This document shows, piece after piece, positions 1-64,000 of a stretch of DNA of 64,000 nucleotides. A program made the position numbers and the translations under genes. Within the stretch, counting starts at the first letter, position 1. Every line of letters starts with the position of its first letter. The stretch lies in the NCBI GenBank assembly GCA_018817125.1, contig JAHIUN010000007.1:1-64000 (forward strand), read 5' to 3'. The DNA comes from Patescibacteria group bacterium (GTDB taxonomy: Bacteria; Patescibacteriota; Gracilibacteria; UM-FILTER-43-11). The notes under the pieces are model-generated. The model saw only the letters and a list, made by a program, of their open reading frames with translations. It was not told the origin of the DNA and ran no database searches.

Positions 1-1
1 C

Positions 2-94
2 GAGGGCGCGGAACCCCAACCCTGGGGGAGTGATGACTACATCGCCGGCGCGGTGAACGCCGGAGTCGTCCAGGTCACGGTGACCGCCCCCTGA
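2..94 (+). CDS. C-terminal end of an unidentified protein (partial)
   Basis: The frame starting at base 2 is open for 30 codons and stops with TGA at 92-94. It ends in an alternating small and beta-branched stretch (GVVQVTVTAP), which looks like the last strand of an extracellular beta-sandwich domain. A clear rho-independent terminator follows 18 bases later, which supports a real gene end. The body of the gene lies outside the window, so no function can be given. Confidence 0.55.
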   Translation, partial: EGAEPQPWGSDDYIAGAVNAGVVQVTVTAP

Positions 95-112
95 CAGCTG
101 AGAGAACCTCTG

Positions 113-147
113 CCCCCCCGGTTGCTGATGCGATCGGGGGGTTTTTA
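113..147 (+). terminator. Rho-independent terminator
   Basis: A stem of CCCCCCG (114-120) and CGGGGGG (135-141) is followed directly by TTTTT. It closes the partial gene ending at 94 and separates it from the structured RNA that begins immediately afterwards. Confidence 0.85.
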
Positions 148-330
148 CTAAGTAGCGAGCGATGCGGTCCGAAGTATAAGGAGTCCGGCAGGACGACTGA
201 AGCGCAGGACTCCGAAAGGTAAATTTACGAAGAAAATTTACTTTGAGGAGAGCAGAGCCCTATTGAACCAGCACAGAACCGCCCACAAATGCAACAAAGA
301 ACGAGGCAGACGGCCGGAATTGTGCTAAAA
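148..330 (+). ncRNA. Candidate structured RNA, copy A
   Basis: This gene-free stretch shares a skeleton with 32447-32628. Both begin AAGTAGCGAG. Both then carry a strong hairpin (here GGTAAATTT with AAATTTACT), then GAGGAGAG, then CCCTATTGAAC. The hairpin stems differ in sequence while the linkers are conserved, as expected of an RNA and not of a protein. The 3' part is less conserved here: GCACA and TGTGC could close it, and no poly-U terminator is seen. It does not resemble tRNA, tmRNA, RNase P or SRP RNA. Strand is taken from copy B, which ends in a terminator. Confidence 0.55.
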
Positions 331-331
331 T
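321..331 (+). promoter_or_regulatory. Extended -10 promoter for the 354 gene
   Basis: TGCTAAAAT (323-331) fits the extended -10 form seen throughout this window. There is no good -35. The start codon follows 22 bases later. Confidence 0.5.
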
Positions 332-353
332 AACGTTCGGTTTAATCCACTAT

Positions 354-1316
354 ATGAACGTTCGTGATATTGTCCGCAAAGCCTGGCAGGTCACACAGGT
401 GCACCTTAAAAAGCTCATCTGGTACGGTGCTGTGCCCGCGTTTTTCAGCACACTGGTGAGCAGCGCCTATCTGGGATACCAATATAATGCCTTTAAACAT
501 TCCGCCCTGTTCGGCGGCCATCAGGAAATGAACCTGGTAGTTGATATTAAAATTGTATGGGGGTTGATCAGCTCATACCCTAAACTGACCGTTATTCTGG
601 TAGTGCTGGCAGCAATTGTTTTTGTGGGATATACCTTAACACCGCCCATTTTCAGAGGAACGCTCATTCAGGCACTGATGCGCATCAAAAACTATGAACC
701 CATTACCGGCTCATTCGAAATCGGCTTACGGCGTTTTTTCCCCATGTTTGAATTTGCCCTCATTATCGGATCTTTCAGCATCATCACGATCCTGACCGAA
801 TCCTCTTTTGTGCTCAGATGGTGGGGGGAGAACGTGTTTTTTATGATCCTGCCTATGTTTCTTTTTATAGGCATGGTGGGGCTCATTGCCAGCTTCCTTT
901 TTACTTACGCGGAATATTTTATTGTGCTGGAAGACAAACGCCTTATCGAATCCATTAAAGAGAGCGTGATCCTGGTAATTTCCAATCTGCGCAAGACCAT
1001 TCTGATCTTCATCCTCATCCTTCTTATCAGTGCCCGCGTGATTTTAAACGTCATTCTTATCCTCTTTATCCCCATGGGGGTCATCATTTTAACGAGCTGG
1101 CTCGCCACCACCTTTCTGCATAGCGTGGCTTATGTGATTATAGGGATGTTTGCCCTTGGGATTTTGCTGGTCGCTTCGTATTTAATGGGGCTTTTTAATG
1201 TGTTTTCCACCGCGGTGTGGGTATTTACATACGCGGTATTGGTCGACAAACAGCACCTTCCTATCAAGGATGTGGATCTGGGCGGAGGACATTTAAAAAA
1301 CGAAGAATCCTCTTGA
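354..1316 (+). CDS. Multi-pass membrane protein of unknown function
   Basis: A 320-residue integral membrane protein with about six hydrophobic segments (near 21-41, 76-98, 131-149, 160-190, 213-245 and 258-295) and a short charged C-tail. The start region MNVRDIVRKAW is amphipathic and lies just behind an extended -10 box, so the first ATG is accepted even though no ribosome-binding site is visible. The general form recalls the membrane-domain families (DUF975-like) common in Gram-positive and CPR genomes, but no diagnostic motif is seen. The gene stands alone, convergent with elp3. Confidence 0.8.
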   Translation: MNVRDIVRKAWQVTQVHLKKLIWYGAVPAFFSTLVSSAYLGYQYNAFKHSALFGGHQEMNLVVDIKIVWGLISSYPKLTVILVVLAAIVFVGYTLTPPIFRGTLIQALMRIKNYEPITGSFEIGLRRFFPMFEFALIIGSFSIITILTESSFVLRWWGENVFFMILPMFLFIGMVGLIASFLFTYAEYFIVLEDKRLIESIKESVILVISNLRKTILIFILILLISARVILNVILILFIPMGVIILTSWLATTFLHSVAYVIIGMFALGILLVASYLMGLFNVFSTAVWVFTYAVLVDKQHLPIKDVDLGGGHLKNEESS

Positions 1317-1320
1317 TATT

Positions 1321-1382
1321 TCTGATCTCAGAATTCAGATCTCAGAATCAAATCTGAAATCAGAGTTCAGAAATCAGAAATG
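1321..1382. repeat. Iterated-word spacer (AATCAGAA type)
   Basis: The spacer between two convergent genes is almost entirely degenerate copies of an AATCAGAA/ATCTCAGA word. The same vocabulary recurs at 44590-44645, 46191-46245, 63277-63334 and inside tsaD. Confidence 0.7.
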
Positions 1383-2993
1383 TTATATGACTTTAGTCAT
1401 ATAAGTTCCTTCCAGTTCATACCCCAGTTTCCGATAATATTCCCGTGTTCCGATAGCCGCGATCACGGCGATTTTTTGGTAACCGGCTTCGTGCGTCAGC
1501 ATTTCCGCTTTATCCATCAGTTCGCGTCCGAAGCCAAGGTGCTGTGTATCGGATTTTACGCCTTCTTCCATGAGCGATTGCTGACGCCCGTACACATGCA
1601 GTTCACGTACGATGGCCGCGCCTTTCAGTTCATCAAAAATGGTTTTTTTAGGAAATCTCAGCCGGCATAAGCCAATTATTTTATCCAAATTTGGCTCTTC
1701 AATTGAAATGAAAAATTCTTGGCCGTCATTGGCCTGATAATTTTGAATTTTCAATTTTGAATTTTCAATTTGGATCTCCTGTATTTCCCGGCACCGTACA
1801 CATCGGCACGTTACCCCCCTTCTCTGCATAATCTGGCGAAGGTTAGATTGTTTGGTGCCGGCGATGACGCTGTCCGCAGGAATATCACGGATCACGCGGA
1901 TGATACGGCAGTATTCCGGCACATGGCTTTTGATGTCGGCGATCAGTTCCATCAGCTCTTCATCCGTGTAGGCGGTGTGGATCGCCGGGTCTTTTTTAAT
2001 CATAGTCGCCAGGGGAGAATAAGGGGTGACCATCGTGGGGTAGATCTTTAAATAATCCGGCCGTAATCCTTCATTTTCAAACAAGTCCCGTCCGGATTTC
2101 AGATCCGATTCCCATGTCGCGGTCGGCAGGTTGGGCATCAGATGATAACAAATCTTTAACCCAGCATCCCGCAGTAAGCCGGTCGCCCGGATAGATTCTT
2201 CAACGCCATGTCCTCGTTTACAAAAAGCGTTCACCGCGTCATCCGTAGTCTGAATGCCCAGTTCCACCCCTGTCACTCCATAACCACGAAGCCGTCGGAT
2301 TTCTTCTTCGTTCACCCAGTCCGGCCGTGTTTCCACCCACAATCCCACACATCGGCACGTCGCCGTTTCATTTTCCTTAATCAAATCTTCCAGTGACACA
2401 TCGGACATCGGACATCGGACATCGGACATCAAGCCTGAACCTTGGTTCAAGGCGAAGTAGATTCCTTTCAAAAACTCCTCCTGATAATCATGCGGGTAGG
2501 CGCCCCAGGTTCCTCCGGCTGTCCGGATATCGATTTTGGTCACATCGTGCCCTTGGGCGACCAAGCCATTTAGCCTGGTTTTGACCTGACGGTACGCGTC
2601 AAATTCATTCCGTACTGCCCGCATCATGGCTGGTTCATTGCTTAAATAGCTTTTGGGCATGCCTTTTTCAGACGGGCAGTAAATGCACTGGCCGGGGCAC
2701 CCCATGTCTTTCATCAGCACGGTAATATTCGCGATGCCTGACAGTGTCCGCACTTTCCGCTTCTGGATAATTTTTAAAATGTGCGGAGCGGGTTTGATTT
2801 TTCCTGCCTCCAACAGCTCCCGATAGGCCTGAATCAGCTCCAGGTTTTTAGGTAAAATCCCGCCGTTTTTTTTGGTAAGCTGGTTACGGATTCCTTTCAG
2901 TTTCTTCTCATCAATTGATTCCTCCATCACTAGTTTAAGGATGATTTTTTTTGCCAGCGGGATCATTGATTTACGAACCAGATAAACAGACAT
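1383..2993 (-). CDS. elp3: Elp3-type tRNA uridine-34 modification enzyme (radical SAM/GNAT)
   Basis: Elp3 makes the 5-carboxymethyl-type modification of wobble U34 in tRNA using S-adenosylmethionine and acetyl-CoA. The 536-residue protein has the radical-SAM cysteines C99, C103 and C106 in MGCPGQCIYC, the central VETRPD segment, and a C-terminal GNAT acetyltransferase domain ending in REYYRKLGYELEGTYM, which is characteristic of the family. Two low-complexity peptides sit in frame: residues 187-200 (DNA repeats of CATCGGACAT) and about 407-427 (word-repeat DNA). Both look like spacer repeats that entered the gene without breaking it. The gene is monocistronic. Confidence 0.93.
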   Translation of the reverse strand: MSVYLVRKSMIPLAKKIILKLVMEESIDEKKLKGIRNQLTKKNGGILPKNLELIQAYRELLEAGKIKPAPHILKIIQKRKVRTLSGIANITVLMKDMGCPGQCIYCPSEKGMPKSYLSNEPAMMRAVRNEFDAYRQVKTRLNGLVAQGHDVTKIDIRTAGGTWGAYPHDYQEEFLKGIYFALNQGSGLMSDVRCPMSDVSLEDLIKENETATCRCVGLWVETRPDWVNEEEIRRLRGYGVTGVELGIQTTDDAVNAFCKRGHGVEESIRATGLLRDAGLKICYHLMPNLPTATWESDLKSGRDLFENEGLRPDYLKIYPTMVTPYSPLATMIKKDPAIHTAYTDEELMELIADIKSHVPEYCRIIRVIRDIPADSVIAGTKQSNLRQIMQRRGVTCRCVRCREIQEIQIENSKLKIQNYQANDGQEFFISIEEPNLDKIIGLCRLRFPKKTIFDELKGAAIVRELHVYGRQQSLMEEGVKSDTQHLGFGRELMDKAEMLTHEAGYQKIAVIAAIGTREYYRKLGYELEGTYMTKVI

Positions 2994-3043
2994 TAGTATT
3001 GGTTAGAGTGATGGTATTTTAAGTGTTTTTTAAGAGTTTGGCA

Positions 3044-3180
3044 AGACCCCCTCGCCCTCCGGGCGCTCTCCATCGCTTGAGGGGGAGATTGTTTGCAGGT
3101 TTTTTTGAAAACCAGTTTACAAAAATATCTCCCCCTTGATTAAGGGGGAGTGGTCCCGCTATGCGGGACCGAGGGGGTCT
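3044..3180. repeat. Large palindromic intergenic element
   Basis: AGACCCCCTCG at the left end and CGAGGGGGTCT at the right end are perfect inverted copies. Inside them TTGAGGGGGAGAT pairs with ATCTCCCCCTTGA, and a small GGTCCCGC/GCGGGACC hairpin sits in the right arm. The element fills the spacer upstream of elp3 and reaches into the stop codon of the next gene. It is probably a non-autonomous palindromic repeat, or a strong bidirectional transcription block. Confidence 0.75.
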
Positions 3181-3958
3181 ATGTGGCATCAATCACCCAA
3201 AACCACTGGCCATAATCGGTGAGGAGGAACGTTTCATTCGCATACGTGCAGGCACGGCCGATGGTGTAGTTTTTCGGCGCGTCGCTCAACACTTCCTGCA
3301 AAGTCGCCAGGTCGGGATCAGTCGTGACGTAGATAAAATGCTTGGTCAGCCCTTTGGTCAGATCCAGCATATAATCCACCCGCGGACAACGGTCATTGTG
3401 CACCAGGCGGCGCATCTCATTCAGTATTTTTTTACGCTGATAATTTTCCATGACCACTTTCACGTTTTCCCCAATCGGATGAACAACGGTGGCGTTGATG
3501 AGGCGCTGGTAATTATCGTACTGGCTGTTAACGAGCAGAATCATCAGTACATACACCACTACCGATAGATAAATAAAAAGATAACGGTGGATCTGCTTTA
3601 AAAACGTCAGCTCCATCAGATGGCCGGTGGCCAGCCGGTACGTCAGCAGAATAACAAGAAATGTCTGGCCCGCGTACAGCTTTTCTTCAAGTGTGGCGCT
3701 GTCCAGAATTCTTAAGACCGCTGTGTATTTTAGAAGCACGCCGATAAAAACCGTCATTAAAAGAAGGGTGGCAAAACGCATCAAGGTTCCATGCCGCACT
3801 TTTACCCGCATCACCACGTCCACTACAAATCCCCAGTGCTTAAAAACAAAACCGTTTAAAAGCAGAACAACCATCATCTCCATCAGAGTGAAGGCCAGAA
3901 AGAAGGCGAAAAAGAACGCGATGGAGGGAACGATGATTTCAAAAAGTTCAGATGACAT
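3179..3958 (-). CDS. Membrane protein of unknown function
   Basis: A 259-residue protein when started at the ATG at 3956-3958 (MSSELFEIIVPS). A longer frame exists, but it would overlap the divergent kinase gene, so the shorter start is chosen. Four hydrophobic segments lie near 9-36, 59-82, 95-111 and 125-144. They are followed by a soluble C-terminal half of about 110 residues containing KNYTIGRACTYANETFLLTDYGQWFWVI. No family is recognised. It is divergently transcribed from the kinase with only 39 bases between start codons, so the two promoters must overlap. Confidence 0.75.
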   Translation of the reverse strand: MSSELFEIIVPSIAFFFAFFLAFTLMEMMVVLLLNGFVFKHWGFVVDVVMRVKVRHGTLMRFATLLLMTVFIGVLLKYTAVLRILDSATLEEKLYAGQTFLVILLTYRLATGHLMELTFLKQIHRYLFIYLSVVVYVLMILLVNSQYDNYQRLINATVVHPIGENVKVVMENYQRKKILNEMRRLVHNDRCPRVDYMLDLTKGLTKHFIYVTTDPDLATLQEVLSDAPKNYTIGRACTYANETFLLTDYGQWFWVIDAT

Positions 3959-3997
3959 ATTAATTTGTGATACAGTACCTATGTTATCATATTTAGC

Positions 3998-4936
3998 ATG
4001 AAAAAACTCCCGATTGTCATCACCGGTTCGCTGGCGTACGATCACATCATGACCTTTCCCGACAAGTTCGCGAATCACATTCTGCCCGACAAGGTGCATA
4101 TGCTGAATGTGGCGTTTAATGTGGATAAATTGAATGTCAATCTGGGGGGCACGGCCGGTAACATTGCTTACAGCCTGGCGCTTTTGGGTGAGAAACCCAT
4201 CATTTACGCCACGGCGGGGAATGACTTTCGGGATTATGAGATGAAGTTAAAGTCGCTGGAACTGCCGACGGACGACATCCGGATTTTTGAGGACGAAAAA
4301 ACCGCCCAGGCCTTCATCACCACCGATCTCGCTGATAATCAGATCACGGCGTTCCACGGCGGGGCGATGTTCCGGGCAAATGAACATCCGTTAGTGGTCG
4401 GGGAGAAATCTTTTGTCATCATATCACCAAATGATGGCAGGGCGATGGTCGACCACGCTCATTACTGCCGTCACCACAAGCTCCCGTTTATTTTCGATCC
4501 GGGGCAGGCCTTTAATGCCCTGAGCGGAGACCAGCTCGTTAAATCTGTTCACGAAAGCAAGGCGCTGGTACTGAACGATTATGAATGGCAGTTGTGGAAA
4601 GATAAAACCTCTCTATCCAAAATAGCCACTCTCGGATTAACGGAAACAGTCATCATTACCAAAGGCGAAGAAGGCTGCCGGGTGGTCACCACGAAAGAAG
4701 AATTTGAACTGCCGGCCGTGTCCGATTTACAAGTCGTTGACCCCACTGGTTCCGGCGACGCGTTCCGCGCCGGCCTGCTGTACGGCTTATCCCGCGGATG
4801 GGAACTTAAAAAAAGCGCCCAAATTGCTACCGTGGTTGCCTCATTCTGCGTGGAAATACAAGGGACGCAGAGTCATGAATTCGATGAAGAAATGTTCCAC
4901 GGGAGGTATCAGGAAGCGTGGGATGATTCATTTTAG
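3998..4936 (+). CDS. PfkB-family carbohydrate/nucleoside kinase
   Basis: A 312-residue kinase of the ribokinase/PfkB fold that phosphorylates a sugar or nucleoside hydroxyl with ATP. The N-terminal substrate-binding signature NLGGTAGNIAYSLALLG lies near 48-64. The C-terminal anion-hole motif DPTGSGDAF has D254 as predicted catalytic base. The GTAGN glycine pair and overall length resemble adenosine-kinase-like members, but substrate cannot be assigned from sequence alone. The gene is single and divergent from the membrane protein. Its 3' end borders the palindromic element E1, where base composition turns AT-rich. Confidence 0.9.
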   Translation: MKKLPIVITGSLAYDHIMTFPDKFANHILPDKVHMLNVAFNVDKLNVNLGGTAGNIAYSLALLGEKPIIYATAGNDFRDYEMKLKSLELPTDDIRIFEDEKTAQAFITTDLADNQITAFHGGAMFRANEHPLVVGEKSFVIISPNDGRAMVDHAHYCRHHKLPFIFDPGQAFNALSGDQLVKSVHESKALVLNDYEWQLWKDKTSLSKIATLGLTETVIITKGEEGCRVVTTKEEFELPAVSDLQVVDPTGSGDAFRAGLLYGLSRGWELKKSAQIATVVASFCVEIQGTQSHEFDEEMFHGRYQEAWDDSF

Positions 4937-4949
4937 ATTAAAGATATTT

Positions 4950-5069
4950 CGTATAACGTTGCAGTATATGTGACGTTTGCTACTGGTATAATATGCCGAA
5001 GGCTCACCAGTGGCAAATGTGGGCGTTTACCGAGCTGAGGTAATAAGCCGCATATACTGCTGTTGTACG
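4950..5069. repeat. Palindromic element E1 (covarying, att-like)
   Basis: The ends CGTATAACG and GTTGTACG are complementary apart from one pair. Just inside, GCAGTATATG pairs perfectly with CATATACTGC. An inner stem TTTGCTACTGG pairs with CCAGTGGCAAA, and a third hairpin TTACC/GGTAA follows. E2 (7335-7482) has the same layout with compensating base changes in both main stems, so pairing is conserved and sequence is not. TGGTATAAT inside the element reads as an extended -10 on the + strand. It lies immediately downstream of the GHKL ATPase gene. Confidence 0.75.
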
Positions 5070-5224
5070 CCCCGACGACCATCGGGAGGAGAGCGCAGCG
5101 GGGTGCGAAGTGAAACGGAGCAAGTTCAAGTAATATTTTTCCATCCAATAGGTCTTTTGATAGGCTTTTCTAATGAACAGAAGAAACTGTTTATTAGTGC
5201 TCATGTTTTGCTTTCAGGGTATTT
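5070..5224. other. Non-coding spacer between E1 and the ATPase gene
   Basis: No gene is seen here. A GC-rich hairpin (GCCCCG near 5068 with CGGGGTGC near 5100) abuts E1. An AT-rich stem CTAATGAACAG (5170-5180) with CTGTTTATTAG (5187-5197) lies close to the ATPase stop codon. Neither has a poly-U tail in the ATPase direction. Confidence 0.5.
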
Positions 5225-7189
5225 TCAGTATTCATATTTGGCTTTTTGTTTTTCGATTGTATCTTCTGGATCATTCAAGAAATCTATTAGCTCGCTAAGA
5301 ACAATCAAATCCATTTCCCGTTGTTGCGATGTAACGCTTGTGAGTACATGAGTAACTCCATGATACTGTCGTTGGTCTAAATTATCTGGGTCTAACAGAG
5401 ATGTCACCATGTAATTCCCCTCATATTCTGATCCAGTTTCCCATACTACTACTAGTGAGATATCGTTGGAATTTTTAACACCATTTTCAATATCTTCAAT
5501 CAACCCATCTAATGAGAATTTGTATTCAAGGATCTTTGGGGCGCTCAGAAGCCCAGTCTCACCTAGCTCATCCATTTGACCAGGTAAAATTCCAAGAGGA
5601 TTGGTAGTGGTATGATGTTCATGGTTTTTTGCAGGGGGTTCTATGCTGATTTTATATAAGCCATCATATGTTAAACGTTCGTTGGTGGACATGATTCTTA
5701 AGCCACGAATTACACCGCCTGCAATGAGTTGATGGAACAGGGCTATTACATCTTGCTCTCTTGTTGGCGTGGAAGTAAGGCCAATTTTTTTTGTTGGGAG
5801 AAAGAAATTTTCATTATTAATTTGTAGAGGGCTTTCTATCTCGTGTTGTAGCATTTCCTGTTTCCATGTATCCACTCCTGCTTCTCTTACTAAATCCGGT
5901 GCAAGTCCAGTATTTTTTCTTAGAACTGATTGGTATTTTGGAAAAGCTCTATTAATAAGTGCTGCAGTTATTTCTTTGCAGAAATCAACGATATCACTTC
6001 TAAATCCTTTACGACCTAAATCTGCTGAGCAATTTTCAAAGTGTATAAGAAAATGAACTTGGTTTTGTCGTCCAATATTCCGCGTCAAAGGAATTTGAAT
6101 GATTTCGCCTTGTGGCATATTATTGGCTGAAATCTGAAAACCACCTGCTAGTATTTTAAGACCTGATCTTATATTTAGTGATTCATTAAAAACTGACCAA
6201 AGTTTTGCGGAGTACACGTAAGAAAAATATACATATGGTTTATATTTTTCCAGGATTTCTTTCTGGTTTTCATCTAATTTTAACGATGCTTCTAATTCTT
6301 CTGGCTTAAATGTTCCATAAAATACATCTAAATTTTTCAGAGCTGGTGGTAAAATATAGCCAGGTCCCCTTGCCTCGTATAGCTCCTGCATTTTCCCCTT
6401 TACTTCATCCAGACTTGCTATTTTTTTTGCTAGTGTATGGGGCCATAAGTATTGAATCCCCTGAAAGACCCCTTCTTCAGTTTCACCCTTTTCGTTAACT
6501 ACCTTCAGGTGTACCTGTATTTCTTCGTTTGCAAAAAAACTACCAAGTCCAGTTTTAATAGATAATATTTTATGCCACGCATCGACGCTACTAGCCTTTA
6601 CCCAACCTAAATCCGCTGGGTGAGTCGTACTGTCAAAATTGATACGAATTGAAACACCTTTATCTATTTCCTTGCACTCTTGTGCAAGATTGCTTTCAGG
6701 TGCTGTTTTGACGAGCGGATTGCCGGACGGATTTTCATCATCTAGCCATTTTCTAGCATTTACCATTTTACCTGTATAGGTAAAATCCTCAGTCTTTGTA
6801 TAAATTTGCATAAAGTTGTAACCATATGCTAGAAAAGTCGCGCCAACACCCTTGTGTCCGCGCGTATTGCCTGATTTAAAAGAAAAATCTGGCGCCAAAA
6901 AAGCCTTGAGCGTTACTTCATTAAGGCCGATGCCATTATCACTTACGGTAAGTGAATTATCTTTAATATCTATTGTTATCCAAAGCTTTGGTTGATATAC
7001 CTTATCTTCGGTTTTAGCGCGTTCTTCAATGGAATCTAATGCGTTTTGTATTAATTCGCAAAATGGATCGTAATAACCAACGTAAGAATTTAATATATTT
7101 CTTAATTCGCGCTTAATTGCATTTGTAGCGGCTTCTGTTCCTTTTGTATATTTTGCTTCTAATGGGTCGAAAGTGTTTTCCGTTGACAT
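5225..7189 (-). CDS. GHKL ATPase with probable C-terminal PD-(D/E)XK domain
   Basis: A 654-residue protein whose N-terminal 150 residues carry the GHKL (gyrase/Hsp90/MutL/MORC) ATP-binding motifs: E45-LIQN49-ALD52 for Mg and ATP, D84NGIG88, and the lid GHKGVG at 111-116. Residues 190-400 look like an S5-type transducer. In the C-terminal third E478, D509 and E555-Y-K557 are spaced like a PD-(D/E)XK nuclease core, followed by the hydrophobic strand ISLVVVWE; this is an inference from spacing. The gene is clearly more AT-rich than its neighbours, has its own promoter (7217-7245), and lies between palindromic elements E1 and E2. MORC/MutL-like ATPases of this kind occur in bacterial conflict systems, so a defence role is likely but unproven. 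Confidence 0.85.
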   Translation of the reverse strand: MSTENTFDPLEAKYTKGTEAATNAIKRELRNILNSYVGYYDPFCELIQNALDSIEERAKTEDKVYQPKLWITIDIKDNSLTVSDNGIGLNEVTLKAFLAPDFSFKSGNTRGHKGVGATFLAYGYNFMQIYTKTEDFTYTGKMVNARKWLDDENPSGNPLVKTAPESNLAQECKEIDKGVSIRINFDSTTHPADLGWVKASSVDAWHKILSIKTGLGSFFANEEIQVHLKVVNEKGETEEGVFQGIQYLWPHTLAKKIASLDEVKGKMQELYEARGPGYILPPALKNLDVFYGTFKPEELEASLKLDENQKEILEKYKPYVYFSYVYSAKLWSVFNESLNIRSGLKILAGGFQISANNMPQGEIIQIPLTRNIGRQNQVHFLIHFENCSADLGRKGFRSDIVDFCKEITAALINRAFPKYQSVLRKNTGLAPDLVREAGVDTWKQEMLQHEIESPLQINNENFFLPTKKIGLTSTPTREQDVIALFHQLIAGGVIRGLRIMSTNERLTYDGLYKISIEPPAKNHEHHTTTNPLGILPGQMDELGETGLLSAPKILEYKFSLDGLIEDIENGVKNSNDISLVVVWETGSEYEGNYMVTSLLDPDNLDQRQYHGVTHVLTSVTSQQREMDLIVLSELIDFLNDPEDTIEKQKAKYEY

Positions 7190-7216
7190 AAAAAATCTAT
7201 TTAAATTAGTGGAGTT

Positions 7217-7245
7217 ATTTTACCCTGAAAGCCCTCTATTAACAA
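7217..7245 (-). promoter_or_regulatory. Promoter of the GHKL ATPase gene
   Basis: On the minus strand TTGTTA is separated by 17 bases from TAAAAT, ending 28 bases before the ATPase start codon. Confidence 0.6.
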
Positions 7246-7334
7246 ATTTATTCCCCTTGTATTTAAAAAGCCTATTAAAAGTTCCTTGATCTAAATTATA
7301 GATACCCTTAAAAAGAAAAATATTTTTTGAATTG

Positions 7335-7482
7335 CGTACAACGTTTCGGTATAAGTGAAGTTTACCAATGTTATAATTAATCCTCAACGTTGGTAAATTT
7401 GGGTGAGTGTATTTTACTCACCGAAATTTACGTCAAATAAGGTAAAATACACGAACCACTTATACAGTGTTGTAGGTTGTAC
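7335..7482. repeat. Palindromic element E2 (covarying, att-like)
   Basis: Second full copy of the E1 family. The outer ends CGTACAACG and GGTTGTAC pair. GTATAAGTG pairs with CACTTATAC where E1 has GTATATG with CATATAC. TTTACCAA pairs with TTGGTAAA where E1 has TTTGCTACTGG with CCAGTGGCAAA. Extra hairpins (GGTGAGT/ACTCACC, GTATTTTAC/GTAAAATAC) enlarge the right arm. TGTTATAAT occupies the same place as TGGTATAAT in E1. It lies between the small acidic gene and the ATPase gene. Confidence 0.75.
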
Positions 7483-7483
7483 A

Positions 7484-7519
7484 TAAAAAAAGAAAGGCCA
7501 CCTTTAGATAGCCTTTCCA
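7484..7519 (-). terminator. Rho-independent terminator of the small acidic gene
   Basis: Read on the minus strand, GGAAAGGC and GCCTTTC form the stem and a run of seven T follows. It lies directly after the stop codon of the 7539-7823 gene and before E2, so the two accessory genes are separate transcription units. Confidence 0.8.
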
Positions 7520-7538
7520 ATATATTGATTATGTTCAA

Positions 7539-7823
7539 TTAAACCAGGAATAATTTACTATCTCTAATAAATTTAATTGCTTTTTCTGACAATTCTAATT
7601 TTTCAGGGCTAGCATGGTTAAGGTTGTATTGCACTGTATCTAGCCAATCTTGTGGAGTTGGCCCATCCTCTTCCATTTCGCCAAATGGTGCCACGTTAAG
7701 CTCATGAACAACGTCTTCAATTTCTTGTCTTTGATCAGCCGTTATATCAACCGCCTCTCTTTGGCCTGGTGCAACTAATTTTTCTACTGTTGTACCTTGT
7801 TGATCTGGTGTGTTTGTATTCAT
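7539..7823 (-). CDS. Small acidic protein of the accessory module
   Basis: A 94-residue, strongly acidic, soluble protein with no recognised domain. The first 30 residues are polar and probably disordered. The rest is predicted mainly helical (EIEDVVHELNV, PQDWLDTVQYNLNHA, KAIKFIRDSKLFLV). It has its own near-consensus promoter and its own terminator. It shares the low GC of the ATPase gene and lies with it inside the block bounded by E1, E2 and half-element E3. It may be a partner, regulator or separate cargo of the same module; nothing in the sequence decides between these. Confidence 0.75.
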   Translation of the reverse strand: MNTNTPDQQGTTVEKLVAPGQREAVDITADQRQEIEDVVHELNVAPFGEMEEDGPTPQDWLDTVQYNLNHASPEKLELSEKAIKFIRDSKLFLV

Positions 7824-7853
7824 AATTATTTTATTAAATTATTTATCGTTATC

Positions 7854-7882
7854 ATTATAGCATATAGTTGTCATAATGTCAA
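7854..7882 (-). promoter_or_regulatory. Strong promoter of the small acidic gene
   Basis: TTGACA, a 17-base spacer and TATAAT preceded by TGC (extended -10) read on the minus strand, 30 bases before the start codon. It lies between half-element E3 and the gene, so the unit carries its own transcription signal. Confidence 0.85.
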
Positions 7883-7904
7883 AATAATCTTTTTTTGTGT
7901 ATTT

Positions 7905-7936
7905 CCTACAACTGGTTTTTATAAGATGTGTTTTTA
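7905..7936. repeat. Half copy of the E palindrome (E3)
   Basis: CCTACAAC, then a TTATAAG core and GTGTTTT, match the left arm of E2 (GTACAACG, GTATAAG, GTGAAGTTT) in order and spacing. No right arm follows before the end of the glycosyltransferase gene at 7951. It marks the outer boundary of the accessory module. Confidence 0.45.
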
Positions 7937-7950
7937 AAACAAATTTCAAA

Positions 7951-9006
7951 TCATTTCCTTCTCTTCGCCCGCAAGATCAGCCCCAGAACCACCGAGGCCA
8001 GCGCCAATACTACAATCGCCCAGAATTTGCCGAAGGTGCCAAGAAACAGTGCGATGATGCCGAAGATGGCGGAGAGAACGTAGATGGCAATAAGCACCTG
8101 CCTTTCGGAGAATCCGATCTGCAGCATGCGGTGGTGCAGGTGGACGGCTTTGCGGTATTTGTCCCATTCGCCGCCTTTCCACGGAGCTTTTCGGTTATAG
8201 ATCCGATAGACGATCACATACAGGGCATCTAGAATCGCGAAGCCGAGAATCAGAAACGTGGTCGCGATCTTCCCGCCGGAAAAAATAGCTAATACTGCGA
8301 GCAATAAGCCAAAAAACATCGAACCGGAATCGCCGAGCAGGATCTTGGGCGGAAAGAAATCGAACAGCCAGAAAGCCAGCGCCATCATCGCTACAATGAT
8401 CGCCATCGTGGCGATCTCCGGCTGGTTCACCAGATCCGAAATACTCAAAAAGAAAAGCACCAGGCTCCCCAATACAGTAATACCGCTCACAAGCCCCGGA
8501 ATGCCGTCCAGCCAGTTCATGGTGTTGACGATGAGCACGACCCAGGCGATGGTAAAGAGGGCGGAAAAAAGAATGAGCGTGTACTCCATAGCTCCGAAAC
8601 TGAGGCTCAGTTTGATCTCGTTAAGGGGAATATGTCCTCCGAAAGGATTGGTGATCGTTTCGATACCGATCCCCACGGCCACCAGAATGATCCCCACCGC
8701 TATTTGCGTAAAAAGCCGCAGCCATGCCGGCAGTTCTACGCGGTCATCAATAAAACTGATCACCACCAAAAGTCCTCCGGCTAGAAGTAGGCCGACGAGT
8801 TTGACGGTCGGTTCAAAAAAGATGAGGGCCAGCGCCGTAAAAATCAAAAACAACAATACGCCTCCCGGATAGGGAATGGCCTTGCGTTTTAAGCCGTATT
8901 TTTCCGGCCGGTCCACTAAACCCAGTTTCGGAAATACCTTCAGAGCAATAAGAAGACAGAGGATTGTTAAGCCGAACGCCGACAATCCGGGAAGGAAATA
9001 TTGCAT
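7951..9006 (-). CDS. MraY/WecA-family polyprenyl-phosphate sugar-1-phosphate transferase
   Basis: A 351-residue polytopic membrane enzyme that moves a HexNAc-1-phosphate from its UDP-sugar to undecaprenyl phosphate, the first step of a surface polymer. Family motifs are present in order: DD at 87-88, N161TMNWLDG168 (catalytic Asp region), GDSGSM at 225-230 and the histidine motif HLHHR at 289-293. The last points to the WecA/TagO group (UDP-GlcNAc) and not to MraY itself. About ten hydrophobic segments are visible. The gene reads from a spacer with a 28-base palindrome. Its 3' end is the boundary of the AT-rich accessory module. Confidence 0.9.
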   Translation of the reverse strand: MQYFLPGLSAFGLTILCLLIALKVFPKLGLVDRPEKYGLKRKAIPYPGGVLLFLIFTALALIFFEPTVKLVGLLLAGGLLVVISFIDDRVELPAWLRLFTQIAVGIILVAVGIGIETITNPFGGHIPLNEIKLSLSFGAMEYTLILFSALFTIAWVVLIVNTMNWLDGIPGLVSGITVLGSLVLFFLSISDLVNQPEIATMAIIVAMMALAFWLFDFFPPKILLGDSGSMFFGLLLAVLAIFSGGKIATTFLILGFAILDALYVIVYRIYNRKAPWKGGEWDKYRKAVHLHHRMLQIGFSERQVLIAIYVLSAIFGIIALFLGTFGKFWAIVVLALASVVLGLILRAKRRK

Positions 9007-9017
9007 ATTTTAAAGCT

Positions 9018-9045
9018 GAAGATCAGGATAATTATCCTGATCTTC
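9018..9045. repeat. Perfect 28-base palindrome (AGGATA/TATCCT family)
   Basis: GAAGATCAGGATAA and its exact inverse TTATCCTGATCTTC abut each other. Palindromes with the same core lie at 13539-13558 and 27149-27178. There is no T-run on either side. Confidence 0.6.
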
Positions 9046-9296
9046 TAAAAATTAATATCCGACGACGTGTTTACGGAGGGTGAGGAATAAGAGGGACCGG
9101 AAGGGGTGCTGAATAAACTGATGACCAGATATAAAGAAAAAATAACGCCGCCAAGAGCCAGAATGGCAAAAACCCACACAACGGTTTTAAATTTAGGGCT
9201 CAGATAACTGTATTTAGCCGTGTGCCGGAAAATCAGAGCGCTGATCGCCAGAAAACCGATTAAGAGGACGATGTAAATAGCCAGGACAATGCCCAT
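9045..9296 (-). CDS. Small two-pass membrane protein
   Basis: An 83-residue protein started at the ATG at 9294-9296 (MGIVLAIYIVLLIG). A longer frame would begin upstream of the extended -10 box at 9321-9329, so the shorter start is preferred. Two hydrophobic helices (about 2-24 and 37-60) are followed by a Ser/Pro-rich tail. No family is recognised. It precedes the sugar-phosphate transferase on the same strand, with only a perfect palindrome between, and could form an operon with it. Confidence 0.65.
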   Translation of the reverse strand: MGIVLAIYIVLLIGFLAISALIFRHTAKYSYLSPKFKTVVWVFAILALGGVIFSLYLVISLFSTPSGPSYSSPSVNTSSDINF

Positions 9297-9320
9297 AAGT
9301 CGATTGGTTGAACGGCCATT

Positions 9321-9329
9321 ACTATACCA
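9321..9329 (-). promoter_or_regulatory. Extended -10 box for the 9296 gene
   Basis: TGGTATAGT on the minus strand ends 25 bases before the chosen start codon. No convincing -35 is seen. Confidence 0.45.
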
Positions 9330-9390
9330 CATTCCAGCAACCAGTGACCAGCAACCAGTAATCAGAACTGGTCACTGTAAACACTTCCAA

Positions 9391-9419
9391 TTGACCCTTG
9401 TTTCAGAAGCGGATACAAT
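9391..9419 (+). promoter_or_regulatory. Promoter of the thrS T-box leader
   Basis: TTGACC, a 17-base spacer and TACAAT. Transcription is expected to begin near 9426, giving a leader of about 314 bases, which is a typical T-box length. Confidence 0.8.
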
Positions 9420-9425
9420 CAGGCT

Positions 9426-9680
9426 GAACGAAAACGCTGGATTTTAAGGACATGTTTTTGGAAAGCGGATGCCAAGGAAATGACGGCCACGACTGGAAGC
9501 CGTCTGCACAGTGCCCCAAAAATACCACCTTAAAAGATGTTTTCCGACACCATTGAAAAGCGGTCCGACGTTCGCCCTAACGGGCTCAGCCGGACAAGCG
9601 GGGTGGAACCCCCCGAACTCGAGCGTAAGCGAGAGCATCGGGGCCCCGGTAGATTTTATATCTAGCGGAATTTTTTGAGA
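9426..9680 (+). promoter_or_regulatory. T-box riboswitch (threonine, specifier ACC) of thrS
   Basis: All key parts can be folded by hand. Stem I: TTTTAAGG (9442-9449) pairs with CCTTAAAA (9528-9535) and TTTTTGG (9455-9461) with CCAAAAA (9516-9522). They flank an internal loop whose 3' side TACCA holds the Thr codon ACC at 9524-9526. A stem III hairpin follows (GTCCG 9563 with CGGAC 9595). Antiterminator: CGGGG (9599-9603) with CCCCG (9644-9648) and CCCCGA (9611-9616) with TCGGGG (9638-9643), leaving the 7-base bulge TGGAACC (9604-9610), the T-box UGGNACC consensus. The competing terminator CCGGTAGAT/ATCTAGCGG plus six T (9646-9676) reuses the same CCGG. Uncharged tRNA-Thr(GGU) should therefore switch thrS on. 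Confidence 0.9.
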
Positions 9681-9700
9681 GTTCATCTAAATCACTGAAA

Positions 9701-9720
9701 GTGCGGTGACGTCACCGCAC
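9701..9720. promoter_or_regulatory. Perfect 20-base palindrome before thrS
   Basis: GTGCGGTGAC followed by its exact inverse GTCACCGCAC, between the T-box terminator and the start codon at 9740. It could be an operator or an additional RNA hairpin. There is no T-run. Confidence 0.5.
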
Positions 9721-9739
9721 CTATCTAACCTCACACACC

Positions 9740-11485
9740 ATGTCTAAACAACCTTCCCTCGAAACCAAACGGCATTCCCTGTCTCATATCCTCGCGCAGG
9801 CCGTACTCGAGATGTTTCCCGATGCCAAACTGGCCATCGGACCAAATATCGACAATGGCTTTTATTATGACTTCAATCTTCCGCGTACATTGATTCCGGA
9901 AGACCTTCCGATTCTGGAAAAAAAGATGAAACACATCATCAAACAGAATCAAAAATTCGAAAAATATGAAGAGCCTATGGAAGCGGCGATGAAATTTTTA
10001 AAAGCTACGAAGCAGGATTATAAAATCGAAATGGCGGCAGATTTAAAAGAAGAAGGGGAGACAAAAATCAGTTTTTATAAAAACGGTTCCTTCGTCGATA
10101 TGTGCAGAGGGCCTCATATTGAATCCACTGGCCAGATTGATTTAGGCACTTTTAAACTCGATAAAATTGCCGGCGCGTACTGGAAAGGGGATGAAAAACG
10201 CCCCATGCTCCAGCGTATTTACGGATTAGCTTTTGATACGAAAGAGGAGCTCGAAAAATATCTGGCCACGCGCAAGGAGGCGGAAAAACGCGACCACCGG
10301 AAATTAGGCAAAGCGCTCGACCTTTTCAGCCTGCACGATGAAGCGGGAGGCGGTTTGGTGTACTGGCACCCAAAAGGCGGCCGCATGCGAAACGCCATCG
10401 AAACATTTTGGAAAGGGGAGCATTTTAAAAACGGATATGAATTGGTTTTTACTCCTCATGTGGGGCGTTCCTGGCTGTGGAAGACTTCCGGTCATTTGGA
10501 TTTTTATAAAGAAAGTATGTACGCGCCGATGATAATTGATGAGGAGGAATTTTATGTGAAACCAATGAACTGTCCGTTTCATATTATGATGTACAAAAAT
10601 TCCGCCCGTTCGTATCGCGACCTCCCCATGCGTTGGGCAGAGTTGGGCACGGTTTATCGTTATGAGGCTAGCGGGGTACTTCACGGTCTGCTTCGAGTCC
10701 GCGGGTTCACACAAGACGATGCCCATGTTATCTGCACCATTGAGCAGGTCGAAGATGAGATTTTGGAAGTCCTCCGTTTCTCGCTGAAGATGTGGAAGGC
10801 ATTTGGCTTTAAAAACATCAAGGCATATGTTTCTACCAAACCCGAGAAAAGCGTGGGGGATGAAAAGCGATGGGAACAGGCTACCAAAGCACTTCAGAAA
10901 GCCATTGATCAGGAAAAGCTGGAGTTTGAGATCGATGAAGGGGGCGGAGCGTTTTACGGCCCGAAGATCGATCTGAAAGTCAAAGACGCGCTCGGCCGTG
11001 AATGGCAGATGACCACCATCCAGTTTGATTTTAATTTGCCTGAACGGTTTAATATGAAATACATCGGTACGGATGGAAAAGAGCATCAGCCTTACATGAT
11101 CCACCGGGCACTTCTTGGTTCTCTGGAACGGTTCTTCGGCGTTCTTATTGAACATTACGCCGGAGCATTCCCCGTGTGGCTGGCACCCGTGCAGGTGGCG
11201 GTATTGCCCGTGGCTCAGGCCCATGAAAAATATGCGGAGGAATTAAAAAAGCAATTATCCGACGCCAATATATGGGTGGACTATATGAGTGCTGAAGAAA
11301 CATTAGGTAAGCGAATACGGAATGCGGAAAAACTGAAGATCCCTTACATGTTAGTGGTGGGCGACAAAGAAAAGAAAGATAAGACCGTTACTATCCGCGA
11401 TTATAAGACGAAGGACCAGAAAACTGTTAAATTTACCAGCTTCTTAAAATCTGTTACCGAGGAAATAAAAGAAAGAAGGCTCTGA
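9740..11485 (+). CDS. thrS: Threonyl-tRNA synthetase without TGS domain
   Basis: Charges tRNA-Thr with threonine. The 581-residue protein starts directly in the second editing-type domain, with H12-SLS-H16 and the C122RGPH126 zinc-site pair for removing mis-charged serine. The usual N-terminal TGS domain (about 60 residues) is absent, as in many CPR bacteria. Catalytic class II motifs follow: GGRMRNAIE (motif 1), the NCPFH zinc cysteine, RWAELGTVYRYE (motif 2) and the motif 3 region ending EHYAGAFPVWLAPVQVAVLPV. The C-terminus is the anticodon-binding domain. A complete T-box leader precedes it. Confidence 0.96.
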   Translation: MSKQPSLETKRHSLSHILAQAVLEMFPDAKLAIGPNIDNGFYYDFNLPRTLIPEDLPILEKKMKHIIKQNQKFEKYEEPMEAAMKFLKATKQDYKIEMAADLKEEGETKISFYKNGSFVDMCRGPHIESTGQIDLGTFKLDKIAGAYWKGDEKRPMLQRIYGLAFDTKEELEKYLATRKEAEKRDHRKLGKALDLFSLHDEAGGGLVYWHPKGGRMRNAIETFWKGEHFKNGYELVFTPHVGRSWLWKTSGHLDFYKESMYAPMIIDEEEFYVKPMNCPFHIMMYKNSARSYRDLPMRWAELGTVYRYEASGVLHGLLRVRGFTQDDAHVICTIEQVEDEILEVLRFSLKMWKAFGFKNIKAYVSTKPEKSVGDEKRWEQATKALQKAIDQEKLEFEIDEGGGAFYGPKIDLKVKDALGREWQMTTIQFDFNLPERFNMKYIGTDGKEHQPYMIHRALLGSLERFFGVLIEHYAGAFPVWLAPVQVAVLPVAQAHEKYAEELKKQLSDANIWVDYMSAEETLGKRIRNAEKLKIPYMLVVGDKEKKDKTVTIRDYKTKDQKTVKFTSFLKSVTEEIKERRL

Positions 11486-11529
11486 TAAACCAAAAAAGAA
11501 CTGACAATCAAACCTTGTCAGCATATTCT

Positions 11530-11760
11530 CTTAACGTCATCCTGAATTACCAACTCCCATCCTGAACCCCAAACGTCATCCTGAACTTGTTTCAGGATCC
11601 CCCGACAAACCAAACAACTACAATGCCAGGCTTTTAGAATTAAAATAAATAGCCCTTTCATCTTGGTTAAAAGGATTATCGGAGGATTAGGAGATCCTGA
11701 AACGAGTTCAGGATGACATAATAGGTGGGATGACAAGGGGTGGAATTCAGGATGATAACT
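11530..11760. repeat. REP-like repeats of CCTGAACTTGTTTCAGG type
   Basis: The 279-base spacer behind thrS holds no gene. It contains CCTGAACTTGTTTCAGG at 11580-11596 and the inverted form CCTGAAACGAGTTCAGG at 11695-11711, each flanked by GTCAT or ATGAC, with degraded copies at both ends (CATCCTGAATT and AATTCAGGATG). Related copies occur near 25570 and 27058-27110. A weak CTGACAA/TTGTCAG hairpin directly after thrS may aid termination. Confidence 0.7.
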
Positions 11761-11764
11761 AGGT

Positions 11765-12352
11765 TCAATCCCCCCACACAAATAAATCCATCATCGCCTT
11801 ACTGGTAGCCAGGATTTCCCGTTTTTTGAAATCAAAGATTTTGGTATATGTACGTCGGTCGGAAGCAACGCCAACCACATCCATACCCAAATGTTTGGCA
11901 ATAAAAAGCGCGCGCGGTAAGTGAAACGCCTGAGTCACAATAATAAGCTCACTGATGCCGGACGCGTTGCGGACGGAAGCGAGTGTATTCAGCCCCTTCG
12001 GGTCTTCAATAAGGTCGTTTTCTTCCACCCCGCGTTCCAGCGCGTACTTTTTCATTCCCTCCACCTCATTGGGCGCGCCGGACAGGATCAGCTTCTGCAC
12101 CTTTTCAGTTTCATAGAGCTCAATAGCCGTCTCCATCCGGTCAACCAGAATATCGGATAGATAAGACGGGTAAGCGGCTGCCCCTAACACCAACGCCACG
12201 TTTTTTTCGGGTGCGCTTTCAGCCGTTTCATAAATTTGATCCGAGGTGCTTTGCTGAATGTAAACGCTGGAGGCAAACGGCAAAGTCAAAAACAAAGCCA
12301 GCATGGCGCTGACCGTTACAAAACCTTTTTTGCAGAGGGAAAGTTTATTCAT
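11765..12352 (-). CDS. DUF218 (SanA/YdcF-like) membrane-anchored protein
   Basis: A 195-residue protein with a single N-terminal membrane anchor (about 10-28) and a DUF218 domain outside the membrane. The family core NVALVLGAAA, the LILSGAPNEVEGMKKYALERGV segment and the VTQAFHLPRALFIAKHLGMDVVGV segment are all present. SanA-type proteins contribute to envelope integrity; the exact reaction is unknown. The gene is isolated between the repeat-filled spacer behind thrS and the tRNA-Leu region. Confidence 0.85.
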   Translation of the reverse strand: MNKLSLCKKGFVTVSAMLALFLTLPFASSVYIQQSTSDQIYETAESAPEKNVALVLGAAAYPSYLSDILVDRMETAIELYETEKVQKLILSGAPNEVEGMKKYALERGVEENDLIEDPKGLNTLASVRNASGISELIIVTQAFHLPRALFIAKHLGMDVVGVASDRRTYTKIFDFKKREILATSKAMMDLFVWGD

Positions 12353-12362
12353 TTTTATTAGG

Positions 12363-12381
12363 TGGTGCCCGAGGAGAGAAT
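12363..12381. repeat. Partial copy of the tRNA-Leu 3' end
   Basis: TGGTGCCCGAGGAGAGAAT matches the 3' end of the tRNA-Leu gene at 12484-12503 (TGGTGCCGCGGGAGAGAAT) with two small indels, in the same orientation, about 120 bases away. Such a copy is what site-specific integration into a tRNA gene leaves behind; a local duplication is the alternative. Confidence 0.4.
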
Positions 12382-12483
12382 TTCTTACATTCTCGCCTTC
12401 GGCTCCGAGGTCGAGCTTCGCAATAGTCGCTGACGGCCTGACGGCCTACGCTCCTTTGCTCAGGCGAACTCTCACTGGTTGTA

Positions 12484-12568
12484 TGGTGCCGCGGGAGAGA
12501 ATCGAACTCTCACTCCCGAGGGAACACGATTTTGAGTCGTGCGCGTCTACCAATTCCGCCACCGCGGC
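12484..12568 (-). tRNA. tRNA-Leu (anticodon CAA)
   Basis: On the minus strand the acceptor GCCGCGG pairs with CCGCGGC, followed by A and encoded CCA. The anticodon loop CTCAAAA gives CAA, reading UUG. A long variable arm, as in leucine tRNAs, precedes the GTTCGATTC T-loop. Confidence 0.95.
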
Positions 12569-12579
12569 ACGCGCAAAGT

Positions 12580-12608
12580 AGTGTAATTTTATTAGCCCCA
12601 AAAGTCAA
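12580..12608 (-). promoter_or_regulatory. Promoter of tRNA-Leu
   Basis: TTGACT, a 17-base spacer and TACACT on the minus strand, ending 12 bases before the tRNA and just after the ilvE stop codon. Confidence 0.7.
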
Positions 12609-12609
12609 T

Positions 12610-13527
12610 TTAATAAACCCCTTCGCACCACTTTTTATAACCGGAAAGTTCGTTTAATACGGCTTTGTCGATCAGGGTTTTTAATTGTTTGGCTACCGGA
12701 CCCATTTTACCGGTGCCGATTTTCTTTTTATCCACGGTTTTAACCCAAACAATCTTACAGGCGGTGCCGGTTAAAAAGACTTCGTCGAATTTATATAAAT
12801 CCGCCTTTTTAAACCGCGCCTCTTTCACTGTCAGCTTCAGTTCTTTTTTCGCCAGCTCAATAAGCGACCGCCGGGTGATACCGTCTAAATTATTGGCGGA
12901 GAGTGGCGGAGCGTAAATCACTCCGTTTTTCACACCGAAAAGATTAGACGAACTGGCTTCGGCCACGGAGCCGTCACGATTCAGCATCACCGCCTCATCA
13001 AAACCGGCGCGCACCGCTTCACTTTTTGCCAGAGCAGAATTGGCATACAGGCCGGTGCATTTAGCTTTGGTGGGGATCATGTCGTCATCCACCCGTACCC
13101 ACTTGCTCACCTTCAGCCTTAAGCCATCGCCGGTGCTCATATAGTGGCCGAACGAGATGATATACAAGGCAAAATCAGGTTCTGAGTTTTCTAAGGTCGG
13201 CACGATTTCGGTCGAGCCGGCGTACACAATAGGGCGGATATAAACATCGCTTTTGATCTTATTTTTCTTAATTAAATCTGTGAGGATCTTTTTGAATTGT
13301 GAATAACTCATCGTCCACGGCATCCCCAGCATCTGAACCCCTTTCTGCAGTCGTTCAAAATGATCTTTCGGGCGAAAAAGATACAAATTACCATTGTTCC
13401 AATGTCCGCGTATGCCTGTATACACACCAAGCCCGTAATGGATGACTTTGGATTGAATGGGGATGTGAGCGTCTTTTATTTTGACGACTTTACCTCGGAT
13501 GTAGGCGAATGGATAAGTTTTGTTCAT
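12610..13527 (-). CDS. ilvE: Branched-chain amino acid aminotransferase
   Basis: PLP-dependent class IV aminotransferase that exchanges amino groups between glutamate and Leu/Ile/Val or their keto acids. The 305-residue length is normal. Family features are YGLGVYTGIRGH near the N-terminus, the lysine-containing segment TKAKCTGLYANSALAK that aligns with the PLP-lysine region of IlvE, and SVAEASSSNLFGV, the conserved E.s.sNlF block. The C-terminal EVFLTGTACKI completes the signature. In a genome with few biosynthetic genes it may serve amino-acid salvage. It is preceded by a short palindrome and followed directly by the tRNA-Leu promoter. Confidence 0.92.
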   Translation of the reverse strand: MNKTYPFAYIRGKVVKIKDAHIPIQSKVIHYGLGVYTGIRGHWNNGNLYLFRPKDHFERLQKGVQMLGMPWTMSYSQFKKILTDLIKKNKIKSDVYIRPIVYAGSTEIVPTLENSEPDFALYIISFGHYMSTGDGLRLKVSKWVRVDDDMIPTKAKCTGLYANSALAKSEAVRAGFDEAVMLNRDGSVAEASSSNLFGVKNGVIYAPPLSANNLDGITRRSLIELAKKELKLTVKEARFKKADLYKFDEVFLTGTACKIVWVKTVDKKKIGTGKMGPVAKQLKTLIDKAVLNELSGYKKWCEGVY

Positions 13528-13538
13528 ATCAACTGAAG

Positions 13539-13558
13539 GCGAGGATAATCATCCTCGC
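13539..13558. repeat. Short palindrome (AGGATA/TATCCT family)
   Basis: GCGAGGAT and ATCCTCGC flank AATC, 11 bases before the ilvE start codon. Same core as the palindromes at 9018-9045 and 27149-27178. Confidence 0.5.
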
Positions 13559-13593
13559 ATAGATTGATAATAAAGGAACTCCGTGGGGTAGGC

Positions 13594-13644
13594 AATTCGG
13601 AGTCTATCCGAAATCAATCCGCAGTCCATCCGATATCCATCCGT
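13594..13644. repeat. Iterated-word spacer (GTCCATCCGA type)
   Basis: Degenerate tandem words CGGAGTCTATC, CGAAATCAATC, CGCAGTCCATC and CGATATCCATC. The same word is perfected into five 11-base copies at 52339-52393. Confidence 0.7.
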
Positions 13645-13646
13645 TT

Positions 13647-13964
13647 TTATTTCTTTTTCATTTCCTCCTTTATTTTTACAATCTTTTGCTCAATAGACTT
13701 GACGGCCAAAGACGCCCTTTTTACCCGCCCGGTCCAAGAGGGGGCGTCATTGGCGCAGGGGCTGTTAATAATCGATCGGTTCCACCTTAAATCATCTTCC
13801 AGCTGAGCCAGGATGATATTCTGAAGATCCGCGCGGATCGGCACCACGATCTCACAGGTATCCCCGAAACCGCCCTCCGTGTAAGGCTCAACAGCTGTGA
13901 TCTCATCCGGGATTTCTACAGCGAGCTGAGGGGCTAAATTAAGTTTGGCAGCTTTTTGAGACAT
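13647..13964 (-). CDS. Small soluble protein of unknown function
   Basis: A 105-residue protein with no recognised domain. A proline and acidic N-terminal half (VEIPDEITAVEPYTEGGFGDTCEIVVPI) is followed by a helical, basic C-terminus (SLAVKSIEQKIVKIKEEMKKK). It is expressed from a strong, correctly spaced promoter (13988-14015) 24 bases ahead of its start, which supports it as a real gene. No neighbour suggests a pathway. Confidence 0.7.
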   Translation of the reverse strand: MSQKAAKLNLAPQLAVEIPDEITAVEPYTEGGFGDTCEIVVPIRADLQNIILAQLEDDLRWNRSIINSPCANDAPSWTGRVKRASLAVKSIEQKIVKIKEEMKKK

Positions 13965-13987
13965 AGGATATTTTATTAGTTATGTTT

Positions 13988-14015
13988 ATTTTAACATAAA
14001 AATTTAAATTGTCAA
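13988..14015 (-). promoter_or_regulatory. Promoter of the 13964 gene
   Basis: TTGACA, a 16-base spacer and TAAAAT on the minus strand. Confidence 0.8.
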
Positions 14016-14031
14016 CAACACTTGCCATTCT

Positions 14032-14466
14032 TTATTTATTTTTTTGCCTCAGCATCACCACACTCCCCGTCGCGCTGACTAAAAAGACCAGCGGGCAGAT
14101 AATTAACGCCAGAATAAAAAAGAAAGGTTCATCACCACCACCTCCCCAAAAATCCATGCCGAACAAATAAATAAAAAAGCCATACATAACATTGTGCAGG
14201 ATCACGCTTGGAAGCACGGCCGCCGAGGAAGCACCCGTCAGTATCAGGAACCATTTCAGCTTCCCTTTCACTTTTTGCTTTACCGTGAATACAATCAGGA
14301 GAATCCCGAGTATAAAAAACGCTATACCCAATACGGGAACCATAAAGAAAAGCATTCGCCTAAGTTCAGGGGGTATAGGAATCACAAAATAGCCGATGAG
14401 CAACAGAAAGACCGCGATCAGCAGGCCGAGAGTGATTTTGAGTTTACGGTTTTTGTTTTTTTTCAT
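14032..14466 (-). CDS. Four-pass membrane protein of unknown function
   Basis: A 144-residue protein with four hydrophobic helices (about 8-27, 33-60, 72-95 and 112-138), short charged loops and a basic N-terminus (MKKNKNRKLK). There is a glycine-rich external loop (FWGGGGDEP). No catalytic residues or family signature can be recognised. It lies 11 bases downstream of the bacteriohemerythrin gene on the same strand and is probably co-transcribed with it, so a shared envelope or redox-stress context is possible. Confidence 0.7.
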   Translation of the reverse strand: MKKNKNRKLKITLGLLIAVFLLLIGYFVIPIPPELRRMLFFMVPVLGIAFFILGILLIVFTVKQKVKGKLKWFLILTGASSAAVLPSVILHNVMYGFFIYLFGMDFWGGGGDEPFFFILALIICPLVFLVSATGSVVMLRQKNK

Positions 14467-14477
14467 TGTACAGGGGT

Positions 14478-14885
14478 TTAATAAAGGCCGTGTTCATGAA
14501 AACATTCCACATATTCTTTGTCAAATTTCAGCACATGGTCCGCGAACCATTGGCCGAGGAAAGTGATAGCGTCGCTGGAAACGGTATTTCCACCCTCCCT
14601 TAAATCCTTCTGAAGCGATAGGACTTTTTGAGAAAAGTCACGGTGCCGGGCAATGTGTTCGTCGGTTTTTTCATAATCGAATTCACGGAAGTACTTTTCT
14701 TCGGTTTCAAAATGAGATAGAGCATAATCGGCCATGTCCTGTACAATCTCATCAATCACAAAATCATCCACTCCGCCATCGATGCTCTCGCAGAGCTTGT
14801 TCATAATGCCCACCAGCTTCTGGTGCTGTTCGTCGATTTCATGCACGTCGACGTTGTAACTTTGATTCCATTGCACGCAAGCCAT
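14478..14885 (-). CDS. Bacteriohemerythrin
   Basis: A 135-residue di-iron oxygen-binding protein of the hemerythrin fold. All seven expected metal ligands are visible: H21 in DEQH, H58 and E62 in HFETEE, H77 and H81 in EHIARH, H117 and D122 in HVLKFD. The N-terminal W6 and the acidic helix DVHEIDEQH are typical. Such proteins bind O2 or NO and may store, deliver or detoxify oxygen near the membrane. The next gene downstream encodes a small membrane protein, probably in the same transcript. Confidence 0.95.
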   Translation of the reverse strand: MACVQWNQSYNVDVHEIDEQHQKLVGIMNKLCESIDGGVDDFVIDEIVQDMADYALSHFETEEKYFREFDYEKTDEHIARHRDFSQKVLSLQKDLREGGNTVSSDAITFLGQWFADHVLKFDKEYVECFHEHGLY

Positions 14886-14949
14886 TTTAATGGGGTTAAT
14901 TTAAAACCATTTTACTGTATTCTTTAAAAAAGAGGAATACAGGAAGGCA

Positions 14950-14977
14950 TTGACTAAATTTTAATTATTGGTATAAT
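14950..14977 (+). promoter_or_regulatory. Promoter of the 15014 gene
   Basis: TTGACT, a 16-base spacer and TATAAT, 36 bases before the chosen start. Confidence 0.85.
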
Positions 14978-15013
14978 TATAAACTTATTGGATAAAAAAT
15001 CAGCTAATTGATT

Positions 15014-15307
15014 ATGTCACAAGAAACTCCCCCTCACATTGATGAGATCAGGGCGCTGGCTAAACAATGTCAGGCAATAATCGATGAAACAAAAAAGCAG
15101 GACACACATTTAAGCTATGCCCGGCGTTGTGAGTTCAGAAATATAAAGGCGGCTCTGGGAGGACTGCTGGAGTATCCGGAACTTTTTTTTGATAAAGCCA
15201 GGGGAATGCTTGAAGAGATAAGGCAACGGGTCCAGGACCTGATTGACCATCCGGAGAGCGCCGGCCACCATGATCATGTGCTTCAGGAGAAAAAATGGGA
15301 GAGCTGA
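15014..15307 (+). CDS. Small hypothetical protein
   Basis: A 97-residue soluble, largely helical protein started at the ATG at 15014 (MSQETPPHIDEIRALAKQC); an in-frame TTG two codons earlier is less likely. Its strong upstream promoter supports expression. Helices around EIRALAKQCQAIIDETKKQ and MLEEIRQRVQDLIDHPESA suggest a coiled or helical-bundle protein; no family is recognised. Overlapping minus-strand frames lack promoter support. Confidence 0.65.
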   Translation: MSQETPPHIDEIRALAKQCQAIIDETKKQDTHLSYARRCEFRNIKAALGGLLEYPELFFDKARGMLEEIRQRVQDLIDHPESAGHHDHVLQEKKWES

Positions 15308-15375
15308 TCGCTTTCGGATTGAGATTTGAATTCAGCGTATTGTAATCGTAATCGCTACTGTTAACCAAAAGAAAA

Positions 15376-15500
15376 ATGATTAAAAAGAAGGACAAAAAAA
15401 CCGTGCTAAGCGTGAACCTTATACTTCTTCGTATTTAATGAAAAGTGAATACGGGATCGATGAGATGGTCGAGGTGGTGAATAATCATTTCGAAAGATAG
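15376..15500 (+). pseudogene. Small gene with a probable one-base frameshift
   Basis: The ATG at 15376 opens MIKKKDKK and then runs into a poor frame. Adding one A to the A7 run at 15393-15399 joins it to NRAKREPYTSSYLM and then KSEYGIDEMVEVVNNHFER, ending in TAG at 15498-15500. The joined 41-residue product looks protein-like, and a terminator follows at 15521. The shift could be a sequencing error, a true mutation or programmed slippage on poly-A. Confidence 0.35.
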
Positions 15501-15520
15501 TATGGAATTATAGAATACTA

Positions 15521-15566
15521 AAAAACCCGTCCCTCCTTCGCGTAAAGCTTCGGAGGGCGGGTTTTA
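15521..15566. terminator. Bidirectional rho-independent terminator
   Basis: AAAACCCG and CCCTCC pair with GGAGGG and CGGGTTTT around a short loop. A-run and T-run on the two sides allow it to serve both the small + strand gene and the RRM gene on the minus strand. Confidence 0.85.
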
Positions 15567-15584
15567 AGTTTGAAACAAAGGCGA

Positions 15585-15842
15585 TTAGCCCTCGCGTGGA
15601 GGTCGAGCTTCGTTGACCACGATCGTGCGGTCATCTAACTCTTTCTCGTGCCACATATCGATAGCGGCCTGAGCCTCTTCTTCAGTGGACATCTCTACAA
15701 AGGCGAAGCCTTTAGAACGTCCACTCATGCGGTCTTTAATAATAGTTGCTTCCACGACCGTACCGGCCTGAGCGAAAGCGTCACGAAGGGTTTCATCGGT
15801 GGTTTTCCACGCGACCCCTCCAACGAATAATTTTTTATTCAT
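15585..15842 (-). CDS. RRM-domain RNA-binding protein
   Basis: An 85-residue protein consisting of one RNA-recognition motif, with RNP2 KLFVGGVAW near the N-terminus and RNP1 KGFAFVEMS in the middle, followed by the usual EEAQAAID helix. Start is taken at the ATG at 15840-15842 (MNKKLFVGG), because upstream residues of the longer frame are hydrophobic and outside the domain. Bacterial RRM proteins of this size bind single-stranded RNA and are often cold-induced. The window also holds a cold-shock protein gene at 19347. Confidence 0.93.
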   Translation of the reverse strand: MNKKLFVGGVAWKTTDETLRDAFAQAGTVVEATIIKDRMSGRSKGFAFVEMSTEEEAQAAIDMWHEKELDDRTIVVNEARPPREG

Positions 15843-15978
15843 AGTGAGATAAAAAATTAAAAAATAAACTGCAAAGGTCCTTATGTTGCAGTTCACTTCA
15901 CAAACGAGTTGGAGTAACGCACACTAGGAAAACTTGCAAAAAAGATTATGGGGCAAATGGGCGAAAAAGGCAAGGTGA

Positions 15979-16017
15979 AATTCGAAGGCCATTCAAAGTC
16001 CATTTGCAGTCCATCCA
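15979..16017. repeat. Iterated-word spacer (GTCCATTTGC type)
   Basis: Short degenerate words (AAAGTCCATTTG, GCAGTCCATCC) end at the stop codon of the next minus-strand gene. The remainder of the 15843-16017 spacer shows no gene. Confidence 0.45.
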
Positions 16018-16743
16018 TTACTCATTTTTCACCCATCCCTTCTTAATCGCGTCCGCTTCCTGGCAGAACCGGCGTTCGCCTGGCTGGTCGCCGATGGTCA
16101 CATTGTCGTACCCCTTGGTGTCCGGCAGGTAATATATTTTTTCTCCCTGTGTCGTCACATTGGCTTTAACAGGACCGCTTTTTGCGCAGAAGACAACCCG
16201 TCCGATGTTGATAATAATAAGAAAAATAAGGAAGCCGATCAGCCCAACGACGAACCATTTTTTTGACAGCAGTAGATCTTTTGCCTTTTCCGGAGTCATC
16301 TCCTTGCCGAATTCGTAGTCAATATGGTTCAGCGGCGGGATCTCATCCACTTCAATGGTGTCCGTCGCCACCTCCGTTTTTTTGTATTGATAAAGATGGC
16401 ATTCGGTTTCGGAAAGCAGAGCCCCGTACAGCGCGTTTTCATCCCGGCAGTAGCGGTGGAAGTTATTAATATCATGTTCGGTCAGCTTTTCCGCGCTTTT
16501 AATGGTTTTTAAACCGACAACAATCAGCTTTTCGCGCCGGGTCTGCGCGTCGTAAATGTAAATGTCGTAACGGTTGTCGTTGGCGGCGGTGGAGGCGGGC
16601 TCTTGGCCCATACGCTCCTCGCCGATCACCAGCGCGTCTTTGATTGCCGGCATCATAAAATCCTTGAACTCCTCTTCATTATTAAAACGCCGGTCGCCGA
16701 TCATGCCGAGCAGTTTTTCTTTGGTCAGGTTATCGTCTGTCAT
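16018..16743 (-). CDS. Degenerate nuclease-like domain, membrane segment and C-terminal sunset domain
   Basis: A 241-residue protein in three parts. Residues 1-130 resemble the N-terminal restriction-endonuclease-like fold: D60 in NRYDIYIYD and K79 in LIVVGLKT occupy motif positions, but the acidic residue expected before K79 is glycine (G77), so catalysis is doubtful. A single membrane helix lies at about 163-183. The C-terminus YYLPDTKGYDNVTIGDQPGERRFCQEADAIKKGW fits the small sunset-type domain attached to many envelope and nuclease proteins (motif recognition; function unknown). It is preceded by a repeat-containing spacer and is not in an obvious operon. Confidence 0.7.
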   Translation of the reverse strand: MTDDNLTKEKLLGMIGDRRFNNEEEFKDFMMPAIKDALVIGEERMGQEPASTAANDNRYDIYIYDAQTRREKLIVVGLKTIKSAEKLTEHDINNFHRYCRDENALYGALLSETECHLYQYKKTEVATDTIEVDEIPPLNHIDYEFGKEMTPEKAKDLLLSKKWFVVGLIGFLIFLIIINIGRVVFCAKSGPVKANVTTQGEKIYYLPDTKGYDNVTIGDQPGERRFCQEADAIKKGWVKNE

Positions 16744-16805
16744 GGTTTTTTTATTAAATGTTTTTCTTCATTTTACTCCATTCTCGGATGGATGAGAATG
16801 GACAC

Positions 16806-16891
16806 TTTTGTCATTTCGACATTTTTTTGTCATTTCGAGCTCACCGCTTTGGCCGGAATGAAAAAAAGGGGTGGGTCGGAGTGACAAAAGG
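16806..16891. repeat. GTCATTTCGA repeat with inverted partner
   Basis: Two tandem TTTTGTCATTTCGA units are followed by GGTCGGAGTGACAAAAGG, which can pair with them. The same repeat recurs at 19730-19830. Confidence 0.7.
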
Positions 16892-19159
16892 TTAAGACCC
16901 CATTCGTTTAATCTTCAGAATCACCGGTTCGCTGATGTCCTGAAACGGTGCGCCTTGCTGGGTGGTACAGCTGTGATACAAACAGCAATTTTCGATCTCT
17001 ATTTTCGCGCCATTCGGGGTCATTTCGGTAATTTTTCCTGTATAAATTCCTTTAACAACCCCTTTATAGCTCGAAAGGTCGATTTTACTTGAACCGAAGC
17101 TGATGCCTGCGCAGTTAACGTTCACGTTGGGCACATCCTCATAGGGTCCATTGGGGTGGATTTCTCCGTATTGCATATCAATGGGGAACGTATCGCCTTC
17201 GCCATAGCCATCACTTTTAGGATTTAAATCAAATAGTAAATACCCTGCGGCCCGCGTTGTCCAGCCCGCCTCATAATTAAACGAACTGCCGGCACAGGAG
17301 GCACTAAAAGCATCTTTAACCTGCTCAAATTCATACTTCATTTTCCATTTTGTCTGATAGGCGAACGTCGCGTCTTCCGGCGCGTCTTCCTCAGGCTCTC
17401 CTTCGGCAACGGCATCGATTGTTGTGTTGATATTAATAGTCTTCAGTGCTCCGCCGTCCGAATAAGGGAAGTGAATCACGGCCGTTCGACTTTCTTTCTC
17501 ATCGATTTCAAAACAGGAGTTTGAACTTTTAACGTTGAGGGTGGTGGCATCGACTTCTTCTTCAGTCGCTCCATTGCTGAAAATAAGGACGATATTTTTG
17601 AAATCCTCTTCCTTATTTTCAATGCAGAAGGAGCGTTTACCCAAATCCGTCCAGTCTTCAACCTTTTTTTTACCATCCTTGAAATAAATAACCGCTTTGA
17701 TTCCCGTTTTATCCGATTTATCGGTGAATTTTTTAAGATCTTTAAACGTCAGTTTTTTCACCTTCGTGTCATCAGGAAGTTCGTAACTAACATTGGCCAG
17801 ATCCGCCGCTAAAGGATTGATTTTCTGAATTTCATATTCAGTAGTTCCTTCGCCGGCAAACACGGCCTCCGTATCACCGCTGGCAAGGGAAGAGATGGGA
17901 GGGAAAGGCCCCATGTCCATATAGTAATTGGCAGGATCCAGATTGTAATTCCACAGCGTGAATTCCTTCCATTGCTTTTTAAATCCGCCATCGATGTTTT
18001 TATCGATGCCATCGATACACTTATTTCCATCACAGTATTCCCACGACTTCCGCATAAAATCATCCCCAAAGTTTTCAGTCATAAAATAGGCCATAATATA
18101 GGCGGCGTAATGATGGCTGGAAGGGGGAGTCTCTTTATCGGCCTGAGTTCCCGGAAACCAGAGGAAGCGTTTCAGCCAGCCATGTTCAGAGTTCACATGC
18201 GGGTAAATGTAATCCTCGCTCCACACGGCGGTCGCCTCTCCCCACCAGTTATCCTTTTTATCGTCATAACCATAGGTGTATTGAAAAGCATGAAAAAGCT
18301 CATGAGCCAGTGTGGTTTTAAGAAGGTTATCTCTCTTCAGTCCAATATTATAATTCATAATAATATAACCGGGAGCCGGGGTCGCTCCCTCCGAATAAGT
18401 CAGACCCCAATCACCCCCGCAAGGTGCCACATAAATATCATATTTACTGTCGCCCCCCTTCGTTCCATCGCTCATCAATTGCTTTCCGCCGAGCAGATCT
18501 TCAAAATCCGCGATAATCTCATCACCATCTAAAAAGCCTTTAATTTTTTGAGCTATTTTTTTGCCGGTAGGCGCGTCTACCATCGTATTGTCTGGACTAT
18601 TGGTGTTTCTCATCATGCCGGTCACACTTGGATACCAGATCTTAACCTTTTCATCTTTTGATAGCAGAAATTCCGTATAAGCAGACTTCCGTTCCGCATA
18701 CGCATTTGGAATAAGCCAGTTGGTTTCGGCATTACTTAGCGAATCAGCAAACCTTACATTCATCCAGCTGCCTTCCTCTTCGGGGCGTTTGCGATAAGGC
18801 TCCAACAATGCCTTTGTTTCTGCGCTAAGTTCATCCCATCGATGATTCATTTCCTTCACAAGAGGGGTTCCTTCCCGATAAGGTTTTTGAGTATAATATT
18901 CCTCCGGCAGAAGCTCATCACCAAACACCGCGTACACCTTGTAAACCAACGCGGTCTCGGAATCGATTGTCTTGTTCGCCAATGCCCGGTCGATGGTTTC
19001 AATCGTATTCAATCCTTCCGCGTTCAAAGCGTCGAAATAAGCCTTAATATCCTCCGAATATTCACCGCTGGGTCCTTTGGCAAAAAACCAGCTGAAAATA
19101 ACGATTAGTATAACAGCCGCTCCTCCGATAATAAGGGGCTTGTTGGATTTCTTAGTCAT
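16892..19159 (-). CDS. Exported zinc metallopeptidase (gluzincin type)
   Basis: A 755-residue protein with one N-terminal membrane anchor or signal segment (8-26) and a large extracytoplasmic region. The zinc motif HELFH at 286-290, with a third ligand E308 in WWGEAT 18 residues later, identifies a gluzincin-like peptidase. The surrounding AFQYTYG and SEDYIYP are typical of the secreted MA-clan families. The C-terminal 300 residues are beta-rich and contain paired cysteines (CAGSSF, ENCCLYHSC), probably binding domains. It most likely acts on the cell surface. Nothing nearby shows a specific substrate. Confidence 0.85.
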   Translation of the reverse strand: MTKKSNKPLIIGGAAVILIVIFSWFFAKGPSGEYSEDIKAYFDALNAEGLNTIETIDRALANKTIDSETALVYKVYAVFGDELLPEEYYTQKPYREGTPLVKEMNHRWDELSAETKALLEPYRKRPEEEGSWMNVRFADSLSNAETNWLIPNAYAERKSAYTEFLLSKDEKVKIWYPSVTGMMRNTNSPDNTMVDAPTGKKIAQKIKGFLDGDEIIADFEDLLGGKQLMSDGTKGGDSKYDIYVAPCGGDWGLTYSEGATPAPGYIIMNYNIGLKRDNLLKTTLAHELFHAFQYTYGYDDKKDNWWGEATAVWSEDYIYPHVNSEHGWLKRFLWFPGTQADKETPPSSHHYAAYIMAYFMTENFGDDFMRKSWEYCDGNKCIDGIDKNIDGGFKKQWKEFTLWNYNLDPANYYMDMGPFPPISSLASGDTEAVFAGEGTTEYEIQKINPLAADLANVSYELPDDTKVKKLTFKDLKKFTDKSDKTGIKAVIYFKDGKKKVEDWTDLGKRSFCIENKEEDFKNIVLIFSNGATEEEVDATTLNVKSSNSCFEIDEKESRTAVIHFPYSDGGALKTININTTIDAVAEGEPEEDAPEDATFAYQTKWKMKYEFEQVKDAFSASCAGSSFNYEAGWTTRAAGYLLFDLNPKSDGYGEGDTFPIDMQYGEIHPNGPYEDVPNVNVNCAGISFGSSKIDLSSYKGVVKGIYTGKITEMTPNGAKIEIENCCLYHSCTTQQGAPFQDISEPVILKIKRMGS

Positions 19160-19198
19160 GATGGTTTGATTAAAATGCCACCGCAGTATAACTTGGGA

Positions 19199-19284
19199 TT
19201 AGATGGATGTCGAATGGACTGAAAACCGTTATCAGTCTGAAATCAATTTGATATCTATATGGCATAGGCTTCAAATGGACATTT
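19199..19284. repeat. Iterated-word spacer (GAATGGACT type)
   Basis: Degenerate words such as GATGTCGAATGGACT and GGCTTCAAATGGACAT, interrupted by an AT-rich centre. No gene is seen. Confidence 0.5.
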
Positions 19285-19322
19285 AAAAAGGCCGTTTAGA
19301 CAACTAGTGTTCAAACGACCTT
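19285..19322 (-). terminator. Terminator of the cold-shock gene
   Basis: AAGGTCGTTT pairs with AAACGGCCTT (minus-strand reading), followed by TTT. It lies 25 bases after the csp stop codon. Confidence 0.75.
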
Positions 19323-19346
19323 CTCGAGTTATATCACAACGTTGTA

Positions 19347-19544
19347 TTAAACAAGTGTAACATTTACTGCCTTTGGACCTTTCTCAGAAGCCTCTTTTTC
19401 AAAAGTGACTTTCTGACCTTCGCTTAAATTGTTAAATTCAGCGTCGACAAGATCGTTTCCGTGGAAGAAAACATCTCTGTCTTCTCCTTCCGGAGTGATA
19501 AAACCAAAGCCCTTGTCATTGAGCTTTTTAATGATACCTTCCAT
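19347..19544 (-). CDS. Cold-shock protein (CspA family)
   Basis: A 65-residue single cold-shock domain that binds single-stranded RNA and DNA and melts secondary structure. RNP1 KGFGFI and RNP2 DVFFH are intact, and the length is standard. A promoter lies at 19640-19667 and the leader of about 90 bases contains a strong AT-rich hairpin ending in a T-run (19554-19601), so expression is probably controlled after initiation, as for other csp genes. It has its own terminator. Confidence 0.95.
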   Translation of the reverse strand: MEGIIKKLNDKGFGFITPEGEDRDVFFHGNDLVDAEFNNLSEGQKVTFEKEASEKGPKAVNVTLV

Positions 19545-19553
19545 AAAAATAAA

Positions 19554-19601
19554 AGGTTAAAAAAATAAATTCCGTTAAGCAATATTTATTGGAATTTATT
19601 T
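19554..19601 (-). promoter_or_regulatory. Hairpin plus T-run in the csp leader
   Basis: On the minus strand AAATAAATTCC pairs with GGAATTTATTT (11 base pairs), followed by seven T, located between promoter and start codon. The hairpin loop includes TTGCTTAAC, whose exact complement GTTAAGCAA lies upstream near the promoter. It could act as a temperature-sensitive attenuator. Confidence 0.6.
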
Positions 19602-19639
19602 GATAAACCCTATAAAAAATTTCCTAATGGACTTGCTTA

Positions 19640-19667
19640 ACAATACAGTAATTTTTGAAATAGTCAA
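19640..19667 (-). promoter_or_regulatory. Promoter of the csp gene
   Basis: TTGACT, a 16-base spacer and TATTGT on the minus strand. Confidence 0.65.
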
Positions 19668-19671
19668 TAGG

Positions 19672-19830
19672 TTGTTCGAATTGACTGCGGATTGACTGCG
19701 AATAGATTCCGAATAGACTTCGAATGGACATTTTTTTCATTTCGAACCCCTTTTTGTCATTTCGAGTTTACCGAGAAATCCCTTAAAAAGACAAAAGGGA
19801 CTCCTCCAGCAGGGTCGGAGTGACAAAAAA
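19672..19830. repeat. Iterated-word and GTCATTTCGA repeat block
   Basis: The left half consists of words GAATTGACTGCG, GATTGACTGCG, AATAGATTCCG and AATAGACTTCG. The right half holds TTTTTGTCATTTCGA and the inverse GTCGGAGTGACAAAAA. No gene is present in this part of the 287-base spacer. Confidence 0.65.
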
Positions 19831-19831
19831 G

Positions 19832-20020
19832 CTATTTTTTAAAAAGCCCCACCACCTTTTTCAAACTCATTACAAAAATCACCGCGCCGACCCCTGCTAC
19901 GCCGGCTCCGATAAAGGAAACAACACTGCAGGCACCATTTGTAAACACCCACCAGCCACCCAGCATGAACCCGATTCCCGCTCCCAAATGCCCGCCGATT
20001 AAGATTTTATCGTATTTCAT
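19832..20020 (-). CDS. Small two-helix membrane protein
   Basis: A 62-residue protein with two glycine-rich hydrophobic helices (about 7-27 and 33-52) and a basic C-terminus (SLKKVVGLFKK). The start at 20018-20020 (MKYDKILIGG) leaves 90 bases to the divergent toxin-antitoxin operon. No family is recognised. Size and glycine spacing resemble many CPR orphan membrane proteins. Confidence 0.55.
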   Translation of the reverse strand: MKYDKILIGGHLGAGIGFMLGGWWVFTNGACSVVSFIGAGVAGVGAVIFVMSLKKVVGLFKK

Positions 20021-20056
20021 GATTTTTATTTTACCACACCCTCACGCTGATTAGCA

Positions 20057-20100
20057 TTGACATTATGATATACAATTGATATACTAAAGCTATACAAATG
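20057..20100 (+). promoter_or_regulatory. Promoter and probable operator of the toxin-antitoxin operon
   Basis: TTGACA, a 17-base spacer and TATACT. Repeated GATATAC, GATATAC and TATACAA units (on both strands) overlap the -10 and spacer, which suits autoregulation by a ribbon-helix-helix antitoxin. Confidence 0.75.
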
Positions 20101-20111
20101 ATATAAAACTA

Positions 20112-20381
20112 ATGACTTCTACCACAATCCGCATCGATGAAAAATTAAAGAAAAATGCCCATCAGTTAGCTAAGACCATCGGCTTCAGCTTCAGCGACCT
20201 TATCAACGTCCTCCTTAAAAAAGCCGTCCGTGATGGCGGGGTGGATTTACGGCTGACCGAAAACGGCTTTACCCCGGAATTTGAGGAGAGTATATTAAAA
20301 ACCCACAAAAAAGGAGAATATGAAGAATTTGAGTCTGCAGATGAAATGATAAAGCATGCGAAAAAGAAGTATATTGCTTAG
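20112..20381 (+). CDS. RelB/DinJ-type antitoxin
   Basis: An 89-residue protein. The N-terminal TTIRIDEKLKKNAHQLAKTIGFSFSDLINVLLKKAV fits the ribbon-helix-helix fold of RelB/DinJ antitoxins, which bind their own promoter. The charged C-terminal part (KGEYEEFESADEMIKHAKKKY) is the expected toxin-neutralising tail. It overlaps the toxin gene by 26 bases, so the two are translationally coupled. The operator-like repeats upstream support autorepression. Confidence 0.88.
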   Translation: MTSTTIRIDEKLKKNAHQLAKTIGFSFSDLINVLLKKAVRDGGVDLRLTENGFTPEFEESILKTHKKGEYEEFESADEMIKHAKKKYIA

Positions 20382-20640
20382 GTTTTCAAAGGATTTTCAG
20401 AAAGATCTGGTCCGGCTGAATGAAGCCCAGAAGAAACAGCTTAATAAAAAGCTGGAGCTTTTTCAAGACCACCCTGATCACCCAAGCCTAAGAAACCATA
20501 AGCTTCATGGCAGGATGACTGGTTTCTATTCGATAAACATATCAGGAGATATAAGAGCCATTTATGAGATTCTTGGAAAGACAGGGGATGATATATTAAT
20601 TGGCTTTATGCGATTAGGAACGCATAATCAGTTGTACTAA
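20356..20640 (+). CDS. RelE/YafQ-type mRNA interferase toxin
   Basis: A 94-residue toxin of the RelE superfamily, which cleaves mRNA in the ribosomal A site when released from its antitoxin. The fold signature is visible: basic N-terminal strand and helix (RSILLRFSKDFQKDLVRL), KKLELFQDHPDHPSLRNHKLHG, then GFYSINISGDIRAIYEI and the C-terminal FMRLGTHNQLY. The H and Y residues near the end fit the YafQ-type active site. The start codon lies inside the antitoxin gene. No terminator is obvious. Confidence 0.9.
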   Translation: MRKRSILLRFSKDFQKDLVRLNEAQKKQLNKKLELFQDHPDHPSLRNHKLHGRMTGFYSINISGDIRAIYEILGKTGDDILIGFMRLGTHNQLY

Positions 20641-20714
20641 CCCACATCCTCCACCGCCTCTTCCTATACTTATAGTAATCATAATCAGATATAACAAAAA
20701 ACAGCCATTTTGTG

Positions 20715-20720
20715 TATAAT
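20715..20720 (+). promoter_or_regulatory. -10 box of the 20760 gene
   Basis: TATAAT in an AT-rich context 40 bases before the start codon. The -35 is weak. Confidence 0.5.
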
Positions 20721-20759
20721 TAAACTCACAAGCTATTATTTATCTTTTAATAAAATATT

Positions 20760-21446
20760 ATGTTTAAAGTTTTAAAATCATTTATAGCCATAATGGCTGT
20801 TGCCCTTATTTTTCCTTTAATCGCCCTTGCGCAGCAGGAAGGCCCTGGTGATCCCCAGCCTGAACCAGCTCTTTACGGTGAAGAAGCCGGAGAAGCAGTT
20901 ATGATGCAGGAAGATGCCGCAGAAGATGGGGAGGAAGCAGTCGCAGAAGAGGATGAAGATGACACAAAAGAAGTGCAGGCAGAGCCTGTGAAAGCAATGA
21001 AAGGCCAGAAGGAGCCCAGCGGGCAGGGTGTTACCCGCCGCAGCCGTGTGGCCAATGCCGTACAGGAAATGTTACAAGTGGCAGAGAGAAATGAGGGTGT
21101 TGGAACCCAGATCAGGGAAATTGCCAGGGAGCAGAACCGCGTGCATGAAGAAATGGAACAAGGCCTTGAAGCGGTTAAAGAAAGAAAGGCATGGGTGAAA
21201 TTTTTTATCGGACCTAAGTACAGTAAAGTGAAAGAGGCCGAAGAGATGCTCAATAAGCATATAGAGCAATTGGGTGAGCTGAAGGATTTTCGCGCCCAAG
21301 TGAAAAACCAAGAGGATGCCCAGCTTCTTCAGGAACAGTTACAGGTAATGGAACAGATTGCCACTGAGCTGAAGGGGGAAGTTGAATCAGCCAAAAAAGG
21401 ATTCAGCCTGTTTGGCTGGTTTAACAAATGGCTTTCCAATCGGTAA
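20760..21446 (+). CDS. Exported acidic coiled-coil protein
   Basis: A 228-residue protein with a clear signal peptide (hydrophobic 8-24, cleavage likely after ALA). A very acidic, low-complexity region follows (about 30-80). Residues 85-215 are strongly helical and likely coiled-coil (ANAVQEMLQVAERNEGVGTQIREIAREQ and LLQEQLQVMEQIATELKGEV). The middle IGPKYSKVKEAEEML and the ending LFGWFNKWLSNR resemble the DUF5667-type exported proteins of CPR bacteria, but assignment is tentative. It has its own -10 box and a strong terminator. Confidence 0.75.
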   Translation: MFKVLKSFIAIMAVALIFPLIALAQQEGPGDPQPEPALYGEEAGEAVMMQEDAAEDGEEAVAEEDEDDTKEVQAEPVKAMKGQKEPSGQGVTRRSRVANAVQEMLQVAERNEGVGTQIREIAREQNRVHEEMEQGLEAVKERKAWVKFFIGPKYSKVKEAEEMLNKHIEQLGELKDFRAQVKNQEDAQLLQEQLQVMEQIATELKGEVESAKKGFSLFGWFNKWLSNR

Positions 21447-21458
21447 TTTTTTTACAAA

Positions 21459-21498
21459 CAAAAAGCCCTGTTCCGGATTCCCGGGGCGGGGCTTTTTT
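21459..21498. terminator. Bidirectional rho-independent terminator
   Basis: AAAAAGCCC pairs with GGGCTTTTTT, with an inner CCGG-rich stem. It serves the exported protein on the + strand and the dnaK/small-protein unit on the minus strand. Confidence 0.85.
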
Positions 21499-21508
21499 GT
21501 AATTCAGA

Positions 21509-21655
21509 TTATTTATTAGTCGGCAGGAAATAGATAAACCATACCACCCATACCAGCCAAATGGCCTGCAGGTAATCGCCGGAAAGAAACCCGGGGATGC
21601 CCTGGGCGGTCATAAAGCCCAGGAAGCCAAGTTGCCAGTTTCTTCTCATTTTCAT
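21509..21655 (-). CDS. 48-residue membrane protein behind dnaK
   Basis: A short frame from ATG (21653-21655) to TAA (21509-21511) encodes MKMRRNWQLGFLGFMTAQGI followed by PGFLSGDYLQAIWLVWVVWF and IYFLPTNK. The two hydrophobic, Trp-rich stretches and the RRNWQLGFLGF start resemble a family of very small two-helix proteins seen in Gram-positive bacteria (recognised by eye only). It begins 17 bases after the dnaK stop on the same strand and ends just before a strong terminator, so it is probably the last gene of the CIRCE-controlled dnaK transcript. Confidence 0.7.
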   Translation of the reverse strand: MKMRRNWQLGFLGFMTAQGIPGFLSGDYLQAIWLVWVVWFIYFLPTNK

Positions 21656-21672
21656 GATTAGGAAATTAAGAA

Positions 21673-23601
21673 TTATTTCTCCTCCTCTTTCTTCTCTTCT
21701 TCAACGACTTCACCTTCCTCAGCACCTTCTTTCTCGTCAGCTTCGTTGTTATCCGTCACCTTCACGCCCTCATCCGCCGATTCCTCCGCACCCGCCTGCT
21801 TATAGATCTCGGTACCGATTTTCTGCGCTTCCTGCTCTAATTCTTCTGTCGCCTTTTTAATTGCCTCAATATCCGCCTTCTCATCTTTCAGCAGGTCTTT
21901 AACGGCGTTGATCTTTTCGTTTACAGACTTCTTCATATCATCGGGGATCTTCGCGTCATTATCCCGCATCGTCTTTTCCATTTGGAACACCAGGCCATCG
22001 GCTTTGTTGCGGGTTTCGATAGCGTTTTTCTTTTCTTTATCTTCTTCCGCGTGGGTTTCCGCGTCTTTCTTCATCTTCTCGATTTCCTCCTCACTCATTC
22101 CGCTCGCGCCCTGGATGGTGATGGATTGTTCCTTGCCGGTGCCTTTGTCTTTCGCTTTTACATTCAGTATCCCGTTCGCGTCGATATCGAAAGTGACTTC
22201 GATCTGAGGCACTCCGCGTGGAGCGGGTGGCACGCCGTCTAGAATGAAACGGCCGAGGGATTTGTTACCCGCCGCCATTTCACGTTCACCCTGCACCACA
22301 TGCACATCCACAGACGGCTGGTTGTCGGCCGCGGTGCTGAAGATCTGGGATTTGGACGTGGGGATGGTGGTGTTGCGTTCAATAACGGGGGTGGCGATAC
22401 CGCCAAGAGTTTCAACAGAAAGCGAAAGGGGAGTGACGTCGAGTAACAGAAGGTCTTTCACGTTGCTGTCGCCCATCAAAACTCCGCCCTGAATGGCGGC
22501 GCCGAGGGCGACCACTTCATCCGGATTTACGCCCTGATGCGGATCTTTGCCGAAAATCTTTTTAGCGATTTTAAGGACAGCCGGCATGCGGGTCATTCCG
22601 CCGACCATGATGATTTCGTCGATTTCTTTAGCGTCTATTTTGGAGTCTTTCAGGGCTTTTTTGCAGGGGCCTTCGGTTTTGGCGAGTAAATCATCCACCA
22701 GTTCCTCCAGTTTGGAGCGGGAGAGCTTCAGGTTTAAATGTTTGGGTCCGCTGGCGTCAGCAGTAACAAACGGAAGGTTGATCTCAGTTTCCTGAGAGGA
22801 AGATAGTTCGATTTTCGCTTTTTCCGCTCCTTCTTTTAAGCGCTGAAGCGCCATCTGATCTTTGCTGAGGTCGATGCCGTCGTTTTTTTTGAATTCGGAA
22901 ACCAGCCAGTCAATGATGCGCTGGTCAAAATCATCCCCGCCGAGATGCGTGTCACCGTTGGTAGAGACGACTTCAAACACACCGTCCCCAAGGTCGAGGA
23001 TGGAGATGTCGAAGGTTCCTCCGCCAAGGTCAAACACGGCGATCTTCATGTTCTTATGTTTCTTATCAAGGCCGTAGGCGAGCGCCGCGGCGGTTGGCTC
23101 ATTGATAATACGTTTTACGTCGAAGCCGGCGATTTTACCCGCGTCTTTGGTGGCCTGGCGCTGGCTGTCGTTAAAGTAGGCGGGAACCGTGATAACGGCT
23201 TCGGTAACGGGCTGGCCGAGGTACGCCTCGGCATCCGCTTTCATTTTCTGAAGAACACGCGCGGAGATTTCCGCCGGTTTGTACCATTTGTCACCCATCT
23301 TGATCTCTACTTCCTCATTCTTGCCCGCCTTGGTCTCAAACGGCATGTGTTTGATCTCTTTCTCCACTTCGTTCAGCTTGTGACCGATAAACCGTTTGGC
23401 CGAGAAGATGGTGTTTTTGGGGTTGGTAACGGCCTGCCGTTTGGCGGTCACGCCTACCAGGCGCTCCGCGTCTTTTTCCGCCACGACGGACGGGGTGGTG
23501 CGGTTACCTTCCGCGTTAGAGATGACGACGGGTTCACCGCCTTCCATCACAGCCATGCAGGAGTTGGTGGTCCCAAGGTCTATTCCGATTATTTTACCCA
23601 T
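21673..23601 (-). CDS. dnaK: Hsp70 chaperone DnaK
   Basis: ATP-dependent chaperone that binds exposed hydrophobic peptides together with DnaJ and GrpE. The 642-residue protein has the full set of Hsp70 signatures: [14 protein letters not shown] at the N-terminus, [35 protein letters not shown], and the interdomain linker region [13 protein letters not shown]. The C-terminus ends in an acidic lysine/glutamate tail (EEEKKEEEK). It is transcribed from a consensus promoter overlapped by a CIRCE operator at 23697-23723, so HrcA repression is expected. grpE lies upstream on the same strand; dnaJ and hrcA are not in the window. Confidence 0.98.
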
Positions 23602-23625
23602 AATTCTAATTGTTTAAATTTTAAA

Positions 23626-23690
23626 ACGAGATGACGAGATGACGATATGACGTCATTTTGTTATTTCGTCACTTCGTCACTTCGTTGGAG
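23626..23690 (-). repeat. Iterated-word hairpin in the dnaK leader
   Basis: Words GACGAGAT and GACGATAT on the left are inverted in TTTCGTCACTTCGTCACTTCG on the right, around GACGTCA. The dnaK leader RNA between CIRCE and start codon therefore folds into one long imperfect hairpin. Confidence 0.6.
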
Positions 23691-23696
23691 AGTGCG

Positions 23697-23736
23697 TTAG
23701 CACTCGACATTATAGAGTGCTAGACAAATTTGTCAA
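23697..23736 (-). promoter_or_regulatory. CIRCE operator overlapping the dnaK promoter
   Basis: TTAGCACTC, nine bases, GAGTGCTAG (23697-23723) matches the HrcA-binding CIRCE element with one mismatch. On the minus strand TTGACA (23731-23736), a 16-base spacer and TATAAT (23709-23714) form a perfect promoter whose -10 lies inside the CIRCE spacer, so repressor binding would block it directly. Confidence 0.95.
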
Positions 23737-23780
23737 ACAAAAAATCACAAATCAGAAATCACAAATCACAAATCGGCTCT

Positions 23781-24305
23781 TTAAGAGCCGTCTCCCACCT
23801 TCACCTTCGCGGGCTTGATCGTTTCATCGTGATACAGATAGCCGGGTTCCAGTTCCTCCAAAATCACATCCTTTTCACCGGGAGCCGACAGCATGGCATC
23901 GTGGCGGGTGGGGTCGAGTTTTTCACCTACCGTGGGGACGCGTTTTACGCCGAGTTTTCCCAGCGCCTTCATCAGTTCATCGTGCGTGCTGACCACCCCT
24001 TTCGCCCAGTCATCCGCTTTCAGGTTTTTCGGCAGGTGCTGGCAGGCGCGGTCAAAGTTGTCGATGATCGGGAGGAGTATTTTGAGCATTTCCGCGTTGG
24101 CGAATTTAATGAAACGGAATTTATCCTCTTCGGCCCGGCGTTTCATATTCTGCATATCCGCCATGCAACGGGCCAATTGGTCTTTCAGCTGTTGTATGTC
24201 CGAGTCCGGATCCGGCGCATTGAGTCCGGACTCAACTTTCGCCTCGTCCGCCGCCTGGGCATCCTCTACTTTTTTTTGAAGATCGTCTTGTGGTTCGTCG
24301 GCCAT
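23781..24305 (-). CDS. grpE: Nucleotide exchange factor GrpE
   Basis: A 174-residue DnaK cofactor that releases ADP from the Hsp70 nucleotide-binding domain. An acidic N-terminal region is followed by the long dimerisation helix (about 33-75), then the conserved ADMQNMKRRAEEDKFRFIKFANAEMLKILLPIIDNFDRA segment and the beta-domain motif PTVGEKLDPTRHDAM with LEPGYLYHDETIKPAKVKV. It lies upstream of dnaK, but a separate promoter and CIRCE stand between them, so the genes are adjacent and partly independent. AATCAC-type word repeats follow its stop codon. Confidence 0.95.
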   Translation of the reverse strand: MADEPQDDLQKKVEDAQAADEAKVESGLNAPDPDSDIQQLKDQLARCMADMQNMKRRAEEDKFRFIKFANAEMLKILLPIIDNFDRACQHLPKNLKADDWAKGVVSTHDELMKALGKLGVKRVPTVGEKLDPTRHDAMLSAPGEKDVILEELEPGYLYHDETIKPAKVKVGDGS

Positions 24306-24413
24306 GGTTGTGATTTAAATTGCTCAGGTATTTTAGCAAAGAAGCTATATTCTATCAATTCTGTAACACATTTTTGCTTTACACGTTGTCAAAAACAGAG
24401 TAACCATAAACCC

Positions 24414-25013
24414 ATGCAGGAACTTTTTGTCTTCGATTCAGCGTTGGCACAGTATATGATTCTCCCGCTTTTTATTTTTGTGGCCAAAGTCTTTGAGGTA
24501 TCAATAGGCACCATACGGCTGATTTTACTGGCCCGTAGAGAAAAGCAATTGGTTCCGTATGTGGCGTTTGTCGAAGTGCTGATCTGGATCATTACCATCG
24601 GGATTATTTTTTCCAACCTGACGAACATGATGGCGTACGTGGCGTATGCACTGGGATTTGCGGTGGGAAACCGTTTGGGGATGTCGATTGAAGAACGGAT
24701 GGCTATCGGCAATTCAATGATCCGTGTGATTACCCGAAGGCGGGCGCAAAAACTTATCAAGTATCTGAAAAAAGAAAAATATCCTATTACCACGATTGCA
24801 GCCAAATCAAATAATCATGATGTGAACCTGGTGTATATCCTGACTCGACGGAAAAATTTAAAACCCCTGATTCGGCAGATCAAAAAATACAATCCCCGCG
24901 CCTTTTTTTCCGTGGAGGATGTCAGTGTTGTCAATGAAGGGATCATGCCGTTACGGTCGGCTGTGATTCCCAAAACGCCGATTTCCAAACGATTATGGGG
25001 GAAGAGTAAATAA
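24414..25013 (+). CDS. UPF0316 / DUF2179 (YebE-like) membrane protein
   Basis: A 199-residue protein with three N-terminal membrane helices (about 13-34, 47-67 and 70-90) and a cytoplasmic C-terminal DUF2179-type domain (AIGNSMIRVITRRRAQKLIKYLKKEKYPITTIAAK then YILTRRKNLKPLIRQI). Family patterns TIRLILLAR and ALGFAVGNRLGMSIEERMA fit UPF0316 proteins. A longer open frame exists upstream, but it runs antisense through grpE, so the ATG at 24414 is used. The function of the family is unknown; the domain resembles nucleotide- or PII-like folds. Confidence 0.88.
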   Translation: MQELFVFDSALAQYMILPLFIFVAKVFEVSIGTIRLILLARREKQLVPYVAFVEVLIWIITIGIIFSNLTNMMAYVAYALGFAVGNRLGMSIEERMAIGNSMIRVITRRRAQKLIKYLKKEKYPITTIAAKSNNHDVNLVYILTRRKNLKPLIRQIKKYNPRAFFSVEDVSVVNEGIMPLRSAVIPKTPISKRLWGKSK

Positions 25014-25068
25014 AACCTTTACAACAAAAAATCATTGCCATACAATCATCTCCTTTGTTTTTTTAGTT

Positions 25069-25347
25069 ATGACCAAAGAGGTACGGAAAGCGCAAGTTCT
25101 CACAATCATCGGCGAGGGGCAGAAAGCGGCCGAAAAACTGCTGAACAGCGATCTGAAAGACCGCATTTTAGGCCATTTTAAAGCGATGAAAGACTGCCTG
25201 GAAAATGAAGAGGATTGCGGGGAGCTGGAAACGCTCGCCATAGAACTGACTATCGGCGTAAAAGAGGCGCTGTCGTTTAAAGACATGGACATCCTTGCGG
25301 AGGCGGAAGTGAATGTGTGGAACGACATCAGTAATCTCACAAAGTAA
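25069..25347 (+). CDS. Small helical protein of unknown function
   Basis: A 92-residue, soluble, all-helical protein with no recognised domain (VLTIIGEGQKAAEKLLNSDLKDRIL, then a second helix pair ending in EVNVWNDISNLTK). The start follows an AT-rich spacer of 55 bases after the UPF0316 gene on the same strand. Two cysteines (CLENEEDC) are close together. It ends 59 bases before tRNA-Cys. Confidence 0.65.
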   Translation: MTKEVRKAQVLTIIGEGQKAAEKLLNSDLKDRILGHFKAMKDCLENEEDCGELETLAIELTIGVKEALSFKDMDILAEAEVNVWNDISNLTK

Positions 25348-25406
25348 AGTGATTTGGTTTGATTTTATAGCTGAAATTTGGTACAAAAAGTGAGCTGTAT
25401 GTTTGA

Positions 25407-25483
25407 GGTACCGTGGTGAAGTGGTTTAACACTGTGGTTTGCAAAACCGCCATTCGTGGGTTCGAATCCCACCGGTACCTCCA
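25407..25483 (+). tRNA. tRNA-Cys (anticodon GCA)
   Basis: The acceptor GGTACCG pairs with CGGTACC, discriminator T, and CCA is encoded. The anticodon stem GTGGT/ACCGC encloses TTGCAAA, giving GCA. The T-arm GTGGG TTCGAAT CCCAC is standard. Confidence 0.95.
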
Positions 25484-25487
25484 AAAA

Positions 25488-25520
25488 ATTTTTGCCCCTT
25501 GCGGGCTAAAAATTCTTTTT
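25488..25520 (+). terminator. Terminator of tRNA-Cys
   Basis: AATTTTTGCCC pairs with GGGCTAAAAATT around CTTGC and is followed by CTTTTT. Confidence 0.8.
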
Positions 25521-25783
25521 AAGTTATTGGCAGGTGGGATGAGAACCCTTGGGTTCGTAGCGAAAAAGGAACCCTGAACTTGTTTCAGGGGACTATTTGA
25601 GCATTCGACCGCGCAGTCCCGCATAGCGGGACGAGCACGTAAGATTATCCCGCCGGATTATCATGGGATCCCAATTACCGGTGGGAATTAAACCACTTCA
25701 CTACTATCAACTCTCAACTGTCAACGCTGGATTTTTCCGCATGAAAACGATATAGTGGCACGTGAAAATGTAATCCAAATACT
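25521..25783. other. Gene-free spacer with repeat debris
   Basis: Contains CCTGAACTTGTTTCAGG (related to 11580), a GTCCCGC/GCGGGAC hairpin and inverted fragments of CCGGTGGGAATTAAACCAC that resemble tRNA-Cys 3' and gene-end sequence. No convincing gene is seen on either strand. Confidence 0.5.
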
Positions 25784-26356
25784 ATGAAACGAACGAAAAA
25801 AACCGTTAAAAAATGTAAAGGAGGGCTGGCCGCTTTCTTCCGCGTGCTGGTCGGCGGCTTGGGGCTGGCGGCATTGGTGCTTTTTATGACCACCGCCGAA
25901 AAACCCACCATCAACTGGGGCTTTTTAATGACAGGCGGTCATCAGATGGTCTCGATAGACGACGGCCTGACCGTCGGCGAGGCGGTGTTGGTGCGTATCG
26001 ATGAAAATGGTGAGCCGATTTTTTTGACGGAAGCCAACCCTAAATTCAGACGCGGGGAGCAAGTGGTTTTCGGGCTTTTAAACACGGGTCCGTTTGAAAA
26101 AGGGGAGGATGGTAAGCATTTTTTTGAAATGGACATCGAAGTCACCGGTCCGGACGGGGAGGTGGTGATGGACAAAAAAGAATCATTGTCCGGCGCCGGC
26201 CATATGGAGCTGGAAGACGGTTACGCGCCCGAACCTAACGGCGTGTTCATCGGCAGTCCGTATTCCGACATCGGCGATTATAATTTTAAGCTCACTATTT
26301 ACGATAAGATCGGCAGAGGCCGCGCGGTTCGTACCGCTCGATTCTTTTTGCAATAA
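25784..26356 (+). CDS. Membrane-anchored beta-sandwich protein
   Basis: A 190-residue protein with a basic N-terminus (MKRTKKTVKKCKGG), one membrane helix (about 17-37) and an extracytoplasmic domain of roughly 145 residues. The domain is rich in beta strands and Asp/Gly turns (FEMDIEVTGPDGEVVM, GSPYSDIGDYNFKLTIYDKIGRGRAVRTARFFLQ), resembling an immunoglobulin-like or DUF-type ligand domain. No family is identified. The gene stands alone, convergent with the lipoprotein gene. Confidence 0.75.
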   Translation: MKRTKKTVKKCKGGLAAFFRVLVGGLGLAALVLFMTTAEKPTINWGFLMTGGHQMVSIDDGLTVGEAVLVRIDENGEPIFLTEANPKFRRGEQVVFGLLNTGPFEKGEDGKHFFEMDIEVTGPDGEVVMDKKESLSGAGHMELEDGYAPEPNGVFIGSPYSDIGDYNFKLTIYDKIGRGRAVRTARFFLQ

Positions 26357-26377
26357 AGGCGATGAACTGATTTCTTG

Positions 26378-26941
26378 CTACTTAAGATTAAAACTCGTCA
26401 CCATCGCACCCACCAGGTCACGCACTTCTTTTGGGGTGTCCGGGAGCATACCGCCGGAAACGATGTAACCGTAATTGCCTTTAGTGGCGTATAGCTGAAC
26501 GAACTTGATCAGTTTTTCCGTGGGGTTCAGGCGCGCCTGGAAGATGTGAAGGGGCGCTGACTGCCCGCCGACATCAATCGTGGTCTCCTGTATCTTTTGG
26601 TAATCGGTCAGGTTCTGAGCGCTTAGGTTGATATTCGCCCGTCCGTAATCCATAGAAGACACATTCTGTTTTAAATCCTCACGCACAATATTTACATTGA
26701 TGAAAAAGCCGTTGTACGCTTCGGGGGTGGTAAAAGCCACCAGCGTCTCATCGGGGATCTCCGCGTAAAAATCCGATTGATTGATAACTTTCCACGTCGG
26801 ATCGACCTGCAGGGTAAAATCCCCGCCGTCATACGGTTGGAGGTTCTGGGCTGATATAGCCGCACCGCCGCAGCCAGACAAAAAGCCCACAAATAACAGG
26901 GCAATCAGAGCTAAGCAGGTTTTTTTGATGAAATTTTTCAT
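26378..26941 (-). CDS. PsbP-like lipoprotein
   Basis: A 187-residue lipoprotein when started at the ATG at 26939-26941. The signal peptide ends in the lipobox VGFLSGC, so the mature protein is attached by its first cysteine (Lgt is encoded in this window). The body (FTLQVDPTWKVINQSDFYAEIP and later KLIKFVQLYATKGNYGYIVSGGML) resembles the PsbP/DUF1795 fold found in many CPR lipoproteins, including the one at 61627. Its role is unknown, probably ligand or protein binding at the cell surface. A promoter lies at 26963-26992. Confidence 0.8.
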   Translation of the reverse strand: MKNFIKKTCLALIALLFVGFLSGCGGAAISAQNLQPYDGGDFTLQVDPTWKVINQSDFYAEIPDETLVAFTTPEAYNGFFINVNIVREDLKQNVSSMDYGRANINLSAQNLTDYQKIQETTIDVGGQSAPLHIFQARLNPTEKLIKFVQLYATKGNYGYIVSGGMLPDTPKEVRDLVGAMVTSFNLK

Positions 26942-26962
26942 AAGTCTTTTTACTTTTAATTT

Positions 26963-26992
26963 ATTGTACCAAACACCCTTGTAAAACTGCAA
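26963..26992 (-). promoter_or_regulatory. Promoter of the PsbP-like lipoprotein
   Basis: TTGCAG, an 18-base spacer and TACAAT on the minus strand. The longer reading frame starts upstream of it, so the shorter start is preferred. Confidence 0.6.
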
Positions 26993-27029
26993 CAGCAACT
27001 GTAGTCATAAACGGGTGCGATGCCATCGT

Positions 27030-27115
27030 CATCCTTTAACGTCATTCCATCCATTACGTCATCCTGAACCTGCCTACCGGACAGGCAGGCTTGTTTCAGA
27101 ATCTTCTGAATAAAT
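27030..27115. repeat. GTCATCCTGAA-type repeat, interrupted
   Basis: ACGTCATCCTGAACCTGCC and CTTGTTTCAGAATC are the two arms of the repeat at 11580, here separated by a GCCTACCGGACAGGCAGGC hairpin. Degraded CGTCAT words precede it. Confidence 0.6.
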
Positions 27116-27148
27116 GAAGCAAGGGCGGGAAAAAAGGGTGATATCCCA

Positions 27149-27178
27149 TGAAAGTGAGGATAGCTATCCTCACTTTCA
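27149..27178. repeat. Perfect 30-base palindrome
   Basis: TGAAAGTGAGGATAG is followed by its exact inverse CTATCCTCACTTTCA. It shares the core AGGATA/TATCCT with 9018-9045 and 13539-13558. The rest of the 26993-27304 spacer holds no gene. Confidence 0.65.
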
Positions 27179-27304
27179 GTAACTTCTTTCATTTAACCCA
27201 TCTTCTTTCCCCCCTTGACCCAAGAGGGGCCGCCTTCCTCCTCCTTTAGTGTTGAGACTTGTGAAATTTTCTAATACAATTGAAATAAATAAAAATTTCG
27301 TATT

Positions 27305-27709
27305 ATGCAATTCCTCAATCAATATCCCATCGCCATCCCCTTCATCGCCATCCTGCTGGCCGAAGTGGTCAAGGCGCTGATCGACCTTATCCGCAAGCGG
27401 GGAAAGATCCGCTTCATCAATCCTGGCGGAATGCCCAGCGGTCATTCTTCATTCGTATCCGCTTTAGTGGTGGTCGTGGCAAATAAGGAAGGGGTGGGCA
27501 GTACGCTTTTTATGGTGAGCGCGGTGATCGCCCTGATTGTGATGTACGACGCGGTGACCCTCCGGAACGAAGCCGGCCTGCATGCCAAAGCGATCAATAA
27601 ACTAAAATCTGGCGCCAAGCTGGAAGAATCATTGGGTCATACCGTTTGGGAAGTCATTATCGGCGCGGTGTTCGGCGCGGTGGTGGCATTTATTCTGCTC
27701 AATATCTAG
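27305..27709 (+). CDS. Divergent PAP2 family (DUF212) membrane protein
   Basis: A 134-residue membrane protein of the divergent PAP2 family, a compact relative of lipid phosphate phosphatases. Family motifs are the PGGMPSGHSSFVSAL segment with the catalytic-type SGHS, the DAVTLRNEAGLHAKAIN loop, and LGHTVWEVIIGAVFGAVVAF near the C-terminus. Four helices are visible. Likely substrates are isoprenoid or lipid phosphates such as undecaprenyl pyrophosphate, but this is inferred from the superfamily. A good terminator follows. Confidence 0.92.
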   Translation: MQFLNQYPIAIPFIAILLAEVVKALIDLIRKRGKIRFINPGGMPSGHSSFVSALVVVVANKEGVGSTLFMVSAVIALIVMYDAVTLRNEAGLHAKAINKLKSGAKLEESLGHTVWEVIIGAVFGAVVAFILLNI

Positions 27710-27728
27710 TTTTGGCTTACGACAGGCC

Positions 27729-27755
27729 TCCCCTCTTGTTTTAGAGGGGGTTTTG
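27729..27755 (+). terminator. Terminator behind the PAP2-like gene
   Basis: CCCCTCT pairs with AGAGGGG around TGTTTT and is followed by TTTT. Confidence 0.8.
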
Positions 27756-27756
27756 T

Positions 27757-27901
27757 GATATAATATAAAGATTGTAATTTGTCCCGCTTCGCGGAACGTA
27801 ACTTGTAATTCGTAATTGGTAATTTTAAACCGATTTCGTTAGAAAATTACAAATTACGCGACCCGCGTTTAGCGGGGAGTGAATTACAAGTTACAAATTA
27901 C
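27757..27901 (+). promoter_or_regulatory. Promoter plus palindromic leader, copy 1
   Basis: TGATATAAT (27756-27764) is an extended -10. From GATTGTAATTTG onward the next 130 bases are nearly identical to the inverse of 36208-36339. The leader is a palindrome: GTAATTTGTCCCGC and TTGTAATT words on the left are mirrored by AGCGGGGAGTGAATTACAAG and TTACAAATTAC on the right. It ends five bases before the SpoIIE start codon. Confidence 0.75.
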
Positions 27902-27905
27902 AGAG

Positions 27906-29477
27906 ATGTTAAGATCCGTCAAATCACAAATCGTCCTGGGGACTTCGCTGATCATTATTGCGATTCTGACCGCGTCCACATATTTCATCATTGACCAGAA
28001 AACGAGTGAAATCAGTCTGGATATTTTCCGAACCGCCGTGAGTTACGCGGAGCTGACACATGAACGGGTAATTGATAATTACGAATCCAATTACGTCCAG
28101 CAGGCTTTTGCCCACTTTGACCGTGAAATGGCAGACATCTACGGTCTGAACGAAGACGTGTCGGGCATCAGTATTTTTAATTATCTGGGAGAGATCCTGT
28201 ACCGGCCTAAAGACGAGGCATTTGATAAATTGAGTCAGGACGACATGGACAGGATTCAGGCCGTCATGCCTTCGGTGAAGACGGAAAAAGACCGGATTGT
28301 GTATTTAGATAAAGCAGACGGAGAGATCCTTTACGCCAATTTCAACGGCCGGCCCGTGGAACCCATTAGTGCTTCAGAACGGATTGTGGATATTGTGTAT
28401 CCGTTCAGGGATGCCAATAACGCCCTGCGTTCATTTTCCGTCCGTTACCGCGTTAATTATGACTCCCTGGTGGACCGGGTACAGGAGACGCGTAATAACA
28501 TGATTATTATCGCGGCGTTTGGTATTATTATCGCTTTGTTTATCGGGGGCATCATTGCCGGCAAGATCACCTCGCCCATCAAGATTCTCTCACAGGGCGC
28601 GGCCCAGATCGGTAGCGGAGATCTGACCACCCGTATCACCGTAAAAAGCAAAAGTGAGATCGGCCGCTTGGCCGACACCTTCAATCAGATGGCGCAGAAT
28701 CTGGAAAAAAGTACGCAGGATTTGGTTGAAAAGGAGAAGATGACGCGCGAATTGGAATTGGCCGGACAGATTCAGAAAGAACTTCTGCCTACTATTTTAC
28801 CGGATATTCAGAATCTGGACATCGCGGCCAGCCTGGTCTCTGCCGAAGAAGTCGGCGGGGATTGTTATGATTTTTTGATGCTGCCCGACGGTAATATGAT
28901 CTTCTACATCGGGGACGTGACGGGGCATGGAGTGCCCGCAGGCTTGGTGTCTGCTGTTAACAATGCGCTGGTGCCCGCGTTTATGGATCATTACCAGACC
29001 ACGCAGGAGCTCATCGTCCATTTAAACCGTTTGCTTAAAATGAAAACCCGTCCCAACGTGTTCATGACGATGGTCATGGCGCATTGGTATATCGCGGAGG
29101 GGAAGCTCGGCTTCACACAAGCCGGCCATGACCCCATCCTCCACTACAAATCCGCGGATAAATCCATTACCGAATTGTCTACCGGGGGGATGGCACTGGG
29201 GATGATTGATGATATTTCTAAAGTGGTGAAAACGGATGAGGTCGTGCTGGAGACGGGTGACGTGGCGGTGTTGTACACCGACGGCATTCCGGAAGCCTGG
29301 AAGACCGATACCGAGAACTACGGCATGGATCGTTTTAAGGAATCGGTGGTACGGAATTCAGTGTTATCAACCACTCAGGCCATTCACGACGCCATCATCA
29401 AAGACGTGCGTGAGTTCATGGGTGATTTTCCTCAGGCGGATGATATTACACTTATTGTGGTAAAAAGGACGGTATAA
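27906..29477 (+). CDS. Membrane sensor with HAMP and SpoIIE/PP2C phosphatase domain
   Basis: A 523-residue signalling protein. A membrane helix (about 6-24), an extracytoplasmic sensor of about 170 residues and a second helix (about 198-218) are followed by a HAMP domain and a coiled coil (LVEKEKMTRELELAGQIQKELLP). The C-terminal metal-dependent Ser/Thr phosphatase has the aspartates EEVGGDCYDF, IGDVTGHG, LYTDGIPEAW and QADDITLIV. The ATG at 27906 is chosen because an in-frame GTG upstream lies inside the repeat leader. Targets would be an anti-anti-sigma-type protein or other phosphoprotein; none is encoded nearby. Confidence 0.93.
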   Translation: MLRSVKSQIVLGTSLIIIAILTASTYFIIDQKTSEISLDIFRTAVSYAELTHERVIDNYESNYVQQAFAHFDREMADIYGLNEDVSGISIFNYLGEILYRPKDEAFDKLSQDDMDRIQAVMPSVKTEKDRIVYLDKADGEILYANFNGRPVEPISASERIVDIVYPFRDANNALRSFSVRYRVNYDSLVDRVQETRNNMIIIAAFGIIIALFIGGIIAGKITSPIKILSQGAAQIGSGDLTTRITVKSKSEIGRLADTFNQMAQNLEKSTQDLVEKEKMTRELELAGQIQKELLPTILPDIQNLDIAASLVSAEEVGGDCYDFLMLPDGNMIFYIGDVTGHGVPAGLVSAVNNALVPAFMDHYQTTQELIVHLNRLLKMKTRPNVFMTMVMAHWYIAEGKLGFTQAGHDPILHYKSADKSITELSTGGMALGMIDDISKVVKTDEVVLETGDVAVLYTDGIPEAWKTDTENYGMDRFKESVVRNSVLSTTQAIHDAIIKDVREFMGDFPQADDITLIVVKRTV

Positions 29478-29545
29478 GAATTGCCAAAAGAATTGCTTGA
29501 AGTATCGCTCAAGCTATTCTCAGGCTATTCTTTAGCAATTCTTAA
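29478..29545. repeat. Iterated-word spacer (GAATTGC type)
   Basis: The convergent spacer between the phosphatase and uvrA is made of GAATTGC, CAATTC and GCTATTC words in inverted order and can fold into one hairpin, probably acting as a bidirectional terminator. Confidence 0.55.
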
Positions 29546-32443
29546 TCAATTCTTCAGCATCTTCGCCAGATACTGCCCGGTGTAGCTCTTTTTTACTTTG
29601 GCCACCTCTTCCGGCGTTCCGCAGCAGATGACTTCACCCCCTTCATTCCCGCCTTCTGGTCCCAGATCAATGATGTAATCCACGGATTTGATAACATCCA
29701 GATTGTGTTCAATCGTCAGCACCGTATTCCCTTTATCCACCAGCGCCTGCAGAACGCTCAGAAGTTTCTTCACGTCATCAAAATGCAGGCCGGTGGTAGG
29801 TTCATCCAGTATGTAAATCGTTTTGCCGGTAGAGCGTTTGGCCAGCTCTGTAGCTAGTTTTACACGCTGAGCCTCACCGCCGGAAAGGGTCGTGGCGCTT
29901 TGCCCTAAATGAATGTAGCCTAAGCCTACTTCAGTCAGGGTCTTCAGCTTGTTTTTAATCTGGGGAATGGCGTCAAAAAATTCCAGCGCTTCATTTACGG
30001 TCATATTCAATACGTCCGCGATATTTTTACCATGCCAGGTGATCTCGAGCGCTTCAGCATTGTAACGCTTGCTTTTACACACCTCGCACGGCACATATAC
30101 ATCAGGTAAAAAGTGCATCTCGATCTTCACGATCCCGTCGCCCTTACAAGCCTCACAGCGGCCACCTTTTACATTAAAACTGAACCGGCCTTCTTTATAA
30201 CCTCGTAATTTAGCCTCAGTGATGTTGGCAAAAAGTTCCCGGATATCCGTGAATACTCCGGTATAAGTTGCAGGGTTGGAGCGTGGGGTACGGCCGATGG
30301 GGGATTGATCGATATTGATGATTTTATCTAAGTGCTCCACCCCCTTGATCTCCTTATGCGCCCCGCCCCGCTGTTTGGCACGGTTAAGTTTGGTATTCAG
30401 CACAGGGCAGAGGATGTAATTGATAAGGGAGGATTTGCCGGAGCCGGAAACGCCGGTAATGCCGACAAACGTTTTTAAAGGCAGTTTTACATTCACATTT
30501 TTCAGATTGTGTTCACTTGCTCCGATGATCTCCAGAAACTTACCGCTGCCCTTTCGGCGCTTTTTTGGTACATCAATGGATTTGCGTCCGGAAAGATAAT
30601 CACCGGTAATAGATTTTTTATTGTTTTTAATTTCTTCAGCTGTGCCATAGGCCACCACTTCTCCGCCATGTTTTCCTGCGGCCGGGCCGATGTCCAGCAC
30701 ATAATCCGCGGACTGGATGGTCTCTTGATCATGCTCCACCACCAGCACGGTGTTGCCCAAATCCCGCAGGTTTTTAAGGGTCTTAATCAGCCGGTTGTTG
30801 TCGCGCTGATGCAGACCGATCGAGGGTTCATCCAGTACATACAATACCCCCTGGAGTGAGGAGCCGATCTGGGTGGCCAGACGGATGCGCTGGGCTTCTC
30901 CGCCGGAAAGGGTATTGGCGGATCGGCTGAGGGTGAGATAAGACAGCCCCACATTATGAAGGAAATCCAGACGGCTGATGACTTCCTGAATGATCAGGCG
31001 GGCGATGATGTATTCTGATTTAGTTAAAGGGGTTTTTTTGTTTTCCGGTGACATAACCCGAAAGAAATCTTTCACTTCCTCAATCGACATTCCCGTCAGA
31101 TCAAAAATAGACCGGTCGGCGATCGTGATAGAGAGCACTTCGGGCCGGAGCCGTTTGCCGCCGCACATTTCACAGGTCAGTTCCTCCATAAACCGTTCGA
31201 TGTTTTTGCGCACATAATCCGAATCCGATTCATGATACCGGCGTTCCAGATTCGGGATCACTCCTTCATAAGTGGTCTGTGTTTCGTAATTGGAATTCTG
31301 GCTGGTGTAGGTGGCCTGGAATTTATCTTTTCCTGAACCGTACAGGATGATCTTGACCTGTTCGGGAGTCAGTTTGCCGATGGGGGTATGGATATCAAAG
31401 CCGTATTTTTTACCCACGGAACGCAGCAGCTGTGTGTACCAACCCAGGCGCATGGAAGAGGTGGACCAGGGGATGATACCGCCCTCAGCGATAGTAAGGC
31501 GGGGGTTAGGCATCACCAGATCAGGGTTGATCTTCAGTTTAGAGCCGAGTCCATGGCAGTCCGGGCAGGCGCCGTGAGGTGAGTTGAACGAGAAGGAGCG
31601 GGGCTGGATTTCCGGAATCGAAAGTCCGCATTCATCGCAGGCAAAATTTTCAGAGAAAATCTCTTCCTTTTTACTGTCAGGATCCAGAATTTTAACAACA
31701 CCTTCCCCAAATTTTAGAGCGGTCTCCAGCGAATCGGCCAGCCGGGAGCGGTCTTCATTTTTTTCCTCGATTTCCTGACCGGATTTCAGTTTCCTGGCCT
31801 TCTGTTTCAGGCCGTGAACCACCAGACGGTCTACCACGATTTCAATCGTATGTTTTTTATTCGGATCGAGTTCTACCGTTTCATTGATACTGTAAACATT
31901 TCCGTTGACGCGAAAGCGTACAAATCCCTCCTTTTTAATCTTTTCAAACACTTTTTGATGCTCCCCCTTCCGGTCACGGACCATGGGCGCCAAAATCATG
32001 ATACGCTTACCTTCCGGCATATCTGCGATGATGTCCACCATCTGGCTGGCGGATTGTTTGCTGATTTTTTTACCGCATTGTGAACAATGGGGCCGGCCGA
32101 TTTTGGCAAACAGCAGACGCAGATAATCATAAATCTCGGTCACGGTTCCCACTGTGGAGCGGGGATTGCGGGAGGCGGTTTTCTGGTCGATAGAAATAGC
32201 GGGAGAAAGTCCTTCGATACTATCGACATCCGGTTTTTCCATCAGTTGTAAAAACTGCCGGGCATAGGTGCTTAAACTTTCCACATAACGACGCTGACCT
32301 TCCGCATAAATCGTATCGAACGCCAGAGATGATTTGCCCGATCCTGACGGGCCGGTGATCACGACCATTTTATCGCGGGGGATCTCAACATCAATATTTT
32401 TTAAATTGTGCACACGGGCACCTTTTACGATTATTTTCTTCAT
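29546..32443 (-). CDS. uvrA: UvrABC excinuclease subunit A
   Basis: The damage-recognition ATPase of nucleotide excision repair, which loads UvrB at distorted DNA. The 965-residue protein has both ABC nucleotide sites (Walker [15 protein letters not shown] near 32 and [14 protein letters not shown] near 650), both ABC signature segments ([10 protein letters not shown] and [10 protein letters not shown]) and three zinc modules, including CSQCGKKI and CDECG. Family peptides [18 protein letters not shown] and [17 protein letters not shown] are intact. Length is normal. It begins a few bases from the structured RNA copy B, transcribed the other way. Confidence 0.98.
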
Positions 32444-32446
32444 AAT

Positions 32447-32628
32447 AAGTAGCGAGAAATATGTTCCGAATGGAACGAAGACGACCGAATGGAAGTCTGA
32501 AGTAAAATGAGGGCTCCGATGTGCTCCGCACGTAGCTGCGGAGTGCAGGAGGAGAGTATTTCCCTATTGAACAGGCGGGGAGTCCGCTGGATTAGGAGGG
32601 CTAGAAAATGCTTGGGCAAGCAGTTTTT
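32447..32628 (+). ncRNA. Candidate structured RNA, copy B
   Basis: Begins AAGTAGCGAG like copy A (148-330). The central hairpin GTGCTCCGCA/TGCGGAGTGC replaces the copy A stem GGTAAATTT/AAATTTAC. AGGAGGAGAG and CCCTATTGAAC then follow in the same order. The 3' part has a GGCGG/CCGCT hairpin and ends in TGCTT, GGGC, AAGCA plus GTTTTT (32609-32628), a rho-independent terminator that sets the strand. It is divergent from uvrA. Compensating stem changes with conserved linkers indicate a functional RNA of about 180 bases; I do not recognise the family. Confidence 0.65.
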
Positions 32629-32689
32629 ACATCGTTTCACATTTTTTAAAATAAGTCAATACTTTGGCAGTAAGGATTTCTTTATATAT

Positions 32690-32805
32690 ACGCATACACA
32701 CCCCTTCATTCTGGGGTTTGCGGGGAAAAGAAAGCATGCCCTGAGCGTAGCCGAACGGGAAGGGCAAAGAAAATAAATAAAAGAAAGGGAAGAAAGAAGA
32801 ATATG
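32690..32805. repeat. Purine-rich repeat with CCCTTC/GAAGGG arm
   Basis: CCCCTTCATTC is followed by GGGAAGGGCAAAGAAAAT, then AAATAAAAGAAAGGGAAG. The purine run is nearly identical at 61507-61556 and similar at 33985-34045. No gene is present. Confidence 0.55.
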
Positions 32806-32835
32806 TCTATCATTCTTATCATTGAGGAAAATTTC

Positions 32836-32906
32836 TGAATTGAGTTCTAAATCTCAAATACTAAATTAAATCTGAAATCATAAATCTAAAATCAGAAATA
32901 AAATCC
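32836..32906. repeat. Iterated-word spacer (AAATCTGAAATC type)
   Basis: Degenerate AAATCTCAAAT, AAATCTGAAATC and AAATCAGAAAT words lie between the purine-rich repeat and the next gene. No gene is seen in 32640-32969. Confidence 0.6.
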
Positions 32907-32969
32907 TCCCTTGAACTCCGACTTACCTGTTGCTATACTGATGCCCAGTAAAACTTAAAAATAAATCCC

Positions 32970-33362
32970 ATGATTGAAATTCTTAAAAAAATCCCATTCT
33001 TCAGCGAACTGAGTGACGAAGATGTTCAGAAAATCGCGGACAATATCAGACTGGAGTATTTTCCTGCGAGCCATGTGATCTTTGAGCAGAATGACACTGG
33101 GGATATCATGTACATCATCAAGCGCGGCAAAGTCCAGGTAATCCGAGACGACACGGTGCTGGCCGTGCTCGAAGACAATGCCTTTTTCGGAGAGATGGCT
33201 TTGGTGTCCGACGAGCCCCGAAACGCCCGCATCGTTACCGTTACGGATGTCGAAGCGCTGACCTTAAATAAAGACGACTTTAAACGCCTCCTCGAGACCA
33301 ATAGCTCCATCGCTTCGATTGTCAGTTATGAAGTGGTAAAGCGTGCGAATGCAATATTTTAA
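32970..33362 (+). CDS. Stand-alone cyclic-nucleotide-binding domain protein
   Basis: A 130-residue protein that is a single CRP/CAP-type cyclic-nucleotide-binding domain without a DNA-binding helix-turn-helix. The phosphate-binding cassette FFGEMALVSDEPRNARIV has the conserved glutamate and arginine that hold cAMP or cGMP. It probably responds to the product of the adenylate cyclase encoded 1 kb away (34051) and acts by protein contact. Six bases after its stop begins a DUF3307 membrane protein gene, so the two are co-transcribed. Confidence 0.93.
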   Translation: MIEILKKIPFFSELSDEDVQKIADNIRLEYFPASHVIFEQNDTGDIMYIIKRGKVQVIRDDTVLAVLEDNAFFGEMALVSDEPRNARIVTVTDVEALTLNKDDFKRLLETNSSIASIVSYEVVKRANAIF

Positions 33363-33368
33363 AAAATC

Positions 33369-33929
33369 ATGGAAGTAATCTCTTATCTTTTTCTTACTCA
33401 TTTTCTTGCCGATTACCCGTTTCAGCCGGGCTGGCTGGTGGAATATAAAAAACAATCCTTCCTGGGAGTAGTCCTTCATAGTGCGGTGCATCTTTTATTC
33501 GCCACCCTGATCTTATTTCCGTTCTGGGGTCTTTGGCAGGTATGGCTGTCGGTCGGGATTATTTTTGTGACACATGTGGCTATCGACCAAACCAAAGTAT
33601 TTTTGGAAAAAAACAGCCCCAAACAAACCTATTTTACAATCTACGCCCTGGACCAGTTCACCCATCTGGCGGTGATCAGTATGGTGTCACTGACCCTGAT
33701 GAGAGATTTAATTTTCCCTTCAGTCAGCGCTTTTATGCAGATTTTCAGCGACCGGACGGTTATTCATTTCTTTTTGGTTTTAGTACTGGTCACCTATGTG
33801 TATGACATTACGGTTTGGACGTATCAGAATACTAAAAAGCCACATCCCTACAAACGCAATTACAGCGGAATGGCGCGGAATGCCCTGATCGTGAGCATCA
33901 CATTTGTTTTATACTGGATAAGCCGATAA
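33369..33929 (+). CDS. DUF3307 membrane protein
   Basis: A 186-residue membrane protein with five hydrophobic helices. The N-terminal THFLADYPFQPGWLVEYKKQSFLGVVLHSAVHL carries the conserved His/Asp residues of DUF3307, and a second conserved stretch VTHVAIDQTKVFLEK and LDQFTHLAVI follows. The function of the family is unknown. Its His/Asp pattern inside helices suggests metal binding. Tight linkage to the cyclic-nucleotide-binding gene suggests it may be the effector controlled by that domain. Confidence 0.88.
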   Translation: MEVISYLFLTHFLADYPFQPGWLVEYKKQSFLGVVLHSAVHLLFATLILFPFWGLWQVWLSVGIIFVTHVAIDQTKVFLEKNSPKQTYFTIYALDQFTHLAVISMVSLTLMRDLIFPSVSAFMQIFSDRTVIHFFLVLVLVTYVYDITVWTYQNTKKPHPYKRNYSGMARNALIVSITFVLYWISR

Positions 33930-33934
33930 TTCCC

Positions 33935-34048
33935 CCCTTCGCGCGGGTCTGCCTGCCGGTAGGCGGGGCCCCTATTTGTCAAAATAGTGGGGTAAGAAAA
34001 AAGGGGCAAAAGAAAAACTAAAGCAAAAAGAAAAGCGGGAAAAAGAAA
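33935..34048. repeat. GC hairpins and purine-rich tail
   Basis: GCCTGCCGGTAGGC and CCCCTATTTTGAC/GTCAAAATAGTGGGG-type inverted arms are followed by a run of AAAGAAAAA words resembling 32750 and 61507. It lies between two convergent genes. Confidence 0.5.
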
Positions 34049-34050
34049 AC

Positions 34051-36084
34051 TTATTTCTCCGTAAACGTATACACCCCGTCCCAGTTGGCTGAGGGGGGAT
34101 TTTCAATAAAAGTCTGACACCGTTTTACAAAGGCTTTTGAAGGGGGGTCGCTTTCATTCTCCGCGAATTTTTTCATAGCCTCCGTAAAGCTGAGTCGGCG
34201 GTAAGAATTCAAAGCATCCTCAAATGTTTTGTTTGTTTTTAAAATTGCAGGCGACACTCCGTCTTTCGTGCCGATTAATTCATAGATCCGCACGGGCTGT
34301 TCCTTGCCCTTTACGCGGATGAGATCAAGTTCCCGGCACACAAAATCATCCTTGATCTGTTCATAGGTGAATTCCGAAACAATGACTTCAGTCCCATACT
34401 GTTTGTTGATCCCCTCCAGGCGGGAGCCCAGATTCACCGTATCGCCCATCACCGTGTAATCGAAACGGTTTTCAGAACCCATGTTCCCCGCAATCACATC
34501 GCCCGTGTTCAGGCCGATGCGGATACGGATAGGCGGGAGGCCCTGCTTTTCACATTCTTCCCGGAAGATCTTTAACTGTGCCTGATTTTTCAGGGCGGCG
34601 AGACAGGCATTTTTAGCGTGTTCTTCCACAGGCACAGGCGCTCCCCAAAACGCCATAATAGCGTCCCCTTCATATTTATCCAGCGTCCCCTGGTATTCCA
34701 GAATAATATCGGTCATGGAATCCAGATAACGGTTCAGAAAATTAACCAGTTTGCCGGGCTCCATTTTTTCCGAAATCGATGTAAAGCCGGCGATATCCGA
34801 AAAGAAGACGGTCACCGTCCGTTTGGCACCTCCCAATTCCAGCGTCTTAGGATCTTTCATGATCTGTTCCACGACGGATTTGTTTACATAATGCCCAAAC
34901 GCCCCTTCAATAAATTGTCGCTTCTTATGCTCCAGAATATAGCGCAGTAGAAATGCGCCGACAAACGTCAGAATAATCGTCAGAAGCGGATGGATCACGT
35001 CCATAAAGATACGGAAATATTCATACACAGCAATCCCCGCGACGACCATCAAAAACAATTCTCCAACAAGAATCGGAATGGCGTAACGCACACGGAGTTT
35101 GGCGAACAGAAATAGATTGAGAGCGATTAAGCCAAAAAGCGTCAGCCATAAACTAAGGCGGGACTGATTCCGGAGGAATTGGCCGGAAGTAATTGTCTGA
35201 ATGTTGTTGGCATGGATTTCTACGCCCGGCATTCGAATACCCTTACTGACGGGAGAGAGAAAATCATCCTGGAGGTCGGTGGCGGTGGGGCCGATTAAAA
35301 CTATTTTATCCTGAAAATCCATAACATTGCCGGCCTCATCCGCTAAATTTTCATTCAGCAGATCCGACATGGAAAGGTGAGCGTAACGGCCGGGTTCCGC
35401 AAAATAATTCACGTACATATGATGCACAGTCTCGTTTTTCTCAGCATCCTTTTTGATAATAACAGGGATTCGTAGACGGTCCGAAAACTCATACCATGAG
35501 TCATTAATTGTTCCCGGGCCAGGTTCGCTGCGCAGATAACGACGGGCGATGACGAGGGAAAAGGCTTCCGCCGTTTTGCTGTCAACACTGCTGACAACAG
35601 GAAGTTCGCGAATATAGCCATCTTCATCCTGATGGACATTGATCCAGCCCAAAAGCGGATCAGTTGCCGCCAGAACGGCGTTAGGCCAGTTGACTTTTGC
35701 CTGTCCATTTTCAAAATGATAATGGGTAGCCAGTACGACATTGTCATGAGCTCTGAGGGCCTGGGCAAAGGCATCGTCTCCGCTTCTGGCATCCGGAAAA
35801 GTAACATCGATTCCGATCACAGCGGCTCCTTTTTGATTGAGAATATCAACAGCCTTGGCGTAATTCTCCCGTGACCATTCCGGCAGAGGGCCAAGATTCT
35901 GGGGCTGAAGACTTTTTTCATCAATGGCCACGATGACGATTTCGGAACTGGCGGAGTCAAAATCATAGAAATTGTTCTGGAGCCGCTTTTGGGATCCCAT
36001 CAAAAAATCTCTTTGTACCAAAAGGGTCATAACCAGAGCAATGACCATTCCCAGGCCAATGAAGTAAAACAGTTTTTTAAGCAT
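34051..36084 (-). CDS. CHASE2-domain class III adenylate cyclase
   Basis: A 677-residue receptor cyclase. One membrane helix (about 5-23) precedes an extracytoplasmic CHASE2 sensor (about 40-300), three more helices (about 309-385) and a cytosolic class III cyclase domain. Metal ligands D430 (VFFSDIAGF) and D474 (YEGDAIMAF) are present. K470 and D548 fit adenine specificity. N551 and R555 of the transition-state motif are present, so it should be active and make cAMP. The upstream 34-residue gene ends eight bases before its start, and both share a palindromic leader with the SpoIIE gene. The cyclic-nucleotide-binding protein at 32970 is the obvious receiver. Confidence 0.95.
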   Translation of the reverse strand: MLKKLFYFIGLGMVIALVMTLLVQRDFLMGSQKRLQNNFYDFDSASSEIVIVAIDEKSLQPQNLGPLPEWSRENYAKAVDILNQKGAAVIGIDVTFPDARSGDDAFAQALRAHDNVVLATHYHFENGQAKVNWPNAVLAATDPLLGWINVHQDEDGYIRELPVVSSVDSKTAEAFSLVIARRYLRSEPGPGTINDSWYEFSDRLRIPVIIKKDAEKNETVHHMYVNYFAEPGRYAHLSMSDLLNENLADEAGNVMDFQDKIVLIGPTATDLQDDFLSPVSKGIRMPGVEIHANNIQTITSGQFLRNQSRLSLWLTLFGLIALNLFLFAKLRVRYAIPILVGELFLMVVAGIAVYEYFRIFMDVIHPLLTIILTFVGAFLLRYILEHKKRQFIEGAFGHYVNKSVVEQIMKDPKTLELGGAKRTVTVFFSDIAGFTSISEKMEPGKLVNFLNRYLDSMTDIILEYQGTLDKYEGDAIMAFWGAPVPVEEHAKNACLAALKNQAQLKIFREECEKQGLPPIRIRIGLNTGDVIAGNMGSENRFDYTVMGDTVNLGSRLEGINKQYGTEVIVSEFTYEQIKDDFVCRELDLIRVKGKEQPVRIYELIGTKDGVSPAILKTNKTFEDALNSYRRLSFTEAMKKFAENESDPPSKAFVKRCQTFIENPPSANWDGVYTFTEK

Positions 36085-36092
36085 CGATTTTT

Positions 36093-36197
36093 TTAAACTT
36101 CAAAGTCCTGGTCATCGAAAAAACGGTCTTCGATCAGAGAGCCGACCAGGTAGCCGATGAAGAAAAGGCCGAACCATTTAAGCAATTTTTTGAGCAT
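36093..36197 (-). CDS. 34-residue membrane protein upstream of the cyclase
   Basis: ATG at 36195-36197 opens MLKKLLKWFGLFFIGYLVGS followed by LIEDRFFDDQDFEV and TAA at 36093-36095. A basic start, one short hydrophobic helix and an acidic tail make a plausible small membrane protein. It is the first frame after the palindromic leader and ends eight bases before the cyclase start, which suggests translational coupling or a small regulatory subunit. It is too short for ordinary gene callers. Confidence 0.6.
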   Translation of the reverse strand: MLKKLLKWFGLFFIGYLVGSLIEDRFFDDQDFEV

Positions 36198-36207
36198 AAT
36201 TTAATGA

Positions 36208-36353
36208 GTAATTTGTAACTTGTAATTTACTCCCCGCTAAACGCTGGTCGCGTAATTTGTAATTTTTCAACAATCGGCATTTAAAATTACCAATTACGAA
36301 TTACAAGTTACGTTCCGCGAAGCGGGACAAATTACAATCATTATATTATACCA
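36208..36353 (-). promoter_or_regulatory. Promoter plus palindromic leader, copy 2
   Basis: Inverse orientation copy of 27757-27901. On the minus strand TGGTATAATATAATG carries an extended -10, then GATTGTAATTTG and about 130 nearly identical palindromic bases follow. It ends ten bases before the 34-residue gene, so in both copies the palindrome is the transcribed leader of a membrane signalling gene. Confidence 0.75.
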
Positions 36354-36400
36354 AAAAATGGCTCAATTATCAATCAATTAGGATGTTTTTATAAAAAAGC

Positions 36401-36428
36401 TTGCAATCTTTTTCAGTTTTTGTATAAT
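36401..36428 (+). promoter_or_regulatory. Promoter of the 36434 small RNA
   Basis: TTGCAA, a 16-base spacer and TATAAT. Confidence 0.8.
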
Positions 36429-36433
36429 TAAAG

Positions 36434-36577
36434 TGTTCAAGCATTTAGCCCTCTCCAAAATGCAGAAACGTATCTTTACATGGACACTCATTATTAAACC
36501 TCATATCTGAGGCCTTATTTCCTGTAAAAATCAAGAACGCAAGAGAGGGCCTCAGATATGAATCGAGGTTCTTTTTG
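36434..36577 (+). ncRNA. Stand-alone small RNA with loop-terminator complementarity
   Basis: A unit with its own promoter and its own terminator and no reading frame of note. The 5' hairpin GCATTT/AAATGC (36441-36463) displays the loop segment GCCCTCTC (36448-36455). The 3' terminator stem is CATATCTGAGGCC with GGCCTCAGATATG, extended by AACCTC/GAGGTT and followed by CTTTTT. GAGAGGGC (36543-36550), overlapping the terminator's 3' arm, is the exact complement of the loop. The RNA can therefore form either a pseudoknot or the full terminator. It ends upstream of the strong promoter of the next gene, so it may be a trans-acting RNA or an unknown riboswitch. Confidence 0.65.
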
Positions 36578-36595
36578 TCAAAGAAGAAAGAGTAG

Positions 36596-36623
36596 TTGAC
36601 AAAATAATAAATTATGATATAAT
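36596..36623 (+). promoter_or_regulatory. Strong promoter of the 36641 gene
   Basis: TTGACA, a 16-base spacer and TATAAT with TGA before it (extended -10). Transcription should start about 11 bases ahead of the ATG. Confidence 0.9.
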
Positions 36624-36640
36624 ATAACACTCAAACAACA

Positions 36641-38083
36641 ATGGCCCTCCAACCCACTATGTTTAAGTTTAAAAAGAATTTTCCCACCTTAGGCGACAAT
36701 CTCGAAGCTGGAACTCTGTTTCCTGTCCAGCTGCCGCTACACGACAAGCAATATGTCGAGTATTTAAAAAACGAACACCCTGAGCATTATGAAATTATGT
36801 GGAAAATTCGCGATTTGGTGTTGGATGTCACTAAGGCTGAAAGCATTTCAGACTTGGATGATTCTTCAACCGACATGAAATTTATAAATGCGACCAATGA
36901 GCGGATATTAAAACAGATGCTTGGTGATAATCTGACTATGGAGCAAATGCAGGATCGTATAAACGCCTATGGTAATCTAGCCGATGAAGTGGTGGAAGAA
37001 GTCTCCCAAAAGACTATGCCAGGTTACGGATTGGTCTTGGCCATGCGCAATGAAGTGATGGCAACCAATAATCTGGGTAAACTACTTTTAATGGTTGCCG
37101 ATGAGACGGGCCGTGATACTCAGGTCCGCTATGAGGCCAAGCGTAAACTGGAAATGATTATGACCCTGGCACAAATTGACAAAGCTTTAGAGGTCAGAAA
37201 AAAAGACATAGAATTCTTAGTGGATATATGGGAGGGCAGGGGGCTGTTTAGAGGTGGTACGGAACGCAAGTGGCTTTTAAGCGACCACGACCTGAATGAA
37301 AACAATCGCTGTACGTCCTGTGAATTTTTAGACATCCCCCCTGAGACACTGCAGGACAATCAGTTAATCGAACCCATGGACTGCCGTCTGATGCGGGTTA
37401 AGAGAGATGATGGATCCGAATTTGATGCCTACGCAATGTTCCATTTGCGTATCAAGTCGCTTAAAGCAGTACTTTTAAAATCAATGCGTCAGCCGGATCG
37501 ACCAATTGAAGATCTGGCGCGTGACCATTCTGGAGTCCGCATGATACCGATCAATCCGCAGGAAGGGGATCATGAGCAGGTCAGACAACACATGATTGAT
37601 ATAACGAGCGCCCCGAATCCGAAAACCGGACAGCATTACGACACCCGTATCGACAAGATGAAAAATGGGGCAGGTGGAAATGACGGGGACAATCCGTCAT
37701 TACGGTTTCATAAATTCAATATGATCATCAGCGGAGGGGGCTTACAGGGGGAAAAGGATTATGAATTCCAGTGCTTTGGAGACAGACAGTATGTGGATTA
37801 TTACGTACGGCTTCCGGATGCTTGGCCGATTTATGAGATCGTCCGTCTTCATCGCTCCAGCATCTCAGAGACTATGCATCCCCACGCTCATTACGAAGGG
37901 ATTCCCCGCCATCCGAATGTCATGGTCTCGATTGCCGATGGCTATAGCCACTACATCCGGTCCCGGCGCACCGTTCCTTCCGCCGAAGCCGCGGAAGAGC
38001 GCGCGATCACGGATGAAGACATTATGAAAGCTTGTAAAATGAACGCCTTTCCCAAGATGAACAATGGGAACGGTAATCATTAA
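36641..38083 (+). CDS. 480-residue soluble protein of unknown function
   Basis: A cytosolic protein with no signal peptide or membrane segment and no domain I recognise. The N-terminal half is helical (about 40-200) and contains HYEIMWKIRDLVLDVTKAES. The middle has a CTSCEF cysteine pair and mixed alpha/beta sequence. The C-terminal HPHAHYEGIPRHPNVMVSIADGYSHYI is histidine-rich and might bind metal. It has the strongest promoter in this part of the window and a very short leader, so it is probably abundant. The ATG at 36659 is an alternative start. It lies behind the small RNA but is transcribed separately. Confidence 0.75.
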   Translation: MALQPTMFKFKKNFPTLGDNLEAGTLFPVQLPLHDKQYVEYLKNEHPEHYEIMWKIRDLVLDVTKAESISDLDDSSTDMKFINATNERILKQMLGDNLTMEQMQDRINAYGNLADEVVEEVSQKTMPGYGLVLAMRNEVMATNNLGKLLLMVADETGRDTQVRYEAKRKLEMIMTLAQIDKALEVRKKDIEFLVDIWEGRGLFRGGTERKWLLSDHDLNENNRCTSCEFLDIPPETLQDNQLIEPMDCRLMRVKRDDGSEFDAYAMFHLRIKSLKAVLLKSMRQPDRPIEDLARDHSGVRMIPINPQEGDHEQVRQHMIDITSAPNPKTGQHYDTRIDKMKNGAGGNDGDNPSLRFHKFNMIISGGGLQGEKDYEFQCFGDRQYVDYYVRLPDAWPIYEIVRLHRSSISETMHPHAHYEGIPRHPNVMVSIADGYSHYIRSRRTVPSAEAAEERAITDEDIMKACKMNAFPKMNNGNGNH

Positions 38084-38110
38084 AAAATTAATTTTTTAAA
38101 AACAAAATAT

Positions 38111-38356
38111 ATGTTTTTTGTTTCCGAAAACACCGAAGCCGCCGAAATTCCTTCTCTGCAAGGGTTAAACCCAAGAGAAAGCGCGCTTTTAAATCTGCGA
38201 AAAATCTGCCAAGGGCTTTTTGAGGACTTTGGTTCTATTCATATGGGAATAGCGCTTCATCAGCTCGTTGAAAAACAGCGTAATCTTTGCCTGAATCTGG
38301 GCCTATCGGTTCAGGCAGTAAAAGACGTCATTGATGATCATCGCAACGGGTCTTAA
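38111..38356 (+). CDS. Small helical protein downstream of the 480-residue protein
   Basis: An 81-residue soluble protein, mostly helical (SALLNLRKICQGLFEDFGSIHMGIALHQLVEKQRNL), without a recognised domain. It begins 27 bases after the previous stop on the same strand and is probably co-transcribed. Its last codons overlap the stop codon of the minus-strand small gene at 38353. Confidence 0.6.
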   Translation: MFFVSENTEAAEIPSLQGLNPRESALLNLRKICQGLFEDFGSIHMGIALHQLVEKQRNLCLNLGLSVQAVKDVIDDHRNGS

Positions 38357-38517
38357 GCCCTACCTTCTTCTAATAATCGCTTCGTTCTTCCGCGCATAAG
38401 CTTAAGATGCTCCGCGGAAGGCAAAGCCTTTTCTGCGGCTTCCGGCGGAACGGGAAGCGCAGCGGCTTTTTGAGGGGAGGTAAGCTCTAGTTCGTCGGTA
38501 ATTAATGGGTTTGCCAT
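38353..38517 (-). CDS. 54-residue protein with its own promoter
   Basis: ATG at 38515-38517 to TAA at 38353-38355 encodes MANPLITDELELTSPQKAAA, then a Pro/Ala-rich stretch and the basic ending LKLMRGRTKRLLEEGRA. On the minus strand TTGCTA, 17 bases and TATAAT (38543-38571) lie 26 bases upstream, which supports a real gene. No family is recognised. The basic helix at the end could bind nucleic acid or protein. Confidence 0.55.
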   Translation of the reverse strand: MANPLITDELELTSPQKAAALPVPPEAAEKALPSAEHLKLMRGRTKRLLEEGRA

Positions 38518-38542
38518 GGCGATTTTTTATTTTTATAATAAT

Positions 38543-38571
38543 ATTATAACATATTAATTATTATTTAGCAA
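38543..38571 (-). promoter_or_regulatory. Promoter of the 54-residue gene
   Basis: TTGCTA, a 17-base spacer and TATAAT on the minus strand. Confidence 0.65.
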
Positions 38572-38576
38572 ATTAA

Positions 38577-38604
38577 TTGACAAATTTAAAAAGGTAATTA
38601 AAAT
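38577..38604 (+). promoter_or_regulatory. Promoter of the 38630 gene
   Basis: TTGACA, a 16-base spacer and TAAAAT, divergent from the promoter at 38543-38571. Confidence 0.75.
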
Positions 38605-38629
38605 AAACCTCCATTTAAACTAATAGAGT

Positions 38630-38914
38630 ATGTCTTTATCCGAAGATGCCATCAACGGTCTGAATACCATCGGTGCCTACAAAAAACCTTTTGATCCGGC
38701 TTATCTCGCCTCCTGCCGGCAGCTTCCGGGGTCGGAAGAATTTTTAGTGGAACGCGAAGAAGATGGTCCCGTGCCGACCGTTGAGGGAATGCAGATCATT
38801 CTGGAAAGAATCGCAGCCGATATCATCGCCAAAAGAAAACGGAAGCAGTTAATGGCGGCGCTTGAAGGCGGCCAGGCCGATGAGGCCAGCCAGAAACATG
38901 GCGAAGCTAAATAA
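38630..38914 (+). CDS. Small soluble protein overlapping lgt
   Basis: A 94-residue protein with no recognised domain: a proline-containing start (NTIGAYKKPFDPAYLASC), an acidic middle and a helical basic end (IAADIIAKRKRKQLMAALEGG). A good promoter stands 25 bases upstream, so expression is likely. Its last 66 bases overlap the 3' end of lgt on the opposite strand, an unusual convergent overlap. Confidence 0.6.
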   Translation: MSLSEDAINGLNTIGAYKKPFDPAYLASCRQLPGSEEFLVEREEDGPVPTVEGMQIILERIAADIIAKRKRKQLMAALEGGQADEASQKHGEAK

Positions 38915-39616
38915 CTGGCCGAGTGTAAAATACTGCCATATAAACCCGATCTGCGGGTCGGGCGCGCGCCAGAATTCCAAAATTGTCCGAAAGAGTCCAT
39001 ATAACATCAGATAGCTGAAAAGCAGAACGCCTCTTTTTGGTTTATTGATGAAAATTAAAAGCAGTATCAGGAACAGAATAAGGGCTGAAGCGGATTGAAA
39101 TAATTGGGAAGGGTATCTGAGTATGCCGTCGCCAAAATCCACTCCCGTCCAATTCCACGTCGGGTTTTCAATAGGCCGGCCAATCAGTTCATGATTGATA
39201 AAATTAGCGATTCGGGTAAAAGTGAGCGCCAGCGCGCCGGGAAGGGTGGATAAGTCGGCCACATCCAGAAAGCGGATTTTTTGTTTTCGGCAAAATAGAT
39301 ATCCAACTATCAGCGAAGCGATCAGCCCGCCGTGAAACGACATTCCCCCATCCCACATGGCTGGGATCTTGGCCGGATGGGCGAGGTAATAAGGCAGGTT
39401 GTAAAAAAGAACGTACCCCAAACGCCCGCCAAGAATCACGCCCAGCAGAAAGACCCAGAAGGCGAAATCGAAAAGCTGATTATTGTTTTTAAACACTTTT
39501 CGTTTTTTATTCAGCTGAGTCAGTATCCAGATACCGATTAAAAGGCCAACACCATAACTGATGCCGTACCAGTGAACGGAAAGCGGTCCGATTTTAAAGG
39601 CGACAGGGTCTAACAT
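38849..39616 (-). CDS. lgt: Prolipoprotein diacylglyceryl transferase
   Basis: Transfers diacylglycerol from phosphatidylglycerol to the lipobox cysteine of prelipoproteins, such as those at 26378 and 61627. The 255-residue polytopic protein has the family signature RIANFINHELIGRPIENP, with the essential Arg and Asn, and conserved blocks YGISYGVGLLIG, GGRLGYVLFYNLPYYL and GGMSFHGGLIAS. About seven hydrophobic segments are present. Upstream lies a long inverted word repeat shared as spacer with tsaD on the other strand. Confidence 0.96.
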   Translation of the reverse strand: MLDPVAFKIGPLSVHWYGISYGVGLLIGIWILTQLNKKRKVFKNNNQLFDFAFWVFLLGVILGGRLGYVLFYNLPYYLAHPAKIPAMWDGGMSFHGGLIASLIVGYLFCRKQKIRFLDVADLSTLPGALALTFTRIANFINHELIGRPIENPTWNWTGVDFGDGILRYPSQLFQSASALILFLILLLIFINKPKRGVLLFSYLMLYGLFRTILEFWRAPDPQIGFIWQYFTLGQLFSFAMFLAGLIGLAAFKRRH

Positions 39617-39623
39617 AAATCCA

Positions 39624-39766
39624 AAGCTCTAAATTCTAAATCCTAAACCGATTTTAGATTACAACTCAAAAATAATAAACTTTATTATGAACAATCCGTT
39701 TGGAATTTTGATTATTGGACATTAGAATTCGTTTAGTACTTAGTGTTTAGGATTTAGAATTTAGGT
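39624..39766. repeat. Inverted word repeat between lgt and tsaD
   Basis: CTAAATTCTAAATCCTAAAC near 39630 is the exact inverse of GTTTAGGATTTAGAATTTAG near 39745. The two start codons flank it, so both divergent transcripts would carry one arm. Confidence 0.7.
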
Positions 39767-39767
39767 T

Positions 39768-40778
39768 ATGAAAATTCTTGGAATTGAAACATCGTGCGAT
39801 GAAACCGCCGCCGCCGTTGTCGAAAATGGCGTGAGCGTGCTCAGCAATGTGATCGCCTCATCCGTGGATCTGCACGCCAAAACCGGTGGGGTGGTTCCCG
39901 AGGTGGCAGCGCGTGAACACATCCGTCAGATTACCCCTGTGGTGGATCAGGCACTTCACGAGGCGAAAGTCGGCTGGAACGATATCGATGCCATCGCGGT
40001 CACCCATGCGCCGGGGCTGGTCGCTTCACTTTTGATCGGCATCAGCACCGCTCAGACTTTATCCTATATATACAAAAAACCGCTTATCCCCATTCATCAT
40101 ATTGCTGGTCATATTTACGCTAATTTTCTGGAACGGGATGAAAAACCTGCCTTTCCCATCCTCGTTCTAACGGTATCCGGCGGGCATAATGAATTGGTTT
40201 TATTAAAAGGGCATTATGATTTTGAGGTGATCGGCGAAACACTCGATGATGCGGCCGGCGAAGCGTTTGATAAAGTCGCCCGCCTCCTTAATCTCGGCTT
40301 TCCGGGTGGCCCGGCCATCGCCAAAGCCGCGGAAAAAGGAAATCCCAAGGCCATCGATTTCCCCCGGCCGATGCTGGATAAAAAAAATAAATACAATTTT
40401 TCCTTTTCAGGTTTGAAAGCGGCGGTTCGTCGCGAGATAGAAAAATCGGAAATCAGAAATCAGAAATCAGAAATCGTTTCAGATATCGCCGCCAGTTTTC
40501 AGGCCGCCGTGGTCGATGTACTATCCGATAAACTCATTGCTGCCGCGCAGGAATTTGATGTGAAAGAAGTCCACCTGGCTGGCGGGGTCTCAGCCAATGA
40601 ATTACTTCGTAAAGTGATCGCTGAAAAATTAGAAAATAACATCCCGTTCCATTGTCCAAAAAATCTGATTTACTGCACCGATAACGCGGCAATGATTGCG
40701 GGAGCGGCATATTTTTGTCCGCGGAAGGAAGGGGATTTTAGAAAGGTGGAAGTGTACTCTCAATTACCGTTATCCTAA
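39768..40778 (+). CDS. tsaD: tRNA N6-threonylcarbamoyladenosine synthase subunit TsaD
   Basis: Transfers the threonylcarbamoyl group to A37 of ANN-decoding tRNAs. The 336-residue ASKHA-fold protein has ETSCDETAAAVV, the metal-binding histidines H111 and H115 in HHIAGH, the glycine motif SGGHNELVL and the C-terminal CTDNAAMIA. Residues 225-237 (EKSEIRNQKSEIV) are an in-frame insertion made of three AATCAGAA words identical to those found in the spacers. The insert lies in a surface loop by position and the frame is intact, so the enzyme is probably active. Confidence 0.96.
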   Translation: MKILGIETSCDETAAAVVENGVSVLSNVIASSVDLHAKTGGVVPEVAAREHIRQITPVVDQALHEAKVGWNDIDAIAVTHAPGLVASLLIGISTAQTLSYIYKKPLIPIHHIAGHIYANFLERDEKPAFPILVLTVSGGHNELVLLKGHYDFEVIGETLDDAAGEAFDKVARLLNLGFPGGPAIAKAAEKGNPKAIDFPRPMLDKKNKYNFSFSGLKAAVRREIEKSEIRNQKSEIVSDIAASFQAAVVDVLSDKLIAAAQEFDVKEVHLAGGVSANELLRKVIAEKLENNIPFHCPKNLIYCTDNAAMIAGAAYFCPRKEGDFRKVEVYSQLPLS

Positions 40779-40795
40779 TTGATTTCTGATAGACT

Positions 40796-40862
40796 GCTGA
40801 TTGATTACTAATCGATATCCATTAGTTATCTACCAGTATCTACCAGTAATCAATGAGTTGTC
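40796..40862. repeat. Iterated-word spacer (ATTGATTAC / TACCAGTA type)
   Basis: Degenerate words GATTGATTACTAATCGAT, and twice TATCTACCAG, then TAATCAATGAG. It lies between the tsaD stop and the nadB promoter. Confidence 0.6.
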
Positions 40863-40865
40863 TAT

Positions 40866-40895
40866 TTGTTAATAAGTACTAAGACTTGCTATAAT
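40866..40895 (+). promoter_or_regulatory. Promoter of nadB
   Basis: TTGTTA, an 18-base spacer and TATAAT preceded by TGC (extended -10). The transcript would start with the word hairpin at 40903. Confidence 0.65.
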
Positions 40896-40902
40896 ACAAA
40901 AC

Positions 40903-41005
40903 GAATGGTGGCTCAAGTTGTGGCTCGAATAGTGGATCGAGTACACAATACGGCCAATAATACGAGCCACCATACGAGCAACTATACGGTTCACAATACG
41001 AATTT
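40903..41005 (+). repeat. Word hairpin in the nadB leader
   Basis: GAATGGTGGCTC, AAGTTGTGGCTC and GAATAGTGGATC are mirrored by ACAATACGGCC, ATACGAGCCACC, ATACGAGCAAC and CACAATACGAA. The array ends at the start codon in CAATACGAATTTATG. Confidence 0.7.
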
Positions 41006-42463
41006 ATGAAAAAAACCGACTACCTCATCATCGGTGCCGGAATCGCCGGACTGACCACGGCTTACCACCTGAAAGATGTGGGGAAGGTCACGGTGCTTAC
41101 CAAAGGCAAACTCCGGCAGGCTAATACCTATTGGGCACAGGGCGGTATCGCGGCGGTTCTGACCAAAGAAGACCGTTTTAAAAAACACATCGACGACACC
41201 ATGGACGCTGGCGCACACCACAATAACCGCGACGCCGTACGTCATTTGGTAGAAGGGGCGCCCAAGGCCATTCGTTTTTTGGAAAAGTTAGGTGTTAAAT
41301 TCAAAAAAGAACCCGCTATGGAAGGAGGCCATTCAATTGCCCGCATTTGGCGAACCACCGATTTTACGGGTCAGGATGTACTCGATCATCTGGTTAAAGC
41401 CATTCAGAAATCTAAAAATATTACCGTGGAAGAAGATGCGGAGGCTATAGAATTCATCACACATCAGAATAGCTGTCGCGGCGTATTTATGCGTAAAAAA
41501 GACAGTACAGGAGTGGAACCCTTTTTGGCCAAACACACCATTTTGGCTACAGGGGGACTGGGGCAATTATTTGCCAAAACCAGCAATACTAAAGCTTCCG
41601 CGGGCGATGGATTGGCCTTGGCCGCCAATGCGGGGTTAGAGTTTGAAGATCTGGAATTTATTCAGTTCCATCCCACCGCTTTGGCGGTTCCTGATGATGG
41701 GCGGTATTTTCTGCTCTCCGAAACCCTGCGTGGATTCGGGGCAAAGATCGTAGATTTCCAAGGCAAATCCTTTCTGGAGGAATACGATTCCCGCGCCGAA
41801 CTGGCCCCGCGTGATACCGTCACCCGCGCCATCCATTTTGAGATGATGAACGGACCGGTGCATTTAGATGTGCGATACCTGGACAAAAAGGAGATCAAAC
41901 AGAATTTCCCCAACATCACCAAGCGTTTAAAGCAGTACGGTTACGACCTTTTTAAACAACGTATCCCCATCACACCGGTGGCGCATTTTTCATGCGGGGG
42001 AATTCCCGTAGACCTTCACGGTGCTACCAAGCTGCCGGGGCTTTTCGCGGTCGGTGAAGTGGCCTGCAGCCATGTGCACGGCGCCAACCGGCTGGCCAGC
42101 AACGCGCTTTTAGAAGGACTGGTGTTCGGCAGGGCGATTGCGGAAGCTATTGAAAAAAGTAAAACAATCGATGAAAAAACGAGTATCGACGAAACCATTC
42201 CGCTCACACCTCCAAAAATCATCATGGAACCACTGGCTCAGGTACAAGCTTATGCTAAACGAATCGGAAACATTATGTGGGAACGGGTGGGAATTGTACG
42301 CACGCCGGAAGGCTTAAAAACAGCCCTGCGGGAGATCACAGAGATTCCGGCACGGGATTATCGCATCCAGCATCGCCAGATTGTTTGTTATAAAATGATT
42401 CAGGCCGCTATGGCGCGTGACACCAGCCTGGGTTGCCATTATATTGCCAAAACGGCGCTTTAA
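41006..42463 (+). CDS. nadB: L-aspartate oxidase
   Basis: FAD enzyme that oxidises aspartate to iminoaspartate, the first step of de novo NAD synthesis. The 485-residue protein has the N-terminal FAD motif YLIIGAGIAGLTTAYHL, the YWAQGGIAAVL segment, the active-site stretch HSIARIWRTTDFTGQDV, and the C-terminal FSCGGIPVDLHGATKLPGLFAVGEVACSHVHGANRLASNALLEGL that separates NadB from succinate dehydrogenase flavoproteins. nadA and nadC are not in the window. The presence of nadB points to a CPR member with more biosynthesis than most. Its leader is a word hairpin. Confidence 0.95.
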   Translation: MKKTDYLIIGAGIAGLTTAYHLKDVGKVTVLTKGKLRQANTYWAQGGIAAVLTKEDRFKKHIDDTMDAGAHHNNRDAVRHLVEGAPKAIRFLEKLGVKFKKEPAMEGGHSIARIWRTTDFTGQDVLDHLVKAIQKSKNITVEEDAEAIEFITHQNSCRGVFMRKKDSTGVEPFLAKHTILATGGLGQLFAKTSNTKASAGDGLALAANAGLEFEDLEFIQFHPTALAVPDDGRYFLLSETLRGFGAKIVDFQGKSFLEEYDSRAELAPRDTVTRAIHFEMMNGPVHLDVRYLDKKEIKQNFPNITKRLKQYGYDLFKQRIPITPVAHFSCGGIPVDLHGATKLPGLFAVGEVACSHVHGANRLASNALLEGLVFGRAIAEAIEKSKTIDEKTSIDETIPLTPPKIIMEPLAQVQAYAKRIGNIMWERVGIVRTPEGLKTALREITEIPARDYRIQHRQIVCYKMIQAAMARDTSLGCHYIAKTAL

Positions 42464-42516
42464 GCTTTATCTTTTAAGGGAAGTCTAGTATAAACAAATA
42501 CTGATAATTTTTTATT

Positions 42517-42861
42517 ATGGCGCCATCCGTTAAAAAGTTCACTGAAAAAGAAGAAGGGCAGATCAATGACTTCGTTGAACAGTGCTGTTTAAAAGAGTCC
42601 CCGGCTTTTGACCCGCTTGCCTGCAGAAAATTACCCGATTATTTATCCCTGGAAGCACGGGAGAAGCTGGGCAGGGTAATGATCGAATTGATGCTCCGCA
42701 GGGCAAAAGCCAGGCGCCCGGAAGACATACCCGCTGATATTCGCCCTCTTGTCGAAAGGATTTTTGAAGTAAAGGGGTATACACCGGAAGACACCGATTC
42801 ACACAGAAGAGCCAGGCATCCGGATAGAATAGAAACAGAAGACGATTGGGGCAATATTTAA
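42517..42861 (+). CDS. Small soluble protein of unknown function
   Basis: A 114-residue, charged, helical protein with no recognised domain. The N-terminus KKFTEKEEGQINDFVEQCC is acidic, the centre is basic (MLRRAKARRPEDIP) and the end is polar. It is followed nine bases later by a second small gene on the same strand. Together they may form a two-gene unit that is not obviously linked to nadB upstream. Confidence 0.6.
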   Translation: MAPSVKKFTEKEEGQINDFVEQCCLKESPAFDPLACRKLPDYLSLEAREKLGRVMIELMLRRAKARRPEDIPADIRPLVERIFEVKGYTPEDTDSHRRARHPDRIETEDDWGNI

Positions 42862-42870
42862 TCAATTATA

Positions 42871-43242
42871 ATGAAATACTCCACACTGGATGAGGATTAT
42901 CCGGATTCCAAAAATCCTTTTGATTTCCGCCCGCCTGCAAAACTCAGCTTCAGGACTTTGGGGCATTTAAGCCTGCATATTGTACGAGGCCTGAAAATCG
43001 AAACCGAACAGGGGATTGAAGCCGTTCAGTCACTAATGGACAGGGCTTACGCGGTGGTAAAAAGAATGGAAGTGCAGTCAGAGGCTGATCCGGAACCGGC
43101 AGTCCAAACGCTTCCCGAATGTCTCCGCGATGACGCGCGCGCCCTTATCCGCACGGTTCGAATGAATATATCCAATCTGAAAGACGTAAAAGAGGTGGAT
43201 TCGTCAGATCCTGATTGTGAGCCACCTACTCACAGCTGGTAA
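42871..43242 (+). CDS. Small soluble protein of unknown function
   Basis: A 123-residue protein with a polar start (LDEDYPDSKNPFDFRPPAKLS) and a helical middle (ETEQGIEAVQSLMDRAYAVVKRM). It is nine bases downstream of the previous gene, so probably co-transcribed with it. No domain is recognised and no membrane segment is seen. Confidence 0.6.
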   Translation: MKYSTLDEDYPDSKNPFDFRPPAKLSFRTLGHLSLHIVRGLKIETEQGIEAVQSLMDRAYAVVKRMEVQSEADPEPAVQTLPECLRDDARALIRTVRMNISNLKDVKEVDSSDPDCEPPTHSW

Positions 43243-43299
43243 ATTGATGAAGAAAAGCATAGCAAGTTATTGTATAATGCCAGTGATTTAAAAAACCAA

Positions 43300-44247
43300 A
43301 TGGAATTTTTAAAACCGATCATCGTCTTCCTGCTTGCCATTGTGCCGGCCATTTTCTGGCTTTATCTTTTTTTGCGCAAACATCACGAAAACAAATGGCT
43401 GGTCATCCTCACGTTCATCGGCGGCATGCTCGCAGCCAGGCTGATTCTGATCTATCAGGGTTACTGGGATCAGACCATCAATCTTATCTTTTTTCATGTT
43501 CAGCCCACCGATTTTGCCGCAAACATCAAAACTCTGTTCGGCAGCCGGCCGATTCTAGCTCTTTTTCTTAGTTTTGTGGGAGTTGGCGTGATTGAAGAAT
43601 ACGGTAAGTTCTGGATTATGCGGCTGATCAATCATCGCTTCTTCAAGTCCATCGATGATGTGATCGAACTGGCGGTGATCAGCGCGCTGGGATTTGCTTT
43701 CTTAGAAAACATTCTCTATTTCAGTCAGCATTGGGGTCAGATCAGCGCGGGCGGGTTTTTCGCGTTCGCGCTCATGCGCGTCACCATCGTTACCATGGTT
43801 CACGTGTTGTGCTCCGGCTTACTGGGTTATTATTACGGAATGGCCTTTTTTGCCTCACCGATGCTGAAGATCCAGCATATGAAACAAGTGCGCCATCCCG
43901 TCCTGGTTTTTCTTAAAAAAGTCCTGCACCTTAAAAAATCCCATGTGTACCACGATGAGATGATGTTTATCGGCCTCGTGCTTTCCATGGGCATCCACGC
44001 GCTTTATGATTTTTTCCTCACGATTAATCTCACACCGTTTGGTATCCCGTTGGTGGTTCCGATCATGTTCCTCTATTTCTTCGGCGGATTCTGGCTGCTA
44101 AGCTATTTACTTAAAAAGAAAGACCACAACCTTAAGCTCGGTCTGGTCGGAACGTCAGTAATGCCGAAAGAGGATTTTGTAAAATTATTGGATGAGATTC
44201 AGGAGATCAAGGCGAGGATGAAGGACGAGATAGCTGAGTCCGAATAG
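43300..44247 (+). CDS. PrsW-like intramembrane metalloprotease
   Basis: A 315-residue polytopic protein of the PrsW family, membrane proteases that cut membrane-bound anti-sigma factors or related substrates. Family residues are the EE of GVIEEYGKFW, the FLENILYF motif, HVLCSGLLGYYYG and the C-terminal IHALYDFF, which together supply the Glu and His metal ligands. Eight hydrophobic segments are visible. The ATG at 43300 is used because a TATAAT at 43273-43278 overlaps the longer frame. The gene's stop lies inside the first word of the following spacer repeat. Confidence 0.9.
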   Translation: MEFLKPIIVFLLAIVPAIFWLYLFLRKHHENKWLVILTFIGGMLAARLILIYQGYWDQTINLIFFHVQPTDFAANIKTLFGSRPILALFLSFVGVGVIEEYGKFWIMRLINHRFFKSIDDVIELAVISALGFAFLENILYFSQHWGQISAGGFFAFALMRVTIVTMVHVLCSGLLGYYYGMAFFASPMLKIQHMKQVRHPVLVFLKKVLHLKKSHVYHDEMMFIGLVLSMGIHALYDFFLTINLTPFGIPLVVPIMFLYFFGGFWLLSYLLKKKDHNLKLGLVGTSVMPKEDFVKLLDEIQEIKARMKDEIAESE

Positions 44248-44328
44248 ACTTCGCATGGTTGGCCGTATTGTGGGTCGAATTGTGGAATACTACTATTCGG
44301 TCAACAACCCGACCCACAATCCGAAATT
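44243..44328 (+). repeat. Word hairpin between the PrsW-like and NifU-like genes
   Basis: CGAATAG, GGTTGGCCGTATTGTGGGTC and GAATTGTGG are mirrored by CTATTCGG, CAACAACCCGACCCACAAT and CCGAAATT. It begins at the PrsW stop codon and ends at the next ATG. Confidence 0.7.
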
Positions 44329-44589
44329 ATGAAGAAAAAAGACTTCATCAAACTCGACATCAAAGAACAGATCAAACAGATCCACAAAGCCCTTGAGGCT
44401 GATGTGCTCCCCATGCTGGAATCCCATGGCGGAGGAATTGAGATCGTGGATATCAAAAAAACCGATGTGCTCATTCGCTATTACGGCGCGTGTCAGGGGT
44501 GCCCCATGGCCTCCACCGGCACGTTACAGGCCATTGAATACACCCTTCAGGAAAAAGTCGATAAACGGATTGAGGTGATACCAGTCTGA
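44329..44589 (+). CDS. NifU C-terminal-domain Fe-S scaffold protein
   Basis: An 86-residue protein equal to the NifU C-terminal (Nfu) domain, which carries a labile Fe-S cluster between two subunits and passes it to apo-proteins. The signature GACQGCPMASTGTLQAIEYTLQEKV with the CxxC pair and the upstream LPMLESHGGGIEIVDI are standard. Likely clients in this window are the [4Fe-4S] PurF and the radical SAM Elp3. The gene is preceded by a word hairpin and may be read from the PrsW-like gene upstream. Confidence 0.94.
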   Translation: MKKKDFIKLDIKEQIKQIHKALEADVLPMLESHGGGIEIVDIKKTDVLIRYYGACQGCPMASTGTLQAIEYTLQEKVDKRIEVIPV

Positions 44590-44650
44590 CATTTCTGACC
44601 TAAAATCTAAGATTAAATCTGAGATCAGAATTCAGAAATCAGAAATGGTA
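44590..44650. repeat. Iterated-word spacer (AATCAGAA type)
   Basis: TAAAATCTAAGATTAAATCTG and GATCAGAATTCAGAAATCAG are the same vocabulary as 1321-1382. It lies between convergent genes. Confidence 0.65.
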
Positions 44651-44674
44651 TCTAGAACACTGATCCATAATAGC

Positions 44675-46159
44675 TTACAATAGTGTCAGCTGATCCTCAT
44701 CCGTTTGTTCACAGGCGTCTCTTTGCTGCTCCACGCGCTGAAGCACTTCTTCAGTGATCTGTCCGGTAGGATATTCGCCTCCCATACAGGCCCAGCAGAA
44801 TTTTTTGATCTTAGGATTTCCCACATGCGCGGCTCGTTCCAGGTCTTCATATTTCTGGTAATACAGTTTGTCCGCATTGATCATCTTACAGATCTCATCG
44901 TGTTCCATCTGATTGGCAATAAAGTCTTTCCGGCTGGGCATATCGATGCCGTACACACACGGGTTGATGAGTGGCGGGGCGGCGGAGGCAAAGTACACTT
45001 TTTTAGCGCCCGATTCCCGCACCATTTCAACAATCTGTTTTGAAGTGTTTCCGCGTACAATACTATCATCCACCAACAGTACATTTTTATTCCGGAATTC
45101 CAGGGGGATCGGGTTGAGCTTGTAGCGGATGGATTTTTTACGGACGGCCTGATTGGGCATAATGAAGGTGCGGCCGATATACCGGTTCTTCATGAATCCT
45201 TCCCGGTATTTCACTTTAAGATCAGACGCCAGTGTGATAGCGATGTGGCGTGAGGTCTCTGGTATGGGGATTACAACATCGATATCCAGTTTATCTTTTT
45301 TAATCTGTTTGGCTAAATACTGCCCCATCCTCAGGCGGGTTTTGTACACGCTGATACCGTCGATCATACTGTCGGGGCGGGCCAGATAGACATGTTCAAA
45401 AATACAGGGCCGTGGAACGGCTTTGGCGCATTGTTCGGTGTGAAGATTATGGTTTTTGTCGATATAAACCGCTTCACCCGGCGCCACATCCCTCAAGATA
45501 TTAAAGCCAAGGGTTTGAATAGCTACGCTTTCAGAAGATATCGCGTATTCAGGTCTTCCTCCGTTCTGCCGTACCCCCAGTGTGAGCGGCCGGATGCCGT
45601 TTGGATCGCGGAATGCCAGAAGTCCGTGGTCTACAATCAGAGAGACCACACTATATCCGCCTTCGACCCGCTTAAGCACACGTTTCATTGCCTTAAAGAT
45701 TTTAGCAGGCTTGAGTTCAGAGCGTTTTTTAGTCTCCATGCTGAGCTCAAAAGCCAGAATATTCAAAAGCACTTCCGAATCCGAAGTGGTATTTAGATGG
45801 CGCAAGTTAGTTTCGTGAACCTCCTTTTTAAGCTTGTCATAATTGGTGAGATTGCCGTTGTGTGCCAGCGCAATTCCGAAAGGGGCATTCACATAAAAAG
45901 GCTGAGCCTCCTCGGCACTGCTGCAGCCAGCAGTCGGGTAGCGTACGTGGCCAATACCCATATTTCCCTGAAGGCGGAGCATGTTTTTTGTGCGAAAAAC
46001 ATCCCGAACTAATCCATTGCCTTTTTTCAGGTGGACATGTTGTCCGTCAAAGGTGGCGATGCCCGCGGCATCCTGCCCACGGTGCTGGAGGACGACCAGT
46101 CCGTCGTAAAGGTCCTGGACGGCGGCGGTGTTTCTAATGATTCCGAGGATTCCACACAT
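44675..46159 (-). CDS. purF: Amidophosphoribosyltransferase
   Basis: First committed enzyme of purine synthesis, which transfers the glutamine amide to PRPP. The 494-residue protein begins MCGILGI, so Cys2 is the glutaminase nucleophile and no propeptide is encoded. The PRPP motif VLLVDDSIVRGNT and the HVYLARPDS segment are intact. Four cysteines at 252, 401, 455 and 458 (PRPCIF, NPCVYG, FCWAC) match the [4Fe-4S] ligands of the Bacillus-type enzyme, implying oxygen-sensitive stability. No other purine gene is adjacent, apart from the folate enzyme folD upstream. Confidence 0.97.
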   Translation of the reverse strand: MCGILGIIRNTAAVQDLYDGLVVLQHRGQDAAGIATFDGQHVHLKKGNGLVRDVFRTKNMLRLQGNMGIGHVRYPTAGCSSAEEAQPFYVNAPFGIALAHNGNLTNYDKLKKEVHETNLRHLNTTSDSEVLLNILAFELSMETKKRSELKPAKIFKAMKRVLKRVEGGYSVVSLIVDHGLLAFRDPNGIRPLTLGVRQNGGRPEYAISSESVAIQTLGFNILRDVAPGEAVYIDKNHNLHTEQCAKAVPRPCIFEHVYLARPDSMIDGISVYKTRLRMGQYLAKQIKKDKLDIDVVIPIPETSRHIAITLASDLKVKYREGFMKNRYIGRTFIMPNQAVRKKSIRYKLNPIPLEFRNKNVLLVDDSIVRGNTSKQIVEMVRESGAKKVYFASAAPPLINPCVYGIDMPSRKDFIANQMEHDEICKMINADKLYYQKYEDLERAAHVGNPKIKKFCWACMGGEYPTGQITEEVLQRVEQQRDACEQTDEDQLTLL

Positions 46160-46190
46160 ATTATAAAATTTTTATGAGATAAAAATTTTT

Positions 46191-46247
46191 ATTTCAGATC
46201 TCAGATTTCAGATCTCAGATTTGAATCAGAAATCAGAATTCAGAAAT
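46191..46247. repeat. Iterated-word spacer (ATCTCAGA / AATCAGAA type)
   Basis: TTTCAGATCTCAGA is repeated twice, followed by AATCAGAAATCAG. It separates purF from the folD stop codon on the same strand. Confidence 0.65.
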
Positions 46248-46248
46248 G

Positions 46249-47088
46249 TTAAACAGTTTTTTGTCTTTTGGCGGCATGGACCGTATTCATTATCAGAGCC
46301 GCTACTGTCATAGGGCCGACACCGCCGGGAACAGGAGAAATAAAACTGGCTTTTTTGCTCACGTTTTCAAAATCAACATCTCCGCATATTTTGCCGTCAT
46401 CCGTTCGGTTGATTCCCACATCCACCACGGCCACACCATCCTTTACCATATCCGCAGTGATCAGGCCGGCTTTTCCGACCGCGACGATTAGGATGTCGGC
46501 ACGTTTGGTGTGGCTTTTTAGATCCTTGGTGTGAATATGGCACGTGGTAACCGTAGCGTTGCGGTTGAGCAGCATCGTGCTGACCGGTTTGCCCACGTGA
46601 TTACTGTGACCCACCACTACCACTTCCTGCCCGCGGATCGGAATATCATAATGATCCAGCAGTTTTATGATTCCGGAAGGAGTAGCTGGGGGAAGATCTT
46701 CAAATTCAGGGCTTAAAAACATCTTCCCCAGATTATAAGCATGGAACCCGTCCACATCTTTTTTAGGGTCAATCGCCCGGATCACCAAAGGCACCGCAAT
46801 GTGATCGGGGAGCGGAAGCTGAACAATCAGCCCATTGATTTCATCATCTTCATTGATTTTTTCAATTTCTGCAATTAGCTGTTCCTGAGTGATCGTATCC
46901 GGAAAACGGCGTTCCTCATACGCTATGCCGGCTCGTTCACAGGCCTTTTTTTTATTTCTCACATATACCAAAGACGCCGGATTTTCACCAATCAGAATCA
47001 CCGCCAGTTTTGGTTTCCACTTCGCCGCCTCATCCTTTACGGAATCGATCAATTCCTCCGACAATGCTTTGCCGTCCAGGATTTCCAT
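46249..47088 (-). CDS. folD: Bifunctional methylene-THF dehydrogenase/cyclohydrolase
   Basis: Interconverts 5,10-methylene-THF and 10-formyl-THF for one-carbon supply. The 279-residue protein (ATG at 47086-47088, MEILDGKALSEEL) has the substrate motif YVRNKKKACERAGI with the catalytic lysine, GLIVQLPLPDHI, the NADP motif VVVGHSNHVGKPV and the C-terminal PVPGGVGPMTVAAL. A longer frame adds 16 residues, but family length favours the shorter start. It precedes purF on the same strand, and both serve purine synthesis. Confidence 0.96.
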   Translation of the reverse strand: MEILDGKALSEELIDSVKDEAAKWKPKLAVILIGENPASLVYVRNKKKACERAGIAYEERRFPDTITQEQLIAEIEKINEDDEINGLIVQLPLPDHIAVPLVIRAIDPKKDVDGFHAYNLGKMFLSPEFEDLPPATPSGIIKLLDHYDIPIRGQEVVVVGHSNHVGKPVSTMLLNRNATVTTCHIHTKDLKSHTKRADILIVAVGKAGLITADMVKDGVAVVDVGINRTDDGKICGDVDFENVSKKASFISPVPGGVGPMTVAALIMNTVHAAKRQKTV

Positions 47089-47262
47089 AGGGAGGGAAAT
47101 AAAAAATAGCCCGTCTAAGGCTGTTTTATTATACATACGAATAGGGAGGTCGACAAGGAGGAAATGAGTAAAAAATTGACAAGCCGGAGCAGCCCGAATA
47201 CATTAAGAAACTGTTATCGTGAATTTATGGCCATCGAGACAGAAAAACCCCATTCACAAATG
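47089..47262. other. Spacer between folD and the Cys-rich protein gene
   Basis: Contains a + strand promoter-like pair (TTGACA at 47176 and TACATT after 17 bases) leading to a 20-codon frame at 47227. Without further support this is not called a gene. Confidence 0.35.
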
Positions 47263-48468
47263 TTATTCACCTCGTTGTTCTTTCAGTAGCTCCAGGATCT
47301 CAAGCGTTTCTCCATAACTGGAACATTCAAATTCGCAGGTGGAGGTGGCATTATTAAAATCCCATTGGCCGATGCAGTCAGGGAAACCGGGATGGGGGCC
47401 GATAGAAAGGTCGTTTTTCAGATTGTAGTCACAGCATAGATCCGGGTTACTATGAGTACTGCAGGCCTCGCTGATAAAATCGGTAAAAACCGTTTCACCT
47501 TCTCCAAAATATTCTTCCAGATCTTCTGCGTCCATACACTCATAAGAACAGCCGTTGGTTGCGTCATTATAGACCCAATCTCCGATACAGGGTGAGGTTG
47601 TATCGTAATAATACTGTTCAGCACAGCAGGCATCCTGAGTTGCCTCATCTCCTAGATGACAAGGGTGGAAACAATGGTAATAGCACAAGCGTGTATGGTA
47701 GTTAAACAGCCAGTAACCATCGTAAGAACAGTCAGGGTGCGGTTCATCCATAAAAGCGGTTTGGCAGCATTCATTCCGCTCAGTTTGTTTTAATGCAATG
47801 CTGCAGCGGATATGCGGGTCGTCGGGGCCTTCCGGGGCGTATTGAGTGGTTTGGGGTTCAGTCGGTCCCTCTTCATCTTCGCTTTCACCCTCTCCCTCTC
47901 CCTCTCCAATCACGGGAGGTGGCAGAGGAGGTGAGACAGGATTTAGGGTAACAACCGGCTCCTCTTCGACTTCACCTTCCCCTTCACCTTCACCAATCAC
48001 GGGAGGTGGTGGAGTGGTGCCTCCGCCGGAACCGGTCACAATGACTTTATCATTTTTAATAGTGATTGAAGAGCCACCGCCCAAACGGATAAAATCAGAC
48101 GTTTTCTTTTCACCTGCCTCATTTTCATCCGGCTGATTCAGGTCGACCCAGGTTCCTTCGGGAACGGTAATGGTTCCACTAACCCCCTTCCACTCATCCG
48201 ACACGTCGATTTCTGTGTCACCGCCTACACGGAAAAAACGAATTTTTTTCAGTTCATCTTCCGGCCCCTCAAGATACATGGTTATTTTACTGGTTCGGCC
48301 AGGGATAATGCGGATATTGGAATTATGTAATTCTCTGATTTTAACCACGCCTTCTCCGGCCGGTATGGATTGGGTAAGATGAGTGGTGGATTTGGGCATT
48401 AAAAAAACAGCAACCCCCACAATTAACACCACCCCCAAAACAACAAGCATGGCAATGATTTTTTTCAT
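47263..48468 (-). CDS. Membrane-anchored protein with three Cys-rich repeats
   Basis: A 401-residue surface protein. After a basic start and one membrane helix (about 3-23) comes a beta-rich region. A Pro/Glu linker follows in which PPPVIGEGEGEGE is duplicated. Then come three repeats of about 50 residues with the pattern C, CC, C-x-G-x-W-x-F/Y-N, C-x-Y/F-E/H-C (for example GYWLFNYHTRLCYYHC, GDWVYNDATNGCSYEC and GQWDFNNATSTCEFEC). They are probably disulfide-bonded. The repeat is not a family I recognise. The start at 48466-48468 is chosen because the promoter -10 overlaps an earlier ATG. Confidence 0.8.
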   Translation of the reverse strand: MKKIIAMLVVLGVVLIVGVAVFLMPKSTTHLTQSIPAGEGVVKIRELHNSNIRIIPGRTSKITMYLEGPEDELKKIRFFRVGGDTEIDVSDEWKGVSGTITVPEGTWVDLNQPDENEAGEKKTSDFIRLGGGSSITIKNDKVIVTGSGGGTTPPPPVIGEGEGEGEVEEEPVVTLNPVSPPLPPPVIGEGEGEGESEDEEGPTEPQTTQYAPEGPDDPHIRCSIALKQTERNECCQTAFMDEPHPDCSYDGYWLFNYHTRLCYYHCFHPCHLGDEATQDACCAEQYYYDTTSPCIGDWVYNDATNGCSYECMDAEDLEEYFGEGETVFTDFISEACSTHSNPDLCCDYNLKNDLSIGPHPGFPDCIGQWDFNNATSTCEFECSSYGETLEILELLKEQRGE

Positions 48469-48493
48469 ATTTGTTTTATCAATTATTACACTC

Positions 48494-48522
48494 ATTTTAG
48501 ACCCTTTTGAAAATTGGCGCAA
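48494..48522 (-). promoter_or_regulatory. Promoter of the Cys-rich protein gene
   Basis: TTGCGC, a 17-base spacer and TAAAAT on the minus strand. Confidence 0.6.
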
Positions 48523-48622
48523 TTTCTGCACAAAAAAATTGAAAAAATAGAGTGGTATTTTCTCCAAATTTTTTCATATTTTTTCAAATTTTATACACCC
48601 TCACTATTTTTACATTAAGGTC

Positions 48623-48651
48623 TTGAATTCTAGAGGTGTGTATGTTATAAT
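48623..48651 (+). promoter_or_regulatory. Promoter of the type IV pilus operon
   Basis: TTGAAT, a 17-base spacer and TATAAT with TGT before it (extended -10). The first gene, pilT, starts 32 bases later. No strong terminator is seen until 60722. Confidence 0.8.
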
Positions 48652-48683
48652 ATTTAGATTGAAAAAATAAAAATCAAAGACCC

Positions 48684-49748
48684 ATGGACACGCAATTTAC
48701 TAAAATTTTAGATCTCGCCGTTAATCGGAACGCGTCGGATATTCATTTCCAGACTGGGAAAAAGCCGGTTTTACGTGTATCCGGCAAACTATTTCTTGTG
48801 GAAGACGCCGACATTTTCCAGTTGAAAGAAGGGACTCCGGAATTCAAGGAGTACATGAACGAAAACCAATACGAGTATTATCTGAAGCACGGCAATACGG
48901 ATTTTGCTTTCGGTTACGGGGATGATTATCGCTTTCGCGGGAATGTTTATCGCCAGCAGAGCGGACTTTCTATGAGCTTACGTCTGATCCGAAACCGGGT
49001 GCTTAGTTTCGATCAGCTTGGTCTTCCGCCGGTTTTCCGCGATATCGCTGAAAACTATCGTCAGGGTTTTTTCCTGGTGGTCGGCCCGACAGGCCATGGT
49101 AAGTCTACCAGTATGGCCGCGATCCTGAATCACATCAATCAAAACCGGGAAGCGCATATCATCACCATCGAAGACCCTATCGAATACATCATCAAGAACA
49201 ATAAATCTGTTGTCGAACAGCGAGAGATCGGTACGCACGCTTCTACTTTTGAAAATGCCTTGCGTGCTTCTATGCGCCAGGATCCGGATGTGATCCTCAT
49301 CGGAGAGATGCGGGATCATGAGACCATCCAGGCCGCCATTACCCTGGCAGAAACCGGGCATCTGGTCCTTTCCACTCTGCACACCAACAATTCTGTCCAG
49401 ACCATTGATCGCATCATCGATGTGTTTCCTGAAGAAAAGCAAAAACAGATCCGCATCCAGCTGGCCAGTACCTTAACAGGTGTGGTGTCTCAGCGCTTGG
49501 TTCCTGGTGAGGATGGGGAACTGCAGTTTGCCTATGAACAGATGATGGTGACCGATGCGGTTCGGAACATCATCCGGAGTGAAAAAAGTGAACAGATCTA
49601 TAACGCTCTCCAGGGCGGAGAAGAGACGGGGGTTATCCGACTTGAACAGTGCCTGGCTGAAATGATAAAGACCAAAAAAATATCCAAAGAAAATGCCCTT
49701 GCTTACGCAACCAACCGAGAGCTGGTCGATGTGTTTATGGAATATTAA
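48684..49748 (+). CDS. pilT: Type IV pilus retraction ATPase PilT
   Basis: Hexameric ATPase that powers pilus disassembly and retraction. The 354-residue protein has the N-terminal domain (ASDIHFQTGKKPVLRVSGKL), Walker A GPTGHGKST, the Asp box IEDPIEYI, the LTLAETGHLVLSTLHTNN segment and the PilT-type VDRIIDVFP-like IDRIIDVFPEEKQKQIRIQLA. The C-terminal region keeps the MIKTKKI pattern of PilT. It is the first gene of the pilus operon and is followed by a word-hairpin spacer. Confidence 0.96.
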   Translation: MDTQFTKILDLAVNRNASDIHFQTGKKPVLRVSGKLFLVEDADIFQLKEGTPEFKEYMNENQYEYYLKHGNTDFAFGYGDDYRFRGNVYRQQSGLSMSLRLIRNRVLSFDQLGLPPVFRDIAENYRQGFFLVVGPTGHGKSTSMAAILNHINQNREAHIITIEDPIEYIIKNNKSVVEQREIGTHASTFENALRASMRQDPDVILIGEMRDHETIQAAITLAETGHLVLSTLHTNNSVQTIDRIIDVFPEEKQKQIRIQLASTLTGVVSQRLVPGEDGELQFAYEQMMVTDAVRNIIRSEKSEQIYNALQGGEETGVIRLEQCLAEMIKTKKISKENALAYATNRELVDVFMEY

Positions 49749-49750
49749 TT

Positions 49751-49829
49751 AACCGAATAGTGGACCGAGTAGTGGCTCGAATAGTGGTAACCACAACCTG
49801 AGCCACAATACGCCCCACAATACGAAACT
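49751..49829 (+). repeat. Word hairpin between pilT and the receiver gene
   Basis: CGAATAGTGGACC, GAGTAGTGGCTC and GAATAGTGG are mirrored by CCACAACCTGAGCCACAATA and CGCCCCACAATACG. It ends in CAATACGAAACTATG at the next start. Confidence 0.75.
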
Positions 49830-50531
49830 ATGGACAAAATAACAACCACTTCAAAACAACGGACGGTGCTTCTGGTCGACAGTGACAAAGAACTGGTCCA
49901 TGACCTGAAAGATTATCTCGATCACCACGAGATTAAAGAGAAACATGGATTGGACTTTGTATTTGCTCAAAATGCCAAAGAAGCTCTTAAAAAATTGGCG
50001 GAACAAAAAATCGATCTGGTTATTCTCGAAGTCATATTGCCGGTTATTAATGGTTATTATGTTTTAAATAATTTAAAAAAAGACTATGCGCAGATTCCGG
50101 TCATCATCTACTCCCGCCTGAAAAGTCCGCAGGATTTAGCTAAGATGGCGTCTTATAAAGTGGATAATATTTTCCTGAAACAATTGATGAAAATGGAAGA
50201 TTTAATCCAGATGATCGTGAGCCATACAGAAAATAAGGTGGAATTGGATAAAGTTCTTTCAGAGCTTCAGAGCCAGATCAAATCTCTTTCATCTGCAGAA
50301 ACAGAATCCAATCTCAAGGTAATCCAGTGTCCGCGTTGTAACATGATTCTCCCGCGGAAGTCTCATTTTTGTAACAACTGCGGTCAGAAAATATTTAAGG
50401 CGACCAAGCAGGTTGGAATGAAAAAATCACCTGTCAAAAAACAGGCCGAGCCTAAAAAAATCAACGATTCAGTGGCCGAGGAAGCCCCTGAGTCAGTGGA
50501 AACTGAAACAGAAAGAGTAAATGTTCAATAA
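49830..50531 (+). CDS. Receiver-like protein with Glu at the phospho site and a zinc ribbon
   Basis: A 233-residue protein. Residues 10-125 form a response-regulator receiver fold with the acidic pair D17 and D19 and the conserved K117 in NIFLKQL. The phospho-acceptor position in DLVILEVILP is E67 instead of Asp, so it is probably not phosphorylated and may mimic the active form. A helical linker is followed by a zinc ribbon (C167, C170, C181, C184 in CPRCNMILPRKSHFCNNC) and a disordered charged tail. Its place between pilT and pilB implies a role in pilus control. Confidence 0.85.
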   Translation: MDKITTTSKQRTVLLVDSDKELVHDLKDYLDHHEIKEKHGLDFVFAQNAKEALKKLAEQKIDLVILEVILPVINGYYVLNNLKKDYAQIPVIIYSRLKSPQDLAKMASYKVDNIFLKQLMKMEDLIQMIVSHTENKVELDKVLSELQSQIKSLSSAETESNLKVIQCPRCNMILPRKSHFCNNCGQKIFKATKQVGMKKSPVKKQAEPKKINDSVAEEAPESVETETERVNVQ

Positions 50532-50546
50532 TTTAAGTGAGATATC

Positions 50547-52304
50547 ATGAATATCGATTCACAAAAACTCATTGAAGGGCTTAAAGGCAGAAAAGTGGAA
50601 AAATTCCTCATCCAGGCGCTGGATGAGGAATCTAAAGCAAGCAAAGTACCTTTGTATGATCTGGTCGAAAAAAAACATGTCCTGTCGGATGAAGAACTGG
50701 GCAGGTTGGTCGCGGAGATCGTTGGTTACCCTTATATAAATCTGTCAAAAATCGAAATAGCCAATGAAGTGCTGGAAATCGTTCCGGAAAACATCGCGTT
50801 AAAACAGGGAGTGATCACTTTCGCGATTGATGAATATCAGAATAAGGTCAAGATCGCCACGGTCAATCCGTTTGATCTGGAAATGATCCACGATCTGGAA
50901 AAAAAGACCGGACGGGAAGCGGAAGTATATTATACGACGTTCTCCAGCATTAAGAACATCATCGGTAAATATAACCAGGAGCTGAAAAACGTATTTTTGA
51001 ACATGCTCCCCGCCAATCTGCGTTACGCGAAGCCGGGAGAAGAACCTGCAACTCTGGAAATCGAAGAATTTGAAGAAGAGATCCCTATTGTGAAGATTTT
51101 TGACGCGATTCTGCTTCATGCTAACCGTCACCATGCTTCCGATATACACATCGAAGCCAGTAAAAATCACACGATAATCCGTTATCGTATTGATGGCGTA
51201 CTCCATAAAATCGTCAACTTTCCCAAAATCATCCACGAACCCCTGATAACACGCTGTAAGATTCTGGCAGGGCTTCGTATTGATGAGACGCGTGCGGCTC
51301 AGGATGGTCGTATTTCTTTACAGCTCGATGACAACACCGTGGCTTTCCGTGTTTCGATTTTACCCACTCACTTCGGTGAAAAGATTGTGATGCGTATCCT
51401 GGTTGAACTGGAAGAATCCGTCAATCTGATTGATTCAGGGTTGGACGAATCGGAGTATAAAAAGGTGATTCTGAATTCCACCAAGCCCTACGGAATGATG
51501 ATTGTGACCGGTCCGACCGGTTCAGGTAAAACCACTACCTTATATAACATCATCAAATTATTAAATTCAGATGAGGTCAATATAGCGACCATCGAAGACC
51601 CTATTGAATATGGTATCGATGGCATCAATCAGGTTCAGGTGAATCATGCTACGAACCTTACGTTTGCCAACGGCCTTCGCTCATTACTTCGTCAGGATCC
51701 CGATAGCATTCTAGTAGGGGAAATCCGTGACCAGGAAACCGCCCAGATTGCTGTGGAGTCAGCGATGACGGGTCATATGGTGTTTTCCACGCTTCATGCT
51801 AACAGCGCGGCGGTGGGCATCCCTCGTTTAGTGGAAATGGGTGTAGAACCCTTTTTGCTGACGGCCGCGGTCAATTCATTTATCGCCCAGCGTCTGGTGC
51901 GTAAACTCTGTCCGCATTGTCTTCAGGGGCAAGTCTATTCATCAGAGACCTTGGGGTTGGTTTATAACGACAGGAATCTGGTGGAGGTCGTCAAAAGGAT
52001 CGCCTCCAAACATTACTCTCCCGAAGAAATCGAACAGCTTGAATTTAAAGATGAGTTCATTTTTTACAAAGGACAGGGGTGCTCAGCCTGTGGTCATACC
52101 GGCTATAAAGGCCGTGTCGGTCTGTACGAGGTTCTGGAAATGAACGACGAAATTAAAAAAATTATTTTACAGGGGGGCAGTTCCGATGCGATTGAAGATA
52201 TGGCTGTTCAAAGCGGTATGACGACCATGCTGGACAATGGTATCGAAAAGGCCCTTTCCGGCAACACTTCACTTGAAGAAGTTATTCGTGTGATTAAAGC
52301 TTAA
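50547..52304 (+). CDS. pilB: Type IV pilus assembly ATPase PilB
   Basis: Extension ATPase of the pilus. The 585-residue protein has the N-terminal MshEN-type domain (LVAEIVGYPYINLSKIEI), the N2 domain ASDIHIEASKNHTIIRYRIDG, Walker A GPTGSGKTTTLYNI, the Asp box IEDPIEYG, Walker B SILVGEIRDQETA and the His box TGHMVFSTLHAN. The tetracysteine zinc site is split between CPHC and CSAC, as in GspE/PilB. It starts 15 bases after the receiver gene and works with PilC in the inner membrane. Confidence 0.97.
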   Translation: MNIDSQKLIEGLKGRKVEKFLIQALDEESKASKVPLYDLVEKKHVLSDEELGRLVAEIVGYPYINLSKIEIANEVLEIVPENIALKQGVITFAIDEYQNKVKIATVNPFDLEMIHDLEKKTGREAEVYYTTFSSIKNIIGKYNQELKNVFLNMLPANLRYAKPGEEPATLEIEEFEEEIPIVKIFDAILLHANRHHASDIHIEASKNHTIIRYRIDGVLHKIVNFPKIIHEPLITRCKILAGLRIDETRAAQDGRISLQLDDNTVAFRVSILPTHFGEKIVMRILVELEESVNLIDSGLDESEYKKVILNSTKPYGMMIVTGPTGSGKTTTLYNIIKLLNSDEVNIATIEDPIEYGIDGINQVQVNHATNLTFANGLRSLLRQDPDSILVGEIRDQETAQIAVESAMTGHMVFSTLHANSAAVGIPRLVEMGVEPFLLTAAVNSFIAQRLVRKLCPHCLQGQVYSSETLGLVYNDRNLVEVVKRIASKHYSPEEIEQLEFKDEFIFYKGQGCSACGHTGYKGRVGLYEVLEMNDEIKKIILQGGSSDAIEDMAVQSGMTTMLDNGIEKALSGNTSLEEVIRVIKA

Positions 52305-52407
52305 CCGAATAGATATCGAATAGAAATCGAATAGACTGGTCCATCCGAAGTCCATCCGAAGTCCATCCGAAGTCCATCCGAAGTCCATCCGAAGTAAATA
52401 CGAAACT
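52305..52407 (+). repeat. Tandem 11-base repeat between pilB and pilC
   Basis: Three CGAATAGA-type words lead into five exact copies of GTCCATCCGAA (52339-52393), then AATACGAAACTATG at the pilC start. This is the cleanest expansion of the spacer vocabulary. It is not a CRISPR array, because no spacers separate the units. Confidence 0.85.
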
Positions 52408-53763
52408 ATGCCAACCATTTCCCTTGAAGAAACACAGGAAGCCCAGGAGGCAAAGGCGCCGGAAACCGTTTCGGCGACCGATCAGGTTGTTCAGAATATT
52501 CCGCAGGCGGAACAACCATCTGTTCAGGAAGCATCATCTGCTTCTGGGGGTGAGGTTCAGGAAGGGGCTGTTGAAACTGAATCACCGGTAGCGGAGGAAG
52601 ATAAGCCTTCCATGCGTACACTGTCGCAGGAAAATGCAACCCCGAAAAAGAAAGGCATCAAAAAAGAGGATGAAAAATCAAAAAAGAGTAAAAAAAGCCT
52701 GTTTCAGCGCCTGAGTGCTATTGGCACCGTGTCTTCTAGGGAAGTAGTGGAATTCACCCGTCATCTCGCGGTAATGCTGGGGGCAGGGATAACGATTTTT
52801 GAAGCGATTTTGTTTTTGAAAGATCAGGCTCGGAACAAGATCTTTAGGGATCGTCTGGAAAGCGTTGTTGAAAGCCTGAACAATGGTCAGGCCCTTTCCA
52901 ATGCCATGCGGCGTTTTCCTAAAATATTCCCTCCTATTTATACCAATATCATCCAGGTCGGAGAAAAATCCGGAACGCTCGCGCAGACCATGGTGGATCT
53001 GGCAGATCATCTGGAAGACAGTGAGGAGTTCCGCCGAAAGGTAAAAGGTGCTCTGATTTATCCGAAGATCATCATCGGGGTAATGCTTACATTCATTTTT
53101 ATTCTGATTTTGTTCGTGATGCCCCGTATTTTAACCATATTCAACAGTCTGGGAGCCGACATTCCGCTCGCCACGCGTGTGATGATCGGTGTGACGAATT
53201 TTATCAACAATCATCTGGTGATGATTTTTGCAGTGGGTTTTGGATTGGCGGTTTTGATTTACATGCTTTTTAGAAATCCGGGAGTCCAGAAATGGCGGGA
53301 TAAAGTCTATATCAGGTTTCCGCTTGTCGGCCATATTGTTTTGAACTATAACACCGCTCAGGTTAGTCAGCATTTCGGCACATTATTCGCGAGCGGCATC
53401 ACCATCGTCCGCTGTCTGGAGATCACGTCCACAGTCGTCAAAAACAAAATATTTCGAAGCGAAATCGGCTATATGATCGAAAAGATTAAAAGAGGAGCCG
53501 CGCTTTCCCAGAGTTTTCCGGAAAAATCTTTTTTCCCTCCGATGTTCATAAAACTCATCCGGGTAGGAGAGCGTACCGGTAAATTACCGCATGTGGTGGA
53601 ATATATGAAAAAATATTATAAGAACTTGGTCGACAACGATGTGAAAAACATCACCACCATCATCGAACCGGTAATCATGGTGCTCTTGGGTTTGATGGTT
53701 GCCGGCTTGGTTATCACGGTAATCGGTCCTATTTATCAGCTGATTTCTAACGTCGGCCAATAA
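52408..53763 (+). CDS. pilC: Type IV pilus inner-membrane platform protein PilC
   Basis: A 451-residue protein. Residues 110-451 are two T2SSF domains, each with the F-T-R-H-L-A-x-M/L-x-x-A-G motif (EFTRHLAVMLGAGITIFEAI and the second VSQHFGTLFASGITIVRCLEI) and three membrane helices overall (near 212-235, 265-288 and 420-445). The first 100 residues are an acidic Gln/Glu-rich extension followed by a lysine cluster, which is unusual; ordinary PilC lacks it. It anchors the ATPases and passes pilins into the fibre. Confidence 0.95.
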   Translation: MPTISLEETQEAQEAKAPETVSATDQVVQNIPQAEQPSVQEASSASGGEVQEGAVETESPVAEEDKPSMRTLSQENATPKKKGIKKEDEKSKKSKKSLFQRLSAIGTVSSREVVEFTRHLAVMLGAGITIFEAILFLKDQARNKIFRDRLESVVESLNNGQALSNAMRRFPKIFPPIYTNIIQVGEKSGTLAQTMVDLADHLEDSEEFRRKVKGALIYPKIIIGVMLTFIFILILFVMPRILTIFNSLGADIPLATRVMIGVTNFINNHLVMIFAVGFGLAVLIYMLFRNPGVQKWRDKVYIRFPLVGHIVLNYNTAQVSQHFGTLFASGITIVRCLEITSTVVKNKIFRSEIGYMIEKIKRGAALSQSFPEKSFFPPMFIKLIRVGERTGKLPHVVEYMKKYYKNLVDNDVKNITTIIEPVIMVLLGLMVAGLVITVIGPIYQLISNVGQ

Positions 53764-53848
53764 AATTCAATACGACACGACACTTTGTTTTTTTAGTGTT
53801 CATTTTTTTAAAGTTGTATTAAAATACGCATAAGTCTAAAAATAAAAA

Positions 53849-54316
53849 TTGAAAATCAAAAATTCACGAAGCGCAGGGTTCTCCTTTATGGAAGTGATGC
53901 TCACTATGGGGCTTTTTCTTTTGCTCGCTGGGGTCGGGGTCGGAGCCTATTTTAAATATTATCAATTTTCCCTGATCAATATCGATGTGGCCAAAACCAT
54001 GACCCACATCAAGCAAGCCCGATTTCAGGCGCTTAAAAATCCGGATAGCTCCGATTACGGCGTGCATCTGGATGTTCCGTGCCGATGTTTGATCACTTTC
54101 AGAAACACTTACAATCCTGCCGCCCTCGACAATATCAAGCTGGAACTCCGTCAGCTTGATATCACGGATTTAAATTTAATTCCCAATATTGGCGTTACTA
54201 ATGATATAATCTTCAAGAGGCAAACGGGTAAAACAGATAATATCGGAAGTTTTACCGTCGGGAATGCAGTTTATAGTTATACTTTTACTATTAATTCTCA
54301 GGGGGTTGTTGATTAA
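53849..54316 (+). CDS. Minor prepilin 1
   Basis: A 155-residue type IV pilin-like protein. A short basic leader ends in G before FSFMEVMLTMGLFLLLAGVG, with the expected Glu at mature position 5 and a hydrophobic helix of about 20 residues. The C-terminal domain is about 110 residues and has an isolated CRC cysteine pair. The start is a TTG codon; no ATG suits. It is probably a pilus-tip or initiation subunit processed by a prepilin peptidase not encoded here. The next gene overlaps its stop codon. Confidence 0.85.
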   Translation: MKIKNSRSAGFSFMEVMLTMGLFLLLAGVGVGAYFKYYQFSLINIDVAKTMTHIKQARFQALKNPDSSDYGVHLDVPCRCLITFRNTYNPAALDNIKLELRQLDITDLNLIPNIGVTNDIIFKRQTGKTDNIGSFTVGNAVYSYTFTINSQGVVD

Positions 54317-54833
54317 AAATAAAAAAATCAATCATCATTGTTTAAAAAATCGTAGCGGCCTGAGCATGGTTGAGCTCATTATCGTTACCGTTTTATTTAT
54401 GATTTTAGTACCCACTTCGTTGGCGATTTTTGTGGGCGCCCGTAAAATTACAGGACAGTCTTACATTCAGCATCAGGCGGCCATTACTTCCAGCGAGAGC
54501 TCAGACATTCTTCATTATATGCGCAATCTGGATTTTGACTGGTTGGTCAACGGGACGTTTTTTCTCATCCGCAATCCCGGTACGGGATCGTGGCTGGTAA
54601 AAAGTGATCTGGCGGATATGGATATTTTTGAACGGCGTGTCGTGGTGTCCGATGCCAGGCGGCATTTAAGCACTAACGACATTTATTTTGATGGGGATAC
54701 GGGGGTGTTTTATGAAGACGCGAATACCAAGCGAGTTGACGTTAGTGTGGTATGGGCACCGGATTATCTTCCGTTGGATCTGCTCACCCACACGCTTTAT
54801 ATTACCAATTGGCAAAGGGTTATTACCTATTAA
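54309..54833 (+). CDS. Minor prepilin 2
   Basis: A 174-residue prepilin-like protein with cleavage site G before LSMVELIIVTVLFMILVPT (Glu at +5). The upstream in-frame region is hydrophobic junk overlapping the previous gene, so the start is placed at TTG 54309 (or 54306), overlapping the previous stop by eight bases. The globular part ends in LYITNWQRVITY. Order and overlap suit a PilV/PilW-type minor pilin. Confidence 0.82.
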   Translation: MIKNKKINHHCLKNRSGLSMVELIIVTVLFMILVPTSLAIFVGARKITGQSYIQHQAAITSSESSDILHYMRNLDFDWLVNGTFFLIRNPGTGSWLVKSDLADMDIFERRVVVSDARRHLSTNDIYFDGDTGVFYEDANTKRVDVSVVWAPDYLPLDLLTHTLYITNWQRVITY

Positions 54834-54877
54834 TAGGGGTAACCCGGTTGAATTTTTAATATTAATTAACAAAAGCC

Positions 54878-57085
54878 ATGAAAAATTATTTTAGAAACCA
54901 GCAGGGGACCACGTTCATCGAGCTCCTCTTATATATCGCGGTATTTTTGGTACTGACGCCCGTTTTACTGGCGGTGTCTATCAATGCTATCCGTTTTGAT
55001 AAACAGCATCAGGGAGAACTACAGGCCAATATAGACAGCCAGTTTGTGGTCGAACGGATGTACGACCTGATCGCTGGCGCCAAAAAAATAGATACCGCCA
55101 ATTCCATTTTAGGAAATTCTGAGGGGAAGCTGACACTGATTATGCCGGACGATTCGGTCGTGACAATCGAGGCTAATTTGGCGGATCAGTCCGTGGACAT
55201 CACTGAAGGCGGGGTGAAATCTTCTCTATCCTCTGGAGACCTCCGTCTGGAAAGTCTTTATTTTGACCGCATCACCGATAATATGAATGATCCCGAGATC
55301 ATTCTGGGAGCCACGGCTCATATGACGGTGACCGGCACTGAAGAGTACAGTGCTCCGCAGCAATATACCATGTCCGCAAATCTGGAAAACGGGGATTTTG
55401 ATGACGATGGCTGTCCTGATTATAAAGACAAATATCCCCGCCATTCTCAGTGTTGCGGCGACGCGGATGCAGACGGTATTTGTGATGAAATGGACAACTG
55501 TGTGTTGGTGTACAATCCTTTTCAGGAAGATTATGAAGGCGATGATATCGGCGATGAATGTGACGGGGACATCTTTTTTGAAGGTCCGGGAAACGAACCC
55601 GAACTGCCGGCTGGGGAAGATGAAGATGGCGATGAAATGGACAATGAACTGGATAACTGCCCGACGGTAGAAAATCCCGATCAGCTGGATACCGACGGCG
55701 ATGGCATCGGCGATGCCTGTGATTTGGACGAAGATGAAGGCGGGGGAGCGGGAGGAACTGGCGGCGGACTGGGCGCTTACAACTGCAGTAATGATGCCCC
55801 TTTATTAGCCCTTATTAATCACAACCCTCCTATTCCTAATGGAATCCTGAAAGCTATTTTAATGGCGGCTTCCCCGTTGTCTCCGACCGTTCTGCAGGCG
55901 ATCATTGACCGCGTTCCGTCTATGACGTCCGGTCATATAAAGCAGATTTTTACGTCTAATGCAAAGTTATATCCAGAGACCTATGATAATGTAATGGCTA
56001 TGGATTTGCCTCAGGGGATCAAAGGCCTGATTCAGGCCGCGCAGGAAGACACTTCTTATTATGCCTGGCAGGAGGGGGGCGCCATGCAGATCACCTATCA
56101 AACACAATTCTCTGAAGACGGCGACTGGATCCGTTTTTACGATGCCGATTATCCATTAGGTGAAGTGGGCCAGGGTAAAACCGATGTCTTTACAATGAGA
56201 GTGACAGGCGGGTCTTCGAACATAGATGTTGAATTGGTTTCAGGAGGCAGCAGCAGTTTTATGCTGAGCGACCAGGGCGACCATTACTTCACGCGCGGAT
56301 TCTGGGTAACCTTAGAAAGTATTATGGGGGAGACCTATGTAATTACAGTCAGTAATATCCTGAATACGTCTCCGCTTGAATCAATCCAATTTGATTTCGG
56401 AGACGGGGAGACCGTTGAAGTGATCCAGCCCACCGCTTCCACATTCACCACGGAACGGTATATTTGGTATTGTGAAGGCGGCTGTTCGGATAATTGCGGA
56501 GATATGGGAACGGGGATGGTCGTGGGCAATCTTTTTACCGATAAATGTTATCGGGCGGCAGATGGCACATTGCCTGAATGGTGTTCCCGGTGGTCGACCT
56601 TTATCGACAACGATGCCGCTAATTCGGCTTACATGGGCGGCACTCAGGAAGGGGAAGAGGATCTTTACTGGGAAAAAAGCTTTAAGACCATCCTTTCCAG
56701 AGGTCAGATCGATAATTTGGAAAGTATCACAATTGGCGGAGAAATCGCTTATCAGAGCATCACTCAATTCTTCTGTGATACGCTGGCCGCCAGCTGTCCT
56801 ATGAACGGCGCGCTTATCGGTTCCCAGGAAGTGGAACTGTATAACTGGGATACGGCCAGCTGGGAAGTGATTGGCGCGTTGGGGCTGGACGGCGGAATAA
56901 GTGATCAGCAGAAATTTGAAGTGAAGTATGACAGCGCCGATCTGCAGAAATTTTTAGGAGGGCTCCAGAACCGTATCATCAAGGCCCGCATGCAGTTCAA
57001 CTGGGACGGCGCGCCGCCGGAAGGCCAGCCCAGCGCCCCTGTCTTTATGGTAATCGATTACTTCACGGTGCATTTGAAATGGTAA
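54878..57085 (+). CDS. Giant prepilin with TSP3 calcium repeats (pilus-tip adhesin candidate)
   Basis: A 735-residue protein, five times the size of a normal pilin. Its N-terminus is a prepilin signal: QQG before TTFIELLLYIAVFLVLTPVL, Glu at +5. A PilW-like region follows. Residues 172-285 hold thrombospondin type 3 calcium-binding repeats (DADADGICDEMDNC, DEDGDEMDNELDNC and DTDGDGIGDACD). After a glycine linker comes an extracellular part of about 440 residues with scattered cysteines and beta-rich sequence. It is likely incorporated at the tip and used for adhesion. Calcium binding is expected from the repeats. Confidence 0.88.
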   Translation: MKNYFRNQQGTTFIELLLYIAVFLVLTPVLLAVSINAIRFDKQHQGELQANIDSQFVVERMYDLIAGAKKIDTANSILGNSEGKLTLIMPDDSVVTIEANLADQSVDITEGGVKSSLSSGDLRLESLYFDRITDNMNDPEIILGATAHMTVTGTEEYSAPQQYTMSANLENGDFDDDGCPDYKDKYPRHSQCCGDADADGICDEMDNCVLVYNPFQEDYEGDDIGDECDGDIFFEGPGNEPELPAGEDEDGDEMDNELDNCPTVENPDQLDTDGDGIGDACDLDEDEGGGAGGTGGGLGAYNCSNDAPLLALINHNPPIPNGILKAILMAASPLSPTVLQAIIDRVPSMTSGHIKQIFTSNAKLYPETYDNVMAMDLPQGIKGLIQAAQEDTSYYAWQEGGAMQITYQTQFSEDGDWIRFYDADYPLGEVGQGKTDVFTMRVTGGSSNIDVELVSGGSSSFMLSDQGDHYFTRGFWVTLESIMGETYVITVSNILNTSPLESIQFDFGDGETVEVIQPTASTFTTERYIWYCEGGCSDNCGDMGTGMVVGNLFTDKCYRAADGTLPEWCSRWSTFIDNDAANSAYMGGTQEGEEDLYWEKSFKTILSRGQIDNLESITIGGEIAYQSITQFFCDTLAASCPMNGALIGSQEVELYNWDTASWEVIGALGLDGGISDQQKFEVKYDSADLQKFLGGLQNRIIKARMQFNWDGAPPEGQPSAPVFMVIDYFTVHLKW

Positions 57086-57091
57086 AGTTTT

Positions 57092-57180
57092 TAATCCAAT
57101 AGAAGACCCAATGGAAGGCCCAATTGATTGTAAAACCAAAATACGGTCAATTGGGTCCTCAACGGGCCTTCAGCCGGAAA
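57092..57180 (+). repeat. Word hairpin between the TSP3 prepilin and PilX-like genes
   Basis: AATAGAAGACCCAATGGAAG and GCCCAATTGA are mirrored by TCAATTGGGTCC and ACGGGCC. It ends shortly before the ATG at 57183. Confidence 0.65.
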
Positions 57181-57182
57181 TA

Positions 57183-57653
57183 ATGAAAAATACTCACCCA
57201 AAACCACAGGGTTTCATCGCCATCGTCAGCCTGCTGATTGTGGCGACCATTGCGATGTTTTTTGCAATCGGCATGCTTTTGGACGGGGTGAACAATGCTT
57301 CACTTTCTTTAAGCAGCATCTATTACGAATCCGCACGGGTAAACGCGAACACATGTCTGGATGATGCCCTGTCACGGATCCGCCAGGAAGAAAAATTTGA
57401 ACGAAACCTGAATTATTCTATTTTAGAGAATGAATCCTGCCAGACCACCATTGAATGGTTTGCCCCTCAACAGATTGCTCTGGGGATTGTGGAACGGTTA
57501 GCCAGCCTGATCGTCACGGGTATTAGCCACAGTTTTACGCGTACCTTTGAATATGATCTGAAAATAGCCCGGCATGATGTACATTATGATGACGGGGCTT
57601 TTGAGTATTACAATGTCATCGATATCGTTGATATGAACGAATTAGTTAATTAA
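57183..57653 (+). CDS. PilX-like minor pilin without Glu5
   Basis: A 156-residue protein started at the ATG at 57183, since the longer frame lies in the spacer repeat. The leader ends in G before FIAIVSLLIVATIAMFFAIG. Position 5 of the mature helix is Val, as in PilX/GspK-type tip subunits that lack the conserved Glu. Two cysteines (NTCLDD and ESCQTT) could form a disulfide. It is followed four bases later by pilM. Confidence 0.75.
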   Translation: MKNTHPKPQGFIAIVSLLIVATIAMFFAIGMLLDGVNNASLSLSSIYYESARVNANTCLDDALSRIRQEEKFERNLNYSILENESCQTTIEWFAPQQIALGIVERLASLIVTGISHSFTRTFEYDLKIARHDVHYDDGAFEYYNVIDIVDMNELVN

Positions 57654-57657
57654 TTAA

Positions 57658-59487
57658 ATGGAACAGCTTCCCGAAGAAACAATTGGCCTGGATATCCGGA
57701 ATTCCGCTTTAACTGCGGTGGAACTGGTAAAAGAAAAAGACACTTTTAAAGTAGTGAACTATTCTCGTGTAGAACTGGAACCCGGTATCATCGACGAAGA
57801 CGCCATTCTGCTGAACCCGGACGCGTTTAAAAAATCGGTTCTGAAATTAATCCAGCAGGGGCATGAAGGGGTCATTAAATCCACCAATGTCATTATTTCC
57901 ATTCCGGAAGAAAAGACGTTTTCCCATTATTTAAGTATTCCGGCGCAGGACGCGGATGATTATGAGGGGGTAATGGGGTATGCCAAAGATCTGGTTCCCA
58001 TTGAGTTGAGCGAGGCGTCCATAGATTATAAGCGCTTTGGTGAGCAGAAGAAAAATAAAAAAAGCGTGGATTTTAATTTTGTAGCAGTCCAGCAAAGCAT
58101 CATTCAGCCATTGATCACGACTTTGCAGGAGGCGGGATTGAGGGTGGTGGCCATTGATGTGGACAAAAACAGCCTGATGCGTGTGTGTTATGCCTGTACG
58201 GTCAAAAACACCAGCACGATGATGATCGAGGTGAATCATGCACGTTCACTTCTGACCGTTCGGAACAGTTGCGGGCTTTCACATACGTTAACGTTAAGCA
58301 TGGGGGAAAGCATGTTTCTGGAGAACGTCAAAAAAGATTTAAATGTGAATTCTACAGCAGAGGCCCGTGCGTTGGTGCAGAATGCCCTGAAAAGCAAGGA
58401 TCCGTCTGCGCAGAAGATTCAGGCCCGCCTGAAGGAATTTTACGATACATTGGTCAATAGGGCACAGGAGCTGCACATGATGATAAAGAGCGAGAACTGC
58501 CCGTTGGTTGAGATATTTTTTATTGTGGAACTGGGGCCGAAATGGCCGGGGCTTAAAGAATTTCTTAAAAAAGCTTTCCCGAAAGCTGAGATGGTGGATC
58601 AGTTTGAATGCGGTCAGGTAGGACAGGAGGATCAGCGGCTTTATTTTAATGCCATTGGCTTGGCTTTAAGAGCTATTTTGCCGGAGGCACACGAAGCCGA
58701 TATCAATCTTTTGCCCCACATCAAAAAAGAAGAGATTCACGCGTCGGAAGTGCGCCCCAAATTACGGCTGGGTTTTGCGGCCGTTTTTCTGCTGGTCGCT
58801 GGTGTACTCTTCTACTCAGGGCTTACGACAGCCCGCACCTATTTTGATTATCTGGTCAGCGAGAAGGGGCGACTCACATCAATCGAGAAGGTCAGCAATC
58901 CTTATTTAGCACAAGCGGCACAGGCTAATCAGCAAAAAGCTCAGCTCGAAAGTCAGGTAAACACGATTTTAAAAGACAATCTATCGGCGAGCCGGATAGT
59001 AAAAAAAATCAACGATTACAACCTGAACGAAGGAATCAGCTTAGTGAATGTAAGATATCAATTGGACATGAGTGGAGCCATGAGCTTGAATATTCGTGCT
59101 AAAACAGCCTCGCGCGAAGACACTGAAAAATTTATTCTTAATCTTGAGCAGGAACCCTTGTTTGTTGAGGTCCATTCACCCTTATCGAATCTGGTCGGAA
59201 AAGGGGAGCGGTTTATTCAGCTCGATATAGACTTAGACAAAACAGCTCTGGATATTGAAATGGACACAGACAGCAACGAAGAGCCTGTCGACGATACGGC
59301 GGCACCGGAAGGTGACGACGTAGAGACGCATGGCGATGCGTCTCAGGACGAAGAAATTATTGAAGAAGAACCTGTATCCGACGATACGGCGGAACCGGAA
59401 GGTGACGCTGTAGAGGCGGAAGATCTTCCGCCTCAGGAGGAAGAACCGTCTCCCGAGGAAGAAATACCCGAATCTTTAACCCCTTAA
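57658..59487 (+). CDS. pilM: PilM-PilN fusion protein
   Basis: A 609-residue fusion. Residues 6-345 are PilM, an actin-like ATP-binding protein (TIGLDIRNSALTAVELV, VIISIPEEKTFSHYL, AIGLALRAIL). Residues 349-353 are INLLP, the hallmark start of PilN, followed by one membrane helix (about 371-391) and a periplasmic-type coiled coil and small domain. In most bacteria these are separate genes that contact each other through exactly this INLLP peptide. The last 80 residues are an acidic Pro/Glu tail with an internal duplication (DDTAAPEGDDVE and DDTAEPEGDAVE). Confidence 0.92.
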   Translation: MEQLPEETIGLDIRNSALTAVELVKEKDTFKVVNYSRVELEPGIIDEDAILLNPDAFKKSVLKLIQQGHEGVIKSTNVIISIPEEKTFSHYLSIPAQDADDYEGVMGYAKDLVPIELSEASIDYKRFGEQKKNKKSVDFNFVAVQQSIIQPLITTLQEAGLRVVAIDVDKNSLMRVCYACTVKNTSTMMIEVNHARSLLTVRNSCGLSHTLTLSMGESMFLENVKKDLNVNSTAEARALVQNALKSKDPSAQKIQARLKEFYDTLVNRAQELHMMIKSENCPLVEIFFIVELGPKWPGLKEFLKKAFPKAEMVDQFECGQVGQEDQRLYFNAIGLALRAILPEAHEADINLLPHIKKEEIHASEVRPKLRLGFAAVFLLVAGVLFYSGLTTARTYFDYLVSEKGRLTSIEKVSNPYLAQAAQANQQKAQLESQVNTILKDNLSASRIVKKINDYNLNEGISLVNVRYQLDMSGAMSLNIRAKTASREDTEKFILNLEQEPLFVEVHSPLSNLVGKGERFIQLDIDLDKTALDIEMDTDSNEEPVDDTAAPEGDDVETHGDASQDEEIIEEEPVSDDTAEPEGDAVEAEDLPPQEEEPSPEEEIPESLTP

Positions 59488-59490
59488 TGG

Positions 59491-60057
59491 TTGAAATCCG
59501 CTAAAAGATCAACAATTTGGCCTATTATCAAAAGCAGTAAAATCCTGCGGTCTTTAAACTTATTGATTGCGCTTCTGGTGGTTCTGATTATTGTTTCAGT
59601 TTCGATTCAGCTATCCTTCCGTTCAAAATATCAAATGAATCAGGAGGAAGTCCTGAAGAATGAACAGGCATACCAAAACCTTCAGATTATTGCTCAGTCT
59701 AATGTTCAGGCATTTGCCGAAGATGATGTGTTTTTGAAAAAGTCTTTTGCGGATTATGAAGAAGTCGTTCCTTTTATCGCCTTCTTAGAAAGCCTGTTTT
59801 CAGTCATTGACCCAAAGGCAGAAATCATTATTAAAAGCAAAGAAGAGCAGATTTTTATTGATCATTTTGCTGATTATACAGTGCAAATGGATATTAAAGG
59901 AGCTGAAAGCATCCTTTATAAAGCTTTTGATGAACTCGAAAATTCACGTTTTATTATGAATCTTATGAATTTTGAAATGGGCTATAAGCCAATCGGAGAC
60001 GAGGGGACGAATCTGCTTGATCGTGTGGAGTTCACTATAAGGCTGTTTTTAAAATAA
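59491..60057 (+). CDS. pilO: PilO-like pilus alignment protein
   Basis: A 188-residue bitopic protein with one membrane helix (about 22-42), a coiled coil (MNQEEVLKNEQAYQNLQIIAQSN) and a small C-terminal alpha/beta domain, the standard PilO layout. It begins at a TTG three bases after the pilMN stop. In the cell it dimerises with PilN and connects the cytoplasmic motor to the fibre. The sequence is diverged, so the name rests on layout and order as well as similarity. Confidence 0.8.
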   Translation: MKSAKRSTIWPIIKSSKILRSLNLLIALLVVLIIVSVSIQLSFRSKYQMNQEEVLKNEQAYQNLQIIAQSNVQAFAEDDVFLKKSFADYEEVVPFIAFLESLFSVIDPKAEIIIKSKEEQIFIDHFADYTVQMDIKGAESILYKAFDELENSRFIMNLMNFEMGYKPIGDEGTNLLDRVEFTIRLFLK

Positions 60058-60066
60058 CAAATTAAC

Positions 60067-60095
60067 TTGATTTATAGGAGGGATAGGTATAAAAT
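60067..60095 (+). promoter_or_regulatory. Internal promoter of the major pilin
   Basis: TTGATT, a 17-base spacer and TAAAAT (within TATAAAAT). It gives the major pilin its own transcript of about 600 bases ending at the 60722 terminator. Confidence 0.65.
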
Positions 60096-60140
60096 TTGTT
60101 CAAACCCGTGAAAAATTTATTTTTTTAACACAAAAACCAA

Positions 60141-60698
60141 ATGAATAAGAAAGGTTTTACGCTGATCGAACTCTTGATCGTTATCGGTATCATCTCCATC
60201 CTGGCCGGTATCGTTTTAGTTGCAGTTAATCCTGCACAGCAGTTCGGCAAAGCGAATGACTCAGAACGAAAATCTGAGATTGGCACAATTTTGAGTGCCG
60301 TTTATCAATACCAGACTTCCCCAACAGCAAGAGGCGCTTTGCCTGAATGTGATTTGGTAGCCGCCGCCGCCATTCCTAAATGCGACACGGACGACAGTGG
60401 CGCTGGCATTGGAAACGGCGGATTTGAAGGTGCTGTTGAACTTGGAACACCAGGTGACGCTGACACTTATGACTGCTCAACCACATTAGTACCATCTTAC
60501 TTGCGTGAAATTCCAATCGACCCTACCAATACTTATTCTGCTGCTGCTACCGGTTATTGGATTTGCCAGGATCTAGCCAGTCCTGTATCGCGTATTTACA
60601 TCCTTTCTGAAGGAACAGAAGTATTCACAGATGATGGTGGATGTGATCTTCCTGATGGAGCAGGAGGAAATTACCCAGTGATGTGTGTTTCTGGATAA
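60141..60698 (+). CDS. pilA: Major type IV pilin
   Basis: A 185-residue prepilin with a textbook start MNKKG before FTLIELLIVIGIISILAGIV, Glu at +5. The globular domain follows, with cysteines forming two likely disulfides (ECDLVAAAAIPKCD and CDLPDGAGGNYPVMC). Small residues and repeated Asp/Gly turns give it the look of an abundant fibre subunit. It has its own promoter and terminator, consistent with far higher expression than the rest of the operon. Confidence 0.93.
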   Translation: MNKKGFTLIELLIVIGIISILAGIVLVAVNPAQQFGKANDSERKSEIGTILSAVYQYQTSPTARGALPECDLVAAAAIPKCDTDDSGAGIGNGGFEGAVELGTPGDADTYDCSTTLVPSYLREIPIDPTNTYSAAATGYWICQDLASPVSRIYILSEGTEVFTDDGGCDLPDGAGGNYPVMCVSG

Positions 60699-60721
60699 TC
60701 ACGTTAACTTGATATGATATT

Positions 60722-60748
60722 AAAGCCCCGCACTTAGTGCGGGGCTTT
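60722..60748. terminator. Bidirectional terminator behind pilA
   Basis: AAAGCCCCGCAC and GTGCGGGGCTTT form a perfect 12-base-pair stem with a TTA loop, serving pilA and tmk. Confidence 0.92.
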
Positions 60749-60826
60749 GGCATATCTGTGTATATTCCAAATCGATTGATCACCTCCCTTAAGCCGGATG
60801 AAGATTTTGTCTATGAAATCGTCAGG

Positions 60827-61414
60827 TTATAATTCGCTGGCAACAAGACTCCAGATCTCCTCCGAAATTGCTTCAATACTGTTGCTGGCATCGATCAGAT
60901 GAAAATAGGGGTATTCGTTGGCGATTTTTTCATAAGTTTTCCAAATCGTTTCCAGTTTGTCATGCTGTTCAAACAGTTCAAAATCGCTCCCGCGCCCCTG
61001 AATACGCTCAATACAGGTTTTGGGGTCGAGGCGGAACAGAAAGGTGATATCGGGAATGCGGAAATGCTTGCTCAGACTCTTAAACCAATTCACATCGTTT
61101 ACCGCCAAAGCTCCGTAGGCAATGGTAGAAAAAAAGTACCGGTCGGTGATAACGATCTGCCCATTTTTTAATGCGGGCTCAATTTTATTTTTCAGATGTT
61201 CTGCCCGGTCTGCGCTGAATAAAAGCTGTAATCCTTCCGGAGAACAATCCCATTTATGCTGCAGTACTTCCCTTATCAATTTTCCAATAGGCGAATCGTT
61301 TGTTGGCTCTTTGGTCAGCAGAACAGCATGGCCGTTTGCCTCCAGCTTTTCAGAGAGTAATCGTGATTGAGTGGAGGAGCCCGAGCCGTCTAATCCTTCG
61401 AACGCGATGAACAT
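60827..61414 (-). CDS. tmk: Thymidylate kinase
   Basis: Phosphorylates dTMP to dTDP with ATP. The 195-residue protein has the P-loop FEGLDGSGSSTQSRLL, the dTMP-binding DRYFFSTIAYG motif and the LID-region arginines in IERIQGRGSDFELFEQ. Within the P-loop the usual GSGKST is GSGSST: the invariant lysine is replaced by serine. Some CPR and other kinases show this, but it may reduce or alter activity. The gene is single, between two bidirectional structures. Confidence 0.93.
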   Translation of the reverse strand: MFIAFEGLDGSGSSTQSRLLSEKLEANGHAVLLTKEPTNDSPIGKLIREVLQHKWDCSPEGLQLLFSADRAEHLKNKIEPALKNGQIVITDRYFFSTIAYGALAVNDVNWFKSLSKHFRIPDITFLFRLDPKTCIERIQGRGSDFELFEQHDKLETIWKTYEKIANEYPYFHLIDASNSIEAISEEIWSLVASEL

Positions 61415-61473
61415 GATTGAATGATTAATGCATTATGACGATACCACAAAATTTAAAAATTCAAATTGTATGT

Positions 61474-61560
61474 TTTTCTGGGGCCCCTTCATGAAGGGGG
61501 GTAAAGAAAGAAGGGGAAAAAGAAAATAAATAAAAGAAAAAGGAAGAAAGAAAATCAAAA
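61474..61560. repeat. Purine-rich repeat with CCCCTTC/GAAGGGG arm
   Basis: CCCCTTCATGAAGGGG is a small palindrome. The following AAGAAAATAAATAAAAGAAA matches 32766-32787 almost exactly. It lies between tmk and the lipoprotein promoter. Confidence 0.6.
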
Positions 61561-61574
61561 CCAGACCTTAAACC

Positions 61575-61602
61575 TTGGCTTTTATAAAAAATCCGCTATA
61601 AT
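61575..61602 (+). promoter_or_regulatory. Promoter of the 61627 lipoprotein
   Basis: TTGGCT, a 16-base spacer and TATAAT, 24 bases before the start codon. Confidence 0.7.
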
Positions 61603-61626
61603 TTCTCACACGCTTAATCAATCATC

Positions 61627-63276
61627 ATGAAAAAAACAATCACCATCATCAGCACCCTCCTTTGCATCATCCTTTTAACCGGTTGTGGCGAAAAACTGCC
61701 TGACCTGGAAGACAGGGTTATTGAGGACGTGGAAGGCCAAATCAGCTACACAGGTATAATCGAACCCATTGAAATCGACATTTATCAGGACGGGACTCAT
61801 AAAATCATCACGGACGCCGGTGAGTTCATCATCCAGAGCTCCAAGGTCAATCTAAGCCATTACACAGACAAAAAAGTCACGGTTTTCGGCTCTATGCAAA
61901 AACTGATTGACAACAAAGGCGAAGTCTTTACAGTGGAAAAGATACAGTTAGAAGAAGCAGGTGACAGTGGGGAAGCCATGACTTATGAAAACAAGCGTTT
62001 CGGTTTTCGTTTTGAATACCCTGATCTGTGGGAACTATTAGAAGATACGGATGGCCTTACCTTAAGAAGTAACGGGGTCAGTTGGGTTACAATCGATATT
62101 TTTAACACCAGCATTGAGCTGGATGAATTCATTGCCTCTTACGAGATCGAAGATGGCACGCCGGTTACAATCGGCGGTCAGCGATCCATCCGTTACATAG
62201 ATTCTCGTGAGATCCGTATCTATACCCGGAACGCTTCAAAAGAGAAAATCTATAAAATCACCTTTGATCAGTCACAGGAAAATAATGAAGTCCATAAAAA
62301 ACTTTTTTACACTTTTCTGGAAAGTCTCAATATTCTAACGAGTCAGATTAAGAAGGGGGAAAAGTGCGGCGGAGAGGAAAATCTGACTTGCCCCGAGGAA
62401 TACCGATGTGAGTTAGAGAGCGGAGATCTGGAGGCAGAGGGGATTTGTGTGCCTGTGGATGAAGTAGTAAATGATCTGGACTGTCCGTTTATTTCTACTC
62501 CTTCAAATTGTATGAACTATGAAGCATCCAGTTTTAATAAAGACGGTTGCCCGACAAGTTATAAATGTCTGGAAGACCCGGCAGAAGATGAAACGAAGCC
62601 TGCTTCGGATGAGGAAGATGTTATTTCGGAAGATAAACATTCCGTGAGCGAGGCGGTCGTCGCCACATTCGACAAATATCAGAATAAAATCCTCCCGCTT
62701 GATGCTGAGGTGACCCAGTTTGAAATTGTGGAGGAGCAGAGCCTCCTGGCGGTGATTTATACGGTGGACGAAGCGATGTTCAGATCCCTTTTTTCTTATG
62801 AATTATCTGCCAATGAATACAATTTCAATCGCCTCGCTTATTTTGGACAGGGGGAAGATCGCGATTGGATCCTGATAGAAGGTGAGGATATCCGAATCAC
62901 CAACGACAAAGTCATCATTAAGGTCGGCAGTACTGCTTCCGGCAGTCAGGTGATCAGTAAAGACATGCGCTTGTATGAAAATACGCATAAGGATTATTCC
63001 GTCCAATACCCAAAGAACTGGTATTACCGCAGTTTCGGCTCCATCGAAAACACGGTGTGGACCGTCGGTTTTTCGGAAGAATCATTGGACAGCATATTCG
63101 ATGCGGTGATTGCCCTACGGATTCTGGATGAGTCATCATCTGGCAAAAAGGAGATAAAAGGAGACCAGTATCTCATTGAAGTCCCGCGGGATAGTGACAG
63201 TCATTTTTTACTGGAGGGCGATTTGGAGTTCAAAGATATTATGGACGAGATGGCGAAAACTATCGTACAAAATTGA
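61627..63276 (+). CDS. Large lipoprotein with two PsbP-like domains
   Basis: A 549-residue lipoprotein. The signal peptide ends in LLTGC20. An OB-like segment (30-95) is followed by a PsbP-type domain starting FGFRFEYPDLWELL. A Cys-rich linker follows (CGGEENLTCPEEYRC, then CPFISTPSNC), then an acidic stretch and a second PsbP-like domain starting DYSVQYPKNWYYRSF. PsbP folds are frequent in CPR surface lipoproteins and their ligand is unknown. The lipoprotein at 26378 is a single-domain relative. It has its own promoter and is followed by an AATCTGAAATC word spacer. Confidence 0.82.
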   Translation: MKKTITIISTLLCIILLTGCGEKLPDLEDRVIEDVEGQISYTGIIEPIEIDIYQDGTHKIITDAGEFIIQSSKVNLSHYTDKKVTVFGSMQKLIDNKGEVFTVEKIQLEEAGDSGEAMTYENKRFGFRFEYPDLWELLEDTDGLTLRSNGVSWVTIDIFNTSIELDEFIASYEIEDGTPVTIGGQRSIRYIDSREIRIYTRNASKEKIYKITFDQSQENNEVHKKLFYTFLESLNILTSQIKKGEKCGGEENLTCPEEYRCELESGDLEAEGICVPVDEVVNDLDCPFISTPSNCMNYEASSFNKDGCPTSYKCLEDPAEDETKPASDEEDVISEDKHSVSEAVVATFDKYQNKILPLDAEVTQFEIVEEQSLLAVIYTVDEAMFRSLFSYELSANEYNFNRLAYFGQGEDRDWILIEGEDIRITNDKVIIKVGSTASGSQVISKDMRLYENTHKDYSVQYPKNWYYRSFGSIENTVWTVGFSEESLDSIFDAVIALRILDESSSGKKEIKGDQYLIEVPRDSDSHFLLEGDLEFKDIMDEMAKTIVQN

Positions 63277-63334
63277 AATTTGTGAATTGCGAATTGTGAT
63301 TTAAATCTGAAATCTGAAATCAGAAATCTGAAAT
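63277..63334. repeat. Iterated-word spacer (AAATCTGAAATC type)
   Basis: GTGAATTGCGAATTGTGATT is followed by three AAATCTGAAATC/AGAAATCTG words. Confidence 0.65.
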
Positions 63335-63399
63335 GAATAATGGCTTGCCTCTGTGTTTCAAGAGTGCTACTCTGTGGAAGCTTTTTTATCATTGAACCT

Positions 63400-64000
63400 A
63401 TGCGCTTAGCGGACATCGCTAAAGAACTTCGTATTACCACGCAAGAGCTTCGTCGTGAGCTGACCAAGACTAATTTTGGTATCAGTACAACCGCTCATGA
63501 GGTGGATGACTCCTTAGCCAAAGGCGTGGTTCGTTTTTTGAAAGGCAAGGTAAAACCCACGTTAAGCCACAAGAGGAGTGCGGTGGTTTTTAAAGACGAA
63601 AAAGAGGTCAAACCCAAGAAGAAAAAGGTCGTACGAAAAAAGTCTGCAGAGGAAAAGGTTGAGGAGGTTGATGAGAAGGGAAAGGAAGCTCCTCAGGAAG
63701 AAGGCAACAAAGTTATCATCAAATCCAGAGCCACTATTCCTAAATCCGCGCCTACAATCAGCAAGGGGGAAGGTGCTCATGTAACGGTTTCCCGGCGTAT
63801 TGAAGTCGACAAAAAATCTGTCGATGTCTCGACCGATCATCTGCCAAAAACTTATTACAAATCCAAAGGAAGGCGAAAGGGAAAAAGGGTAAAAACAGAA
63901 GAACGGATTCTGACCATGATGCGCCATCCTCATACGGGCAGAAAGGCTCAGGTGGCAAGAGTTAATTATGAAGTAGGGGAAGGGGAAGGTCTGAGCATGG
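63400..64000 (+). CDS. Protein with IF-2-type N-terminal domain (partial, runs off the window)
   Basis: The frame from ATG 63400 stays open to the window end (200 codons). The first 50 residues, MRLADIAKELRITTQELRRE and LTKTNFGISTTAHEVDD, fit the small helical IF2_N domain found at the start of bacterial initiation factor IF-2. A Lys/Glu-rich linker follows (KPKKKKVVRKKSAEEKVEEV), as in IF-2. The remainder (KSKGRRKGKRVKTEERILTMMRHPHTG) is not diagnostic, so this could also be another protein that reuses this domain. A promoter-like TTGCCT, 17 bases, TACTCT lies just upstream. Confidence 0.6.
   Translation, partial: MRLADIAKELRITTQELRRELTKTNFGISTTAHEVDDSLAKGVVRFLKGKVKPTLSHKRSAVVFKDEKEVKPKKKKVVRKKSAEEKVEEVDEKGKEAPQEEGNKVIIKSRATIPKSAPTISKGEGAHVTVSRRIEVDKKSVDVSTDHLPKTYYKSKGRRKGKRVKTEERILTMMRHPHTGRKAQVARVNYEVGEGEGLSM

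Follow-up and report, generated by a model that had tools for sequence, protein, structure and literature searches.

Candidate gene cassettes of an integron-type system with a recombinase lacking the I2 domain in Patescibacteria

Two cassettes at an attI-like site

Two neighboring genes on the minus strand of the 64,000-nucleotide stretch of contig JAHIUN010000007.1 analyzed here (the window) are very probably mobile gene cassettes of an integron-type system, which were inserted in succession. Integrons are gene-capture systems best known for the spread of antibiotic resistance. The original prediction had read the region on the minus strand as gene, E2, gene, E1, with E1 and E2 as palindromic elements, and this order is correct: an attI-like core (TCTTATAAAAACCAG|) is followed by cassette A, cassette B and the sequence TTATACGAAATA, after which pfkB is reached at its 3′ end. 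The left half of the insertion site (TCTTATAAAAACCAG|TT, positions 7910–7926, crossover between 7912 and 7911) had been taken for a half element E3, but is instead the attI-like core (7926–7910). Scored against 17 attI sites that adjoin integrases, combined in a matrix, this flank left of cassette A reached 18.3 bits and rank 1 of 127,966 window positions, the next position scoring 13.1 bits. Cassette A (7342–7911, 570 bp) begins with TTGTAGGAAATA and terminates in the attC site E2 (7336–7475). It has a candidate promoter at 7854–7882 (TTGACA-17-TATAAT, 12/12 consensus positions, predicted solely from this match), an ORF of 94 aa (7539–7823) for which profile searches gave no family above cut-off, and a terminator-like hairpin between this ORF and E2 (7491–7518). 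Cassette B (4957–7341, 2385 bp) begins with TTGTACGCAATTC, terminates in the attC site E1 (4950–5068) and carries an ORF of 654 aa (5225–7189) with a GHKL/HSP90-type ATPase domain, probably a defense-type gene. The insertion site's right half, TTATACGAAATA (4945–4956), lies shifted to the distal end of the two cassettes and agrees with the consensus GTTRNNYGAAATA of cassette/attI junctions. All these features are on the minus strand.

The assignment to cassettes is carried by the way in which each element relates to its neighbors. In E2 the R″ box lies at 7475–7469 (CTACAAC) and the R′ box at 7342–7336 (GTTGTAC), and in E1 they lie at 5068–5062 (GTACAAC) and 4957–4951 (GTTATAC), respectively. 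In each element the 5′ box pairs with the start of its own cassette, while the 3′ box consists of a G plus the start of the sequence that follows. Thus, the start of cassette A, GTTGTAGG, can pair with the R″ box of E2, CCTACAAC, and that of cassette B, GTTGTACGC, with the R″ box of E1, GCGTACAAC, where all four variable bases match. Such complementarity to the own start, together with a 3′ GTT box that is owned by the next cassette, is the hallmark of integron cassettes. It also required moving the outer right box of E2, originally placed at 7476–7482 (GTTGTAC), to 7469–7475 (GTTGTAG), since only the latter can pair with the first bases of cassette A. The same rule was found in relatives. Of 31 consecutive cassettes, 15 showed an exact match of the four variable R″ bases to their own start, and none showed one to the start that follows; in a larger set the own start was matched exactly in 41 of 69 cassettes versus four of 69 for the next cassette (permutation mean 4.3, maximum 12). 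In structure counts over 56 and 101 sequences the broken R-stem pairs were precisely the variable ones, which is expected if R′ takes its letters from the cassette that follows. Moreover, the longest ORF is directed toward its own attC in 80 of 92 cassettes and opposite in 12. The cargo in relatives is typical of integrons and comprises GNAT acetyltransferases, methyltransferases, APH-type kinases, HNH proteins and restriction and DRT defense genes; a C5 DNA methyltransferase, GmrSD and a UG13b reverse transcriptase are among it. Cassette boundaries, G|TT junctions, own-start complementarity and attI can all be read from the DNA itself.

The protein of cassette B matches HATPase_c with an E-value of 9e-5, which is under the Pfam cut-off. 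It is 39% identical over 99% of its length to a Rhizobium plasmid protein, whose gene adjoins those for a Vsr endonuclease, a DUF2357 protein and a C5 DNA methyltransferase, and a role in defense is therefore plausible. No relative of it was found in 286 other Patescibacteria or in phage records, and a scan of viral contigs was also empty.

Fold and distribution of the attC sites

Both elements fold as single-stranded DNA far better than their shuffled versions (z −6.5 for E1 and −3.9 for E2; none of 200 shuffles was equal), and the common boxes and the stems with compensating changes described earlier were confirmed. E1 has the L stem GCAGTATATG/CATATACTGC, E2 the L stem GTATAAGTG/CACTTATAC, and both form a three-way junction. 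Across 56 relatives the covariation score was 0.468 versus 0.159 for shuffled alignments and at most 0.08 with partners slid, and an independent set of 101 sites of other genomes gave 0.516 versus 0.164.

A covariance model of E1 and E2, as proposed with the original prediction, recovered a third, diverged copy in the same genome (contig C15, 128–280) and matches in 23 of 58 genomes including this one, with up to seven per genome. After refinement, the model matched 82 of the 242 genomes of the class and, in a phylum-wide set, 48 of 287 genomes, of which 36 lie outside the class. A search of Rfam with the elements gave no family. The copies in relatives are numerous, alternate with unrelated genes in arrays and have intact stems; confinement to syntenic positions, a lack of copies or copies with broken stems, which had been named as possible outcomes against the idea, did not occur. 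E2 itself is 93% identical across 147 bp to a site in another genome (G010), where it lies downstream of an unrelated gene. The suggestion of a new attC-like class, with gene cassettes as its load, is supported.

The central unpaired spacer was also correctly judged too short for a standard attC: it is unpaired on both arms, usually with 1 nt on one and 4 nt on the other, as it is here. The L stem is continuous and commonly 11 bp long, and continuous L stems were found 123 times versus eight times in the reversed-sequence control, whereas bulged stems were as rare as in the control (five versus seven). The attC sites of this system are therefore devoid of extrahelical bases. A strict scan for canonical attC sites found nothing, IntI loci included, and a relaxed scan gave two canonical sites (L143, L144) that show the bulged C and served as examples only. 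Folding of the bottom strand is supported by the excess of G-T over A-C wobble pairs on the modeled strand (205 versus 34), to which, however, the alignment had been fitted; at the three R positions coming from the next cassette, which serve as an internal control, both are about equally frequent (35 versus 31). A promoter-like sequence, TGNTATAAT, is conserved on the bottom strand of the attC sites.

A 272-aa recombinase accompanies the sites

It had been stated that no integrase lies inside the window, which is true, but contig C15 of the same genome harbors a dedicated integrase, accompanied by an attI and cassettes of its own. The gene (C15, 2673–3491) encodes a tyrosine recombinase of 272 aa, whose family has one member per genome. 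Within the class, 76 of 242 genomes carry this recombinase, and 58 of these have sites too (Fisher odds ratio 19, p = 6.7e-21); phylum-wide it occurs in 38 of 287 genomes, 29 of them with sites (odds ratio 39, p = 1.9e-19). Against this stand 24 genomes of the class with sites but no detected integrase and 18 with an integrase but no detected sites; the genomes are drafts, and the site model may miss sites. For sites that lie up to 12 kb from the gene on one contig, a divergent arrangement of gene and array was seen in 61 of 63 cases (25 genomes of the class) and, outside the class, in 29 of 29 (12 genomes), altogether 90 of 92 (37 genomes). An attI with the consensus AAACGAG|TT lies between integrase and array in most integrons that were read, as it does on C15. 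In some members of the class TGA is read as a residue within the integrase gene. The nearest named matches come from Patescibacteria, e.g., Peregrinibacteria, and a query against viral contigs gave nothing. The present genome thus probably belongs to the patescibacterial class that comprises Gracilibacteria and Peregrinibacteria.

The distance from the catalytic Arg to the His-x-x-Arg motif (HxLRH) is 89 aa in nearly all 272-aa enzymes, versus 131 aa in seven of the eight canonical IntI of our tree and 132 aa in the eighth (Vibrio atypicus). The gap coincides with the location of the IntI-specific domain: the recombinase is 42 residues shorter and has no I2 domain. At 194 bits, the C15 enzyme stays under the TIGR02249 cut-off of 265 bits, which no recombinase in the 58 relative genomes passed, and a hidden canonical IntI is therefore unlikely. 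The sole family cut-off passed was that of NCBIfam NF040815 (XerA_Arch, 225.3 versus 220). The 272-aa enzymes retain the complete R-K-H-R-H-Y set, and the C-terminal KSPL resembles IntI. An AlphaFold model (mean pLDDT 86.7) had XerA and VchIntIA (2A3V) as best structure matches. In a tree of 105 sequences the enzymes of Patescibacteria group in a single clade (100/92) and the canonical IntI in another (100/100), neither nested in the other; a joint clade with the canonical IntI was not rejected (AU p = 0.376), and the tree gives no order for the I2-less enzymes, IntI and a Bacteroidota group. We do not extend the system to Bacteroidota or alphaproteobacteria, as the two-part hairpin was not enriched around most of their I2-less recombinases.

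Which enzyme and which history

The genome also contains a separate Xer-type protein (C11, 306 aa), and Xer is able to act on folded single strands, as in the integration of CTX phage (PMC4792948). The cassettes could thus be real but moved by the chromosomal Xer, in the manner of Xer-exploiting elements, with the 272-aa enzyme employed otherwise. We consider this very unlikely, as it is the single-copy 272-aa gene that tracks the sites and stands divergent from the arrays with attI in between, and its family forms a clade apart from the Xer of the same genome. The other readings proposed at the outset, a hairpin target of a single-strand transposase (HUH/IS200 type) or a miniature transposon, would account for long hairpins in AT-rich DNA with flanking cargo genes. 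However, neither fits the own-start complementarity, the fixed G|TT junction, the attI and the adjoining tyrosine recombinase, and no junction requires a duplication of the insertion site or a transposase; contradicted by the cassette logic, these readings are highly improbable. That the system represents canonical integrons which secondarily lost I2 and extrahelical bases, degenerate and perhaps weakly active, is possible but on balance improbable. The reduced genomes of Patescibacteria, the IntI-like KSPL and the joint clade that the AU test did not reject are compatible with such a loss, whereas the I2-less clade stands outside an equally well-supported IntI clade, and the full catalytic set and the strongly maintained attC stems indicate a system under selection.

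How the two cassettes reached this locus is a separate question. They lie between pfkB and a glycosyltransferase gene, apart from the integron of the genome. In the sister species G001 the glycosyltransferase (95% identical) and pfkB (91% identical) genes are adjacent and convergent, with no cassettes between them. The module is absent there, but the empty site is not kept letter for letter: the spacer in G001 is short and unrelated, so that insertion is shown by the absence of the module and not base by base. A bare site freed of both cassettes would read CTTATAAAAACCAGTTATACGAAATA. As the flank matches attI very well on both sides of the crossover, including the right half TTATACGAAATA, the locus might be a relict integron platform that lost its integrase, which we regard as rather doubtful. 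No remnant of an integrase was seen, the glycosyltransferase gene comes to within about 24 bp of the core at its end, and the flanking genes of the sister species are separated by nothing but the short spacer. We favor the view that the integrase of C15 captured the cassettes at a secondary site resembling attI. Divergent integrases beside the arrays, a conserved fold of the sites and the absence of the module from the sister species can likewise be taken from the genomes compared.

Proposed mechanism and implications

In the recombination that we propose, the bottom strand of attC, i.e., the plus strand of the window, would be extruded and fold, and the tyrosine recombinase of about 272 aa (C15, 2673–3491) would bind the R and L boxes of the folded site. 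Strand exchange at G|TT with attI or an attI-like site would join the circular cassette to the site, moving the TTRNNY half of the site to the distal end, and a replicative resolution step would follow as in known integrons. Performance of the reaction by the 272-aa enzyme, the bottom strand as substrate and the replicative resolution are inferred. As the recombinase is without I2 and the attC sites are without extrahelical bases, the strand would have to be chosen by other means; the 1-nt/4-nt bulge at the center and the conserved three-way junction are the probable determinants.

The IntI-specific additional domain is regarded as a defining characteristic that is necessary for integron recombination (PMC9668308). 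The I2 domain recognizes the extrahelical bases of attC, and the paradox of how I2 or the extrahelical bases could be selected before the other existed has been pointed out (PMC4792948). These are described as the feature pair that enables single-strand recombination of cassettes, and the present system appears to work like an integron, yet both defining features are missing. Their joint absence from a widespread, strongly maintained cassette system makes the paradox directly testable, and the system is possibly the missing I2-less intermediate. It is conceivable, though less likely than not, that Patescibacteria keep an ancestral grade of integrons predating I2 and extrahelical bases, in which a Xer-like enzyme already captures cassettes through attC sites without such bases and reads the bulge and the three-way junction. 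If true, this grade would be the working intermediate by which the chicken-and-egg problem of I2 and attC is solved. By extension of this idea, the promoter-like TGNTATAAT may help to expose the bottom strand through transcription. A simpler form of integron seems to be common in the ultra-small Patescibacteria and would provide a route of gene exchange, defense genes included, for a large, mostly uncultured group of bacteria with small genomes.

Comparison with known systems

In the open-access papers searched, we found no description of integrons in Patescibacteria or CPR. A groundwater survey counted complete integrons with IntegronFinder across all MAGs including CPR, and we found no description of CPR integrons in it. 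Tools that need the IntI-specific domain would not call the present integrons complete.

The 272-aa recombinase is like Xer and XerA in size and fold, but it is not the chromosomal Xer, belongs to a separate clade and is found at cassette arrays with attI. Xer dimer resolution is near-universal and uses one dif site, whereas the 272-aa gene is patchy (76/242 and 38/287 genomes) and tracks attC arrays. The integration of CTX phage by XerCD (an IMEX, PMC4792948) likewise combines a folded single-strand site without extrahelical bases with an I2-less enzyme; unlike the present system, CTX has neither an integrase of its own nor cassette arrays. As with CALIN and attG cassettes, the cassettes of the window are inserted into the ordinary chromosome without an adjoining integrase. 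The attG motif is a minimal GWT, and the target used here differs in being an attI-like sequence that exceeds it. With integrons, both sedentary chromosomal and archaeal ones (PMC9668308), the system shares cassette arrays, attC sites of the form R″-L″…L′-R′, the G|TT crossover, attI, a divergent tyrosine recombinase, the orientation of the ORFs and the types of cargo. It differs from them in the R box, which is GTTRNNY instead of GTTRRRY, in a recombinase without I2, and in attC sites devoid of extrahelical bases, with a 1-nt/4-nt bulge at the center and a three-way junction that is conserved.

Promoter-like sequences in attC sites and cassette leaders

On the bottom strand of many attC sites there is an extended -10-like motif, TGNTATAAT, whose offset is constant at 33-34 nt; the exact motif is present there in 28 of 154 sites, against 0 on the top strand and 0.45 expected. 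In the attC sites of the two window cassettes, E1 and E2, a motif of this type lies on the plus strand at about 4984-4992 and about 7369-7377, respectively. A transcript started at this motif would be antisense to the gene of the same cassette, and its synthesis could leave the bottom strand exposed. Unrelated cassettes have near-identical 5' leaders in common, e.g., GCAATTCAAAAAATATTTTTC or GAAATACTGCCCATTTTTC, some of which contain a promoter-like sequence. Such leaders are found in the window (7341-7240) and in the loci L051, L054, L063, L049, L008, L047, and L053.

Diversity of attC sites and attC-like elements outside Patescibacteria

Two attC sites appear to contain an entire gene in their variable part. 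In L008 (G000:C15, about 131-773) and L054 (G007:C22, about 898-1970) the two matching L-stem arms (CGGGCTATAAGA/TCTTATAGCCCG), the inner paired arms, are 629 nt and 1072 nt apart, respectively, with an ORF in between. The R'' box of the L054 site matches its own cassette start. Several integrase-bearing class genomes in which the attC model detected no sites read TGA as a residue (G115, G130, G157, G168, G172, G176, G188, G189, and G236); their attC sites may be too diverged for the model.

Weak attC-like elements were also seen near recombinases lacking the IntI-specific I2 domain in Bacteroidota and Spirochaetota (L106, L122, L126, L135, and L099). The recombinases of four of these five loci (L122, L135, L106, and L126) form one clade, and a related integron type may exist in these phyla. 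In the Firmicutes MAG HGW-Firmicutes-8 (L092:3373-4733), two attC-like elements of 276-290 nt adjoin an I2-less recombinase in divergent geometry, as in the Patescibacteria system.
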